From contig NC_134026.1 of NCBI RefSeq assembly GCF_964204645.1, positions 20,664,650 to 20,728,649 of the forward strand: 64,000 nucleotides of DNA, in the 5' to 3' direction. Source of the DNA: Tubulanus polymorphus. Taxonomy: Eukaryota > Nemertea > Palaeonemertea > Tubulaniformes > Tubulanidae. The notes beneath the pieces are model-generated. The model was not told the origin of the DNA and did no database searches. It was given only the letters and a program-made list of their open reading frames with translations. This document shows, piece by piece, positions 1-64,000 of the stretch; positions within the stretch are counted from its first letter, which is position 1; each line of letters opens with the position of its first letter. The translations under genes were made by a program, and so were the position numbers.

Positions 1-116
1 ATATGATTGCAATTTTCGATTACTCCATCTGACAAGGGCTTGCCGTGCCACTGCTGGACACATCGGGATTGGATCGGGATTGGTTCGACGTTTCGTTGAG
101 AACACATTTATTCGTC

Positions 117-283
117 AATAGGGATGTTTCCAGTTACCTCGCGCCATTTTGAGGTGGTCGCGCGGGACCCGTATATGTTGATGGTCAGATTTTGACAATT
201 TTTACGCAAACATCTTTAGCGCTAATTATTGTCGTCCATCCCCCTTTTGCCACAAAAATGTAAGTTATGTTTCGTTAGAAAGG
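117..283 (-). mobile_element. MITE family 1, copy 1
   Basis: Non-coding repeat of about 165 bp. Read on the minus strand it matches the element at 26650-26839 over most of its length. Shared blocks include GGTAACTGG next to GGCGC, a GGTCCC/GACCxCCTC block, and AATTAGCGCTAAAG beside GGATGGACGACAATAA. Its plus-strand left end is GTTTCCAGTTACC. The opposite terminal repeat seems lost after GAAAGG near 283, so this copy is truncated. No coding potential is seen. Confidence 0.7.
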
Positions 284-2112
284 TTTCCATTTCTATTTTC
301 TGATGGTGCCTTATTTTCTTCTCGGCTTCAACAATCGGACACAGTTATTGTCTGAAAAAAATGTCTGCAAAGATACGTGTCCATTACACACGTATACGTA
401 GCTGAAGTTATATCGAGACGGCAACATTTCGGATGCAAAATAGCATTCACAATCGATTCAATAACCGATTGGTCCCTGAACTTTGCTCCCATTCATATGT
501 GAGCTTTAGCAGATTGTGTTTGCCATTCCCGGTATACGCTCAGATGGTACTTACTTTCGTTTAGCAGCGGTTAATCTACATAAAAAAAGGTTTATCTGTT
601 TGATCTACAAATGTATGTCCTAATGGAGAAATGCTCCTTCATAAACGTTTTGATGGCCTTTCGCCGTTGATCCAGCACTATATGCCAAGCTATTCCACCA
701 TAAGAATTGATCGTTTGCCAATTTCTCATAACGTTTACACATCAATGCTCCGTTTAAGTCTAAATGTGACAATCGGCTATGTTTGAACAAAGAAAAAAAC
801 TACCTTCCATTTCGCTGTCGACGGTTTTTTCATACGCGATTTAATCTGTACAGCACGAATCGATCGATATTCCGTGAAATGAACTCTGAATTTATGATCA
901 AACGATTTCTTTAATGGCATCGCTATAGAAACCATAATAAAATCAACTATAAAGGCGCGATATGAAAGGATGTTCTGTATCTTTACCGGAATACACCAAG
1001 AAACAAAACACGATACATTTGGAAGCCGGCGTTACGACGAGTACATGCGCCATTGCACACGGACGATATACATATAGCCGGGGGCCTTATATTTGAGACC
1101 GTCACGTCGACTTCTTATCTCATCCCCCGGGCATACCAGGTTCAACCGCATTCAATTTGCAACGAACGATGCCGCCATTGGAGACCGGTAAATGTCGAAA
1201 CGATAGCGAATAATGAACACCATGAAAAGGGATAGATGTCATCAAAAGAACGTTTAAGAATACCACATATACAGTACATTATATGTCATTTATTTTGTAC
1301 ATGGCTTGGACAGCGGATACTGTTTCCGGCTTCCGGAACTGACTGGCATACGACATATTGCTATAGAAGGTCAAAGTTTGAAAGGAAGATGATTCTTAGA
1401 AGCCCATTTTAAGACATTATTTTGCAAAGTAGTCGAATAATTTTGAGAATAACATGACGTATTTGGCTCAAGATCGCCATTCAACTATTGACACACACAC
1501 TTTAGTGTATGAAATTATATCTCCATTTTTTTCATTCACTGAACGCTACCCAAGGACACTAATATTAAGTTTCTTTGTCCCTATTTATAGGGGAGGCCAA
1601 AGAAGAAACTCTATCGCCACCAGAACGCACGAGCTCGCGTTGCGACATTACGAAGAAGAAAATCATATCCTGTTTTCATTTTGCCAGCATTTTCAACTCT
1701 TCGCTGATACCCTGAGAACATCGTAACCAGCTGAATAGTGTAAAGATTTATTCCAGTGGTCAATTTATCAGTCAGAAACAAGGTACATCAAATGCCAATA
1801 GCCTTTATAGCACTGAGCGCAAAATCGCTGTCAGTAAGAGGCGACATTCAGCGCTTGATCGAATTATATCATTGTACGCGTGATCAACCTCGGTAATCAG
1901 CTAGAAAATGTCGAGTATCATTAGTGACCAGGTCAGACGACGACTTCGCCGCGCAATACGCCATCGATCATAAACACGAGTCTCCAACCATTACATTAAT
2001 AAGTGGTGTCTTATCTCTCCCATTGACACCGAGCACACAGCGACAATCAGGCTCTCAAACAGCGCACTTACGTATACACCGTTTTGTTCATGTGTCCGAG
2101 GATTGCAGCTTA
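284..2112. other. Intergenic, no gene seen
   Basis: AT-rich sequence without a convincing gene. Short open frames occur, for example near 1053-1235 and 1454-1726, but they have no recognisable domain, no protein-like composition and no supporting splice structure. I see no tandem repeat or RNA gene here. Confidence 0.5.
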
Positions 2113-2161
2113 CCGCGATCTTGGAGTAATCATTTGTCAAATGATTACTCCAAGCCGCGAT
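2113..2161. repeat. Perfect 35-bp palindrome between 7-bp direct repeats
   Basis: A 17-bp arm beginning CTTGGAGTAATC (2120-2136), a single T, and the exact reverse complement of the arm (2138-2154). CCGCGAT lies directly on both sides, at 2113-2119 and 2155-2161, in direct orientation. The layout looks like an insertion with a target-site duplication. A fold-back replication error is another way to make it. Confidence 0.8.
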
Positions 2162-2324
2162 GGACCTGTTATTGAACTATATACACTGATGGTTAAAACA
2201 CTCTACTGTATTTGTTTCTTTTTTTTCTTCGATCTTAAAATAGGGATTGACTCGATTGATACATTGTGTTTGATTTGTTTTGATTTTGGTGTCCCCTACC
2301 GCCAAACCTGCCGAAATCGAAACA

Positions 2325-2445
2325 GGGGGTTTGTTTTGAAATTGGAAATCGAATTACAGATATAGTTGTGTGATCGGCGGTCAAATGTTCATGCCGAGTT
2401 TTTTTTTAATCGAAGTACATAATTGGAAATTTCAATTCCAGCTCA
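2325..2445 (+). repeat. Dispersed repeat, copy 1 (partner at right edge)
   Basis: Contains ATAGTTGTGTGATCGGCGGTC followed by an AATCGAAGT and ATTGGAAATTTC block. The same series occurs in opposite orientation at about 63880-64000. The match continues upstream into a GTTTG-rich stretch. It is an interspersed element of unknown class; no coding capacity is visible. Confidence 0.65.
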
Positions 2446-3840
2446 TTAAAACAATCTTCCAACTATTCTGAACCGGCAAGCGACTAATTGGGTTTTGTGT
2501 CAGCTGCCTAATTTGTTTGATACATCGAGATTTTGGAAATAAATTTACTACGAGTTTGGAAATCATTTCGTCCATTTTAGTTTTAAAGTGAACACATTTT
2601 ACCGCCATAAAATACTGTATTCGCCGTGGACCAAGTTTTGGATTTATTCAACTCTGGGGTCTGATAAACCTGGCCTCAAATCGATCTACTGTGGAATTGA
2701 GTCGATGATTTTGAAACACATTGTCATAAACATATATTAAACATTGGATTTTGTTACATTGAATAGTGAATCTTTAAATCAACGTAATCAATTAAAAAAT
2801 CAAGCATCGATATGAAGTTTTCCATTTTTAAGTCAAATCGTAAAGAAGGCGTTTAACCTCGCTATCTACATTCGTTTGATACAAAGAAAGCGATAGAGTT
2901 GAATCAACAGTGATTGTCGAACTGACAGCCACGGAATTTAACACATGCCATATTTCAATTAAATCGAAATCAGATTACTCAGTAGTAGGTACCGACGGTT
3001 TCAACGCACGCTCCATACCAAAGGCCGCCAAATCTGCAGCTGTGACACCGAACCTGCCGCTACTACTAACTCAAGATTGATCAAATGAATCTTCAACCGG
3101 TTCGTATAGCTGAAGATCTGGCGTCGCGATTTGCGTGCCAATGGATTTGGTTTACGCGTCTTCTCACAGATGGCTCTCGTGGTCAGCTATCGTTCGTTGC
3201 GATAAACGGATAGGCGGAGTGCTCATCCTCGATCTGCCAGACTTTCATCTCGTACTCTTATTCTTTAACGACAAGTTTAATTCTTTCTTTCGTACAGTAA
3301 ATGGAGTTATGATTTTTTTTTCTTTTAATTTCGTGACAACAAAGGCCAGAAACGAAACGTAAACTTGCAGCTGTGCAAAGGTTTTACGAACAGCGACGCC
3401 GGAGTACGGAAGTCACATTAAGTGGAATGCTATGTTTCTGTCAACGTTCATTTTCGAATCCGGCAGAAAATTGCGAACGGCATCGCGTAATTAACGACAA
3501 TCCGACGGGAACGTGTGTAGGCTAATTTTCGATTCTAGACGGTATCTAAGAAAAGAAATGAACGGAATAATTTTTTTTAACTATACCTAGGCCTTTACGT
3601 ACACACGTACCTACATCCTTAAAAGGTGAAATATTCGCACACTAGCCGTATCGTCTTGGTGTAATTCTTCGGTAGTTTTGCAGACTCTACCGATGGTAAA
3701 AAATTTCAATCAGATAACCGTGCAACGTTAATTGATTGATTCGCAGTTCATTCACCTCTCACCTAAAATAGGGCTGAGGCAGCGACCTATGACGACGTCC
3801 CCGGGACTTGAATCTATTTTTCATTTTTCCAGCCATATCT
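2446..3840. other. Intergenic, no gene seen
   Basis: AT-rich stretch with no recognisable gene or strong repeat. The short open frame at 3135-3362 has no recognisable features. Confidence 0.45.
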
Positions 3841-3844
3841 AATG

Positions 3845-4215
3845 CGCATTTAGAAAGATGCAGAAAATTCCACCATATCTATCTGCATGTTTAGAAAGCC
3901 GCATAAAAGTCTGCATATCTATCCGCATTTTGAGAAAGCCGCAGAAAAAACCGCCATTTTCTTGTGCATGCTTAGGAACGCGCAGAGAAGTCCGCCATAA
4001 TTATTTATCTGCACGTTTGAAAATATACAGAATCGCGCAAATGAAGATGACGAACTTTTCTACGGCCTTCTGAACACGCGGGTAAATATGGCGGACTTCT
4101 AATCGATTTTCTTAACACGCAGATAAATACAACGGGTAAATATGGCGGACTTTTCTGCATCGTACTGAACGCGCAGTACAATCGGCGGACTTTTCTGTGG
4201 CTTTCTAAGTGCGCA
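3845..4215. repeat. Mirrored array of diverged tandem repeats
   Basis: From about 3845 to 4050, units of roughly 45-55 bp repeat the pattern TTAGAAAGCCGCAGAAAA-TCCGCCATAT-TATCTGCA. From about 4075 to 4215 the same units appear in reverse complement (TATGGCGGACTTTTCTG, CTTTCTAAGTGCGCAGA). The block is therefore two head-to-head tandem arrays, able to form a long imperfect hairpin around 4060. Open frames on both strands here are by-products of the repeat. Confidence 0.75.
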
Positions 4216-7200
4216 GACAAAAATTGCTGGGGAAAAATTTGAAAGAAAGGTGAATCTCCCTGGGACCCCGTCATAATTCGCTGTCTCATTTATTTCATCG
4301 TGCGCACGCTTCTTCGATAACGACACAGGTATACATTCCGGGAACAGTCATATCATACGCGCGCGGAAGATAGTCACCGCATTTCCAGGTTTAGTGTTCG
4401 GTACTTTTTCGTATACGACAAGTGAAATAGTCAGTCACGCGACGTTGTTAGAAGCAGCTCGAGGGTAAAACAAATTCAATCAAATCGTAAACGCTAAAGA
4501 TCCCAGAAAGACAATATAAGATTCCGCGGTGCACTGTATTCTAGTATTCTACTCAGTTCAGTAGCAGTTCAATTACAATATCGCAACTTTCTATATACGT
4601 ATTTTTCACATCGATGGTTTTTCGCCAGTCCCGTAATTCTGTCAACGGTAAATTACTTTCTATCACACATCACGCAAGCCTAAATCATAATAACCTGATA
4701 GAATGCAACTCGCTATTGATTCACCAGCGCAACCTTTGTCAACATCATTATTTCACAGTTTTTATGATCGCGGACATACAATTTCCAAAGTGTGATTTCC
4801 CCATAGTGCTATATACGCAAGGATGGGGTCCCTTACTGTTGAGATCCTCAATTTCTATAGGTAGATTTAAATCATAATATGTAGTTTCTCTGTCGGGTAG
4901 ATCGTTTAAAAATCTACCAAATACCGACTAGAATACTCGTCAAGAATTTGAGTTGACATTTTGCTAATCGTTAATGGGCAACACAAATATCCGACCAGAT
5001 GGAATGAGCAGCAGAGGTCGTCCGTTGTCAAAATTAGTCAACTTAAAATGAACTTTGAACTGAATTTTTAGACTACCGAATCCATATATCATAGGACCTA
5101 CGAAATATACAATGAACTCATTTTTCTACTCGGATATCGGTATGGTTTTCATTAATAATTGATTCATTTAAGAGAAAAACTCATTCAGATTTAATTGTTA
5201 TGTAGAAACAATCGAACGCGAGACCGACAATCTACTAGCGAACCTGGCAGATCCTCGCTTGCCATACGTGGATTGCCACAGTTGCGGTGCGGGTACCCCT
5301 TTTCAACGAAAAATAATGTGTTTTTATCAGCGAAATGTATATATATGAAAGTGATATTTCTTCACGTTAAGAAATCACGTTGAATTTTAGGTGGAAACCG
5401 ATTTTGCATGTCTAATATCGCTGGAAATTAATTAACTCCAGCCGCAGACATCGACAATCGATAAAACCCATTAATATATGGCTTATAGTTAATTATTAAT
5501 CCTCGACTTGTCATTAACGAGACGACATTATTTCCATTATCACGAATATGACCACCTAATAAGAACTTACTTTCTAAATCAGATTCCGTAATAATATAGA
5601 TCAGCCGAGGCCACGGAACGTGTCCAGTATTACATTAATTAAACCGTGTACCCTCAATCATTTTTAAAGTTCATGCTGTATAATGTTAGAACCCGTTTAT
5701 GTGACAAAAGGTCATTGGAGAACATAGTTCTGTGTTATTGGATGGACCGCGCTCTAAAACTTTCTTGTTTTAGAAGAGAAGACAATGGACACGTAAACTA
5801 GAAAAGAATGGATACTAGATCGACACAGCAGCCTCTACTTTAATCAATCATATTTGGATGGAAAAAGCTGTTTATATATTTTGTGTTCTATAGTTTTATA
5901 TCGTATAATGGCGCTGGCCTGTGATAGTATTGACGTCACAGGGGGGATGTCGGATTCAGGAATTTGCAATTTGAAAGAGGGTGTGTGTTTCTGAGAAATA
6001 CCGAGAAATAACTGGAGGCGAGGCCGAACGTTTTGTGATATATAAATTTACAAAAATTTAGTGATATATAACATTAAGTGTATTGTTATTGAAAAGATGT
6101 TTAAGAATTAAAAAATGATTTTGAATTCGGTCAAAAAGGGTGAAAAATCGACCCCTGTCTCGAGTTATGTAGTATCTTGTCTCTCTTGATTCTATTCTAT
6201 GTTAAAACGTAGTTCCTTTATAATTGGTTACCCGGTAATGATTTCGCCAATTAGCGTTTCCAGGTAATTTTGGATGATATTGAGCAGTGACTATTTACGT
6301 CACCGCGTATACCACCACCCCGTGCTCAATAGGCGACGTTCGCTGAAATTAATAAATCGAGTCTTTTTAAATCGAAAATTGTGGAAATTGTTACCGCACG
6401 TAAATTTAAGAAAGAAGAAACGCATCGTGGTGTATTTCCCCATCCAGTATTTGAAAAGCTCGAAAAGATAATCGACAAAAAAGTTTTACGTGTCCAATAT
6501 ATACACAAAATTGTATTTTTACTAACGTGATCTACAGGCTTCATTAACTTCGTGTATAAGTCAGAGTGTAGAAAATAAGATTGACAGAATATCGAAGCTG
6601 CATCTTTTATCGTTGTCCACAGAAACTTTCAATTAATTTGGCCGGTTAGGTTCCGCTCAGTAAAACAATTACTGCGGCGTTAAAAAATCGAGTAGTAAGA
6701 TTGTGCATTCAAGCAAGAAGTAATGGACATATCAATTGCTTGATTCTCATAGATGAGATTTCCTTCTTTTGGATGCTTTTTACCGTTCTCATTTATCTTA
6801 AATAATAGCTGAGATATGATGGTTTGAAAAGATGGTATACCGTTCGGCAAAATCTAACTTTTTTGTTCAGTGTATATGTATCTAGGTAGCCGCGATAAAT
6901 TAACTTTCGATCTCAACGCAAGCGACGCCCATCCACGTGAATCATAGTTATTTTACTGTCACTACTCAGTTTCTTCTTCGAGAAAGAGCGAACGAAATTC
7001 GCCTCGAGTCACAGTATGATGTCGTTTGCGCGGTCAATCGATAAAACCATGCTCCAGTAAATTGAGTCACTTGAAGTACCGTATGTCCAACACGCAAAAC
7101 GTCCTCTGATTTGTGTTATCAGCGTCCGGTGTATCGTCATTTTCGTGTAAAAAAACGATGAAATGTCATCATCGTCACCGCCGTCGTCATTTACTGCTTC

Positions 7201-10200
7201 GTAATCACCGATCTTTCATGGCTGTCGTTCTGGAAATAATGACAAAGCGTCATTCCCGTCTCTCACACCCATAACCCAGCGAATCAACTATAACGATGAC
7301 ATTGCAAACTGATTAGGTATACGGACCCCCGGCGCATGCACACTACGTTATCTAGACCGTCTTGGTATTTAGACGGACCGAGCGTTCGCTCTTGAAAAGC
7401 CCGTTCCAAAATTGGTCCGTTCCATTTTAGGCCAGTCGAATTCGAACCAACCTAAAACACCGTCCTGTGTTTGTCGACAAAAAAGCTGGTTCCAGGTCCT
7501 TTCTAAATCGTACTGCCATATGAATTCAATCGTAAAGTACGCGTCGCCAATTGGTCATTAAGCTGATTAGTATTAGCATGTATTGCTCGCGGAGTATATA
7601 TTTGGTCCGTTCCAAATCTGGCCCATTCCAGATACGGACCCATTTGGACTGCTCTGACTAGTGGTAGTGCGAACGCGGCTTTACATGAGGATCATAGTTC
7701 CGAGATTGAGAGAGAAATACTTACGTACGTCTTACGAAATCTAATTATGAAAAGTAAATTAATTGTATTGGATTTAGTAGATATTATTATGACATTACAC
7801 TTGAGGCTTGCAAAACCATGCAACATTGATCCGTTGCATTCATATTCTCATCAGCTCGTAACCTCTGCGATCTCAGTGAAGCCGGTCCATTGCGCGTCTT
7901 GAATAATTTTGAATTCGCATTCTTGTTGAAGATAATTTTCCATCAACTATTACACTGTTTCACTGACTTTCTACTCCAACACAAACACCCTGATTTAATA
8001 CGGACAAGCTTCAATTGATTCTCAAATGTTCGCTTCAAGCTTAGACGTGCGTGGTTAGCAACCCAGCTTTCTCACAGCGCCGGATTCCCAAACTTACAAA
8101 AATTTCCCGTCCTTTCGAATTCTCCCAAAAAGGCATACGGATATCAGTTTTAGATTGCAGAAAAAAACAATCAAATACGCAACAATTCCCCTACAAACAA
8201 TCAATTAAAAGATTGGAAATCCTAAATTGTGAAGACATCACAAGAACTGGCCAAAATTGGCTACAAATAGTGTTATTTGTATTTCTATATTTCTATATAT
8301 TTGTAACATTGTACATTGTCATCATCCATTTCGTAACCCATTTCCGTACAGAAAAACAGCCTACGTGCTCTGAACGAGTCCTTCAACATTTTGTAAAAGA
8401 TATTATATGTAAAATCCTGTTCAGCGTAATTAAAAATCAATCGACCAATCTTATTCCATCCGAAGATAGCAATCGATAGTAAACGGCGTCGCTGCTGTCG
8501 TTCATAGCAATAGCGATGTCGACACATTCCTGGCACCAGTTTTCTTCATCGATCCTTTGCATTCAAATCGAAAGAGAAGCAAACGTCCCTGGCCGCGGTA
8601 ATCTTCAGTAATCTCTGTTCGCTGATTGTAGCGCGTAGTTCGTTAGGTTATCGGTGCTGATTTTTCCGATTTATCCGAATGTTGCGTTTTATCGACGATC
8701 TATATAACTGGACAATAATCTTGCCCCGTATGTCTATTGCGCGGTTGCATGGCGTCCATATTTTCAGTCGATTAGTCCGCCCTTTATATATTGCGGTATA
8801 CCGTTTTTATCCGATTACCTGCCGATCTATATACAAACACTGACGTTAGCGTTTTCTGTAGTCGGGTGATATATGCGTTGTTTGAAACTGCAATTCATAA
8901 TCACGAAATCCACACGGTTTTTTGGCGCCGTTAAAACTGTTACAATAATTTTCATATACATTGATACCTTGCGTCATCTCAGGGGTTCTGAGTGAGTCGA
9001 TGTGTATTACGTCATCAATTTTGGCGTTTCAAAATAACAATTACAATTGTGAATTTTGACGTTTATTTTGTAATCAAATATATTTCAGATTGAAAAATTT
9101 AGAATATTACAATAGTCATTTTTGAGAGGATGTGCAGTACGTCATCAGTATATCGGGATTAGACTGGTTGCCGGTCAATTCAATTATCGATATTCAAATT
9201 AAAAAACTTATAATCTACAATACCAAGCGATATATGTGATATTTTCCAAGGCGTCAATAAACTTTCAAGTTTGTTTTCTTGTTTCGTTCTCTGGTCATAC
9301 CGAACCGCTTAAACGTTGTGGTTTTGATTCCAAAGAACTTTCGAAATTATTTCTTTTAAGATTTCTTCCCATTGCGCGTGACATAATTTATCCACTGTTA
9401 AGCCTTTCAGTCACTTTTGGCCGCGCGCTTTCGAAATTAATCCGCTTTTTCCAAGCCAACTGATTGTCGAATAAGGAATTTTTATTAAGGAAGTTGCTGT
9501 GGGGCGTTTGAATATGATACGCCGACTTGTCTCAATAAGGAAGTCACTTTCTATGCGCAGAATAGCCCGGGGCCTTCTTTGCTTTTTCATCGAATGTAGA
9601 AACGTATGTACTAATCGCGACTAGATTCATCTGACCGAGTTGAAAAAGAATCTTTATTCTATTTCCTTTACGTATTCGGTATTTCACCATTACGATCAAG
9701 ATTATCTAATCGCTTCTTAGCCCTTTACGCGGTATAATATCTTTTCGATAAATCCGTGTGCCCGAAAAGCCACCGCGCTTATTTCGCTTCAAACGGTATC
9801 AAATGTCAGTTGATGGGAAACATCGCCGTCGAATAAAAGAATTAAGCTTTCTTCTGTAAAGGAGAAAGTTTGTCTGTTATAGAAACACGACGATCTTATG
9901 TTTCTGTGCACATCAAAACGACAGAAATTCTGGCGTGGTTTTAATGACGCGTCTTAAGAAACGCTTAGAAAATCAAAATTGATTTTTAAGCACAGCGAAT
10001 TTTCATTTTGAGATGTTTCTCACAAAGTATACCAAACCTTTTTTACCGTTCTTAAATTCTACACTAAAATGAAATTTTGTGGAACCGAGCTATTCGGTTG
10101 GAGGAGGATAGCCCTTCAGAATAGAATTAAACACCCATGGCCTCGAAACTTTCACCCTGTGGCATATGACGGGACCCAAACAGTCTGGGTTCACGATATC

Positions 10201-11059
10201 TTGCAATTCAACTCGAAAATACCAGTTAATATGCTTATCTCCAAAACAGGTCCAAGAACTTTGATGCTAGCCAATCTGAGAATTTGCGAAACTGACTTGT
10301 GAAGAAATGGCTCAGGCGTTTCGAAACACACGTATTGCAGAACTCCAGGAAACACACAGGCAACCGATTATATGATGTTTTTTGCTCTCATATCAGCTTC
10401 ATAAGCTGCGAGTGAATGTAGGAGAGCTTTCCCTTTATCACAAAGTAAAATGATTTAGCAGTCAGAAGAAGCCTCTCATAGCGTAGCCCTTCTATCTGAC
10501 ACTAACGGGCAACTCCTACATGATAATATAGATGCTATGATTTTTTCTGCGTTAGAGTTATCTGTGTATAAGTAAGCTTTTTATTGCTATGTCTATCTCG
10601 CAATGTATAAGATGCAGTACCTGAAGGTACCAGAAGGAGGATTTCCGCACCACCATACATTCAGTAAGTTCAGGTTTATTTCATATCAATATTGGAAACT
10701 ATATTGTTTTCGGTCGCATTTGTGATATTATCAATTTCTACCAATTCTTGGTAACTTAATAAATTGAAAACTTGGTAACTTGAAACGTGCTACGTAGGCA
10801 AGATGATGTTTATAGTTCGTATGGATCACGAGGACAGCGTTCCTAAGGGGTTGCTTTAACTTAACCTTCTTGTTGTCCTCCTGATCAGACGGCAGGTTCC
10901 AGCCATTTAAGCCGCGATCACGCGGGCGATTTTGGCCCGGGCCAAATTGGGCATGGAACAGCTGTTCACACGGGTGCCAAATGAAACCATGCCTGTTTGG
11001 CGCGGACCATATTTGCCACGACCAAAAACGTCGGGCCAGGAGCACAGGTCAAACCGAAC
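4216..11059. other. Long intergenic region, no convincing gene
   Basis: No recognisable protein domain or RNA gene was found. The longest open frame (8051-8479, 142 codons) starts with GTG, has no homology I recognise and carries one hydrophobic stretch; I treat it as chance. A dispersed repeat lies at 5235-5275. Repeated GGTCCGTTCCA motifs at 7320-7680 may mark an old inverted-repeat element. A GC-rich block at 10905-11045 (GCCCGGGCCAAATTGGGC) looks repeat-derived. Confidence 0.45.
5235..5275 (+). repeat. Dispersed repeat core, copy 1
   Basis: GAACCTGGCAGATCCT, then GCTTGCCATACGTGGAT. Nearly the same core recurs in the same orientation at 60690-60730 (GAACCTGGCAGATCCT, then GCCTGCCATAAGTGGAA). 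Flanks are less similar. Probably two copies of one old interspersed element; the class is unknown. Confidence 0.6.
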
Positions 11060-11168
11060 TTAAACCGAAAAGTATATATGGAGGTCCGATCCATCTTATA
11101 GCGAAATCGTTACTTCGCTCTAAAATAGATTAAGACCTCCAACCATACTTTTATACTTTCCGGTTTAA
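11060..11168. mobile_element. Hairpin-type miniature inverted-repeat element
   Basis: The left arm begins TTAAACCGAAAAGTATA and runs into TGGAGGTC. The right arm is the near reverse complement (GACCTCCA, TATACTTT, CCGGTTTAA). With short gaps the arms cover most of the 109 bp, leaving a small centre near AGCGAAATCGTTACTTCGCT. It is a non-coding foldback or MITE-like element. No second copy was noticed in the window. Confidence 0.65.
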
Positions 11169-11596
11169 TTTTAACACGGAGTATCAACTTGTTAAAGCAG
11201 TGAGCGCAGTTGCCCTGTCACTGCGGCTGGCTTACTAATGGCTCAGGTGGTCGACCTGATTCAATACGGCAAGCAAATCATAACGAGTGATGCGCTGCCA
11301 ATTTCTCTCGGTATCGGCAAAACAATTTGCATGACAAATCCATCCGCGGATCGTTCTCAAATTGTAGCGTATAGGGGACAATTTCATAGAGCATATTTCA
11401 ACTACATCTGCTGCCGATCTCCCCGTGTTTCGACGACGTGAGAGAGTTATTATTCTTTGTCACGAGATCATCAACGAAGACTTCGCGCTATACCATCAAA
11501 TCGTGCTTGTACGACAGGTAACTAACAATGCACTTGAAGAAATTAGATTGTGTATGGGAACTTTTTCTATATACGTTTTCTGAATAAAACGTTCAC

Positions 11597-11597
11597 G

Positions 11598-11657
<60 letters not shown>

Positions 11658-11755
11658 CTGCCATCTCCACAATCACTTTATCCAGCATCAATACTGTCAT
11701 CGTAGCCGTCCCCACCATCTTCTCCATCTCCACAATCACTTTCTCCAGCATCATC
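11597..11755 (+). repeat. (CAT)n microsatellite and short tandem duplication
   Basis: About 60 bp of almost pure CAT/ATC repeats at 11597-11658. Two diverged copies of a roughly 65-bp unit follow, each containing CCATCTCCACAATCACTTT followed by CCAGCATCA. Confidence 0.9.
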
Positions 11756-11789
11756 ATTATCATCTCTGTCTATATGGTATATGACATTA

Positions 11790-11994
11790 GGCTAACGAAA
11801 ATTGATACCTTGTTTCTCATTTCTGTTGAGCTTAAAAGTTGACCCGCTCCGCAGCCGCCTACATCCTGATGAACATGGCTTTTCTTTCGAATCGTAATCA
11901 GGCTGACCATAACCGACCAGGCAGCCATAGATAGCGAAGTGCGGTTTACAAAATGACCAGGCCGATTATGAGAAACAAGGCACGTTTTTTTGCC
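11790..11994 (+). mobile_element. MITE family 2, copy 1 (PIF/Harbinger-like)
   Basis: A 205-bp non-coding element. The left end is GGCTAACGAAAATTGATACC and the right end reads, in reverse complement, GGCAAAAAAACGTGCCTTG; both arms continue CCTTGTTTCTCA. It is flanked by TTA on both sides (11787-11789 and 11995-11997). A three-base TWA target duplication is typical of PIF/Harbinger elements. A second copy lies inverted at 16119-16315. Confidence 0.75.
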
Positions 11995-11997
11995 TTA

Positions 11998-14372
11998 TAT
12001 GATTTAGCTCTGTCGCATGCTTTTCTGATCGTCTGCACCGACAGGAAGAAGAGCTGAGCAAATACACAGGGTTTTATGCTCGACTGAGCATCGTTTGATG
12101 ACATTGTCTGCGATGAGTTTTTTAGATTAACATCTCTGCTTTCGCTTTCTTCGGCTCTTCTTTTCTCGCGCGTCTTACACTCTCTCCTGGGCTGTCAAGT
12201 CTGAATCCGGTATGATAATCCGACAAACATATCCCGACCACTCGCACAAATACTAAACCGAGATTGCTAGATTATTTGACGACCCTGGGTCGAAACTAAT
12301 CCGACAATTCAACTGGGTATTCTCCCTCGACAAGCGCATCACTGTAATTTACACGCGGCGGTTTACGTTCGAACTGATGCGTGCGTGTTATACATAAACA
12401 AATTCTAAGATAGGATAAATACGAACGAGTACGATAGCGGTACAAACGATGATTTTGATTGGGAGAAATATTTGGAAAAACTATGCACGATGCTTGCATC
12501 GTTGTAGTATCAGGTGAAGAGCGATTATAGATTGTCACCGTAGCATCACGCGTTTCTTACCCGACGGAAAGCGTCTGGTCGATGACGCAGTCTGGTTCGA
12601 AACCCACCGTCACGCTGACGCTGGCGCGAAACCTAGTTCCAATGCGCTAGTTTATCTTAATTAGAAAATAAGTGCTTAAGTTGCATTAATGAATCGGCTT
12701 TTGGGTACAATATAACACCAAAGATTGTTAATAACTACTACGATGGATGAATTGTAGTGGCCGAAGTGGTTACCAGCGGTGTGTCTGCGAAGAACAACTT
12801 ATTCCGAGTAGCAAACAAGTATCATCTGTCGGATCTCGGTGAAACAGGATCGATACATGCGCCCGTTCATTGCGTTGGAATTACTTTGAATTCTATAAAC
12901 AGTCTATTTGGATTGGTGATAACGTTAAGAATCTTTGAAACAGTTCCTCTCGGTACCGACTCATTCGGTCGCGACTGCGAATGACTGTAAACGTAAATAG
13001 TCTGTTTAATTAAACGAACATAAACTTTTCAAGACGATGTCAGTGTACCGCACGAAACGGCACAGCTGTATTCCGATAACCTCCTTGATGACTTGAATTA
13101 ACAGTTAATTCTACTGATAAGGACGAGCAGCACTCGAGTGACACTCGCTCGCCGATAAGGTACCGAAGAAATTTCCGGTAATTCTTCGATACGTTAAATC
13201 GCGCCGAAAGAATGAAGGATATTCGCGTGCCATTCCGCTACCGCCTAAGCCTATACACATTGGGACGTGTATATTCACCAAGAGATGAGGTTACAATATC
13301 GTACGTGGCAGATGCGAAGACAGGCGGCTGAAAAATCGAGAGCGTCGAATGAAAATGCGCTACGTGCCTTATATAAAACGGGCAAAAGGTTTCATAGCGA
13401 CATCGTATTGTTTACGAAAACAGACGAACTAATAAACGACGTTGAAATTTTGCATCTCTCGTTAAAGAATTATTCGGGCTATTGTACCGAAAATAATTCC
13501 GTTTCATCGGAAAACGGATACGCGCGATACGCGTTGCTGACGATCGGAATATTACTTCGCTGTTTATTAGCAGTATATCGCGTGATTTTTCGATACAATA
13601 CTTGATCGAGGTAGATGGTGAAGTGTATAGTTGTGCATGTTCGAGCAACGGGTAGTTTTTGCACCGCAATGTACTAACTGGTTGCCATCGGAATAAGTCT
13701 TCCGGAATAATTCGGTGATAAATACTTCGTTGAAATCAGACGAAGCACACCTGTAGTGCGCAAATTAATCAGAGCAGGTGTATTATCTCAAATTACAACC
13801 GTCTAAACGAGCTCATCGACGGCTCATTTTACTTTTGTTTAATTTTTTTAATCAAAACACGCGCTCGCCGCGCTTGGCTAATTCGATCCGCTGATCACGT
13901 GGCGGTAATTGCTTAGTAACGGATTATCGATCGACGACGCGTTAACCAATCACATCATCGCGCCGACTTGCAGGGCTTGCAGAGTGAATTAGCGGTGATT
14001 TGCCTCGGATTTAAACGTTCTTAATCTGGGGAATACGCGCTTGCTCCTTTTGAAATGCGGTTAGCTACAGTTGAACGCTGCGGCATTTCATCCAAATCTC
14101 GGTAAAGCGTCAATTATATATTTCGAAGAATTCCCCGCGAAAAGGAATTATCATAGAATAAACACAGATTTTTGTTGGACGGTGATCGGGAGCTCGATTG
14201 ATATAGCGCGAATGCATGGAACGACTACATCCTGCGTGGTTTTCGTAACGGATAGCACAAACATTGAGAAAAACTCGTTTTAGGTGCCAATTTTGTTCTA
14301 ATCTGCCGCGGTCGAAATGATAGATCATCTGTTTCTGTGGTAAAAGAAGTTCAATCGATTTTCATCTCGACA
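11998..14372. other. Intergenic or upstream region, no gene seen
   Basis: No recognised gene. An open frame at 13267-13605 (112 codons, first codon not ATG) has no recognisable domain and I do not call it. The stretch may hold the promoter and 5' leader of the TIR gene if its first exon is at 14373. A lone GGTTCGAAACC near 12595 resembles a pol III B box, but no matching A box or cloverleaf was found. Confidence 0.4.
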
Positions 14373-14433
14373 ATGTGGAGAAAAACGGACCGCGATTCCG
14401 ACGACAGGGAAAGTTTATTAAAACACATCGGAT
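14373..14433 (+). CDS. Candidate first coding exon of the TIR gene
   Basis: An ATG in an open frame is followed by 20 codons beginning MWRKTDRDSDDRESLLKHIG and a strong GTAAGT donor at 14434. The exon leaves one base over, exactly what the 20158 acceptor needs, because the TIR exon starts with two bases of a split codon. Joined, the protein would be 230 residues. The leader carries an acidic dileucine-type motif (DRESLL), which in other proteins directs membrane sorting. The link rests on phase and splice signals only, across an intron of 5.7 kb. Another upstream exon is possible. Confidence 0.4.
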
Positions 14434-16118
14434 GTAAGTCTTTACGGTTGTTTTTTTTAGATACGAATTAAGATCAGCGTTCAGTTTATGCAGGTGTTTC
14501 TTTGACTATGAACCTGTTAATATAATCTGCTCAAAAAGTCAAAACTAATTTCATGTGAAGATGGCACAATCTCTATCATAATCTAGGCCGGTTGTAGGAT
14601 TGCCTTCGTTTCGTTTCGTGTCGTATCATATCATTCTTGCAATCCAAAGGGGAAGTTTTTAAAAGCCATAACTAGGTTGTTGCCTCGGTGTTTTGCTTTT
14701 TTCGTCGTTCGTACGACGGCACCAAATCTGTAAGGTACACGCATGCAGACGAAAACGAATCTTAAGCTGTTAACTTTCAATAGCAATCGATACTAACGAA
14801 AGCCTTTCGTTAACGAGGTGCCTCTGTGAGTGTTTTTCTGTTCTGACTTTCTCTATACTCGTCTTCTTCTCTGCATTTGTCTATACTGCTGCGTGTTCGT
14901 GACATTTCTAGATCACTTGTACCGATTCAGTCGTCGAACCCCTCGACTCGTTCTCTGCCTTTCATCGCCGTCTGCGTTCAGTTGCTCGATCGATACGGTC
15001 TTAACTCAATCAAAGCACCCGGTAATTTATTTATACCTAAAACGTATCCCTTTCGTCGTGCGACCGTCGTAAAAAGATATCGGGGCGAAAATGTGTAAAT
15101 TGTTCGATGACAATCATTTTCTATCGGTTCATCATTTTGTTACATCAAGTCACATCAATTTGTATACAGCTTCCATTGCGCGACAGCCGACAACTTACTT
15201 TTTTACATTTTCCATTTGTTCAATATAGGAACAACAGGAAACCGAGTCAGTTCGATCGTGGGCTATAAATACGTCCAATCCCGTGGCACTTCTTTCACGT
15301 TTTACCATCGACTATTATCCGTGGAATTAATTTTTCAACCTTTAATTAATGAATCACCGATAAAATGCACGAATAGATAGAACTGTCATCGTGCAATCCA
15401 TTAATAGCTCTTTCGACTTCTTTCGACTTCCTTCTCGGCGACCCTGGCTTGACGGGTTAAGTGCATCGGAGCTTTCCTCCCGATCGGCGAGGTAGTAATC
15501 TGATCGAAACACGCAAAACACCACACGACGAGCGCGATTTCTTAATTATGAATCATATTTATGAAACATGAAACGCCTTTTACTCGCAAACCAGCGTTCA
15601 AATTGGAACGAAATCACGGGACCGAATATGAGTTGTAACCTTCCTATATGTCGTGACAAGATAAACATCTTTGTTGCCGATGTTTACACGTTTCTCTTCT
15701 CAATTAAGCGTGTCTAATTAAGTCAGCCCACCGTAAAAGCATCGCGTGTTTTCAGGTTTGAACACGGTGCGGCATCTTTTGACCTGTTTCGTTAGTAAAG
15801 TGTAAGGCATCAATTATAAAACACGATCGTACATTTACTAACAAGATGTGCTTGTTTGTCACGTCATTATTCCCCTTTTCTGGGCGAAAGTTGTTTCGAT
15901 AATTTTGGCTTATACCGCGCCTGTTCAAAGGATTTTGTTGTTTAATTAATATCATTGACTCCCGTTTTAAAGTAGAAACATTAAGTCTGGTGTTTTTATT
16001 TCGAAAACATCCTTGAATGCCTGTTTCATTGTTAACTTAAAATATATTTCAGTAAAGCAGTATTGACTTAGGCCCCATAACTCGGAGATTGACAAATCTG
16101 ACATAATGATATAGATAA

Positions 16119-16315
16119 GGCTAAAACAAATGGTACCTTGTTACTGCTGATCGGCGGGGTCATTTTGTAAATCGCTATTAAATTTGTGATCTGTTCATTT
16201 CTATAGCTGCCGGGTCTGTTATGGTTAATGATGATTTTTTTTTAGTAATCTACGGTGCAGATAGACTAACTAACCTTAGCAGAAATTAGAAACAAGGTAC
16301 CAATTTCTTTTAGCC
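16119..16315 (-). mobile_element. MITE family 2, copy 2 (PIF/Harbinger-like)
   Basis: A 197-bp element with ends GGCTAAAACAAATGGTACC and, in reverse complement, GGCTAAAAGAAATTGGTACC. It is flanked by TAA and CAA, consistent with a decayed three-base duplication. Its interior matches the reverse complement of 11790-11994, for example GGTCATTTTGTAAA and GCTGCCxGGTCxGTTATGGT. Non-coding. Confidence 0.75.
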
Positions 16316-17264
16316 CAAGCCACGTTATGCCTTTAGATTTGATTCAAATCAATGTAACTGATAATTATTGTTGTTGAACCAACATAAAACGTCACCCGTC
16401 TTCTAATAAGCTGTACTCGAATTGATTTGGATTTCTCTGATAGGTTTAGAAATTTGTAGGATGAGATGAAAGACTGACACTTCAACACAATGTTCAACCC
16501 ACACATTACCCCAGTCCTTGTCTCATACTGCCGATTCGTGAAGTGACCTCTTATTTTATTGAAGACGTGTTTATTTGATTGATGATGGTAGAAATCATTA
16601 TCAAATCACGAACTTTCTATCATGTATACTAGCTCAATTATTTATATGATGTAGTAAATAAGATATTCTCTGGACACCTTGGAAATTTTCTATGAGCTGA
16701 TGGTAAGGCTATAAGTCTCTCTCTCACTCAAGACAAATCTCAAGTGATAAGCTTTTTTCTCCACTTAATGCCGATAGACGATAGTACTGTATATAAAGAA
16801 GTCGCGATTTTGTTCGCCCGAGGCAGGTCATTATCAACGCCTCGACGTGCTGACAGAAGTAAACTATCCGGCGTATGCACACAAACTTTATCCGAATCAG
16901 AAATATAATTGCTTTCTGTCAGGTTATACCAACCAGCCGGAACAGGTGAAGTTGCGCGAGCTACACTGTCTGCCGCTCTCATTGTCGGTACACCGGAGGA
17001 TGGTCGGGGGCGCGGGCGTTTTGACGAACGAATTATCCGGTAATTTCAGCTCGTATATGAATGTCGTTTAATAATGCTATCTAAAATCTTTAGTCATATG
17101 TCGCCCGAGGTCGATTTTCCGCGAACCAATTTTTTGCTCAGTGCATATAGTTCTTTTCTCGTGGATGCCAGCGTTGTGGAATGTCAACTGAGCACTTTCC
17201 AAAGAGCGGCTGAAAAACGTTTGAAAGAAAGCGGGGTGTAGTCAATGGTTCATGGATTCCCTAA

Positions 17265-17440
17265 TCCTGGTAAAGGCCATCCGACTTTCTTGGTCGAATA
17301 TCCTTCTCCATCCTCCCTCGGCAGGGATTCGAACCTGATGATATCAGCTATACTCAGCCCCGGCACGAAACCCTGCCACACTAGACCGGGTGCGCGGGTA
17401 CATTCGCAGGTTTGCCACAAAGCCTGCGGCACGAATCAGA
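17265..17440 (-). mobile_element. Possible tRNA-derived SINE
   Basis: On the minus strand there is a good pol III B box, GGTTCGAATCCC (near 17325-17337), with a GGGGCTGAGTATAGCTGA stretch upstream that could be a degenerate A box. It does not fold into a full tRNA that I can see, and no second copy was found. Chance resemblance remains possible. Confidence 0.35.
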
Positions 17441-18439
17441 TTGCTTGTTGCATATATTGCTTATGCAAATTTCACAAACTCAGATTCAAATCTTTATTCA
17501 GCATAAACAAGTGCACTGTTTGCGACTGACATTCATACATATATACATGTTACAACAAAGTGTGAAATATAATAATCTTCATCTGGTGAACCAAGAACCG
17601 ATAGAAACAGAAACAAATATGATAGACTATGTATGGTTTGAAAATTTAACAAAAATACTATTCAGATGTTTGGGTATACAATATACATATACATATATAT
17701 ATACAATGGTAGTTTCACGGAGAAGGAAAATCCGACCTAAAATAAAACGGGATTTCTGATTGGCTAATAATGACATCATCTGAACTGCGCATGTAGCTGC
17801 AGGTAACTTTGAATCGATCCAAAATTGTCGAGAGGACCCACGAAGTCTTGCATTATGCAGTAAAGCCTACGTGTACGTATAAACGATGCACACCGAATTT
17901 GCCTCGTTACGCCAAGTGTAGCATCGAACACGCTTAATCTATTTTATGTTCCAATAATCGCGGCTGGTTACTACGAGCAGTCGCAATCGGCATCAATGAG
18001 AAAGAGAAAAAAAACAAGATTGAGCAATTCACACCGACAATCGACGGTCGTCATTATTGAAGACATTTTGTCATCGAAAGTGCCCTACTTGACGACAACC
18101 GCACGGGGTATCGTAAATTCTCGGGTTTAGCGGTGGACCACTTGGCGTGTTACGATGATCTACCACTACCCCGCATCCTGCCAGATGGTGTAGATGTCGG
18201 GCTATTATCGTCCCGAGGGAAAAACGTCGAATTAACAGCGATTTGATGGCGATTTTCCGCGCAACGATTATTAAGAAATCGACGATAAAGGCCGTGATTT
18301 GTAATCGCCGTCGTCTAATACCCCACTTAGAGAGTAGTCGAATAAAACGCTATAATCCGTGTAAACTGTGTAGATGAATTAAGAAATGCCACAATATACT
18401 ATCATATGATGATACACTTCATTAAAACGAAACCACAAC

Positions 18440-18720
18440 GCTTAGGCCGTTGTTCCATTCCACAAGTACTCTTTTATCAGATCGAAGAATCCGTTTGCCT
18501 TCAATCGTACTCTATATTGGTCACGTGACCTTTTGGATAGTCCGAAACCTCCTTTCTGTCGAGGTGGTGTGAATCGGATTTCGTGTGGAGCCAACCGGAG
18601 ATTTCGGATGGAGACTTCGGAGGTCATAAAATAGTACGCACCTGATGATGGCTGTAAGTCAACGACCGAAACGCTGTGGCTTCGTTTCAATAAATTGTAT
18701 CATAAAAATTCTATCGTGGT
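18440..18720 (+). mobile_element. Possible retroelement tail with hammerhead-like core
   Basis: CTGATGA (18642-18648) and GAAAC (18668-18672) are separated by a partly self-complementary 19-nt stretch. ACG (18671-18673) can pair with CGT (18683-18685). CAATAAA follows at once. This order resembles the hammerhead ribozyme core known from Penelope-like retroelement tails. Stem I pairing is not evident, so an active ribozyme is unlikely. No reverse transcriptase coding was seen nearby. Confidence 0.3.
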
Positions 18721-19582
18721 ACTTCTGAATTCACCCGCTTACAGTTTTCTTATTACATTTCGTAGCCACATGTCTAGAATTCCAATCAAACATCCACGAC
18801 TCTGACTCATTATACATGTATAATACATATGATGTTTGTTCGAAACGCATTGCGGTGATTACGGTAAACGGTAAGATAGGCCAAATGTCAGGAACAATGT
18901 CGACCTCCACTTCATAAAGCGATGTCCTCGACGTTAATGCACGTAGGGGAGCTTACAGCTTTTACCCGAGAGATAATCCTTACCTAGACACATTAAACAC
19001 TCGTCGCACAAAGAAAATAATAGCCGCCGTCTGTAGACCTGACATGTCAAGTAATACGTCGGCGCTGTCTCCATCATACTCACATCCACCTGAGAGACTA
19101 GATTTTCGAAATACCATTCTAAAAGATCGATTTAAAAGACTGGCAAACGTTTTTATCGATTGAACCATGGATTAAGAATTGAAAGTTGAACTCAAAAATG
19201 GATGATGGAGTTTTGCTATGAATAAATGACAATGACAATTTCCATTTTCCGTTTTGATGGTAATAACTTGTTCCGTAGCTTATATATGCATGTGCATCAG
19301 CCGAGATTTGGATTTAAATCTACTCGGGTTAAACCATGATTGTGTTATAAAGCACGTAGGCGTTTGTATTCGGTATTTTGTCAGTGACTGCAGATCTGAC
19401 ACAAGCAACGATGGTCGTTTTCTAACTCAAATTCTCTCGGTTGATTCGATGCGATAGTGCACACGTAGTACACAGATGCGTTCTGTTTACCGTGGGTACC
19501 TTGGAATAAACTAGTTTTCTCATTTTTTTCCGAGTTACAAAAGCAGAATTAATCTCAAAATCACCTTTAACTAAGAAAACGA

Positions 19583-19616
19583 GTTTATTCCGAGTTAGAA
19601 ACAACTCGGAATAAAC
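19583..19616. repeat. Perfect 14-bp hairpin
   Basis: GTTTATTCCGAGTT, a 6-nt loop, then AACTCGGAATAAAC. The motif GGAATAAAC or its complement also occurs nearby (near 19502 and 19675), so the surrounding 200 bp is a cluster of related inverted motifs. Confidence 0.7.
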
Positions 19617-20157
19617 CTCTAAAAATCCATTTCAACTAAAACAAAAGTTAATGCCTAGGTACGAACTCAGAAAAAACCTCGAATAAACTTCAATTTTTAA
19701 AAATAGATAGATGTTTGTCCCTAGGACGCTTTCGTATGTACCCATCTTCTTTATCAGGGAAACATCAGCAATAACGTATATGAATCGATGAATTCTGTAT
19801 GAACACTACTAACGCAGATATATACAACTGGTTCTACGTAACAATGTCGCAATACTCGTTAGGATACGGTGTATCTAACGCCCTATCCGTTAGAACGATG
19901 ATCAAGGTGACCTCATAGCCGAGGAACTGTGTCGAATTCAAAAAGTTGTCTCGACAAAATTTAGCTATCGCCCCTAGAAACAACATATCCAAAATGCAAT
20001 GGGCCCATGGTAATTTTTCGGAGTTCGAGTATGAGCCCGAGATCCGTTGTCGCCTATGGCTTGTCTTCTTCAAGTTCGCAGACATTCCTCGGACAATCGA
20101 CAATCTAACAACGCCATCGATATCATTCTTGAATATCATCATCTTTTGTCGTTTCAG

Positions 20158-20789
20158 ATACCGCGGTGTTAGTTGAGTGTGAAATTCACCAAAACAATGG
20201 CCTCGGAGGCAGTCAAGAAGAGATCTCGTTGGACGTCAGCAAATGTTCACGGGAGAGCCCTGAACATCATATTATTACTTCGAACGGTCGACCGTCGTCG
20301 ATGATAGAAGACGGCAATGGAATTATACTCGAGGACCTGCAGATAACTGCTCATAAACTCGACGAAAAATACCGATTCCACGCGTTCGTGTCGTACAACG
20401 CCAACGACAGGCCGTGGGTAGAAAACGTCGTCAAAAGACTAGAAGGCGAGCCGTACTGTTTTCAGCTGTGTTTCGACGAACGGGACTTCGATCGGAAAGT
20501 GTCCGAGATTCAGAACATCGTATGCTCGATCATGTTGAGCGAACGAATCGTGATCATATTATCGCCGAGCTACGTGGACAACTCGTGGCAACAATACGAA
20601 GACACTATTGCCCACATCACGTCGATATCTCAACACAAACAACGAGTGGTCCTCGTCGTTCTGGAAGAATGCGAAATTCCCGACGCGCTGAAGTCGTTGA
20701 ATTTCATCTACGCTCAGAACAAGAACCACTGGAATAGACTGCTGCTGTCGCTGAGACATGGTTTGTATCATATTCCGATGCGGGGTTAA
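20158..20789 (+). CDS. TIR-domain protein, C-terminal exon
   Basis: The exon follows a TTTCAG acceptor and starts with two bases of a split codon. It encodes 209 residues and ends at TGA. About 60 polar N-terminal residues precede a TIR domain of about 135 residues. Box 1 is FHAFVSYNAND, and the next helix is WVENVVKRLE. The box 2 region is LCFDERDFDRKVSEIQNI, followed by IVIILSPSYVDNSWQQYE and, at box 3, NHWNRLL. The overall order matches TIR domains of Toll-like receptors and MyD88, which pass signals by TIR-TIR contact. The proline-glycine of the BB loop is absent. No membrane segment or leucine-rich repeat is encoded here, so a cytosolic TIR-only protein or adaptor is the simplest reading. 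Missing upstream exons could still carry other domains. Confidence 0.85.
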
Positions 20790-21940
20790 GTTCCTAGGCA
20801 ATAATCATACGCTATACACACCGCACCCCCTCGGCTTACCTGACTTCGCCCCGTGTTTTTGTTCGTTTGAAATTTAACCGTCACCTTGCCCTTGTTAACG
20901 GTTTAATCTTGTCAGTTTAGAAGTCTGTGAAATCGTATCCCATACATGAAATATGAATAGAAAGAACATCGCTTAAACTTTAAGAGCATTATGCGCCGCC
21001 TCTAACACCACTTCATGCCATCTTTCTATCCACATCTTTTAAGTTCTTTATCGGATACATATATCGTGTATAGAGGCAGACATATTCAAAAACTCCTTAA
21101 CATCTGATTTTCCTCATAAACGCTCGCGGTGCTCCGACTAGTTTTGCCCAACATAAATGTACGCGTAAAGGCCAAATTCAAAACAGACGAAATCTCGACG
21201 AATCAATTGAGATCGATTCTAATTTAACAACCGATTTTTCTTTCATGAACTACTATGATTTTCTACTCGAAACTCGAAGCAATTGATTAATTTATCTCAA
21301 TTAATTCGAGGATAGAAACAGAGAGAATTGCGACACGTTGTGATTTCACTGGCGACGGTATATAAGACCGTAATGAGCTTACGGGGTATATTTCGAAAGC
21401 GTTATTCGTCGGATAAGATATTCGAATATCGGTACAATATAAACGAACGTTGTTTAGCGTTGATTGATCAGCGTTTGTAACAGTTGTAGCGCTGGAATTT
21501 ACGCAGCGTGAATTCTTTGAATCGAGTTTGTAAATAGGCAGGTGTCATGGTTACTAGAAGGTTTTCCGTCTTGAATGGGCCACATTTCTCATTCTTGAAT
21601 TCTGGAAAAAGATAGTAAAAATAGCCATTTATCGATGCCAACGGAGCAGCAAGCCAGAGCTATTTCCGACGTCAAAACAAGCGTGCAGGGGGAACCAGTT
21701 AACTCTAATGCTGAATCTTGTCCATCATGAAGCATTAGCAATTGCTTCCTCGAAGCGCCGCGAGTTGCGTTCAGTGCCTAAGCGCATAACCTTTTAGCAC
21801 TTTAAAGATGTATTGTAACTTCTCAATGCACAACGAAAGCTAAGCACTGCTTATAAAGTAAATATTTTGAGCAAGCTTTTACATAGTTTGTGTTGGTTTT
21901 GTTTTCAGATGGAGTCCACTCGAGCGAATCAACTAGTACA
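20790..21940. other. TIR 3' flank and upstream region of TMEM268-like gene
   Basis: No coding exon is recognised between the TIR stop and the next acceptor at 21908. It presumably holds the TIR 3' UTR and the promoter and leader of the next gene. The sequence just before the ATG at 21941 (from 21909) is open in the same frame, so an upstream coding exon cannot be excluded. Confidence 0.4.
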
Positions 21941-24900
21941 ATGTGGTCGATCGTATCTACGCCTCTCGGTAAGTGCCGGACAGAACGTTAAAATGAAAGA
22001 AACGAGATTACGCTGACTTAGCGTTCTCATTTCGCGTCGACCCCGTCACATAATCATTTCTACCGTTACACGACCAGCTTTTAGCAAAATAAGCAATCCA
22101 ACATCGTCTTTGACTATAGATAAAACCATCGGAGGGTCGTCGGTGGTATTGATATGGCACTGACCCACAGACAAATACTACGTACGTAACAAGATAAATG
22201 AAATTCAACAATAGGAAGAAGGCAACGATTTTTGAAGCTTGATGAAAACATCATTGACCCGGGAATCAAATTTTGTGGCCGCATTCAGATCAGGTCATGC
22301 GTGCTCAATGATGCAATTGTTTGCTTACGAAATCATTCTGGTTGGCACATAAATACGTGTCATTTGTGCTAATGAAATCAAATCACGACTTCGTTGGGTT
22401 AATAACATTTTTAAGCTTATTTTGAAAACAGTTTAAAGCAAGCGATTCCTGAGTGCTAGAACTGGACAAAAGTAACAAAAGTAATTATTTGGATGTAAAC
22501 ACATAACTGTAACCTTTTTTAGTGTAAGTAACATTAGGTGTTGGAATACTATAATGGCGTTGTCTCGTGACTCGTCACTCAGCCCGCATTACTGTGTTTA
22601 GATATAGCAACGTACGTATCACATAAAAAGGTAAACAACGCGGGAAGTACATTGTATACATAATTTCCGGTTTCCGCTAGAAATATATGACTCCCCACCA
22701 TATTTCGATTGACAAGTGATACAGGTTTATTTTTGTTGATTTTTTTCTCATTTTCTGGTTAAGTTGATACGGGAATACTAGAATCTTTCGTGAGTTCCAT
22801 GAGTTTTAAACCATAACCGGGAATGGACCTACGAAGAATCCTGCCATAAAGTAGTATTGGCGTAATTGGCTAATAGGAAGGAATGTTTTAATTGCCTCAG
22901 TGCTGTGAAAGGTTGCATTCCGTGGGATAGACGAAGCTCGAGTTAAATATACGTGAATGAAATTAAATTTCGACCAGGCTCGTAGAAAGGAATTTTAATG
23001 GGCGGAAGAGAGCTTTGAGGAACCAATTATTTCCATAAACTTGTAAATGTGTAAACGAGTTCATCTCTCCTTATGATTAACTTAAAGGGTGTTCAATCCT
23101 GGCGCGTTATAAAAGTCTCGTTCTCCGTCGAGAATTAATTGTTTAACGACGACATCGCGTCGAATCATCGAACGCATCCCAAGCGGAATTAACAGATCAT
23201 CTCCTGTTAACTAATCAACGGTTCGCACACGTTGTCCTAGTAGTAAATCAATTAATGGTTGGCGGAATGACACGCGCAGTGATTCGCCGGAAGCCGACGG
23301 GTGAAGACGTGTCAGTGACAGCAGCGGAAATAATGTTCTCGCGGCGCGGCGCGCTCGACTCGACGAAATTACGGCGAATTCGCCGAAATCGAGTATCGAT
23401 CTTTATAAAATGACGAGTCTGAAAAGGCAAAACCGTAAAGAATAAAGAAATGAAGGTTGCGTGTCTGAAAAATATATAGCTTTGAAATATGTCCTTTGGG
23501 TTCGCCGCTAAACTCGTGTCGAAACTGAAGTTATTTTCCCATAGATTGAACGAGGAATTCATGAACCGGGTTGCGTTATGTTTAGGATGGGCTAAATATG
23601 ATATCGAAGTCAAGACGGACGACGAGTTCAAATTTCCGTAATGTCCGTGTTAAACAAAAGCGAATAAAATAATTGAACTTTCATCGATAAGTTAGTTCAT
23701 GGCAAATTTCTACTGTGCTTACTGGATTTCGTTGGAATTCCGCTGTGCTTACTAGATTTCGTTGGAATATACCGAAAAAGGGAAATGAAGGATACGACAT
23801 CTAACCGTTGGTATCCTTAAGGTTACATTATGGGACCTTAAGGATACAGCGTATCGTATGGTGAACGATACGCTGGTCCCTTGTGGCTAAGACGATTCGC
23901 GTCGTGCCAATTTCAGTTTCAATTTATTCATGATAAAACCAAAGTATAAGATTGTGAGTGAAGAAAAACAACAACAAACAAACAAAAACAGAAAGAATGC
24001 ACAATGAAAAAAAAGATAAAGGAGAAAGAGAAGTAATACAATATCTAATATACATACAATATTCTTAAGTGATATTTACAAGCCCTATATAAATTTCGCG
24101 ATATTTAAGAAGATTTGTTTATTGCCAGGTACGGATTGACAGGGCTCTGTGTGACCGCGGCTACTATACGTGGCCAATCATTAAATATATGTTCATGACA
24201 TTAGAAACCGACACGTCCGACAATTGACCGTATGTCATAAAAACAATTTGTAAGAGTTGTTTGCTTTATTTTCTCAAACAAATTCAGAAACGAGGTCCGG
24301 AAATATATGAATGATTAGGAATGAAATCTGGAATTTCTAAGAAACGAAACGTTCGATTGTAGTATCATATTGTTTATGAAAGAGTGGGGTAGGTGGTAGG
24401 TCCTGATCAGTGGCTCTGCTTCGAACCACTATAGCAGGGCCGCGTTCATCGTGTATATATATATGCACATATATTCCTTGTCGATTTGGGAAATTTCCGT
24501 CACAATCAACGAAACGCAAGGTGAATTCGGTACGTTAGCGATGATCATCACTTCTCGGTAGCCAATTCTCTGTAGAACCCAAACGTCGCAAATAGATCAA
24601 ATAAACTACACGCCACAATTGATGTCGAAAGTATGTTCCCCGGTTTATACTTGTCGCTCGCGATTGTGAGTGAGTGTGTGTATGTGTGCGGATATGACGA
24701 AGTAGCCGGGGATGTCACGATTCGATAGCATAATAACTGCAATCAGGCAGAATTTAAGACTAGCCATCGCGTCGAATCAGACTATCCATTTAGAAATCAA
24801 ATTGTCGGGTCTCAGTTAAGGGCTCTGGGGATATTTTATTTGCCACCATATACGTCTCTGTTTGTCTCGGGGGATGTTGAGCATATGATTCGAACATAGT

Positions 24901-27900
24901 TTCACGCAGAGAAAGTAATGAATTTTGCAGAATTCGCAATATTGCGTCGCTATGTGCGCATGTGCCTATATTGCAGATGTAGGTAAAAGGGTGTACAGAA
25001 ATAATGCCACCGGAAAAAATTCCACCAAATTTTGCAACATACGAAAAAAAATACTGGTAAAAATGCCACTTTTGCGTGGCTTGAATGAAATTATTCTGAT
25101 ACAAAAATAACTCTGTCCAGTGCTTTATTTCTACATTGAACATTTGACCTAGACCCCGTCTTGCAGAAGTTCGTATTTTCTAACGGGAACGGTGACGTTT
25201 GCTGCTATGTAAAAAAAAACTTTAGTTCAAAATCCCTCCTCGATGGCACGTCCGACCATCATACACATTCCTGCGTGGTTATATTTTCAGGTTTCAGTAA
25301 TGGACAGTTATTGGGCACGGTCAGCGCAGAAATTCATGGTTGTCTGAAATCGAGCCTCGTATTCAACAAAACCGAAGTACCCAATGCATTCTTCAGTCAA
25401 GAAATTAACGTACGTAGTTGTTTGGGCAAGTGTAAGTTTCCATCGGTTGAAGGACGTAGACAATTTATGCGTTGCGGGTGGATAAATTTGACTTTCAGTT
25501 TACGCTTAATGATAAATGCGGGGTATGAAAAAATGAATGAAAGATCAAATTTGACACTTTAGAATTATTGTTGCAGTTGAACACATCCACTTTCCCGGGA
25601 ACCATCTTCGTGCGTGTCGAGATTATTTTTCACGAAATCCATGTCTGCCACGCAGAAATGCGAGATCTTCGATAATCAATAACGGTTCAGCATCTATCCG
25701 TCTGCAGAAATGAAATGGATTTGATGGATTTGAATTTTCGGAGTAAAACTATACCACCACTTATATAGAAACCGATTGTCGCGAAATAGAAAAAAATTAT
25801 CGGCAATGCCTTTTTCGAAATTGCGTTATACCGATGGCGCGTGTGAATATATTTCGTATTTATAGTTTCGAAAAGATGTGGATCCACGCGAGACGGGTTT
25901 TAACTGTCGCAAAGTGGTATATAGTTAATGATTTATTCGTCCGCAAGCGAAGCCGGCGGCAATGGGGAGGGATTTGCGACGCTTTCCCGGCAATCCGTAA
26001 CCGATATACCAACCTTTAATCCAATAGAGAAACTTAACGCCGGCGACAACACGCGCGACATCGGCGACTATATCGTATAACAGCGTTTTGAGTGTGTATT
26101 AGAGAAAAGCGAAAAACTTTCGAGAGAAAATGAAGCGCTTCGGGCGTGGTTATAATTGCTTGTTTCGACAACAAAAACATCGTATCGGCCCGTAGCGATC
26201 GTGTTACGGGCGTTTATCGCGAACTGATGAAATGTAACTTCGTCCCTTGTTGTCGTTTTGATGGAAATTATGATGGAATTATTGACTGACGCACGCTCAT
26301 ACATCGGTTAATATCGGCAGTTAGTTCGTCGACTGTTCGAAACCTTATTATCTGTTCGGCGTCGTCGTCGTGTACGTGGTTCGTTAACTGGATCACAACC
26401 GCGGTGTGTGTTCATCGTTCAACTTAATACTTCGTCACAGATATGCGCGAATCATTAAATAATTAATACTTAGCCGTCGCCGTATATTCATCGGCGCGTC
26501 ATTCCGTTTATAGATTTCCCATTTATGAAAGACGAAGAAGCCAGGGCAACACCGATAACTTGCGGCATTCGTATTCTTTGAGAAAGCCTCGCACTAAAGA
26601 AAATTACTAAATCATCAATATTGGCTACATTGAAATACGTTTAATTACAATAGGGACGTTTCCAGTTACCAGACGCCTTTCTCACGATACATGACTTTAA
26701 TTTTTGTGTTAAAAGGGAGATGGAAGACAATAATTCGCGCTAAAGGTTTTACTGTAAAAGAATGTTAAAATTTGTCCAACATTATACGGAACCTGTGGGA
26801 CCGCCTCGAAATGGCGCCTGGTAACTGGCAACTTCCCATCGTGAAATTAAAATTCCCGGCAAATGAAACTTTACCAGGTTTGTTTATCATGTGAGATTTG
26901 AGAAAATTATTACATCCGGCGATGGCCCCTGGGTGTTCATGAATTTCTCTCCTTAATTCAATATATGTATCTAAATTCCGAGTATCTCCACAGTTCATTA
27001 TGGTGCTTAATATCAATCGCCTACGTATCTATTATTTACAGATTACTGACGGTGAATACGTGAAGCTAATTGAAGGTCTAGGATGCGAAGATTACGGTCG
27101 TTTACTGTCGTGGATACATTCAACCGTCCCTACTATCATTCTGTTATCGTTTTTCGCCGCTTGGTGCGTCGCTTTCATCTGTATCATAGTCTTATTCCCC
27201 GAAAATACTCCCAGTAAGTATTACAGCTAACATGGAAATGATATTTCTATGATTCACTCGAAAAGCTTGGAATAATCTGGCACGTATGATAAAACTATCG
27301 TTTAAACTTTCCGTTGGAACATCGAGTTTTTCGAGCGAATGACTTCATATATCGCAATATAAAATCGGTCCCCGCGTATGATCCCTCGGCACATTCTGAT
27401 GATATCGCCGTCTTGACTTAAGTTTCCGTCGAATTACTGGACCATCGATCGGGGTGTGAGCGAGCTGTATAGATGACAGGAACCCGTGTGAGATAGATAG
27501 ATTAAACTCGATCGATCTCTTCTTCTGTCGTAAGGTGTAATTTCCTTTTAGTCAGTATACACCCCCAGATTCATCGAGGCCACTTAACGACAAGATACCG
27601 TCATCTGAAGAGCTGCGTTGATGAAGAGCCCTTCAGGCGCTAATTCGGGTCCCTATTAACGGGTTCTTTCGCATCATCGCCAGATTTCCGGGATCGCCTT
27701 TCGGTTTGAACGAGATTCATTTGCGCGCTTTAATAGCATCGACAATCTGAAATGATGGTTCAAACCTCGATGTGTTATGAAAATCTATATTCTGTCAAAT
27801 TTACGCTACTGACGTCAGAAAAAGAATTGATCTTTCCATCTTTTGATAAATAATCAACAGTTGACGGGCAAAATGCATCTAGTGATTCATTTTAGAGACG

Positions 27901-30248
27901 ACCCATACCACGATTGCGTTGTGAGTTAAAATTAGGTTCATTTCCAAATATTCGATTTTAAAGATCCTTAGATCTAAATAACCTTGTAGAACTAGGTCAT
28001 GTATAGAAAAAATTAATGATTGATTTACGCTCCAACCTGAGCAGTCAACCTAATAATCAAACCTTTAGGAAGAAGGTGTATCCCAGTTCAGGTATGCCAG
28101 TACATCCTTGCCGAATATTAAAAGGAATCCTCCACCGTGTTTGGTACCCTTACTCCAGACAAGAACAATCCTATTTCATCATAACTTAAAGCCTATACTA
28201 AAACTATTGCAACGTTTATGTGACAACTTTTTCATTCTAGGTATTATTTTTGGGGCCCTGCCCTATACGCATATTCAAGCTACTAACCTAATTGTGGTCT
28301 TTTACCATCAAATTATCATAATTGTATTTAGATGATGAGATGATCTGTATTTGATTATAGGTACACTCCCTGTTCGTTTATGCGTTTTTGTACTGCCCGC
28401 TATTCTGATAGTGGGTGGATGTTTTCTCCGGTGGCGAAAGGTCAGACAGGGTAAAGAAGAGGTAAGTCTTCGAATTTTATTCACACATGCTACATTTGAG
28501 TCGTGTTGAAAATATGCTATTTCCAAGAATTTCAAATCGTTGATCTTGCTGTTTACCAAGATAATGTCCTCAGAAATGGGGATATCTGCAGTTCATCAGT
28601 TTACTTTTACATTTATATTTTTACATGCCTTATAAAAGTATCATTTCTTTCAGTTTTCTGTGAACATGTTCAGTCGAAGCGTTTTGATAAACAGAGATTT
28701 ATATTTGCAAAGTCGACCAGTCATTGCATCCACTTCCAGGACCAAAGACGATCATTTTAATGTATCCTTTCAATTACATTACACTGATTTTAGGCAACTT
28801 AACGCTTAAAAAAGAAAATGTTCAGCGGCCTAAGGAAATGACATTGCTGCATTACACTGCGCATGTACATTAATAGTTTTCCGAATTTTGGAGGCATGTG
28901 AGGGGTGTTTGAAAGTTGAAACTGTGGTGAGAGATTAGGACTGCTATGTACCAGTAGTCCATGTTGCAAGCGAGTGTTTTGTCACAACTTTTTTGGATTT
29001 TCCTCAATTCCTCCTATAAACTTAAGTCACACTATATCATAATCTACTATCATGACTACAACGTTGTACCAATTATTTATACAAATTATTCAAATTAACT
29101 CTAAAGGTTTCTGACTGATATATTTATCATACGTTATATTTTCTGAGCTGTCTGCAGATCTACTTCCTTTTTTACAACCGAGTTGAATGTATAGTAAGTA
29201 TTTCAACGCAAATCAGAACAAATTAAATCCTGGGGTCAAACTATATGAAATGAGTGTGAATTTGATTTTTCAAAAGTCATCGGAGCATATCATTTTATCA
29301 ATCTTACTGTTCCATTATAGGACGAGCCTCTGCACCCGTCATATAGTCATTGCTAATTAGATGTCCAGTTTTCTGGCAATTGTTTTAGATTTTATGATGA
29401 CGTAGCCTTGATGGGTATAAAACCCAGGGGCACACGTCTCTCTCTCTCTCTCCTATGGTCACATGCTGGGCTCTCGTTCGAGTGTCAACTTTTAAATAAA
29501 ACAATCGACCTTGCAATCAACAACCGAAGTTTCTCATTCCTGGGCTCGGACTCATCCATTCTCGATCATCTCTCGATTATTTGCTAAATCACAACCAAAT
29601 GCATTAAGCTGTTATTCCTTTTTTCAGGAACATATAACCTTGTTTTTGCACCATTGCAACGATAAAGACGTAGTGAAATTGTCGCGGTTAATCGAGGTTT
29701 ATACGGCTTGTTCCAGTTATATGGAAGGGGTAAGGACCATTCACTCGCGCATTATAGATATCAAATACCGAGACAAAATGTCGATCTTTAATTAGAAAAT
29801 TCGAAATAAAACTCGAATTACCGAAAACAATAGTATGCAAAACATTTCCGAGTCTATCGCGGGATTCTGTCCCCGCGGGCATCTCGTCTGCCGCGACATT
29901 ATGCAAATCATGGCAAACTGATCAGACTAATTTGCATAATGATTTGCATTTTTTCAGAGTAGCATAGCGGAACGTTTAGCTGTGATGATGAGTTCACCAT
30001 ATGCTATACAGATGGTCTTCAAAAAGTTACCTCATCCGCTCGAACAGCGTCACACTCGTAAGCGCCAGTGTCTGTGTCAATTCGTCGAGGAATTTCTGAC
30101 GGCGTATCTGCCGTGTTTACGCCACGAGGGGGCGTTCGATGTCGGACACTTGCAAATATTGTTTCTACGCTATTTGAACTGCCATTTCAAACCGGACCCC
30201 GTTATTATGCATACACTCGGTATCGGGGTAAATCATTTGATGCCGTAG
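21941..30248 (+). CDS. TMEM268: TMEM268-like two-pass membrane protein
   Basis: Seven exons keep one frame: 21941-21968, 25291-25409, 27042-27213, 28361-28450, 28528-28598, 29628-29729, 29958-30248; about 290 residues. The start is MWSIVSTPLG/FSNGQLLGTV, where the slash marks the first intron. Exon 3 carries DGEYVKLIEGLGCEDYGRLL and then a membrane segment. Exon 4 holds a second membrane segment followed by a basic RWRKVRQ. The C-terminal exon contains an ERLAVMM helix and QCLCQFVEEFL. This order agrees with my memory of vertebrate TMEM268 (an NGQVL start, paired helices, a basic turn, a CPCQLIEAYIL tail), a little-studied protein. Family identity is inferred without alignment. Exons 4-5 are the weakest: the in-phase join uses a GTAAAG donor at 28451 rather than the stronger GTAAGT at 28462, and exon 5 ends at a weak GTTTAC. 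Confidence 0.6.
23812..23875. repeat. Two adjacent perfect hairpins
   Basis: TATCCTTAAGGT/ACCTTAAGGATA (23812-23846) is followed at once by CAGCGTATCGT/ACGATACGCTG (23847-23875). Just upstream (about 23713-23770) a 33-bp unit containing GCTTACTxGATTTCGTTGGAAT is tandemly duplicated. All of this lies inside the first intron of the TMEM268-like gene. Confidence 0.7.
26650..26839 (+). mobile_element. MITE family 1, copy 2 (complete)
   Basis: A 190-bp element with terminal inverted repeats: ATAGGGACGTTTCCAGTTACC at the left, and at the right the reverse complement of ATGGGAAGTTGCCAGTTACC. The inverted match extends through GGCGCC and GAGGCGGTCCC. The interior matches 117-283 in reverse orientation. 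A third partial copy is at 31668-31760. It lies in an intron of the TMEM268-like gene. Non-coding. Confidence 0.75.
29436..29453 (+). repeat. (TC)n microsatellite
   Basis: A short pure run of TC dinucleotides in an intron of the TMEM268-like gene. Confidence 0.85.
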
Positions 30249-30972
30249 TTACCGATTGCGTAAATATTTCAAGCCCAGCTAAAAAGCGATTTTATTGTTC
30301 ATTATAAGCGTACGTCTGGGACGCATTAGTCTGCACTAAAACAACCAGACCTTCAAAAACCCGATTCGTGGTATCTTGTTTCGTTAATGATGTACAGTTA
30401 GATCAAGTTGTTATTTTATTTTGTTTTCTTTGATCGTTGTTTTCAGTGTATTTAGCTCTAAAACAAAACCATATATATTGAATATATAAATGTTAATGTT
30501 GCAATTATTTGTATTTAAGTATTGGTTTTTGGGGGTAAATGGTGACCAAATTGTTTATATGAACTGACTCGTTCTTACGTTATAAAACTTTATACTATAA
30601 AACTGGGGTTGAACCACTGGCAGTCGAGGATGTAAGATGTGTATACATAATTTTTATCATCTACTGAAAATAAAGCTTCGAACATTGACGTTTTTCTTGT
30701 AATTGTTTGTTTGAGTTTCTTTTTTCTCTCCAAAGATTTACTCGAACTAGCGACATTATTCCACCACAGGAATAAGGACTTATCACTGGACGATACCAAC
30801 GAACTCAGAACCTGATATCGACTGTCGATCGATTTTATACGTGGTGGAGTTGAAATAGTTGCAGAACATCGCCCCCTTAGCGGAAGGTGGCTTACACCAC
30901 AACCTTTGTTGCTCCACAGATTGACTCAAGAAAACAGTGACTCAAACTGCCATATTACGGAAGCGCGGAGAC

Positions 30973-31150
30973 ATCATTTACGAATATTAGACATTCATTT
31001 TATGTCGAGTTATATCTTAACAGAAAATCATTTACGGTTAATAAAAAATTGTGCCGATTTTAAGTCGAGTTATTATCTCGACCTTAATTCATTTACAATT
31101 GATAAAAAGTTTTGTCGAATTTATGTCGAGTTATTAATAAAAAGATTTGC
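30973..31150 (+). repeat. Three diverged tandem units of about 60 bp
   Basis: Each unit starts CATTTACxxxTxAT and ends TTxxxGTCGAGTTATxxTxx. The unit recurs three times with several substitutions. Confidence 0.6.
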
Positions 31151-31667
31151 CGTTGTTTTGTTGATTTTTACCATTTACGCACCCTTTCCCGTCAAGATAT
31201 CGGCAAGCTGCTGATAGTTGCAACTGAGGGCAAGATATCTTGCCATTAGTTCCCCCTATTCTGAATAGACGGCGTATGGGTTTATTGCTTCTAAACATTA
31301 TTTCTACGTTCAAGCAGTGTCCAGCAACAATCTACGAATAATTTGCACTCAGATAGAGTGACCTCGATCGCTCTTCTCGATCTTTGAAAGGGTGCACTTT
31401 AGGTGTTGACAGCGCAATATGGGCGCGTGTCTTCTGAAGACCCCTGGCAAGTTGGAAGAATTATAAACCCACAAGGGTCCTGCACTTTATCCAACCCATC
31501 GTCTATGATTTATTGAAGGTTTTTTCATCAAACCACTTCAAATAGTATTTATAAAATATCCATGGATAATTAACTAGATGATGGAAATTCATTTTTTGAT
31601 AAATTTGACCATTCGTTGACCCCGTTTTTAGGGTCCCTAACAGGACCCCTGAGTCCAATCATCTAAT

Positions 31668-31760
31668 AAAGGAGTTTCCAGTTTCTAGGCGCCATTTTGT
31701 GGCGGTCCCTCGAGGTCCCCATTGTTGCGATGATTTGCGCTCATTTTTAAAAAACATATG
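31668..31760 (+). mobile_element. MITE family 1, partial copy 3
   Basis: AGTTTCCAGTTTCTAGGCGCC, then GTGGCGGTCC, matches the terminal part of the elements at 117-283 and 26650-26839. The similarity fades after a GATTTGCGCTCATTTTT block. The other end is not recognisable. Confidence 0.55.
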
Positions 31761-32339
31761 TTTAGATTGAATATCATATAGTTCTGCAGTCCCTTGCTCG
31801 ATGAACTTAATTTATACACCATTTTGAAGGAAATGAAATGCATACCACTCATGGATGGACACTAGAACAAAATCTCAGTTTTTATATATATTTGAATATG
31901 CGGCGCAGCTTAAAGTAGCCCAACTAGACGTTGACCCCCTAAAACAGAATATCAAATGGGGGACAGGAGCCCCTTTGAATATAATATTGGAATTTTATAT
32001 CAGTAAGGTTATCTGGTCGATGTTTTCAAGCAAGAAGGTTGAGATTCAGTAAATTCATCGTATGATCCCAGGATGAGGGATTACCAGAGAGAGATATGTG
32101 TTGAAATATGTCCTAAGCGTTTTAATTGACTGGCACATTTCACCATGGACTCTAAAACGTTTTGGGCCATCATGATTTCACCGAACACAAAATCGGCGCT
32201 AGGCTGGACGGGCTACATGCGACAATTCCCCAACTGGGCCGTTCAAACTTCAAAGCTGGACAAACCGGATCCCGAAACAAGCTAAACGAATTGCCCCCGC
32301 CAGAATACAGTACAAACAAGATATGGGTTATAATCACAA

Positions 32340-32414
32340 ACCGGTGAACGCTCATTGTCGTCGGATCTGTTATCGAGGGTAGACGCCCATACACGTATCT
32401 GACGTCGGTTCGAG
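32340..32414 (+). promoter_or_regulatory. Duplicated 5' flank of PIPOX copies
   Basis: The 75 bp before the copy A start nearly repeat before copy C (40545-40619). They contain GTCGTCGGATCTGTTATC and CGTATCTGACGTCGGTTCGAG directly before ATG. Copy B has a more diverged version (36195-36273). The conserved block probably covers the core promoter and 5' leader. No TATA box stands out. Confidence 0.5.
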
Positions 32415-35345
32415 ATGTTGTCAACTGCTGAGGAAAATGTTTTCGATGTTGTTGTAATTGGAGCAGGAATTGAAGGGTCCTGTACTGCTTATCAATTGGC
32501 GCGCGATGGCATCAAAACGCTTCTATTAGAACAGGTCAGGTACTTGGCATCTTTAGAAAATCTTCCTTGCTTTATTCTATTAGAGGGTATAATTACTGAG
32601 GTGTATGATTTAAATGACTAACAAAGTGTTTCACTCTGTACATAATGTTGCATTATACCGACCAAAATGATATTTCTATGAAAGTGATACCGTATTGCTA
32701 TATACTACATATTAGCTTTTTCAAAGCATAGAGAAGTGAAAAGCCTTTTCTCGTCGCTTTTTAATTCATTTCTTTTCTATTCTTTATTATATAATCAGTA
32801 TAGCCATCAAAAAGATTTTTGAAAACGCTTTCGCACGCATGTACGTTTTCGTCTCACCGACGTTCTAAGAGCACTTGAACAATACGATTATCTATATCTA
32901 TATGGACACGTTCTATTGATTGGAGTAAAAAACAAGTATATATTGTCAGTTTCTGTACATTTCAGTTTTTATTACCTACCTCAAGAGGCAGTTCCCACGG
33001 CCAGACCCGGTGTACTAGGAAATTCTATTGCAATGAAATGTATATCAAGATGATGCAAGATGCATACGACGAATGGTCGACGATTGAAAATCTGACCGGG
33101 CAAGAATTATACAAGTATATATATTTAATATATCAGAAGGCACAACAGTGAATCCCCTTCACTGAGGGTTCGATTACATGTATAATACCTCAGTAAAGGT
33201 AGGCGAGCCCTGAATTATAGTAGAGATGATCAATCGAATCATATCCAAGGGTGATTTAGGGTGGACTCTGGTACCAAACAACAGTTTATCTCAGTAATGC
33301 CTTGTGCCAATGCTCTGTGAAGAAAATATCGAATAATAATCGTTGGTCGGTCGGTTGGTCGCTCTGACCGACGCAGGGGCCCCAATCTTTTACCCGAAGC
33401 GAATATGTTATAAGGGTGGATATTAATTCTCTTACAGACAGTCGGGGATCTTATTCGTCAGTAGGTATGAGAATGATAATGAAAGTGAATCGTTGAAGGA
33501 AATGATCGCCCAGAACAATATCAAGCACGAGGTTTTGACTAAAGACGAAGCTATTGAGCAGTTCCCTATGCTTAGATACGATGACGATGCTAATTTTTTC
33601 CTGCTTGAACACGAAGCCGGATTTTTGAAATCGGACGAGTGTCTAAATGCAGCGCAGGTAAGGCATGACTACTTCAATCCAGCTGGAAAGGGCGTGGGTT
33701 AGAGAAGTTCATTAAAAAGAAAGATTTCTATTATCTCATCCTTTCTAAGTTCAATCCATAAAAATGGATAATTCATTTCGACTTCTCGAAAGAATTGTTT
33801 CTCTTTTTGTATAAGAAACTGTTTAAGCGGTTTGGTGGAGTTCTGCGTGATGGTGAAATGGTACAGAATATCGTCCCTGGTGAAATAGTTCAAATACGCA
33901 CGCAGGAAAATCTGTACACAGCTAAAAATGTCGTTATAACCGCCGGACCATGGACTTCCAAATTACTGAAACCGCTTCGAGTTCAACTACCCATCCAGGT
34001 AGGCAGAGTCACTCACATCACACAAAAAGGTTTCCGTACAACATACGATAAGCAATTTGGTGGCTGGGAATGCCATTTCTTCATCGGTGGTTTTCCTTTT
34101 ATTCATTTCTACAAATCTTTTGACCTTTCATCACGGAAACCCAGCCTGATTTTGCGTTTCTTTGCAGCCTTTGCGAATACTGGTCTGCTACTTCAGAGAG
34201 AAAATCGCCGGAACGTACAAAATGCCACAGGTTCCGATTACACTTTACAGAGTTCAAAACAGAGATATCTTCACGATGCCACCAATCGAATATCCAAATC
34301 TCACGAAGGTACAGTTTGACAAAATGTCAAACCCGAGTTAAACGTCAATATATCTAACGGATCACTTTGGGACTGGCAATTTCTGCGTGTCCATCAGTAT
34401 CCTATTCTATAAATACGTAGGTGGTATACTGCGATGGTCCAAATGTGGATCCCGATAACACTGATAGAAATCCAGACGGAAGCAAGGAGTATCTTGAGAA
34501 AATCTGCAACCACGTAAAAGATCATTTACCCGGTTTGGAACCCATACCGTCAATTATTGAGACTTGCATATTTACCGTGAGTCACTATACATATTGAATG
34601 CATATTTCATCTCGAGTACAAAATATTTGTTTTTAATGTTACCCCACAGATTCCAAAACGAAGTCCATATGAATACACCACTTTATCAAACCACTGACTT
34701 GTTTCCGTTTCATATTCTAACATTTCCGCAGATGACCCCTGATGGATGCTTCATACTTGATCATCATCCACAGCATAGAAATATTGTTATCGGTGCCGGA
34801 TTTTCAGGTGAATTTGTTTATAATTTAAGACACGAAGATGATTTAATCAATTAATGAAATAATCGAAATACAAGGGTTCGTGGGCAGGATATAAGCGTAG
34901 TTAGTTACCATTGGTCAGAAGGTTGAAAACCCTTGTACCCCTTATATATAGGGAATAGTGAGAATGCCTAAAGCCCACCGCTCACGACAAAACGGAAACA
35001 AACATTTTGGAAACCATTTTTATCGCAAACGCACTCGACACAATGAGACGCTCGGAAACAAGTTTCTGTCTCCTGTTTTCGTGTTTCGTGTTACCTCTGC
35101 ATTGTGTGCATTGGGTAACGTCAATCGTTTCTTTCCTCGTACCCTTAACCGATGTCTAATTTTCTTTCGTGACAGGTCATGCATTCAAGTTAGCGCCAGT
35201 AGTTGGTAAACTGTTGAAGCAGTTAGTTACCGGTGAAAAACCGGCTCACGATATGCGTCCTTTCAGCATGCAACGATTTGGCAAGATCCCGGAAACAAGG
35301 GCGCCGTATCAAGGCTTCATTATAGAGGCCTTGAAAATACCTTGA
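32415..35345 (+). CDS. PIPOX-family flavin oxidase, copy A
   Basis: Eight exons: 32415-32534, 32966-33114, 33438-33657, 33816-33998, 34168-34308, 34421-34576, 34732-34807, 35176-35345. They give 404 residues with phases consistent throughout (human PIPOX has 390). The family oxidises sarcosine or L-pipecolate with FAD, making H2O2. Exon 1 carries the FAD-binding [21 protein letters not shown]; exon 2 has [10 protein letters not shown], matching the substrate/flavin region of monomeric sarcosine oxidase. Exon 4 has [14 protein letters not shown]. Exons 6-7 give [13 protein letters not shown], in which Cys is the expected covalent flavin anchor. Exons 7-8 give [20 protein letters not shown]. 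The expected active-site His is Cys (KVVYCDG). The tail ends ALKIP, not a canonical peroxisomal signal. AATAAA lies at 35528 and 35586. Confidence 0.88.
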
Positions 35346-36273
35346 AATTGGAATGGGCACTTTGAAAAGGGCAAATTTGGCAATGTTAGGACTGCGAGCG
35401 AAACATTGGTTAGCGGGTTGACCAGTTCACCCCCTCTCTTAAATCCACCCTTGGCAAAGCATGCATTGGTTTGTGATTGTTAATTTTTCTAACCTGTATA
35501 TATAAAACGATTAATTTTAATTAACAGAATAAATCATTACCGAATGTAATTACCGAAGGTAATACCGAATGTAATATTAAGTATCAATAAAGCTATTTTG
35601 ATGATTTCTAATCTTAAAAATTCAGTGTGCTTGTGTATTCATGTATTCCGGAAAATTGTGTGAAAATCAACGAATATATTTTCGAAAGTAAAAGAAATAC
35701 AACTTTATGACACGTTCGCAAAGGTGAAGCAAACCCTACATTAGATCTGACGTATCTTGATGCAAGAGATCGTAAATTATCAGCTCAAATTGGAGCGGTA
35801 CCTATAGTCAACAAATTTGAAATTGGCCGATATCGTGGTGTAAAACTTGATAAAATGATGTCTTTTTTGTAGCGAACACGAGATTGAAAGTGAATTCTTA
35901 GTTTGAAGATTTTCCGTTTTATCAAATGGTTGATCCAAATTTTGCAAACCTTGTACAAATAAATGATACACTTTGATAAATGAACAAATAAAGAAATGAT
36001 TGATAGGACAGTTGACTTACATTTTACCTTTGAATACCTAAATTCGTGATAGTCGAAAACAGGTAGAATAATATAAGTTTAATGAGGCTCATGAAATGAA
36101 AATAAAATCCCGCGTTTTGTGCAACAGCTGGACAGGTATGTTTATATAGCCCTTTTCACAGTCATCAGTTTTTGATTAACCACTGTAGTCAGTATAGACG
36201 GATGAACGCTTATTGTCGTCGTATCTGGTATCTCTACAGGGTTATAGTCGCCCAAATCTGGTGTCGGTTCGAG

Positions 36274-39200
36274 ATGATGATTTCAACTGCTGGCAATAGC
36301 TTTTTCGACGTTGTTGTGATAGGAGCAGGAATTGAGGGGTCCTGTACTGCTTATCAATTTGCACGCGATGGCGTAAAAACACTACTATTGGAACAGGTCA
36401 GGCACTCGTCATCTATTTACTCTACGTTACTCGGGGTAAAGGTAAAAAGCTTTACAAATGATATAATTACCGAAGGAAATCATTAACAAGGTTATTCACC
36501 AAGAAATTCATGCGGACGCCTATAGTACATATTTCAGTGCTATACAGGCCAAAATGATATTTCTATTAAAGTGATACTCTTTCCTTTTTAAAGAACGTTT
36601 TTATTAGCGATTCGATGTGCACTAAAGTGATATACAGTAGTTACGTATATACAAGGTTTCTTTTTACGAAGTGAAAAGGCCGCTTTTTCTATTATTCTTT
36701 TTTTCTTCATTTTCTATTATATTATTTGTATAGGTATTGAACAGGTTTATGAAGTTACTTTTGCGCTTAACGTTCGTCCCACGTTGATTTTTTACATGTA
36801 TTTCAACTAAACTCAGGTTATTTACAAATGACGATTAGGGCGTGATTGATTTGACACACAAGAGAAAATTTGAAAGAAAAATGATAGTAATTTATTTTTC
36901 ATTTAACTTACATTTACATGAATGTTTACAGCAAAGAAACATGAATTATAGTTAAATGAAGGTAACGGTGAGAGCCTTATTAGGCCACTGCATCTTGGTG
37001 CTTAGAGTGCAAAGATGTACAAGTGCAGGGAATTGAAAAATGATAAATAATAACAATGCTGGCATATTGGAATGTTTTTTATGACAATTGGTATGAACAT
37101 GCACACATTTCTTAATTCATATTCATTTTTGAGTTGCATTAGAACTTCGAATTTTAAAGAGGTTGGATTGACCAAAAAAAATGAGGGATTGAGCGCCATC
37201 TCACAATTACTGAAAAATTTACAACAACAAGATAAGAGCCTTTGGACTTAGGGTTATGTACGTGGACATACTTATCCTATATTTAAGACTAATATATATC
37301 GTAAGTTTCTGTACATTTCAGTTTTTATTACCTAGCTCAAGAGGCAGTTCCCACGGCAAGACCCGGGGTACTAGGAAATTCGATTGCGATGAAAGTTACG
37401 TCAAGATGATGCAAGACGCATACGGCGAATGGTCGACGATTGAAAATTTGACCGGGCAAGAATTATACAAGTATATATCTATTGATAAGACGGCGGGGTT
37501 TCATCACCATGCATCAGATACTTTTTGGATACTTGAGTAAAAGTAAGCGAGCACAAGATCCCGTGAAGATTGGTACCAAAAATTTAGTTTATCTCGGTGT
37601 AGTAAACTATGCCTTGTGCTAATGCTCGGTGATGAAAATAGACATACTGAATAATACATGAAAATCTACCAAATATTTGGTATTTACTTAAATATAGGTC
37701 GAAAATCAATTTCATGAAAGAATATTCGAATAGGGTTTTTACTCCCGCTCAACCATTGTTTATTGATGGATTGATTAATTTGTGTTGATTTAAACTTATT
37801 TTGCCTGCACAGTAATACGATGGATAATGATATAACAATATATAAGTTTATTTCTTTACTTAAAAGTACGTACGATACAAAAAAAGAAGCGGTTAACATT
37901 TCTACAAACACAAAGCAGTGCATCCAGTCTAACCGGTGCACTGGCCTCGATTTTTTACCCGAAACGAATATGATTATGTTATAAGCATGGATAGCATTTC
38001 TCTTACAGGCAGTCGGGGATGTTATTAGTCAGTAGGTGTGAGAATGAAAATGAAAGCGAATCGTTGAAGGAAATGATCGCCCAGAACAATATCAAGCACA
38101 CGGTTCTGACCAAAGACGAAGCTATTGAACAGTTCCCTATGCTTAGATACGATGACGATGCTAATTTTTTCCTGCTTGAGCACGAAGCCGGAATTTTGAA
38201 ATCGGACAAGTGTCTAAATGCAGCGCAGGTAAGGCATACGCCTACTTCATTTCGGCTGGAAAGGAGCAGGTTTAAATGGTTACATTTTCACTGAAAAGTG
38301 AATTTCTATTATCTTATCCTTTCTAAGTTCAATCCATAAAAATGGATTATTATTAATTTTGACTGCTGGAATATATGTTTTATTTTTGTATAAGGAATTG
38401 TTTAAGCGGTTTGGTGGGATTCTGCGTGATGGTGAAATGGTTCAGGATATCGTCCCTGGTGAAATAGTTCATATACACACGCAAGTCAATCTGTACACAG
38501 CTAAAAACGTCGTTATAACCGCCGGACCATGGACTTCCAAATTACTGAAACCGCTTCGAGTTCAACTACCTATCCAGGTAGGCGGAGTTACTTTCATTAA
38601 ACAGCTAAAAATATGGTTTAGAACAAAAGGCCTAATTACCTTCAGTTATTGAAACTAAGTAGACCTAATTGGGTCTAATTGAAGAAACAAAGTATGCGAT
38701 ATCATTAATTTTTCATCGGTTTACCATTTCTATAAATCTGTAGACCTTTCATCACGAAAACCTAGCCTGATTTTACATTGTAGCCTTTGCGAATACTGGT
38801 CTGCTACTTCAGAGAAAAAATCGCCGGAACGTACAAAATGCCACATGTTCCGATTACACTTTATAAAGTTCAAAACAGAGATATGTACACGATGCCACCA
38901 TTCGAATATCCAAATCTCACGAAGGTAAAGTTTGATAAAACGTCCGACCCTGGTTTATACAATAATCAACCGGACGTTCGACAGGCATTAACCATTTTCC
39001 CAAAACGTGTTCGTCCGGGCATCGCCACCCCTATGGCAGTACCGCGGGTATTTTCTTATTTAGAAATGAATTAGGGTGTTATGTCTGAACCATCAAGTTT
39101 AGACATAACTTCACTATTTGTGAAAAAGTGCTCGCCCAAACTGAGGGGTTAGGTACAGACAGCAGATTTACAGCAGCATTACTAACGGGACTTGGCATCT

Positions 39201-39928
39201 CCGATACATGTATCTAATTTGCACGATTCTCGTAGGTGGTATACTGTGACGGTCCAAATATGGATCCTGATAACCCTGAAAGAAATTCAGAGGCAAGCAA
39301 AAAGTATCTTGAGAAAATTTGCAACCACGTAAAAGATCATTTTCCCGGATTAGAACCAATACCTTCAGTTATTGAGAACTGTATATACACCGTGAGTTGA
39401 TACTTATATACATATTGAATACACGTCTCGAGTACATAAATAAATTATGTAAATATTCAAGCTGTTCAATATATATCGCTTTCGAATGTAGCCTAATACA
39501 TGTAGATTCCAAAAACGGGGTCCATATGGTTACCACTATCAAACCACTGACCTGTGTCCGTTTTTTCTAACATTCCGCAGATGACCCCTGATGGAAGCTT
39601 CATACTTGATCATCATCCACAACATAGAAATATTGCTATCGGTGCCGGATTTTCAGGTAAATTCGTTTGATTTCAGACACAAAGCTGATATAACGAATTA
39701 ATGAATGAATCGAAATGCCCAGGATTTTTGGGTATGGGATAGTCTACTAGATTTCTTCGTATCCCTGCCAGGTTTATGATTTCTTCTTTCTTGACAGGTC
39801 ACGGATTCAAGTTAGCGCCAGTAGTCGGTAAACTATTAAAGCAGTTAGTCACTGGTGAAAAACCAGCTCACGATATGAACGCTTTCAGTATGCAACGATT
39901 CGACAAGATCCCGAAAAGCACGCTATAG
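36274..39928 (+). CDS. PIPOX-family flavin oxidase, copy B
   Basis: Eight exons: 36274-36396, 37322-37470, 38009-38228, 38395-38577, 38784-38924, 39236-39391, 39581-39656, 39798-39928. They give 392 residues, intact and in phase, with the same intron positions as copies A and C. The FAD motif ([21 protein letters not shown]) and the SRGSSHG loop are present. The covalent flavin Cys is kept ([13 protein letters not shown]). Cys again replaces the family His (KVVYCDG). The protein stops early, ending KIPKSTL, because exon 8 runs directly into sequence that is 3' UTR in copy C; about 140 bp seem deleted. An in-frame ATG at 36202 would lengthen the N-terminus but falls in what is 5' leader in the other copies, so I chose 36274. 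Confidence 0.87.
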
Positions 39929-39975
39929 TTTCTCTATATCCCTACTATTTATTTGTAAATTTCGCATGAAACAGG

Positions 39976-40209
39976 CAAGATGGAGCCACAGCCCATACTG
40001 CAAGAGTGATATCAGATGTTCTAGGTCAGAATTTTGAAAAGAGAATCCTATCCCTCAAGAGTGATCATGGCTATCTCCCCTGTTCACCGGATCTGAATTC
40101 CCTTGAGTATTTCCATAATGACAGTGTCTACAAAAATACACCAACAAATTTTTTCGGCATAAAAAAAAACCTCGGCAGGTTATTCCAAAATATAGGGTCC
40201 AAAATGTGA
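39976..40209 (+). pseudogene. Tc1/mariner-type transposase fragment
   Basis: An open frame of about 77 codons reads QDGATAHTARVISDVLGQNF and later PCSPDLNSLEYF. These are the second and third catalytic-acid motifs of IS630-Tc1-mariner DDE transposases (commonly xDxAxxHTA and SPDLNPxE/D). The first catalytic region and the DNA-binding domain are missing. The frame ends at a TGA; a shift just before it opens a frame reading TNLVKSENSTGIIL, which looks like the original tail. It sits in the 3' flank of PIPOX copy B, so the insertion came after or during the tandem duplication. Non-functional remnant. Confidence 0.75.
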
Positions 40210-40619
40210 GGACAAATCTTGTTAAAAGTGAAAATTCTACGGGGATTATCTTGTAAATTGTTTCAAATAAAATAATTGTTGATTAAAAGAAAAGACATCA
40301 ATTTCATCAATCTAGTACTTTGGTATAAGTTTGGTGTGTTTGGCCTCGTCTGCAGTGACAAGCGTCGGTGTTTACACATAGTTTAGACCGGCAAAAACCG
40401 GTTCCAGTGTCCAGTGTCAGTGTAAATAGGGCTTCTTCTATCTTGAAAATAAAAGTAAAGAGAGCAATTCTTTATCGTGAAATAAATCTGAAACACCCTG
40501 TATAGCTCGTTCCAGTCACCAAGGTGTTTTTAAGGTCAGTATAAACGAGTAAACACTTATAGTCGTCGGATCTGTTATCCAGGGTAGTCGCCCATACACG
40601 TATCTGACGTCGGTTCGAG
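40210..40619. other. Spacer between PIPOX copies B and C
   Basis: Contains the transposon's trailing sequence, an AATAAA at 40266 and the duplicated 5' flank of copy C (40545-40619). No gene. Confidence 0.5.
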
Positions 40620-43600
40620 ATGTTGTCAACTGCTGAGGAAAATGTTTTTGACGTTGTCGTGATTGGAGCAGGGATTGAAGGGTCCTGTACTGCTTACCAA
40701 TTGGCGCGCGATGGCATCAAAACGCTTCTATTAGAACAGGTCAGGCACTCGTCATCTCTGGAAATTTTTCTCAATTTTATTGGACAAAGGGTATAATTAC
40801 TGAGGTGTATGATTAACATGATTAACAAAGTGTTTTACTCATCGAATTTCATGCGGACGTCTGTAGTACATAATTTTGCATTATACTGACCAAAATGATA
40901 TTTCTATTTAAGAGATTCGATATTTTAAAGCTATATGTACTTTTCAGTATTCCAGCTTTTTTAACGTGAATAGCCTTTTCTCGCACCTTCTTATTCATTA
41001 TTTTCTATTTCACTTTATCATATCTATTGTATAGCCTTTTAAAAGTTTTCGAATATGCTTTTGTACCGTACTCTATGTGGACATATTCTATTTATCAAAG
41101 TGAAAAACAAATATATATTGTCAGTTTTTGTACGTTTCAGTTTGTACTACCTAGTTCAAGAGGCAGTTCCCACGGCCAGACCCGGTGTACTAGGAAATTC
41201 TATTGCAATGAAATGTATATCAAGATGATGCAAGATGCATACGACGAATGGTCGACGATTGAAAATCTGACCGGTCAAGAATTATACAAGTATTTATCTT
41301 TGATATATCAGAAGGCACAACAGAGAATCCTTTTCACTTCCATGGCTCCCTTACTAATAAGTCAGATACTTTTTTGATGATACCTAAGTAAAAGGAAGCG
41401 AGCCAGGAATCATATTCAAGAGTGAATCTAGGGTGGTTTCTGGTACCAAAAAACAGTTTATCTCAGTATAGTAATGCCTTGTGCCAATGCTTTGTGATGA
41501 AATAACTAAATAATGGATAAATACTCGTCCAGGTTTTAGCATTTATCTGAAATATTGGTTGCGTATCAATTTGGCCTGTCAATTACAAACCACCACACTT
41601 ACCAGTACGAAACAGACTGCTGTTAATATTCTAACAAACACGAAGCAGTACATCCAGTCCGACCGATGCTCGGGCCTCAACCTTTTACCTGAAATATATG
41701 ATTATGTTATAAGCATGGATATAATTTCTCTTACAGACAGTCGGAGATGTTATTAGTCAGTAGGTGTGAGAATGATAATGAAAGTGAATCGTTGAAGGAA
41801 ATGATCGCCCAGCACAATATCAAGCACACGGTTCTGACTAAAAACGAAGCTATTGAACTGTTCCCCATGCTTAGATACGATGATGCTAATTTGTTCCTGC
41901 TTGAACACGAAGCCGGAATTTTAAGAGCGGATAAGTGTCTAAATGCAGCGCAGGTAAGGCATGCGCCTACTTCATCTAAGCTGGAAAGGGTACGGGTCGG
42001 TTTGAGTATGTTCTTAAAAAGTATTTCTATTATCATATCCTTTTTTATAAAATTCAATCCGTAAAGATCTTCTTTATTTTTCATTTCGACTTCTCGAATA
42101 AATTTCTTCTTTTTGTATAAGGAACTGTTTAAGCGGTTAGGTGGGATTCTGCGTGATGGTGAAATGGTACAGAATATCGTCCCTGGTGAAATAGTTCATA
42201 TACACACGCAAGATAATCTGTACACAGCTAAAAACGTCGTAATAACCGCCGGACCATGGACATCCAAATTACTGCAACCGCTTCGAGTTCAACTACCCAT
42301 CCAGGTAGGCAGAGTCACATCACACAAAAAGGTTACGCAGAACATACGATAAGTTATTTGGTGGCTGGGAATGCCGTTTCTTCATCAGTGGTTTTCCTTG
42401 TATGTCTAGAAATCTTTTCGTTCATCACAAAAATCCAGCCTGATTTTACATTTCCTTGCAGCCTTTGCGCATACTGGTCTGCTACTTCAGAGAGAAAATC
42501 GCCGGAACGTACAAAATGCCACATGTTCCGATTACACTTTACAAACTTCATAACAGAGATATCTTCACGGTGCCATCATTCGAATATCCAAATCTCACGA
42601 AGGTACGGTTTGACAAAATGTCAAACCCGAGTTTAACGTTGGTATTTCTAAAGGATTTTGGGACTGGCATCTCCAATACATGTATCTTATTTGCGCGATT
42701 CTGCAGGTGATATACTGCGACGGTCCACACGTGGACCCTGAAAATCCTGACAGAAATCCAGACGCAAGCAAAGAGTATCTTGAGAAAATCTGCAACCATG
42801 TAAAAGATAATTTTCCCGGATTGGAACCCATACCTTCAGTTATCGAGAGTGGCATATCCACCGTGAGTTACTACTACATATTGAATGCATATTTTAGCTC
42901 GAGTAAAAAATAAAACTTTTTCTGAAATAGTTTTCGTATGTTACCCAATAGATTCCTAAACTAAGTCCTATATGTAACTAAGAATACACCACTATCAAAC
43001 CACTAACCTGTGTCCGTTTTGTCAAACATTTCCGCAGATGACCCCTGATGGAAGCTTCATACTTGATCATCATCCACAACATAGAAATATTGCTATCGGT
43101 GCCGGATTTTCAGGTAAATTCGTTTATAATTTCACACACGGAGATGATTTAGTGAATTAATGAAAGAATCTAAATACCAGGACCCAGTTCCACAGTCGCG
43201 AGTTAGAGTTAACTCTGAGTTAAAGTTAGTTCATTTTCAATGTTTTAATCCAGAGTCAAATCTTAACTCAGAAATGTTGAACTGGGCCCAGTGTTCTGGG
43301 CAAGATTTAAGCCATTTAAGATTTTATTCTTTTATAATTTCACACACGGAGATGATTTAATGAATTAATGAAAGAATCTAAATACCAAGATTTCTGGGCA
43401 AGATTTAAGCGTAGTCACTTTCAATCGGTCAGAAGGCTGGAAACCTCTGTACCCCTTGTATGGAGAACAGTGAGAATGCACACGTCTGCACGGAAATCGA
43501 CATGTTTGATCTCGGAAACATTGCCATTGGCTCCCGAAACCATGTTTCTGGTTTCTCGTAAACGCACGACACAGGGACACGCTCGGGAGCAAGTTTGGCC

Positions 43601-43863
43601 ACAGGTCTCCTGTATTCATCTTTCTCTGCGACATGTGCATTGGGTTCTACAACGGTAATCGTTTCTTTCTTCGTACCCCTAACCGATTTCATTATTTGTC
43701 TTTCTTGACAGGTCATGGATTCAAGTTAGCGCCAGTAGTCGGTAAACTGCTAAAGCAGTTAGTTACTGGTGAAAAACCAGCTCACGATATGAGTCCTTTC
43801 AGCATGCAACGATTTGACAAGAACCCGGAAGGATTCTCTGTAGGGGCCTTGAAAGGACCTTGA
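40620..43863 (+). CDS. PIPOX-family flavin oxidase, copy C, lacking flavin Cys
   Basis: Eight exons: 40620-40739, 41141-41289, 41737-41953, 42122-42304, 42462-42602, 42707-42862, 43038-43113, 43712-43863. They give 397 residues, in phase throughout. The FAD-binding motif and [10 protein letters not shown] loop are intact, and exon 1 has the same protein sequence as copy A. The key change is [13 protein letters not shown]: Gly (GGC) stands where copies A and B have Cys (TGC or TGT), the residue that binds FAD covalently in this family, and the aromatic residue two positions on is Ser. Cys replaces the family His (KVIYCDG), as in the other copies. Exon 3 lacks one codon relative to A and B (DDAN for DDDAN). 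The tail ends GALKGP. With no stops or frameshifts it may still be expressed, perhaps with non-covalent FAD or reduced activity. Confidence 0.87.
43127..43395 (+). repeat. Tandem duplication in intron 7 of copy C with an inserted MITE
   Basis: A stretch containing ATTTCACACACGGAGATGAT, GAATTAATGAAAGAATCTAAATACCA and CTGGGCAAGATTTAAG occurs twice. The first copy is interrupted at 43182-43291 by a small element with ends CCCAGTTC and GAACTGGG. Copies A and B have only one version of this intron stretch. Confidence 0.7.
43182..43291. mobile_element. Miniature inverted-repeat element, about 110 bp
   Basis: Terminal CCCAGTTCCACAG and TTGAACTGGG, with inner inverted motifs GAGTTAGAGTTAACTC and TCTTAACTCAG. 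Its absence from the second unit of the local duplication and from the sister gene copies shows it is an insertion. Confidence 0.65.
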
Positions 43864-44918
43864 AATTGGTGCAAATTGTGATGGGCACTTTGAAAAGGGC
43901 AGATTTGGCAATCCGAGGGCTGCAAGCGAAATATTGGTGGCAAATTCTAGTGGCCTCTCGCAGAATCCCCTAAATCCGCCCTTGGAAAAGTATGATCAAT
44001 TAGTTTCTCTATATTCCTACTATTATTTATAAGCGCAAACTTTTTTCTTAAACTGTAACCATTAAAGCGATTAAGTTCAGTTAACAGAATAAATTATGAA
44101 TCCATTATATTACATTTAAAGCTAACTCAAAAGTCTATGGACGCCTTTAAGAAAAAAAATACATTTATGCATGATATCATATGACGAGGATCAATAAAAC
44201 CTATTTAGATGATTTTAATCTGGTCTTCTTTCCTTTTAAAGAACAATTTTATCAGGCAATTCGCCACTCCATTTTCTCAATCTTATTGTTGAGACAAAGT
44301 GTTGTGTCTATCGTTATCATAATTATTATTATTGTTATTATTATTATTATTTTTATTATTATTATTATTATTTTGGATCTTAATGAATCAACAATTAAAT
44401 TGCACTTATTGAATTTGACTGAAAACTAGTCCCATGGGCGTCACCGGGAGCTCCTACATAATGATCCCTTTTCGTGCTCCTTTTTCTGACTGAGAAGTAG
44501 TTGACATAAACGACTATTGATCGGCACTCGTGTTCCCCGGTTGTTCCCGGTGTCCGACCTTCCCGCGGAAAATCTTGGCGATATCCATGAGTCCCAATTA
44601 TTACGTTTTTTTTTTTCAATCAGTCTTTTTTTATCATGGAATCTTGCACGATTGTTGATAAATAGAATGAAATTTACTAAAGATAGAATGTTGATATGAA
44701 CGCAATTCGCGAAATATCCCTACTGCGGTATTTTAGTTCACATATTTACCGTCAACCATGTGTATAGGGGCAGCACTTGCCGGTTAAGATTTCATATACC
44801 TACTGTGGCATGCAATTGTATATATAGCGCAATTATTATAGCTACACCTTAACACTTTTTTGATTTATACTACACAACAACCTACAACTTCCAAATACTC
44901 CAGAGGCCAGAATCGAGA
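43864..44918. other. Copy C 3' flank and NDUFAF2 upstream region
   Basis: The first 130 bp (GGGCACTTTGAAAAGGGCA and onward) resemble the copy A 3' flank at 35353-35470, so the duplicated block extends past the stop. AATAAA signals lie at 44088 and 44193. An (ATT)n microsatellite is at 44318-44375. The rest presumably holds the NDUFAF2 promoter. Confidence 0.55.
44318..44375 (+). repeat. (ATT)n microsatellite
   Basis: Imperfect run of ATT/TTA trinucleotides. It produces an isoleucine-rich open frame that is not a gene. Confidence 0.85.
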
Positions 44919-47847
44919 ATGTCCCAAAGAATCGGATTTTGGTCACAGCTCTGGCTAAACGTGCGGAAATCGTGGGGAATTCACAGGGCGCGTGAAAAGT
45001 TTATCGGTTCCGACTATTTGGGCAACACGTATTACGAGCTTGAAAAAAGTAAGAAGATCACGACAACAAGGTGACAACACAACACCACCATCGTCATCGA
45101 TCACACACATCCTCTCCTGCCTGGACTGCTGAAGCCTAACTGAAGAAGAAGTTCTTTGACGACCTCACGTCATTTCAGTATCACATTTTGAAGGCCTAAA
45201 TATCTAAAGAACTAAGATCGCTGGGCGTTGTCGTAGAAAATTGTTGAACCCATTACCAACTATTTCGGTCATAATAGTGTAATATCTGGCCGCTGCACGG
45301 ACTGCCATTGATTTGTTTTCAATTGTTGCGGACCTTGTAGCATAGCAACAATGGTCCGTTATTTTCAAATTAGAGTGATTGTTTTTTAAGTGTCACTTTT
45401 TAGAAAAACGTGACTTGAAAATATTCACCGGTGTAAAACTTTTTTATTTTTCAAGATAGACCATCACAACCAGCAAGAAACTAGTTGGAAATGTTCTGAA
45501 GTTTTCATTCATATAAGATATGATAAACGGAATCTGCTGTCTTTGAGTAAATTATAAATAATACAGCGCGAGCTATCCTCGGGCCAACTCTCAAATTTGT
45601 CTCAAGTTCACGGTTAAATGTAAATGATGAAAATTATCTTGATTTTCTCAATTTCAGCGGGGATTGGTAAAAAATATCTTATATTTACAGAATCTATAAG
45701 CAGAATCTTTAACTCTATCATCCTCTATTGTCTTTGAATAACGCTTGGAAATCGTACCGAAAGCATGAAATTTCATGGGTTTCTTGCAAATGTGAAAGGA
45801 TTTCTGTCCCTTTTTTCATAATCAAAAGTAAAAGTTTAGAATGCGTTAGATATTCTTCAAAATTAGTCCATTTGACGCAGAAAGACAGCCACAACATGAA
45901 TCTATCAGCACTTCGACGATTTTTTAATCAATTTTCATCTACTTTAATTTTGTTCACAAGGACTATAGCATTTTCAATGACGCGGAGCCAAATTTTATTA
46001 TTGCATTGTTGCACATGCGCACATAGCGATGTTCCAAAAAGTTGGTAATGAAATTTATTGCGATCACCATCAATTTTACAAGAAAAACATTCGCTCTGTG
46101 ACTATGCCTTGGTGTAAGTCTTGTACCTAGCCGTCACTCCCCAAATAACAAGTGATAGGGAACCTGTAACAACGACTAGTATTCAGACTACCTTGGTGAG
46201 GGAGGATAGGGTCATACATCAATGAATGCTTTTATCGATAGCTTACTGACTTGGTATTAATCGGGGCTAGCTCAGGGTCCAAATACAGTCCCTTCCCACA
46301 GCACAGTATTCTAGAGTACCCCAGAGAAGTCAAAACAAGTTTATTTGAGTTCTATACATACCCCGAGCAAAACTGATGTACTTTTCGATTAATTTTACAG
46401 GTGAAAGTGAACGAGCAAAGAAAAGCCGCTACGTGAAATCTCGCGATGGAGACGAATGGAATTCTCCCAAGATACCCACTGAATGGGATTGTAAGTTTGT
46501 CCATGTGTGAAAATAACTCAGTTACGAGAAAATCAATTGGATTTCTTCCCATTATTTCAGTTCATCTAAGAAAATTTAGAGTTAGGTTTTAGAGTTAATC
46601 CTTTCGTTCTACTAGGCCCAGATGAACATTGGTTGTATCGTCTGAAATGCATTCTGTTTGTGAACATGGAAGAAATTGGGAACAAAGATTCATTCTATTT
46701 CATCCCTACCCCTAAGGACTCTCACCTCACTGCATATGGTGAAAAATGAATCCGTTAAATTCAAAGCAAATTCTTTTCCAGCATGGCTCAGAGGACGGAG
46801 AGAAGACCCGCCATCCTTGGAGGTACGTACTACTCACTACAAGTACACTTATAAACTAATTCGAAATGACCAAAACATTTTTCAGAGGTCTTGATTGATT
46901 GAAATGTTCTTTTTATTTTAAGGAAGTTGACTTGAATCATCAAAAGATGCTGGCGAAACAAGCAAAAGCTCGCGAGCTAGAGGCTCATGATGAATTGGTA
47001 CTGTCATAACCTGTCAGGTCAATTTGGCAAGCTATTGTGATTTAATATCAATTTTTATATATATATATATAGGTACAACAACAAGATTACGAACAGGGAA
47101 ATATTCAAAGGAACCTTCCGTCAAAAAACAAAAGTACGTGCGAATTGTTCTGATCTTCCCTGTGAATCTATTTGGTTGATCTCATCTGAATTGATGGCAT
47201 ATAGACCAACTGTCACTAGACTAAGTCCATAGTTTATCCATAGCATAACGTTGTAGTTGAACTCGGTCAAGTAGTCATCAAATAAGTAATCGCATTCAAT
47301 CCAATCATCATTATTCTAGAGTCCCAATTGTATTTCTGGGACTGATGAAATTCATCGGGATTATGAGAAATCCGAATTAAACATTGTATTTAACTCTTTC
47401 AGTGCGGTGTATGAATCGGTGAAGGATTTTGCTAGTACACCGCACTGCAGTGTATTAGTGTAATAAGTAATTAGTTTTTATCTCTTTTGAAAGATGGCAG
47501 CACCTGTCAAACATAGTGAAATATTAGTTACTAACGATACACTGCACCACGGTGTGGACGCGCTATAGTGGTATTCCCGTTATTCAACGCATTAGGGCAG
47601 AATTTTTCAAAATTTTCAAGATTGAGGATTATTGGTTTGCTGTATGTGAAAACTTAACGCCATTTTAATGAGCCACATGTGAACTGAAAAAGAATGCCCA
47701 TTCCGGGCACCGGTACATAGAAAGGTAATGGTAGGTTTACTCTACTTTTAGTTGTTGTTGCTACTTTACACCCTTCTCCTTGTAGGCGCTTTTCCGCAGT
47801 ATCCCGAATATAGTTCTGGTGATATGAAAAAAGACTCGGGCAGCTGA
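44919..47847 (+). CDS. NDUFAF2: NDUFAF2, mitochondrial complex I assembly factor 2
   Basis: Six exons: 44919-45048, 46401-46490, 46782-46822, 46923-46997, 47073-47133, 47786-47847. They give 152 residues with matching phases (human has 169). NDUFAF2 helps assemble the matrix arm of respiratory complex I and is related to subunit NDUFA12. Exon 1 encodes GSDYLGNTYYELEK, the family's DxxGNxYY signature. Exons 2-3 give PTEWDSWLRGRREDPPSLEE, closely matching the vertebrate PTEWEAWIRRTR-PPT-EE stretch. Exons 4-5 are a charged helical region. The last exon, SAFPQYPEYSS..., resembles the SAPYF segment of the human tail but stops earlier. The final exon was chosen because a TTGTAG acceptor restores phase and the sequence fits. 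The gene converges with SPATA1. Confidence 0.85.
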
Positions 47848-50800
47848 CCTCATCATTTGCTACGAATATTTTAGATGCTGATACACTAGAAAAATCGTCA
47901 CAGGAAGCATCAGTAACATTAAACATTGACTGATACTGTGCTTGGAATGACTTGGATGATAATGACTGTTTTCTAGTCGTCATAGTTGGAATAAATAGAA
48001 GTTTGTTAAGTTATGAAAATCTTTTTAATTTTTGTTTGTGTGTGCATTCTAGCGATGTTCAAACTAAGCCGAATATCATGGGCTCTATTTGGTGTTGCGA
48101 TGATGTTCTGATATATCAACTACATGTATATTCATATTAGACTCAATGTATAGACTCTGGAGATCTTTGTCGATCATTTACCTTCGTGTGAACATGGCTA
48201 TTCGGTGTATTGTTTGTGGAATACCTCTCATTTCGTTGGTATCTCTCAAGTCTCGAATGCCCAGAACATAAGCTCAAATATGGACCAGCATATATATATA
48301 TATATATATATATATATGGACCAGTGTTACTCACTACTTTGCATTTTGGACTGTGACAGTGAAAGGTCAGAAAAATTCAACTACTTTTCCTGATGTACTG
48401 AGAAATTAAGGAGTCAACGGTATGATTTTGGATTACCGGTACATTGATGTATATCTTGTATCCATTTCTGTCGTTTTGCATTCCCTTTATGCCGTGAACT
48501 GTTGATAAGGAAATTAAAGAGCCAATTCAGATTGTAAGAGTCATTAAAGATTTATTAAAATTGATAAAATAAATTCTAAATATATTGATCACAGTTTACG
48601 CAGAGTAGACTAGTCGTATCCTGTTGCTGGAATACAAGATATCCTTCATCCCAAATATAAATCTATATAGATAATTATACAAGTCCTTCTCAAGCAAACT
48701 ACACGAGCGTGTGGGGTCTCCAGAACAAGTTGCTGGTCTTATTTAATCATAGCCTGGCAATTCTCTGAAACAGATTTGTATTTGAATGTAAGAGATATTG
48801 AACAGGACATGGCGTTGCAATCACATAATACACCACTAGAGGCATCAGTGGTGTATTACTCAGCACCAGTCATTCCAAAAACCACCCAAGTTGAGTAAAT
48901 TTTACTGAATAAAGTTCTGAAAGTTCTCTGAATAAAATTTCTCTTAACATCATCTATGTATTTTTTATAAAATATTCGTGGTCTCAATGCTACCGAGTGA
49001 GCCAGAGTGCATTGAAGTTCATCTTGTTTTGTACAGAAGAAAAACAACAAACCTTTTTCAATTCGGCATCGCTTTTAATGGCAGTTGACACCTAAAATTT
49101 ATGTAAATACAAATGTACATCGTAAATTCAAAAAGACATCTTGTGCGTAACTCAAATGTAAAATGATATGTTAAGTGTTTTGATGGGAATGTGGATTAGT
49201 TTTTCAAATTGTGTGTGTATATATAGGTTCAAAGCAATGGAGGATTTCAAGCAGGATAGGCTTGGTTGTGCGTGCTCCTGATTATCACATCTGTGTCTAT
49301 CGTCTCGCGCAATGAATGTCCAATCTTATGGAAAACGGTGTAGAACCAGAAGATCAGTTCAAATAAGTCAGTCAATTTTCTGAGTAAAACAATGCAGTAA
49401 AATCCTTGAGATCGAGGGATTTAGGATTGAAACCGATCATCAGGTCATCCTCTCAAAATCAGGTAACCCACCACCACTACAAATCTACTTAAATGCAATC
49501 CTTCCAAATTTTTACATGATAATTTATTGGTAAAAATCACTAATCTCTCTTTAATATATACTTATGATAATATAAATAACAGTACAAATGTATATAGAAA
49601 TCTACAGTTTGTAATGAAAAATCTCAAAATTGGCCATTGTAGTGGTACATTTAGGCATGCACAATAAAACATAACAACAATTCAATTTGAGCTAGATTTA
49701 AATATGTAAATAAAGTTTTTGAATGTACATGAAGGCAAAGTTATTGCCTAAGCTAAACTTAACAATAACAGAGGGGGCATAAAATCTAGAATATGTAAGA
49801 TCATTTACATACAACATCCGATTAAAAGCCTTTCGTGATTCAAATAAATTTTGACGACCCGAAGATTACCGTAACAATATGCAGCGTGCATAAAGCTGTT
49901 AAGGAATCAGATTTTTTTTTCTTTCGGAAATTGAAACATTGCGAACAAAACCGCTACATACAGTAACCTTGTTCAATATTTTGGCATACGCATACATGTA
50001 GAGAAATTTGCTTATTTCGAAATAATTACAGTACTTATTACAGTCTCAGTTTACTACACGACTATAGTTGACTAGGAAGATACAATACATCACAGAGAAA
50101 TAGAGCATAATAAAACTAATCACAAACTGAAATCAGCAAAATGAGCTTTTACTTGAATAGATATTTTGGCCAACTTTTGCGCAATTAAAAACAAGGTGGA
50201 GCAAGTCATAGTTAAACGAAAAACTGATACATGAGAGCTCAAATTATTTCCCGTGTACATTAAGTAATTAAGCCGCTCACCTTATACATGTGGTAGATAC
50301 TCTGCTCATTTTAGAAAGATATTATTATTGGCACTGATATCTGTAGACTCCATCCACCAAAGTCTTATTTTTTAGGACTGTTGAAACCAAGCTGGTTAGA
50401 AAAATATTTCGGCAAGAAACCCAGTTGTTGGTCGGATCTGGCTCGAGGGAGTCTACTGTACCAGGCTAAAACTTACATGATCATTACTGGCACTCAATAT
50501 ACGTAAGCCAAAACTACAGTGTACGTCTATCACTAGCCACCTGTAAAACGATCATAACTCGCCGAGTCAAAAGAGCTTATAACTATAAGCTCGATTCGGT
50601 AATTTCCCTACCATATGTGCAAAGTGGCATTAGAAATTGTAGGTCTAGCTATAGCTTCTGCTACAAGCCTAATCATTACTAAAAGCCTGTATTAGTAGTA
50701 CAAAGTAGAAGTAGTCAAACCCTTGTCGTTTAGAACTGAACAATCGACACTTTCCAAAATTATTACCGAACTTAACAAAACTGAAACGACGCATGAAATT

Positions 50801-51018
50801 TGAGCTAGTTGCATAGCTGTCTAGGAGTATAGTCCGTTTTCAAGGGTTAAACTAAAGGTGATAATATTTGCCTATACTGATTATTGATTAATAGTTCCAA
50901 GGCCCAGTTCCTCAGTGCATTGCTTCCTTCCACCGATACAGTTCTTTCTCAGTGGTGAGCATGAACCGAAGTAACTTGGGCCTGAATGCGGTGTACATCT
51001 ATATATATATATTCGATG
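47848..51018. other. Convergent 3' regions of NDUFAF2 and SPATA1
   Basis: AT-rich, with no coding exon recognised. It contains a pure TA run (48292-48318) and AATAAA on the plus strand at about 49665 and 49712. It probably carries both 3' UTRs. The open frames at 47654-47983 and 48143-48334 look like chance products. Confidence 0.5.
48292..48318. repeat. (TA)n microsatellite
   Basis: About 27 bp of uninterrupted TA, followed by ATGGACCAG; the preceding sequence is also ATGGACCAG, so the run is bounded by a 9-bp direct repeat. Confidence 0.85.
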
Positions 51019-54000
51019 CTAGGATTTCGGTGTTATAGCGATTGATTGACGAGCGGTCAACGGTTGTTGTTGCAAATCGGAAGTACTGCCGAGTGCGGCT
51101 AATTTCTGTGATCGTGTTAAAGTTAGGTTTATCTTCTTCTGCGTGAGCTCGGCTCGTAACGCTCGAAGCTCGCTTTCCGCCTGGTTTCTCAACTGCAAGA
51201 GGGAGTTAAGACGTCGTATTAGTGAGGAACATACATTCAATGTTATGAGAAGTCATCCATTTGTTACGAATGTAGGTCTGGAATTGGATGCAAAAACTAA
51301 GATTCTGCCCAGTAAAAGTTTGGAAATGTAGTTCTACATGTAGCTGTTGCATTCAGAAGGCTTTGCTGATTTATGAAATAAGTGATCACTTGGGAAGTTT
51401 AAACTTCTTTAGGTGTTTTCAAAAGGCACACAATATAACACGCATTGTCAAATATTACAAAAACGTACTGTGGCAACAGATCAAATGTATATGATGAATG
51501 CAGTGCTTGGAAATGCATGGAAAGGCTTCAAATCTATGTAAAACTTGGTATATGTAATAAATAGATGACTCTTAGGATACAGAGTTCAGGTGACTTATCA
51601 TGCTTAATACTTGATACTCTCATTTCATCTAAATAATTATGGTAAATGCGAGCAAAAAACTTTTTCAAATGTTAAAAAGCCAAGCTGGAGATTTGAGGAT
51701 ATTTGCAAGCGTCTGAAAAAAAGGTTTTGTCATTTCAACCATGAACAATTACCCATTCGTGAGAATAACTCAGTAAGTTATACCAATTATTCAAGTTCAA
51801 TTCATTTTAGGTTCTATGAACTCAGTCAAAGAAATATTTTTATATGTACTTCATAGAATTGGGCCCTGATCTGATGTACAGTTGGACCATGTCAGCGAAT
51901 TTGATTTCACAATAAGAATCACAGTGCCATATAGTATCCAGCAAAACCGTTCGGAATCATATCAAAATCACCGTATGGTTTCGTAAGTTTGACTTTATAA
52001 TCAATCACCTTAACTTCGGCAGTCAATTTCATTTTTGAATCGTCGACGCGTCGTTGCATTTCTTCCACTTCGTGTTGTAACTTCGTAGCTTGGATTCGCA
52101 GATTTGCCTACGAAAAACAATACACGACCATTGAAAATGTTTGATATAACAGGAAAACAAGTCCGTTACAATTGTGAGTATATGTACTACATTTATCTAT
52201 TTTGTACTACATTTATTTGTCTTCATGTGCCAAGTTTGGAGTTAAGTATTCAAAACTAATTTTGACTCAAAGTCATGAAACTATGGAGGGGGTCCTTTGT
52301 CAATATACTTGATATTCTAAGTTTGAATATGGTACACAGTTAGCAATGGAATATACCTGACCAAGTGCATCCCAGGGTTCATAAAAATGTTCAGCAAGAT
52401 CCTCATTGAAAATAGTGAAAAATCAGCTAATTCAAGATTTTTAATTGAACCTTTAAGGTAACTGGAAATTGATGTAATGGGTACTAAGATGCTAGGAACC
52501 TCGGGTAGGGCTAATAAACAAAGAATATCATATCAATATCATCTTACCGCTTGTGAAGGTTTCCCGCCCTTTTCAACTGGTTTAATACTATGTTTCTCTT
52601 TCACTGGACCAGTTTCCATTTGACCAACTATTTTCCTGTGTAACGACTCCAGTTCGATTCGCAGTTTGTTACATTTGTCCTCCAATGCCGGAGTTTTCTT
52701 TTTCTCTTCAAAATATTTCTTCTTCCAAACATCCCTCGCTGAAAAATCGTAATGAGAAGATTCATAGAGGAGCTGTGTTAACCTAGTGTAGAATAAGTAA
52801 AATGAGATGGATAGCACTTCATAGGTTAACGTGTTTACTTGAAGTATGAGCTTTCGCTACTCATGTATACCAGTATACATTAGTAACAAAACCTTGTACT
52901 TCAAATAAACAAGTTAACCTATGAAGTGCTATCCATTCACCTATTGAAAAAATATACCAACAAATAATGAATCAATATATTGCAGCTTGGCCAAAAACAA
53001 CAAAATTCTCCCACAGGGTTCAATTTGAAGAGATTTTTAGACAATGTTTGAAAAATTTTTCAGATTCTTTTCGACCATTATCACTACTATGAAGTCTAAC
53101 ATATATGAGTACAGCTTCACCAGGTACCAGTGATAAAAACACCAGTAGAGCATCAAACCAAATCCAGTTAGATATTCAGTAAGATACCCCAGTTAAGCTA
53201 CCCTGAGACACCTTTACCCAGGTTAACGAAGCTGTAGTGACTCTGTAGGATGATGATTTTTTACATCTTATATAATACAGAAGTACCGGTACTGGTATCT
53301 ACTTTGGCCGTTCGTTTAATCATGCTAGAAGGGACCTCATCAAACTAGAGACTCTTTTTTTATGCAGAATAGATCTCGTATTGTTGGCTATGTCTGTTCC
53401 ATAATGTATGTAAATCTTTTACTTATTGTGCATGCATAACTGCTTAGTCACATGTCTGGATATGCTCTGCGATAGCAAGCAACTCATAGTGCGATACCTT
53501 GATTTCGTTTAGTTTGTGTTTTCGACTGCAGCAGTTTCGCTCGTCGTACTAATTCTTCACGTTTCGCTTCCATTTCTTTACGATCTTTCTGAATTTGTTC
53601 CAATTCCTCCATCAACTGGCGTCCTATTTGATACATAAACATCAGATATTTGCCATATCAGACGACAACTACTACTTTATGGTATGAATTTCATTTTAAT
53701 CAGGTACTGTGGTGGTTGTGAACTATAAATGCATAAGTAATCTAACAGCTAAATCATTTTCTAACAGAACCACATACATCCATTGCTCATGTACAATCAT
53801 TATTAATATCTAAGAGATGTCAATATCTAAGAGAAGTACCAGGTACATGGAGGTCATTGCTATGCATATTTTTTGGTAATTCATTCTACATGATCCATTG
53901 CCTGAATAGCATTTCTAAGTAAATCAGATATTTCTGAGTGAGTGTATGGTAGTTTCCAATGGCGCTTTAGCCGGAGAGCTAATGGTAGCACAGGCAGTAT

Positions 54001-57000
54001 TGTAGAAATAGATAAAGTGTAAAATAATGAAAAAGAATTGAACTAACGAAGATCAATGAACTGGTTATAAATGAAGGACGAAGATGGCATTAAAAAAGTA
54101 TCGGTCGCCAGCAGACCAAAATCTAAACAGAATTCTAAATTTAAACGAAAAAAGATATCTGGAGATGGAAAAACCTTACCAAGCATCGGGGCTTGATTTA
54201 AAAGCCCGCCTAACCTGCGTTCTGATGACAAAATTACAAAGAACACATGAAAATATGTCTTAACATTTGAGCGATCAGATTGCCCTTGAAAAAATTGGCA
54301 CAAATTCTAAAACCAACATACGGTTCTTTCATCAAACAGGTTCAATCTTAAAATCTATCATGTCCAATAGTTTCAGGTCATTTACTAAGATCCATTTTCA
54401 TTCAGCGATATTCATAAACTTACTTTCGTCATCTTTGTTTTTTGCAGCTGCTTTCTTTCTTTCCTCCTCTTCTCGTAATCGCCGTTCCTTTTCCTCCTTC
54501 AAACGTCGTTCATCTTCTTCTTCTCTTCGTTTGCGTTCCAACTCCTCTCGTCGTCGGCGATCATCTTCTTCTTGTCGCTGTACATTTTCCCAATCTTCCT
54601 GCTCTTGTCGCCGACGTCGCTCTTCGTCTTCAAGCTCCTGGCGTCGCCGCCGGTCATCCTCTTCTTTCTGACGTCTTCGTTCCTCCTCGCGACGTCTGCG
54701 TTCTTCCTCGCGACGTCTCCTCTCCTCTTCCAGTTTACGGCGGTTCTCGCTGGAAGTTACATTCAAAAAATATCTTAAATGTTCTTGAAAAAAATGAAAT
54801 AATTGCCAACTAGAATAAATGGCCGAAACTGTAGATTCATAGTGCCTGTAGACCATGTCTTATTCAGCAAGGACTGTTACCATCTCGCAGAGTTGACCAA
54901 TACTGAGTCAAGAATTAGGTAATAAAAGGTTTCTAGAAATAAATGTCACGTATTATAGTCTAACCTCCTTCATATAATTCTGTTTAACACAAAACATCTG
55001 TTAATCATAATGATTTCCTTAATCACAATGATTTCTAGATGTCCCAGCTGAGACACATCAATCCACATTTGGATAAGATGTAACCATTTAATTCGAACAT
55101 TCCACAAAATTTGTATTAACAAGCTTTACTTGTTGTATTCACCTACCATACTTGAATGGTTTAACCAGTAATGAGTACCGGTAATGAGATCTTTACGGTT
55201 GATTAATTTTAAAGATTATAGAAAGTAATTTTTGATACAAGGTTGCACTATTTTTATAGTACTTTGATATCAATTTCATATAAATTTGAAGCTTTACAAC
55301 ATAGTTACAACAGTTTACAACATAACAGCAAACAAGACTTTGTATGAACCTAGTACATCGTTACAATAACATTAAAGAATAAATATAGAAATGAACTTAA
55401 CAAAATACTTCAGATTCTTAATATAGTCAAAGCTAGATTATTCAAAATCCCTGCACATCTTAGCAACCTGCATTGGGGACTTCAAGGAGTTCATGTCTTT
55501 TATGGGACACTTACCTGTCACGTCCCTCCCCTTCTAACTCATCAAAATCATCTTCCTCCTCCTCCAACTCCTCATCAGCTTCTTCTTCTGGCTCTTCCTG
55601 AGGTTCAGCGTCATCGCTATGCTCTGCCCACCGATCCTCATCTGTCGGATCGGGTTTATACGGAGTAAGAGTTCGTTGGCGCTGTTGAGAAGGCGCTGGA
55701 GGAGTGGATTGTCGTGACGGTGGTTTCGGGGATTCTGCCGGTTTTGGAGGTGGGGCTATATGTACTCGGGGTTTAGGCTTTTTTTGCTGGATCTTTTCAG
55801 GTTTTCTCCTAAAGTTAGACAGAAATAGAAGAAGCTTTTTTTACAGGAATGTTAATGAAATAAAGAGAAAACTACTAGGCATAAAGGTCACAGCATAGAG
55901 ATAGATGAAAGACAATCATGGTAGACGAGTTGACTTCTTAGAAATCAATTCAATGAAGCTCCAGGGGCAGATCCAGGGGGACTTGGGAATTTTTTTATGG
56001 CTTTTTTATTCAACAAAGAAAGTTGGTACGATATTGCCTTTTTGGAAATCAATGTGCCCATTTGATTCAAAATTGGCCCCTGGATCCTGAGCTATAGCCA
56101 ACATGAATAAGAGCCCAGCCCTTCATGCAAAAAAACATCTCAAGCTAAAATCTGTACATTGAAAGACTTCCGAATAAAAATGATTATAATTGAAAAATGA
56201 ATAAAATATGAATACATGTAGAGGTAAGAAGTACATGCATGCTGATTATCCACTAGAAGAAATTGGTGATGTTAGCAAGATAAGCTATAAGGAAAAAAGA
56301 CAAGTGAAGAGTCTGGTTTAATCAAAAGTTGAAAAACCTGGTTAAATGGATAGCAACTGATACTAGGAAACCAGTCTCAGGTTAGAGGGAAGTTATTATT
56401 GGTATTCAATCTTCTGTTAATATCCAACAAGGGGTGGTTGCAGGTGTCATTACAGGAAGGTGATTGTGCAGCACTTAGTGGTTGATTTGCATAAATCTTA
56501 ATGTGCAGTTACATAACACATATAAACGTAACATGAAGACCAAGTATATGCATCTGTAACGGCCGCAGTTAAATTATAAGAAGCCACTTTTTAAGCCCCT
56601 TATTTTCAAGCAAATCTTCTCTAAGAGCATGAAATGGCAATTTTATGAATGGCGTCTTACACATGTATATGAGATTTTGATAACAACAAGACATACATGA
56701 AACATACTGAATTTTATAAAGACTGATTACATTTTGGACACTGTGAGAACAAAACCTCGACAAACTATTTTCCCTAGTACATGTACAGTTTTATCATGAT
56801 GCACCATAGGAAGACATTTCTATCGAGACTTCAATTTTCCAGCAAAACCATATTAGAACTAGGCTTTGGCTCTAACAGTTATTTACAATTATGAATTGAT
56901 GTCTATCTAGAAATGAACATGCAGGGAATCTGCATGGTAAAGTGAGAATTGAATGCAGTCTATATTGCATAGCAACATCAAACAGCCTAGAATCTGCACC

Positions 57001-60000
57001 TAAAAATCTCTATTACTCACAATTATAATTTAAAGGCAATTCATTTGCAAGGTTTTGCTATCACTTGTATCATTGCGATTACAACAAACATTCATACAAA
57101 TATATACCATCGATTCAAAAGGAAGAGTTTCTGCAGGCAGGTGACAAGGGTGAAGCAGGTAGGAGAACAGATGGTGGTGTGTAGCTGATGGTGATTAAAC
57201 ACCCAATCATCGTGTGTCTTACCGACTTTTCATTGTGTTAGTTCGTGGATTGTTAAGCGTGTACGTGCCAGGTCGAGAATCGGGAGACCCATCATTGTCA
57301 TCATTGTCGGAATGAACAGCACTCACTGCGCCATCCAAACTATCTTCATCGTTCTTTTGATCATTTTGTCTTTCAATTTTCCGAACAGGTTTCTTATAAT
57401 CCACTGCCAAAGGTTTACGAGAATCGCTAACCATATCATCAGCACCATTCTCTGAACTCGTAGCATTTACATTCGGAGCCACAAATTCCGATTTACTGGT
57501 TTGTGTTGAATTATTGTTTTTGTTTGAATCCATTAGCCTCGGTTTCAGAGTTGGGAATGTCAAATTATCCAGTTCGACATCGTCGGCACCATTTTCAGAG
57601 TTGGTTGCACTAACATTTACCGATGGGATGATTGTAGCATCTTTAGGTTGAGGGAGATCTTTAAAAATCGGTTTTTCAAGAATTATGTTTATCTCCTCGT
57701 CCGTAAGTCGTTTCGGAGATCGCGAATTAGGATGATTTTTAGCATCTCCATTTGATTCGCTATCTTTAAGAGCAGTTGAGCTGGGTTGAAACTCATCCTG
57801 AGCTTCTTCCGGGCCAGGGCGTACAGTAGTGCCTAAATTTGGGGAAACCCCTAGCATGCCATCGTAAGATAACAAAGCATCCTTGATTTGATCATGTAAG
57901 GAAGAAGACTGACTATTCCTATCATTCGAATCAAGAGAAACTTTAGTATCTTCTTCATGTATAGTGCTACAATTATTGTTACTAAGAGCTGGGCTTATAT
58001 TCGCCGAATTCGGAGGCACTCTCAGTTCTAAAATGGAGTCTTCTACTAAATCATTTATAGTCACCGTATCGTCGGGTTTAGTTTCTATGCGAAGATCGTC
58101 ACTTTTTATTCTATTTCTGGTAGATTTTAATTTGCGTTTAGGTCGAGAAGGTCGTTCATACATTAGATCGTCGCTATCCGTGTCTATATCCTTTGCAACT
58201 CGAACAATATCCCGATTTTGCAGTGAATCGTCAGTCTTCGTATCAAGTATGTTGATGATAGGATCTGGTTCTTCGTTGCCACTGAGAGTTATTTTTTGAT
58301 CCAACGGTATCGACTTAAATGCCACATTCCTTCAAACAACACGAATGTCATGAATGATGTTCAGTAATTACATAAAGATCATTGAATTACACAATACTGT
58401 AACAGGCATCCCATTCATAACTATACGAATATGGTTTTGTTACTCTCATTTTATGTTGCTAATTTTTCATCTTTCTTACTTAGTTGTAAGCACATTATTG
58501 AATGATTCGCCTTCACTTTAGCATAGAACTTTACAAGACTCCATTACAGGTGGCTGAGTCTTGAAATATTTTACAAAAAATTCTTCATTGAAATGGTACA
58601 TGAATATAATTTGATAATGGGATGCCTGCCTAATTACCATTTTCACGAAATTACCATTAATCAAAATGACCTAGCCTGCCGGGCTTTGATCATGCTGATG
58701 ATGTGGTATCTAGTATATCAATTCAATTCAGTGTAGCACGATGATGGATCACAATATCCTGATTATGAATATTGATGAGGTGACTGAAATGCATCGCATA
58801 TGCAATAAATGGTATGAAAATTACAGTATTTCAAATTAGCTAATCAGTCAAAAAGCCAGGCAGGCCATTATTGTTGAGTTAAGTCTAGATCTGACATAGT
58901 GAAGCTAGCTTTCAAAATCAATGACAATCTCAAATTAAATTTTTGCTCCCCGGCTGATTGATAACTATTTTTCAAATTAATCATCATTTTGGATTGAGCT
59001 TCGATTGACAAACCTGAACTAGGTATCAAAGAAGGGTACATGGCTTACCTCAGCTAACTTATGATTATATAAAATGAAATTTTCAGTGGTCCAAATCAGA
59101 ATCCAAAGGATTAAGCAACACTCTAAAAGGACACCTTTTTAATGCACCTATCCTCCTTCCCATTAAAGGAGAAAGAACTCTAGGTGATCTAAAAAACTTT
59201 TGAAATTTTGATGCTTCTGTGAGCAAACACTGTTTCACCACAATTTCTGATGCTTAAAAAGGGTACTTTTACAGGATTGCAAGAATGAAAAAAATCAACT
59301 GGTTATTTCAATTGGTGTTATTAGTGGTGCATCATCTCAAAACTAGTGATTATACAACGCATGCATCGATTATAATCACAAAGAAGTGCATAGTGATTGA
59401 TCACTGCATCAGCAAAACATTTCAACAAAGTTATCTGTTCTGTTCTTCCGAAGTGAAGTGGCATTTCAAATTCCGAATTCATTTGATGAATCAAAAAAAA
59501 GGACGTAAATGCAAAAAATATAAACCACCCAACAAAAATGAAGAAATGACATGTACAGTTATTCTTTACCAAAAATTGAAGTTACTATTTCCGAGAATAT
59601 CATCATCGGCGGGTAGCGTATCGCTCGACGAGTCTGTAAAGAATTATCATAATTCGAGATAAAAAATATGAGCGCGAAGACTTACCGGTCTAACTGCCTC
59701 TGACGGTCGCTGTACGAGTCCTCGGCGATTCCCGAATCTTTCGTCTCCTGACTATATTTCGCGCGTCGCGACGACGTATCTGCAGTGGGAATTTTACGGG
59801 TGAGCAAATCAAAATAGAAACTCGTTCGGGAGCCGCACGGCGTCGCGCTCATCGGCGTACCCGACGCCGTCTGCCGCCGCGCGCTGGCCGGCGACCCCGA
59901 ACGGGTGCCGTTATCGTCATTGTTTTTATTGTTATTTATGAAGTTGTCATCGTCGTTCGTATCAGAATTTTCCAACAAATGAGGAGTTCGCAGTTCGGCG

Positions 60001-63000
60001 GAAGAAGACGATCCGATTTCGTCGCGTTCGGGTTCTACCGGTCGTGGCGTTTGACTTTTAGCGCGAACGGGCTTCGGCTCGGGCTCTGCAGAGAAACATT
60101 CAAATTATGCGCTGTTAAAATAACCTGTGTCTCTTTTCACGCGTAAAAGCTCACAACAGAGAAGTTTTTCAATGTTTTCCCACTTTATGTACTTCATATT
60201 AAAATTCCAAACAACAACAACAAAGTCATTAAAATATATAGTTATGAACACAAATCGATCAGGTGCAGATCCAAGAGGGTTGCTTTAGGTGCTTACTTAA
60301 CTTATTGTTATATGATAAGGTTTTGTCTTATATTTTCTACTTATTGCATCCAGCCTATTTTTCAAATTTCGGACACAGCTTTACTGATTTTGAAATGGTA
60401 TCTGTGGACATAATGGGGTACCGGCACGCACTAGATGTCGCAAAAATGCACTCAGTTATAATTAATGAAAATTAGTTCATTTTCAATTAACTTTGAACTG
60501 GCTTTTCAGGCTCCTAAATGGAAATTTTGCAAAACAAGTCATCAAACAGATATAAAATTGATGTCCCCAATGAGTGTATCGTAAAATTTTACTGAAAAAT
60601 GATTTGCCAATGAGAAAAGTTGATTCGAATTTAATTAAAATGTATAGATGAAATTGAATCATGTAACCGAGTAACCGCTTGTGAACCTGGCAGATCCTTG
60701 CCTGCCATAAGTGGAATCCTCATTGCTGATGCCCCATTAGAATGGAGTTATGGGAAGCCCAAAACCCCTCATCTAAATCCTGAATCTTGCCAGTTAATTT
60801 CTCAACAATCAAATGGATAAAGTGAACGACCCTTTATCGAAAATTCTGCCAGCTAAATGACTAATATCCAAAAATTTGTTATAAAAGTGAAGTAGGCTGA
60901 ATACATTCAAAGTTTTAGAAGATTGGGAATTCGATTTTTTTCCTTTATTTCATATCAAAGGCTGAATTCTTTTGCTGCTATCTTTTCTGATACAGATTTT
61001 CCATGACCAACGGAGACAGTCAGTGCCAGTTGAGTACCATGCACATTTTAATGATCTAATGATTTTCCAGTGAAGTTATATAGTGAAATCATTGAGAATA
61101 CATGTACAGTGGCAGAATGTAAAGGGATAACTAATGAGTACAATTAATATTGATTGATTTTTCGATGAAAATGCCATTAGCAGACGACACAACTTTACAA
61201 AGTATGATAAATCATGTGCCATCCAAGAAAATTCAGTACTACTAAGATTTACAACAAAATAAGACCTATCAATTAATTCAAAAAGGGGAATTGAATTGGT
61301 AAGAAAAAGAACACTAACAGAGAAAGACAAAACTGATTTTTTCATCAACGTAAATATTGTAATTATTTCTTATTTCTTTTCTACTTCAATTCTCAAATTT
61401 TTTTGCTAGAACATCAATGATAAGAATTCATATCAACCATATTTTTGTAGCAATTGCATAATCAATAAAGGATTATAAGTTATGAATGATAATACGCTCA
61501 AGATTTTATAGATGAGAATTTTGTTATAAATTTGTGCAAAAATACGCAAGCTAGCGATTAACTGTGACATAGGAATTTTTTCGGGGTTATATCGCCATTA
61601 CCTTACAAAAGCGAGGTTAAAAGGGTTATTACAAAGATCGTTAGAAAACAAAACTAAATTTGATAAATAGAGATTAGCTTAAACCACGACATGTGTACCT
61701 AAAAAGAGATATCATTTCATCGTCTGAGACACAGGTTACTTATACATCAACGGATAATTTGAATGCCGAGTCATTCTGCATTAATTTTTTCGAGAGCCTT
61801 TCGAAAATTTGTGCAATTCGTTTTTGTCAATAGAAGAAATAGATAGTGAACACGAAATTTAAGAAAAGCTGACAAATAATCATGAAAATATGGGCTCAGG
61901 GTTCGATTAATGATTGGGAACAAAGAATTTGCAGTAAACATAGTAATGAAAATTGTGGTTCAAAATGAAAGTGCAAATTTGAACTTTTTTATCCAAAACA
62001 TATCGATAATTTTCTAGTTCGTAATTTTCCTCGCAGGAATGTTCATTACACGAGATGAATGGATTCTTTGAATTAATCATAGAGTGGATAATCTCTTGCT
62101 TGAAGAGGTAACAAAACTTTTGATGTGTGGTACTAAAATATTAAGAAGCATTAAAATGAGTTATAATCTTCTTCTAAACGGATTAAGTATTCTGATGGGG
62201 AGGGGTTTGCTTGAGTTACTGCGATGCATAGGATGCTTATACATTAAAACGATAACATACAATTTTCATGCAATATTTACAAAAAGCCATGCAATTATTT
62301 TCAATTTAAAGTTAAATTCAAATTGCCATGCTTAATAAATACAATTTTCATGGTGCGTACATGTATTCTAAATTAAAAGAATGGAGAAATCAGAAATCAG
62401 GCTAATGCAGAAGTTTCTAGCTGGGAAACTGTTGCAAGTGATAACTTTCTGCCTCATACATTTAAAAAAAAACATTCTAAAACATTATCAAAATTACTAG
62501 TTCGATTGTCAATGTGACCAGGGAGGTTGCTTTGAACTAGAAATATGCAGCATTAGAGGCGCAGAAACCATGATTTTGAGAAATGAACTTTTTATCATGG
62601 AAGGAGCACTAAAATCACAAATACGCTTGGGACAGTTAAACTAGAATTTCTTTCACTCACGAATCATTTCCAATTTCTCCTTCTTTTTTATACATATTAG
62701 GACTATCAATCTACCTTTACTCTTATTGTAGGGAGTGATGGAATTCCTGAGCGAATCATCGTCGGTCGACGACATGCCCCTCATCGTCGCAGGAGGATCC
62801 AATAAAAATATCTCCGGACAATATGCCTGAAATATATGTAACACGCAAATGATATCATGACACAACATATATTATGATAGATGAATTATCAAATGTTGGC
62901 CGAAAGGGCAACAAAAAACCCCAAGTCTCAAGTACTTTAAAGTTGATAACGACACTTACGTGAGGGGGGAGGAAATGCTTGATTTTCATCTGGTATTCTT

Positions 63001-63013
63001 GTTTCGCCTTAAC
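51019..63013 (-). CDS. SPATA1: SPATA1-like coiled-coil protein, 5' end outside window
   Basis: Eleven minus-strand exons in transcription order: 63013-62960, 62826-62715, 60085-59686, 58329-57223, 55808-55515, 54749-54424, 54221-54180, 53623-53498, 52738-52548, 52107-52009, 51192-51019. Phases agree at every join, giving 974 residues to the TAG at 51019. The first exons read VKAKQEYQMKIKHFLPPH and AYCPEIFLLDPP, like the end of the N-terminal domain of SPATA1. The last exons read ARDVWKKKYFEEKKKTPALE, LQHEVEEMQRRVDDSKMKL and ESELRALRAELTQKK, matching the conserved C-terminal domain reported to bind IFT20. Between them lie about 600 low-complexity acidic, Ser- and Pro-rich residues and an Arg/Glu helix, making it at least twice the human length (about 459). 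A cilium or sperm role is inferred from the family. The donor of the second exon could instead be at 62721. Confidence 0.75.
52808..52935. mobile_element. Inverted repeat with 39-bp arms in a SPATA1 intron
   Basis: The left arm begins TGGATAGCACTTCATAGG (52808). The right arm is the near-perfect reverse complement, ending CCTATGAAGTGCTATCCA (52935). A spacer of about 50 bp lies between. It is probably a small non-autonomous DNA transposon or foldback element; no open frame. Confidence 0.7.
60690..60730 (+). repeat. Dispersed repeat core, copy 2
   Basis: GAACCTGGCAGATCCT, then GCCTGCCATAAGTGGAA. Matches 5235-5275 in the same orientation. It lies in an intron of SPATA1. Confidence 0.6.
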
Positions 63014-64000
63014 CTAAAAAAATAAATAACGGTCCAAAAAAATTTTTGCGAAGTGCTTCTCATGATCTACAGGGCAGATACTAGCGACCTAAATACCTAG
63101 CGACCTAAAAGACAAGTGAAAATTACACGAAATTCAGGATGAAATTATAGCTGAAACCAGACAAACTTAATGGTTTTTCCCTCAGCCTGTGAGCGAAAGT
63201 CTAGATGGGGTGGCAAATATGCCACCAGGGCACATCCTCCTCCTGTCCCAAACTTGCATTTAGTACCAAGTTCTAGAAAATCAGACCAAAATTGTAGAAA
63301 ACAGAGCAGGAACAACCTGGTCATAAGTTCCTATTTTCCTATATAAATATGGTTATGGAAGCCATTGTAGATGACAACATGATTGTCATCTTGGATGGCC
63401 TACAAGTCAAAAACAATAGCGCTCAGTCAAAAAATGTAGACTGTAAAGAGGGAACAAGGTCCAGAATTTCAGCCATCTTCAATGAGGCTATGACCAAAAG
63501 GTAGTGCGACTTTCATAGCATACACCTTCTACATAAGAAGGACCTATTTCAAAAACTATGCCCTGCGTGACAGGAACAGTAGACACGTGGAGAGATGTAT
63601 GGAGGCAATGACAATTACCCTTCAGGGCCTGCCAGCAATGGGGTAAAAACTAATTTTTTTCAATACCATCACTATGGTGACTAAGAATAGCTTTTGGTAT
63701 GTATTAAATATTTATATTCTGAGCCACTTTCTTAGTGGCGGTCTATTAATGTGCAAAGCGCTGCATATTTGATTGTGAGGCATCCACAGACCTAACTATG
63801 CACTGTATAGGATTATTAGAAACACAAATCTGCCCCTTGTAAAAGTTTTAGGCTAACTGAGCACCAACTCAATTGTTTGAATGAACAGGAACTGAAATTT
63901 CCAATGATGAACTTCGATTTAAACAAACATTTTTGTAAATTCGACCGCCGATCACACAACTATAGGCTATCTGTACGGATTTCTGATTTCAAAATCAAAC
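63014..64000. other. SPATA1 intron, right edge of window
   Basis: Sequence upstream of the first visible SPATA1 exon, so most likely intron. No exon recognised. The last 110 bases are a dispersed repeat (next entry). Confidence 0.45.
63885..64000 (-). repeat. Dispersed repeat, copy 2 (cut by window end)
   Basis: Reverse complement reads ATAGTTGTGTGATCGGCGGTC, then AATCGAAGT and ATTGGAAATTTCAG, matching 2325-2445 in the opposite orientation. It continues beyond the window. Confidence 0.65.

Follow-up and report, generated by a model that had tools for sequence, protein, structure and literature searches.

Five oxidase-family genes, three of them in tandem

The window (the whole 64,000-nucleotide stretch that we analyzed, C2:20664650-20728649, from a genome of 268 Mb in 77 contigs) carries three PIPOX-type genes in tandem on the plus strand, which we call copies A, B, and C. 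Each has eight exons with GT-AG introns and an uninterrupted frame. Residues are compared below to those of monomeric sarcosine oxidase (MSOX) from Bacillus (PDB 1zov, 1el5, and 2gb0). Copy A (32415-35345; 404 amino acids) keeps the flavin-linking cysteine as Cys320, and is changed at Phe259, Phe322, and Ala351 (MSOX Gly346). Copy B (36274-39928; 392 amino acids) keeps it as Cys321, and has Asp62 at the position of MSOX Tyr55.

Copy C (40620-43863) encodes 397 amino acids and ends in a TGA stop (43861-43863). It had been described as open across eight exons, and with the GT/AG borders that we find, it is. Exon 1 (40620-40739) encodes the dinucleotide-binding motif GAGIEG, and exon 2 (41141-41289) retains equivalents of His45, Arg49, Arg52, and Tyr55. 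Exon 3 (41737-41953) is one codon shorter than in copies A and B and stays in frame; it is followed by exon 4 (42122-42304). Exon 5 (42462-42602) contains Phe258, at MSOX Tyr254, and Lys270, at MSOX Lys265. The site of the lost cysteine lies in exon 6 (42707-42862), as does Cys274, at MSOX His269. After exon 7 (43038-43113), exon 8 (43712-43863) encodes GHGFK with Lys352, which corresponds to MSOX Lys348, and the C-terminus GALKGP. The interval singled out in the preliminary description (42707-43113) corresponds exactly to exons 6 and 7. In intron 7 (43126-43400), we saw by eye a near-repeat of about 55 bp (taatttcacacacggagatgattt...), whose units are about 210 bp apart and flank an insert.

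Some 0.7 Mb from the array, the minus strand carries a second, head-to-tail pair of genes, copies D and E (C2:21421685-21429245), and the active-site residues are canonical in both. When we searched the whole genome with the family model, we identified no clear soxA_mon gene beyond these five, and the search for related loci gave few usable relatives in the genome contigs and none in the viral contigs.

Copy C belongs to the DAO family (PF01266; 170.2 bits over residues 11-363, against a gathering score of 27.9). Copies C (401 bits), B (396), and E (417) each match TIGR01377 (soxA_mon) far better than any other family. All of these are under the curated cut-off of 479.65, which is missed by copies with and without the cysteine alike. 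Homology to the MSOX structures is full-length (phmmer, E = 1.5e-54 to 1zov). The predicted structure of copy C also matches the MSOX fold (E = 1e-22), but this is a low-confidence model (mean pLDDT of 58, site residues below 50) that we used for the overall fold only. We infer that copy C still folds as a DAO-type flavoprotein.

Elsewhere in the window, a 370-amino-acid open frame (57219-58331, minus strand) has no match in Pfam, and a 218-amino-acid open frame (20133-20789, plus strand) has a TIR domain (PF13676, 59.5 bits).

The flavin-linking position of copy C

The position of the covalent-FAD cysteine is occupied in copy C by Gly319 (GGC, 42851-42853), and two residues on, the position of MSOX Tyr317 is occupied by Ser321 (TCC, 42857-42859). 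The site reads IETCIFTMTPDG in copy A, IENCIYTMTPDG in copy B, and IESGISTMTPDG in copy C; at the end of exon 6, copy C has VIESGIST, as compared to IETCIFT, IENCIYT, VETCIYT, and IETCIYT in copies A, B, D, and E, respectively. Both differences had been reported in the preliminary description (IESG instead of IETC or IENC, and a serine for the aromatic residue), which had also named MSOX Cys315 as the equivalent position. All of this is borne out by the phmmer alignment to the 1el5 chain, which has no gaps in this region and sets Gly319 against residue 315 of the chain, a cysteine. In a MAFFT alignment, the Cys315 column is cysteine in all 35 bacterial or archaeal homologues and in copies A, B, D, and E, and glycine in copy C only. 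At the Tyr317 column, the homologues have tyrosine (31) or phenylalanine (4). These 35 sequences are drawn from 398 Pseudomonadota genomes, along with eight plasmid-borne homologues from other groups (Bacillota, Actinomycetota, Gemmatimonadota, Deinococcota, Thermomicrobiota, and Halobacteria). Given the cysteine in all of these and in the other four copies, parsimony places the loss on the branch of copy C alone. As judged from these alignments, the loss is real and is unusual for the family.

Another cysteine might have taken over the flavin position, as the preliminary description had allowed. We looked for one in the alignment, and none of the other cysteines of copy C (23, 56, 62, 100, 157, 230, 274, and 299) aligned near the flavin site. 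We considered Cys274 as a stand-in tether that is specific to copy C and rejected it, because copies A and B share its equivalent and yet retain the flavin cysteine. Since the residue at the family's usual site is glycine, no 8-alpha-S-cysteinyl bond can be made there in copy C.

A base-calling or assembly error at the GGC codon would account for the glycine without any change in the gene, but we consider this very improbable. The neighboring codons 318, 319, and 321, all within 11 bp, are each unlike both A and B; the contig is 31.9 Mb long and the frames of all five copies are unbroken; and a genome search places copy C at a single location. We also rejected the idea that these differences are a patch of clustered errors or mutations: three copy-specific bases within 11 bp are nothing out of the ordinary (P = 0.87), and the densest cluster has four in any 11 bp (P = 0.17).

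Constraint and decay

The preliminary description proposed that copy C might be an early pseudogene and suggested comparing its dN/dS to copies A and B. Among these three copies, pairwise dN/dS is 0.24-0.31. Under our purpose-written codon model for the five genes, the best tree was ((A,C),B,(D,E)), with a lead of 6.5 log units. In this tree, the copy C branch has an omega of 0.355, which is significantly different from 1 (p = 0.004) and is not significantly different from the background of 0.249 (p = 0.31). The branch with the highest omega of the three is that of copy A (0.449, not significantly raised). In the poorer tree ((A,B),C), copy C has an omega of 0.483, and omega = 1 is not rejected (p = 0.19). 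Gene conversion among the copies may blur the topology, as distances vary widely between exons.

We found no stops, frameshifts, or broken splice sites across the eight exons of copy C. Between copies A and C, 22.7% of aligned sites in the introns are mismatched, with 37 indels, 29 of which are not multiples of three; in the exons, 7.3% of sites are mismatched, with one in-frame indel and no frameshifting ones. When we simulated a neutral copy C branch, the probability of no stop was 0.006-0.12 for assumed distances of 0.12-0.05 per site, and 3.7% of simulations were stop-free at about 0.078, the fitted distance. The coding sequence of copy C has, in the best-fitting tree, been under purifying selection over most of its own branch, and neutral decay along the whole branch is disfavored.

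The pseudogene proposal would then need full neutrality in the less likely ((A,B),C) tree or a recent loss of function, with stops not yet accumulated. A recent loss is consistent with the alteration of an otherwise invariant residue while copies A and B are still there to supply the function. The omega of copy C is a whole-branch average and is silent on the period after the cysteine changed. Also, copy C has about 25 copy-specific residue changes, and by chance one of these would be expected among 21 near-invariant sites, so we rejected near-full retention of those sites as proof of function. Still, the frame is open, the splice sites are intact, the only deletion is of 3 bp and in frame, and both the omega in the best tree and the rarity of stop-free outcomes in the simulations point the other way. 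Overall, we think that a recent pseudogene is fairly unlikely. If copy C is merely decaying, then it is a case of ordinary gene turnover.

Active sites, cofactor, and a proposed role for copy C

Copy C retains equivalents of the flavin- and carboxylate-anchoring residues of MSOX: Arg49, Arg52 (R58), Tyr55 (Y61), Lys265 (K270), and Lys348 (K352). In MSOX and PIPOX, Arg52, Tyr55, Lys348, and Lys265 make up the set for substrate-carboxylate binding and oxygen activation. In SoxB, the substrate's carboxylate is held by Arg52, Tyr55, and Lys348 (PMC12582975). Besides Cys315 to Gly, copy C differs from MSOX in its pocket by Tyr254 to Phe258, Tyr317 to Ser321, and His269 to Cys274. Replacing Tyr254 of SoxB with alanine or glycine lowered activity on sarcosine and raised activity on cyclic imino acids (PMC12582975), so changes in this pocket can shift the substrate; phenylalanine is a milder change. 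The columns of Tyr254 and His269 also vary in some of the 35 homologues.

In the preliminary description, copies A and B served as the reference for a normal sequence. This does not hold, as all three tandem copies are altered at the active site; a canonical-looking site is limited to D and E. His269 is replaced by cysteine in A, B, and C (34430-34432, 39245-39247, and 42716-42718, respectively) and is kept in D and E. Copy A shares the change of Tyr254 to phenylalanine with copy C; it also has phenylalanine at Tyr317, and GHAFK instead of GHGFK, with Ala351 (35181-35183) at Gly346. In copy B, the position of Tyr55 is occupied by Asp62 (GAT, 37382-37384); this position is tyrosine in 29 of the 35 homologues, and Tyr55 of MSOX is reported to be conserved and to have a role in holding the substrate's carboxylate (PMC12582975). 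Judging by these residues, the five copies form a graded series: D and E are canonical, A and B are partly altered, and C is at the far end, with Phe, Ser, Cys, and no tether.

Another proposal in the preliminary description was a non-covalent flavoenzyme. Glycine oxidase (ThiO) and D-amino acid dehydrogenase (DadA) are members of the DAO superfamily that hold FAD non-covalently. At the Cys315 column, glycine is present in 12/12 aligned ThiO sequences and in 8/9 aligned DadA sequences, and their motif SG[LI]xx[MA]TPDG resembles SGISTMTPDG of copy C. Glycine at this position is thus compatible with FAD binding in the DAO fold, which indicates tolerance and is not proof of adaptation. ThiO and DadA are not close relatives of copy C: the ThiO and DadA models give it 74 and 59 bits, as compared to 401 with soxA_mon, and the Arg-Pro that follows their motif is absent from copy C. 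Glycine can also be reached from TGC by one of few single-base changes, so the likeness may be a coincidence. By analogy, it is plausible that copy C binds FAD without the bond, and the proposal is strengthened to that extent.

The third proposal in the preliminary description was a neofunctionalized binding protein. Along these lines, copy C may have lost stable FAD binding altogether and may persist as a ligand-binding or partner protein. The Cys315Ala mutant of MSOX is reportedly isolated largely as apoprotein. FsqB, an Aspergillus enzyme of fumisoquin synthesis from the same family, has the same cysteinyl-FAD chemistry (at Cys414) and, unlike copy C, keeps the covalent bond (PMC6222107). 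Its K448A mutant, altered at the equivalent of MSOX Lys348, was completely devoid of FAD (PMC6222107), so a failure to attach the flavin may leave the protein with none. That the pocket positions Tyr254, Tyr317, and His269 changed along with the cysteine while the branch stayed constrained also fits with a protein of this kind. On the other hand, GAGIEG and the equivalents of Arg49, Lys265, and Lys348 are all present in copy C, non-covalent relatives have glycine at the site, and there is no known partner. This explanation seems doubtful to us.

The reading we prefer, which we consider to have about an even chance of being correct, is that copy C is an intact paralog, within an MSOX/PIPOX-type tandem array, that lacks covalent flavin and has an altered substrate pocket. 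If it binds FAD, it would do so without a covalent bond, like ThiO and DadA, which have glycine at this position, and its substrate pocket would be altered by the phenylalanine at Tyr254, the serine at Tyr317, and the cysteine at His269. Instead of a standard sarcosine/pipecolate oxidase, copy C would then be an oxidase that is weak or redirected and whose FAD is dissociable. We tentatively extend this to a broader proposal, which is rather less likely to hold: that a metazoan PIPOX-family enzyme has naturally shed its flavin bond and now has dissociable FAD and a different substrate, at the end of a five-copy series that leads from D and E through A and B to C. The purpose of covalent FAD in some flavoenzymes is still debated, and the evidence is mostly from engineered mutants. 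A natural and constrained paralog with glycine, beside cysteine copies whose proteins are about 87% identical, would make the cost or benefit of the bond testable.

The relationship to animal peroxisomal sarcosine/L-pipecolate oxidase (PIPOX) is assigned by homology and from the genome context, which is apparently that of an animal, as suggested by the intron-rich genes, their tandem duplication, and their PIPOX type. In this respect as well, the features of copies D and E are canonical (flavin cysteine, active-site histidine, and a Ser-Ser-Leu end). Unlike animal PIPOX, copy C has neither the covalent-FAD cysteine, given as Cys319 of the human protein in the preliminary description, nor a PTS1-like end. 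The C-terminus is KS[ST]L in copies B, D, and E (STL in B, SSL in D and E), which would itself be non-canonical as PTS1. Copies A (35300-35345) and C (43830-43863) have different and longer C-termini, ALKIP and ALKGP, and so end in KIP and KGP. It is possible that peroxisomal targeting has changed in both of these copies; with the Ser-Ser/Thr-Leu C-terminus lost, copy C may not be peroxisomal.
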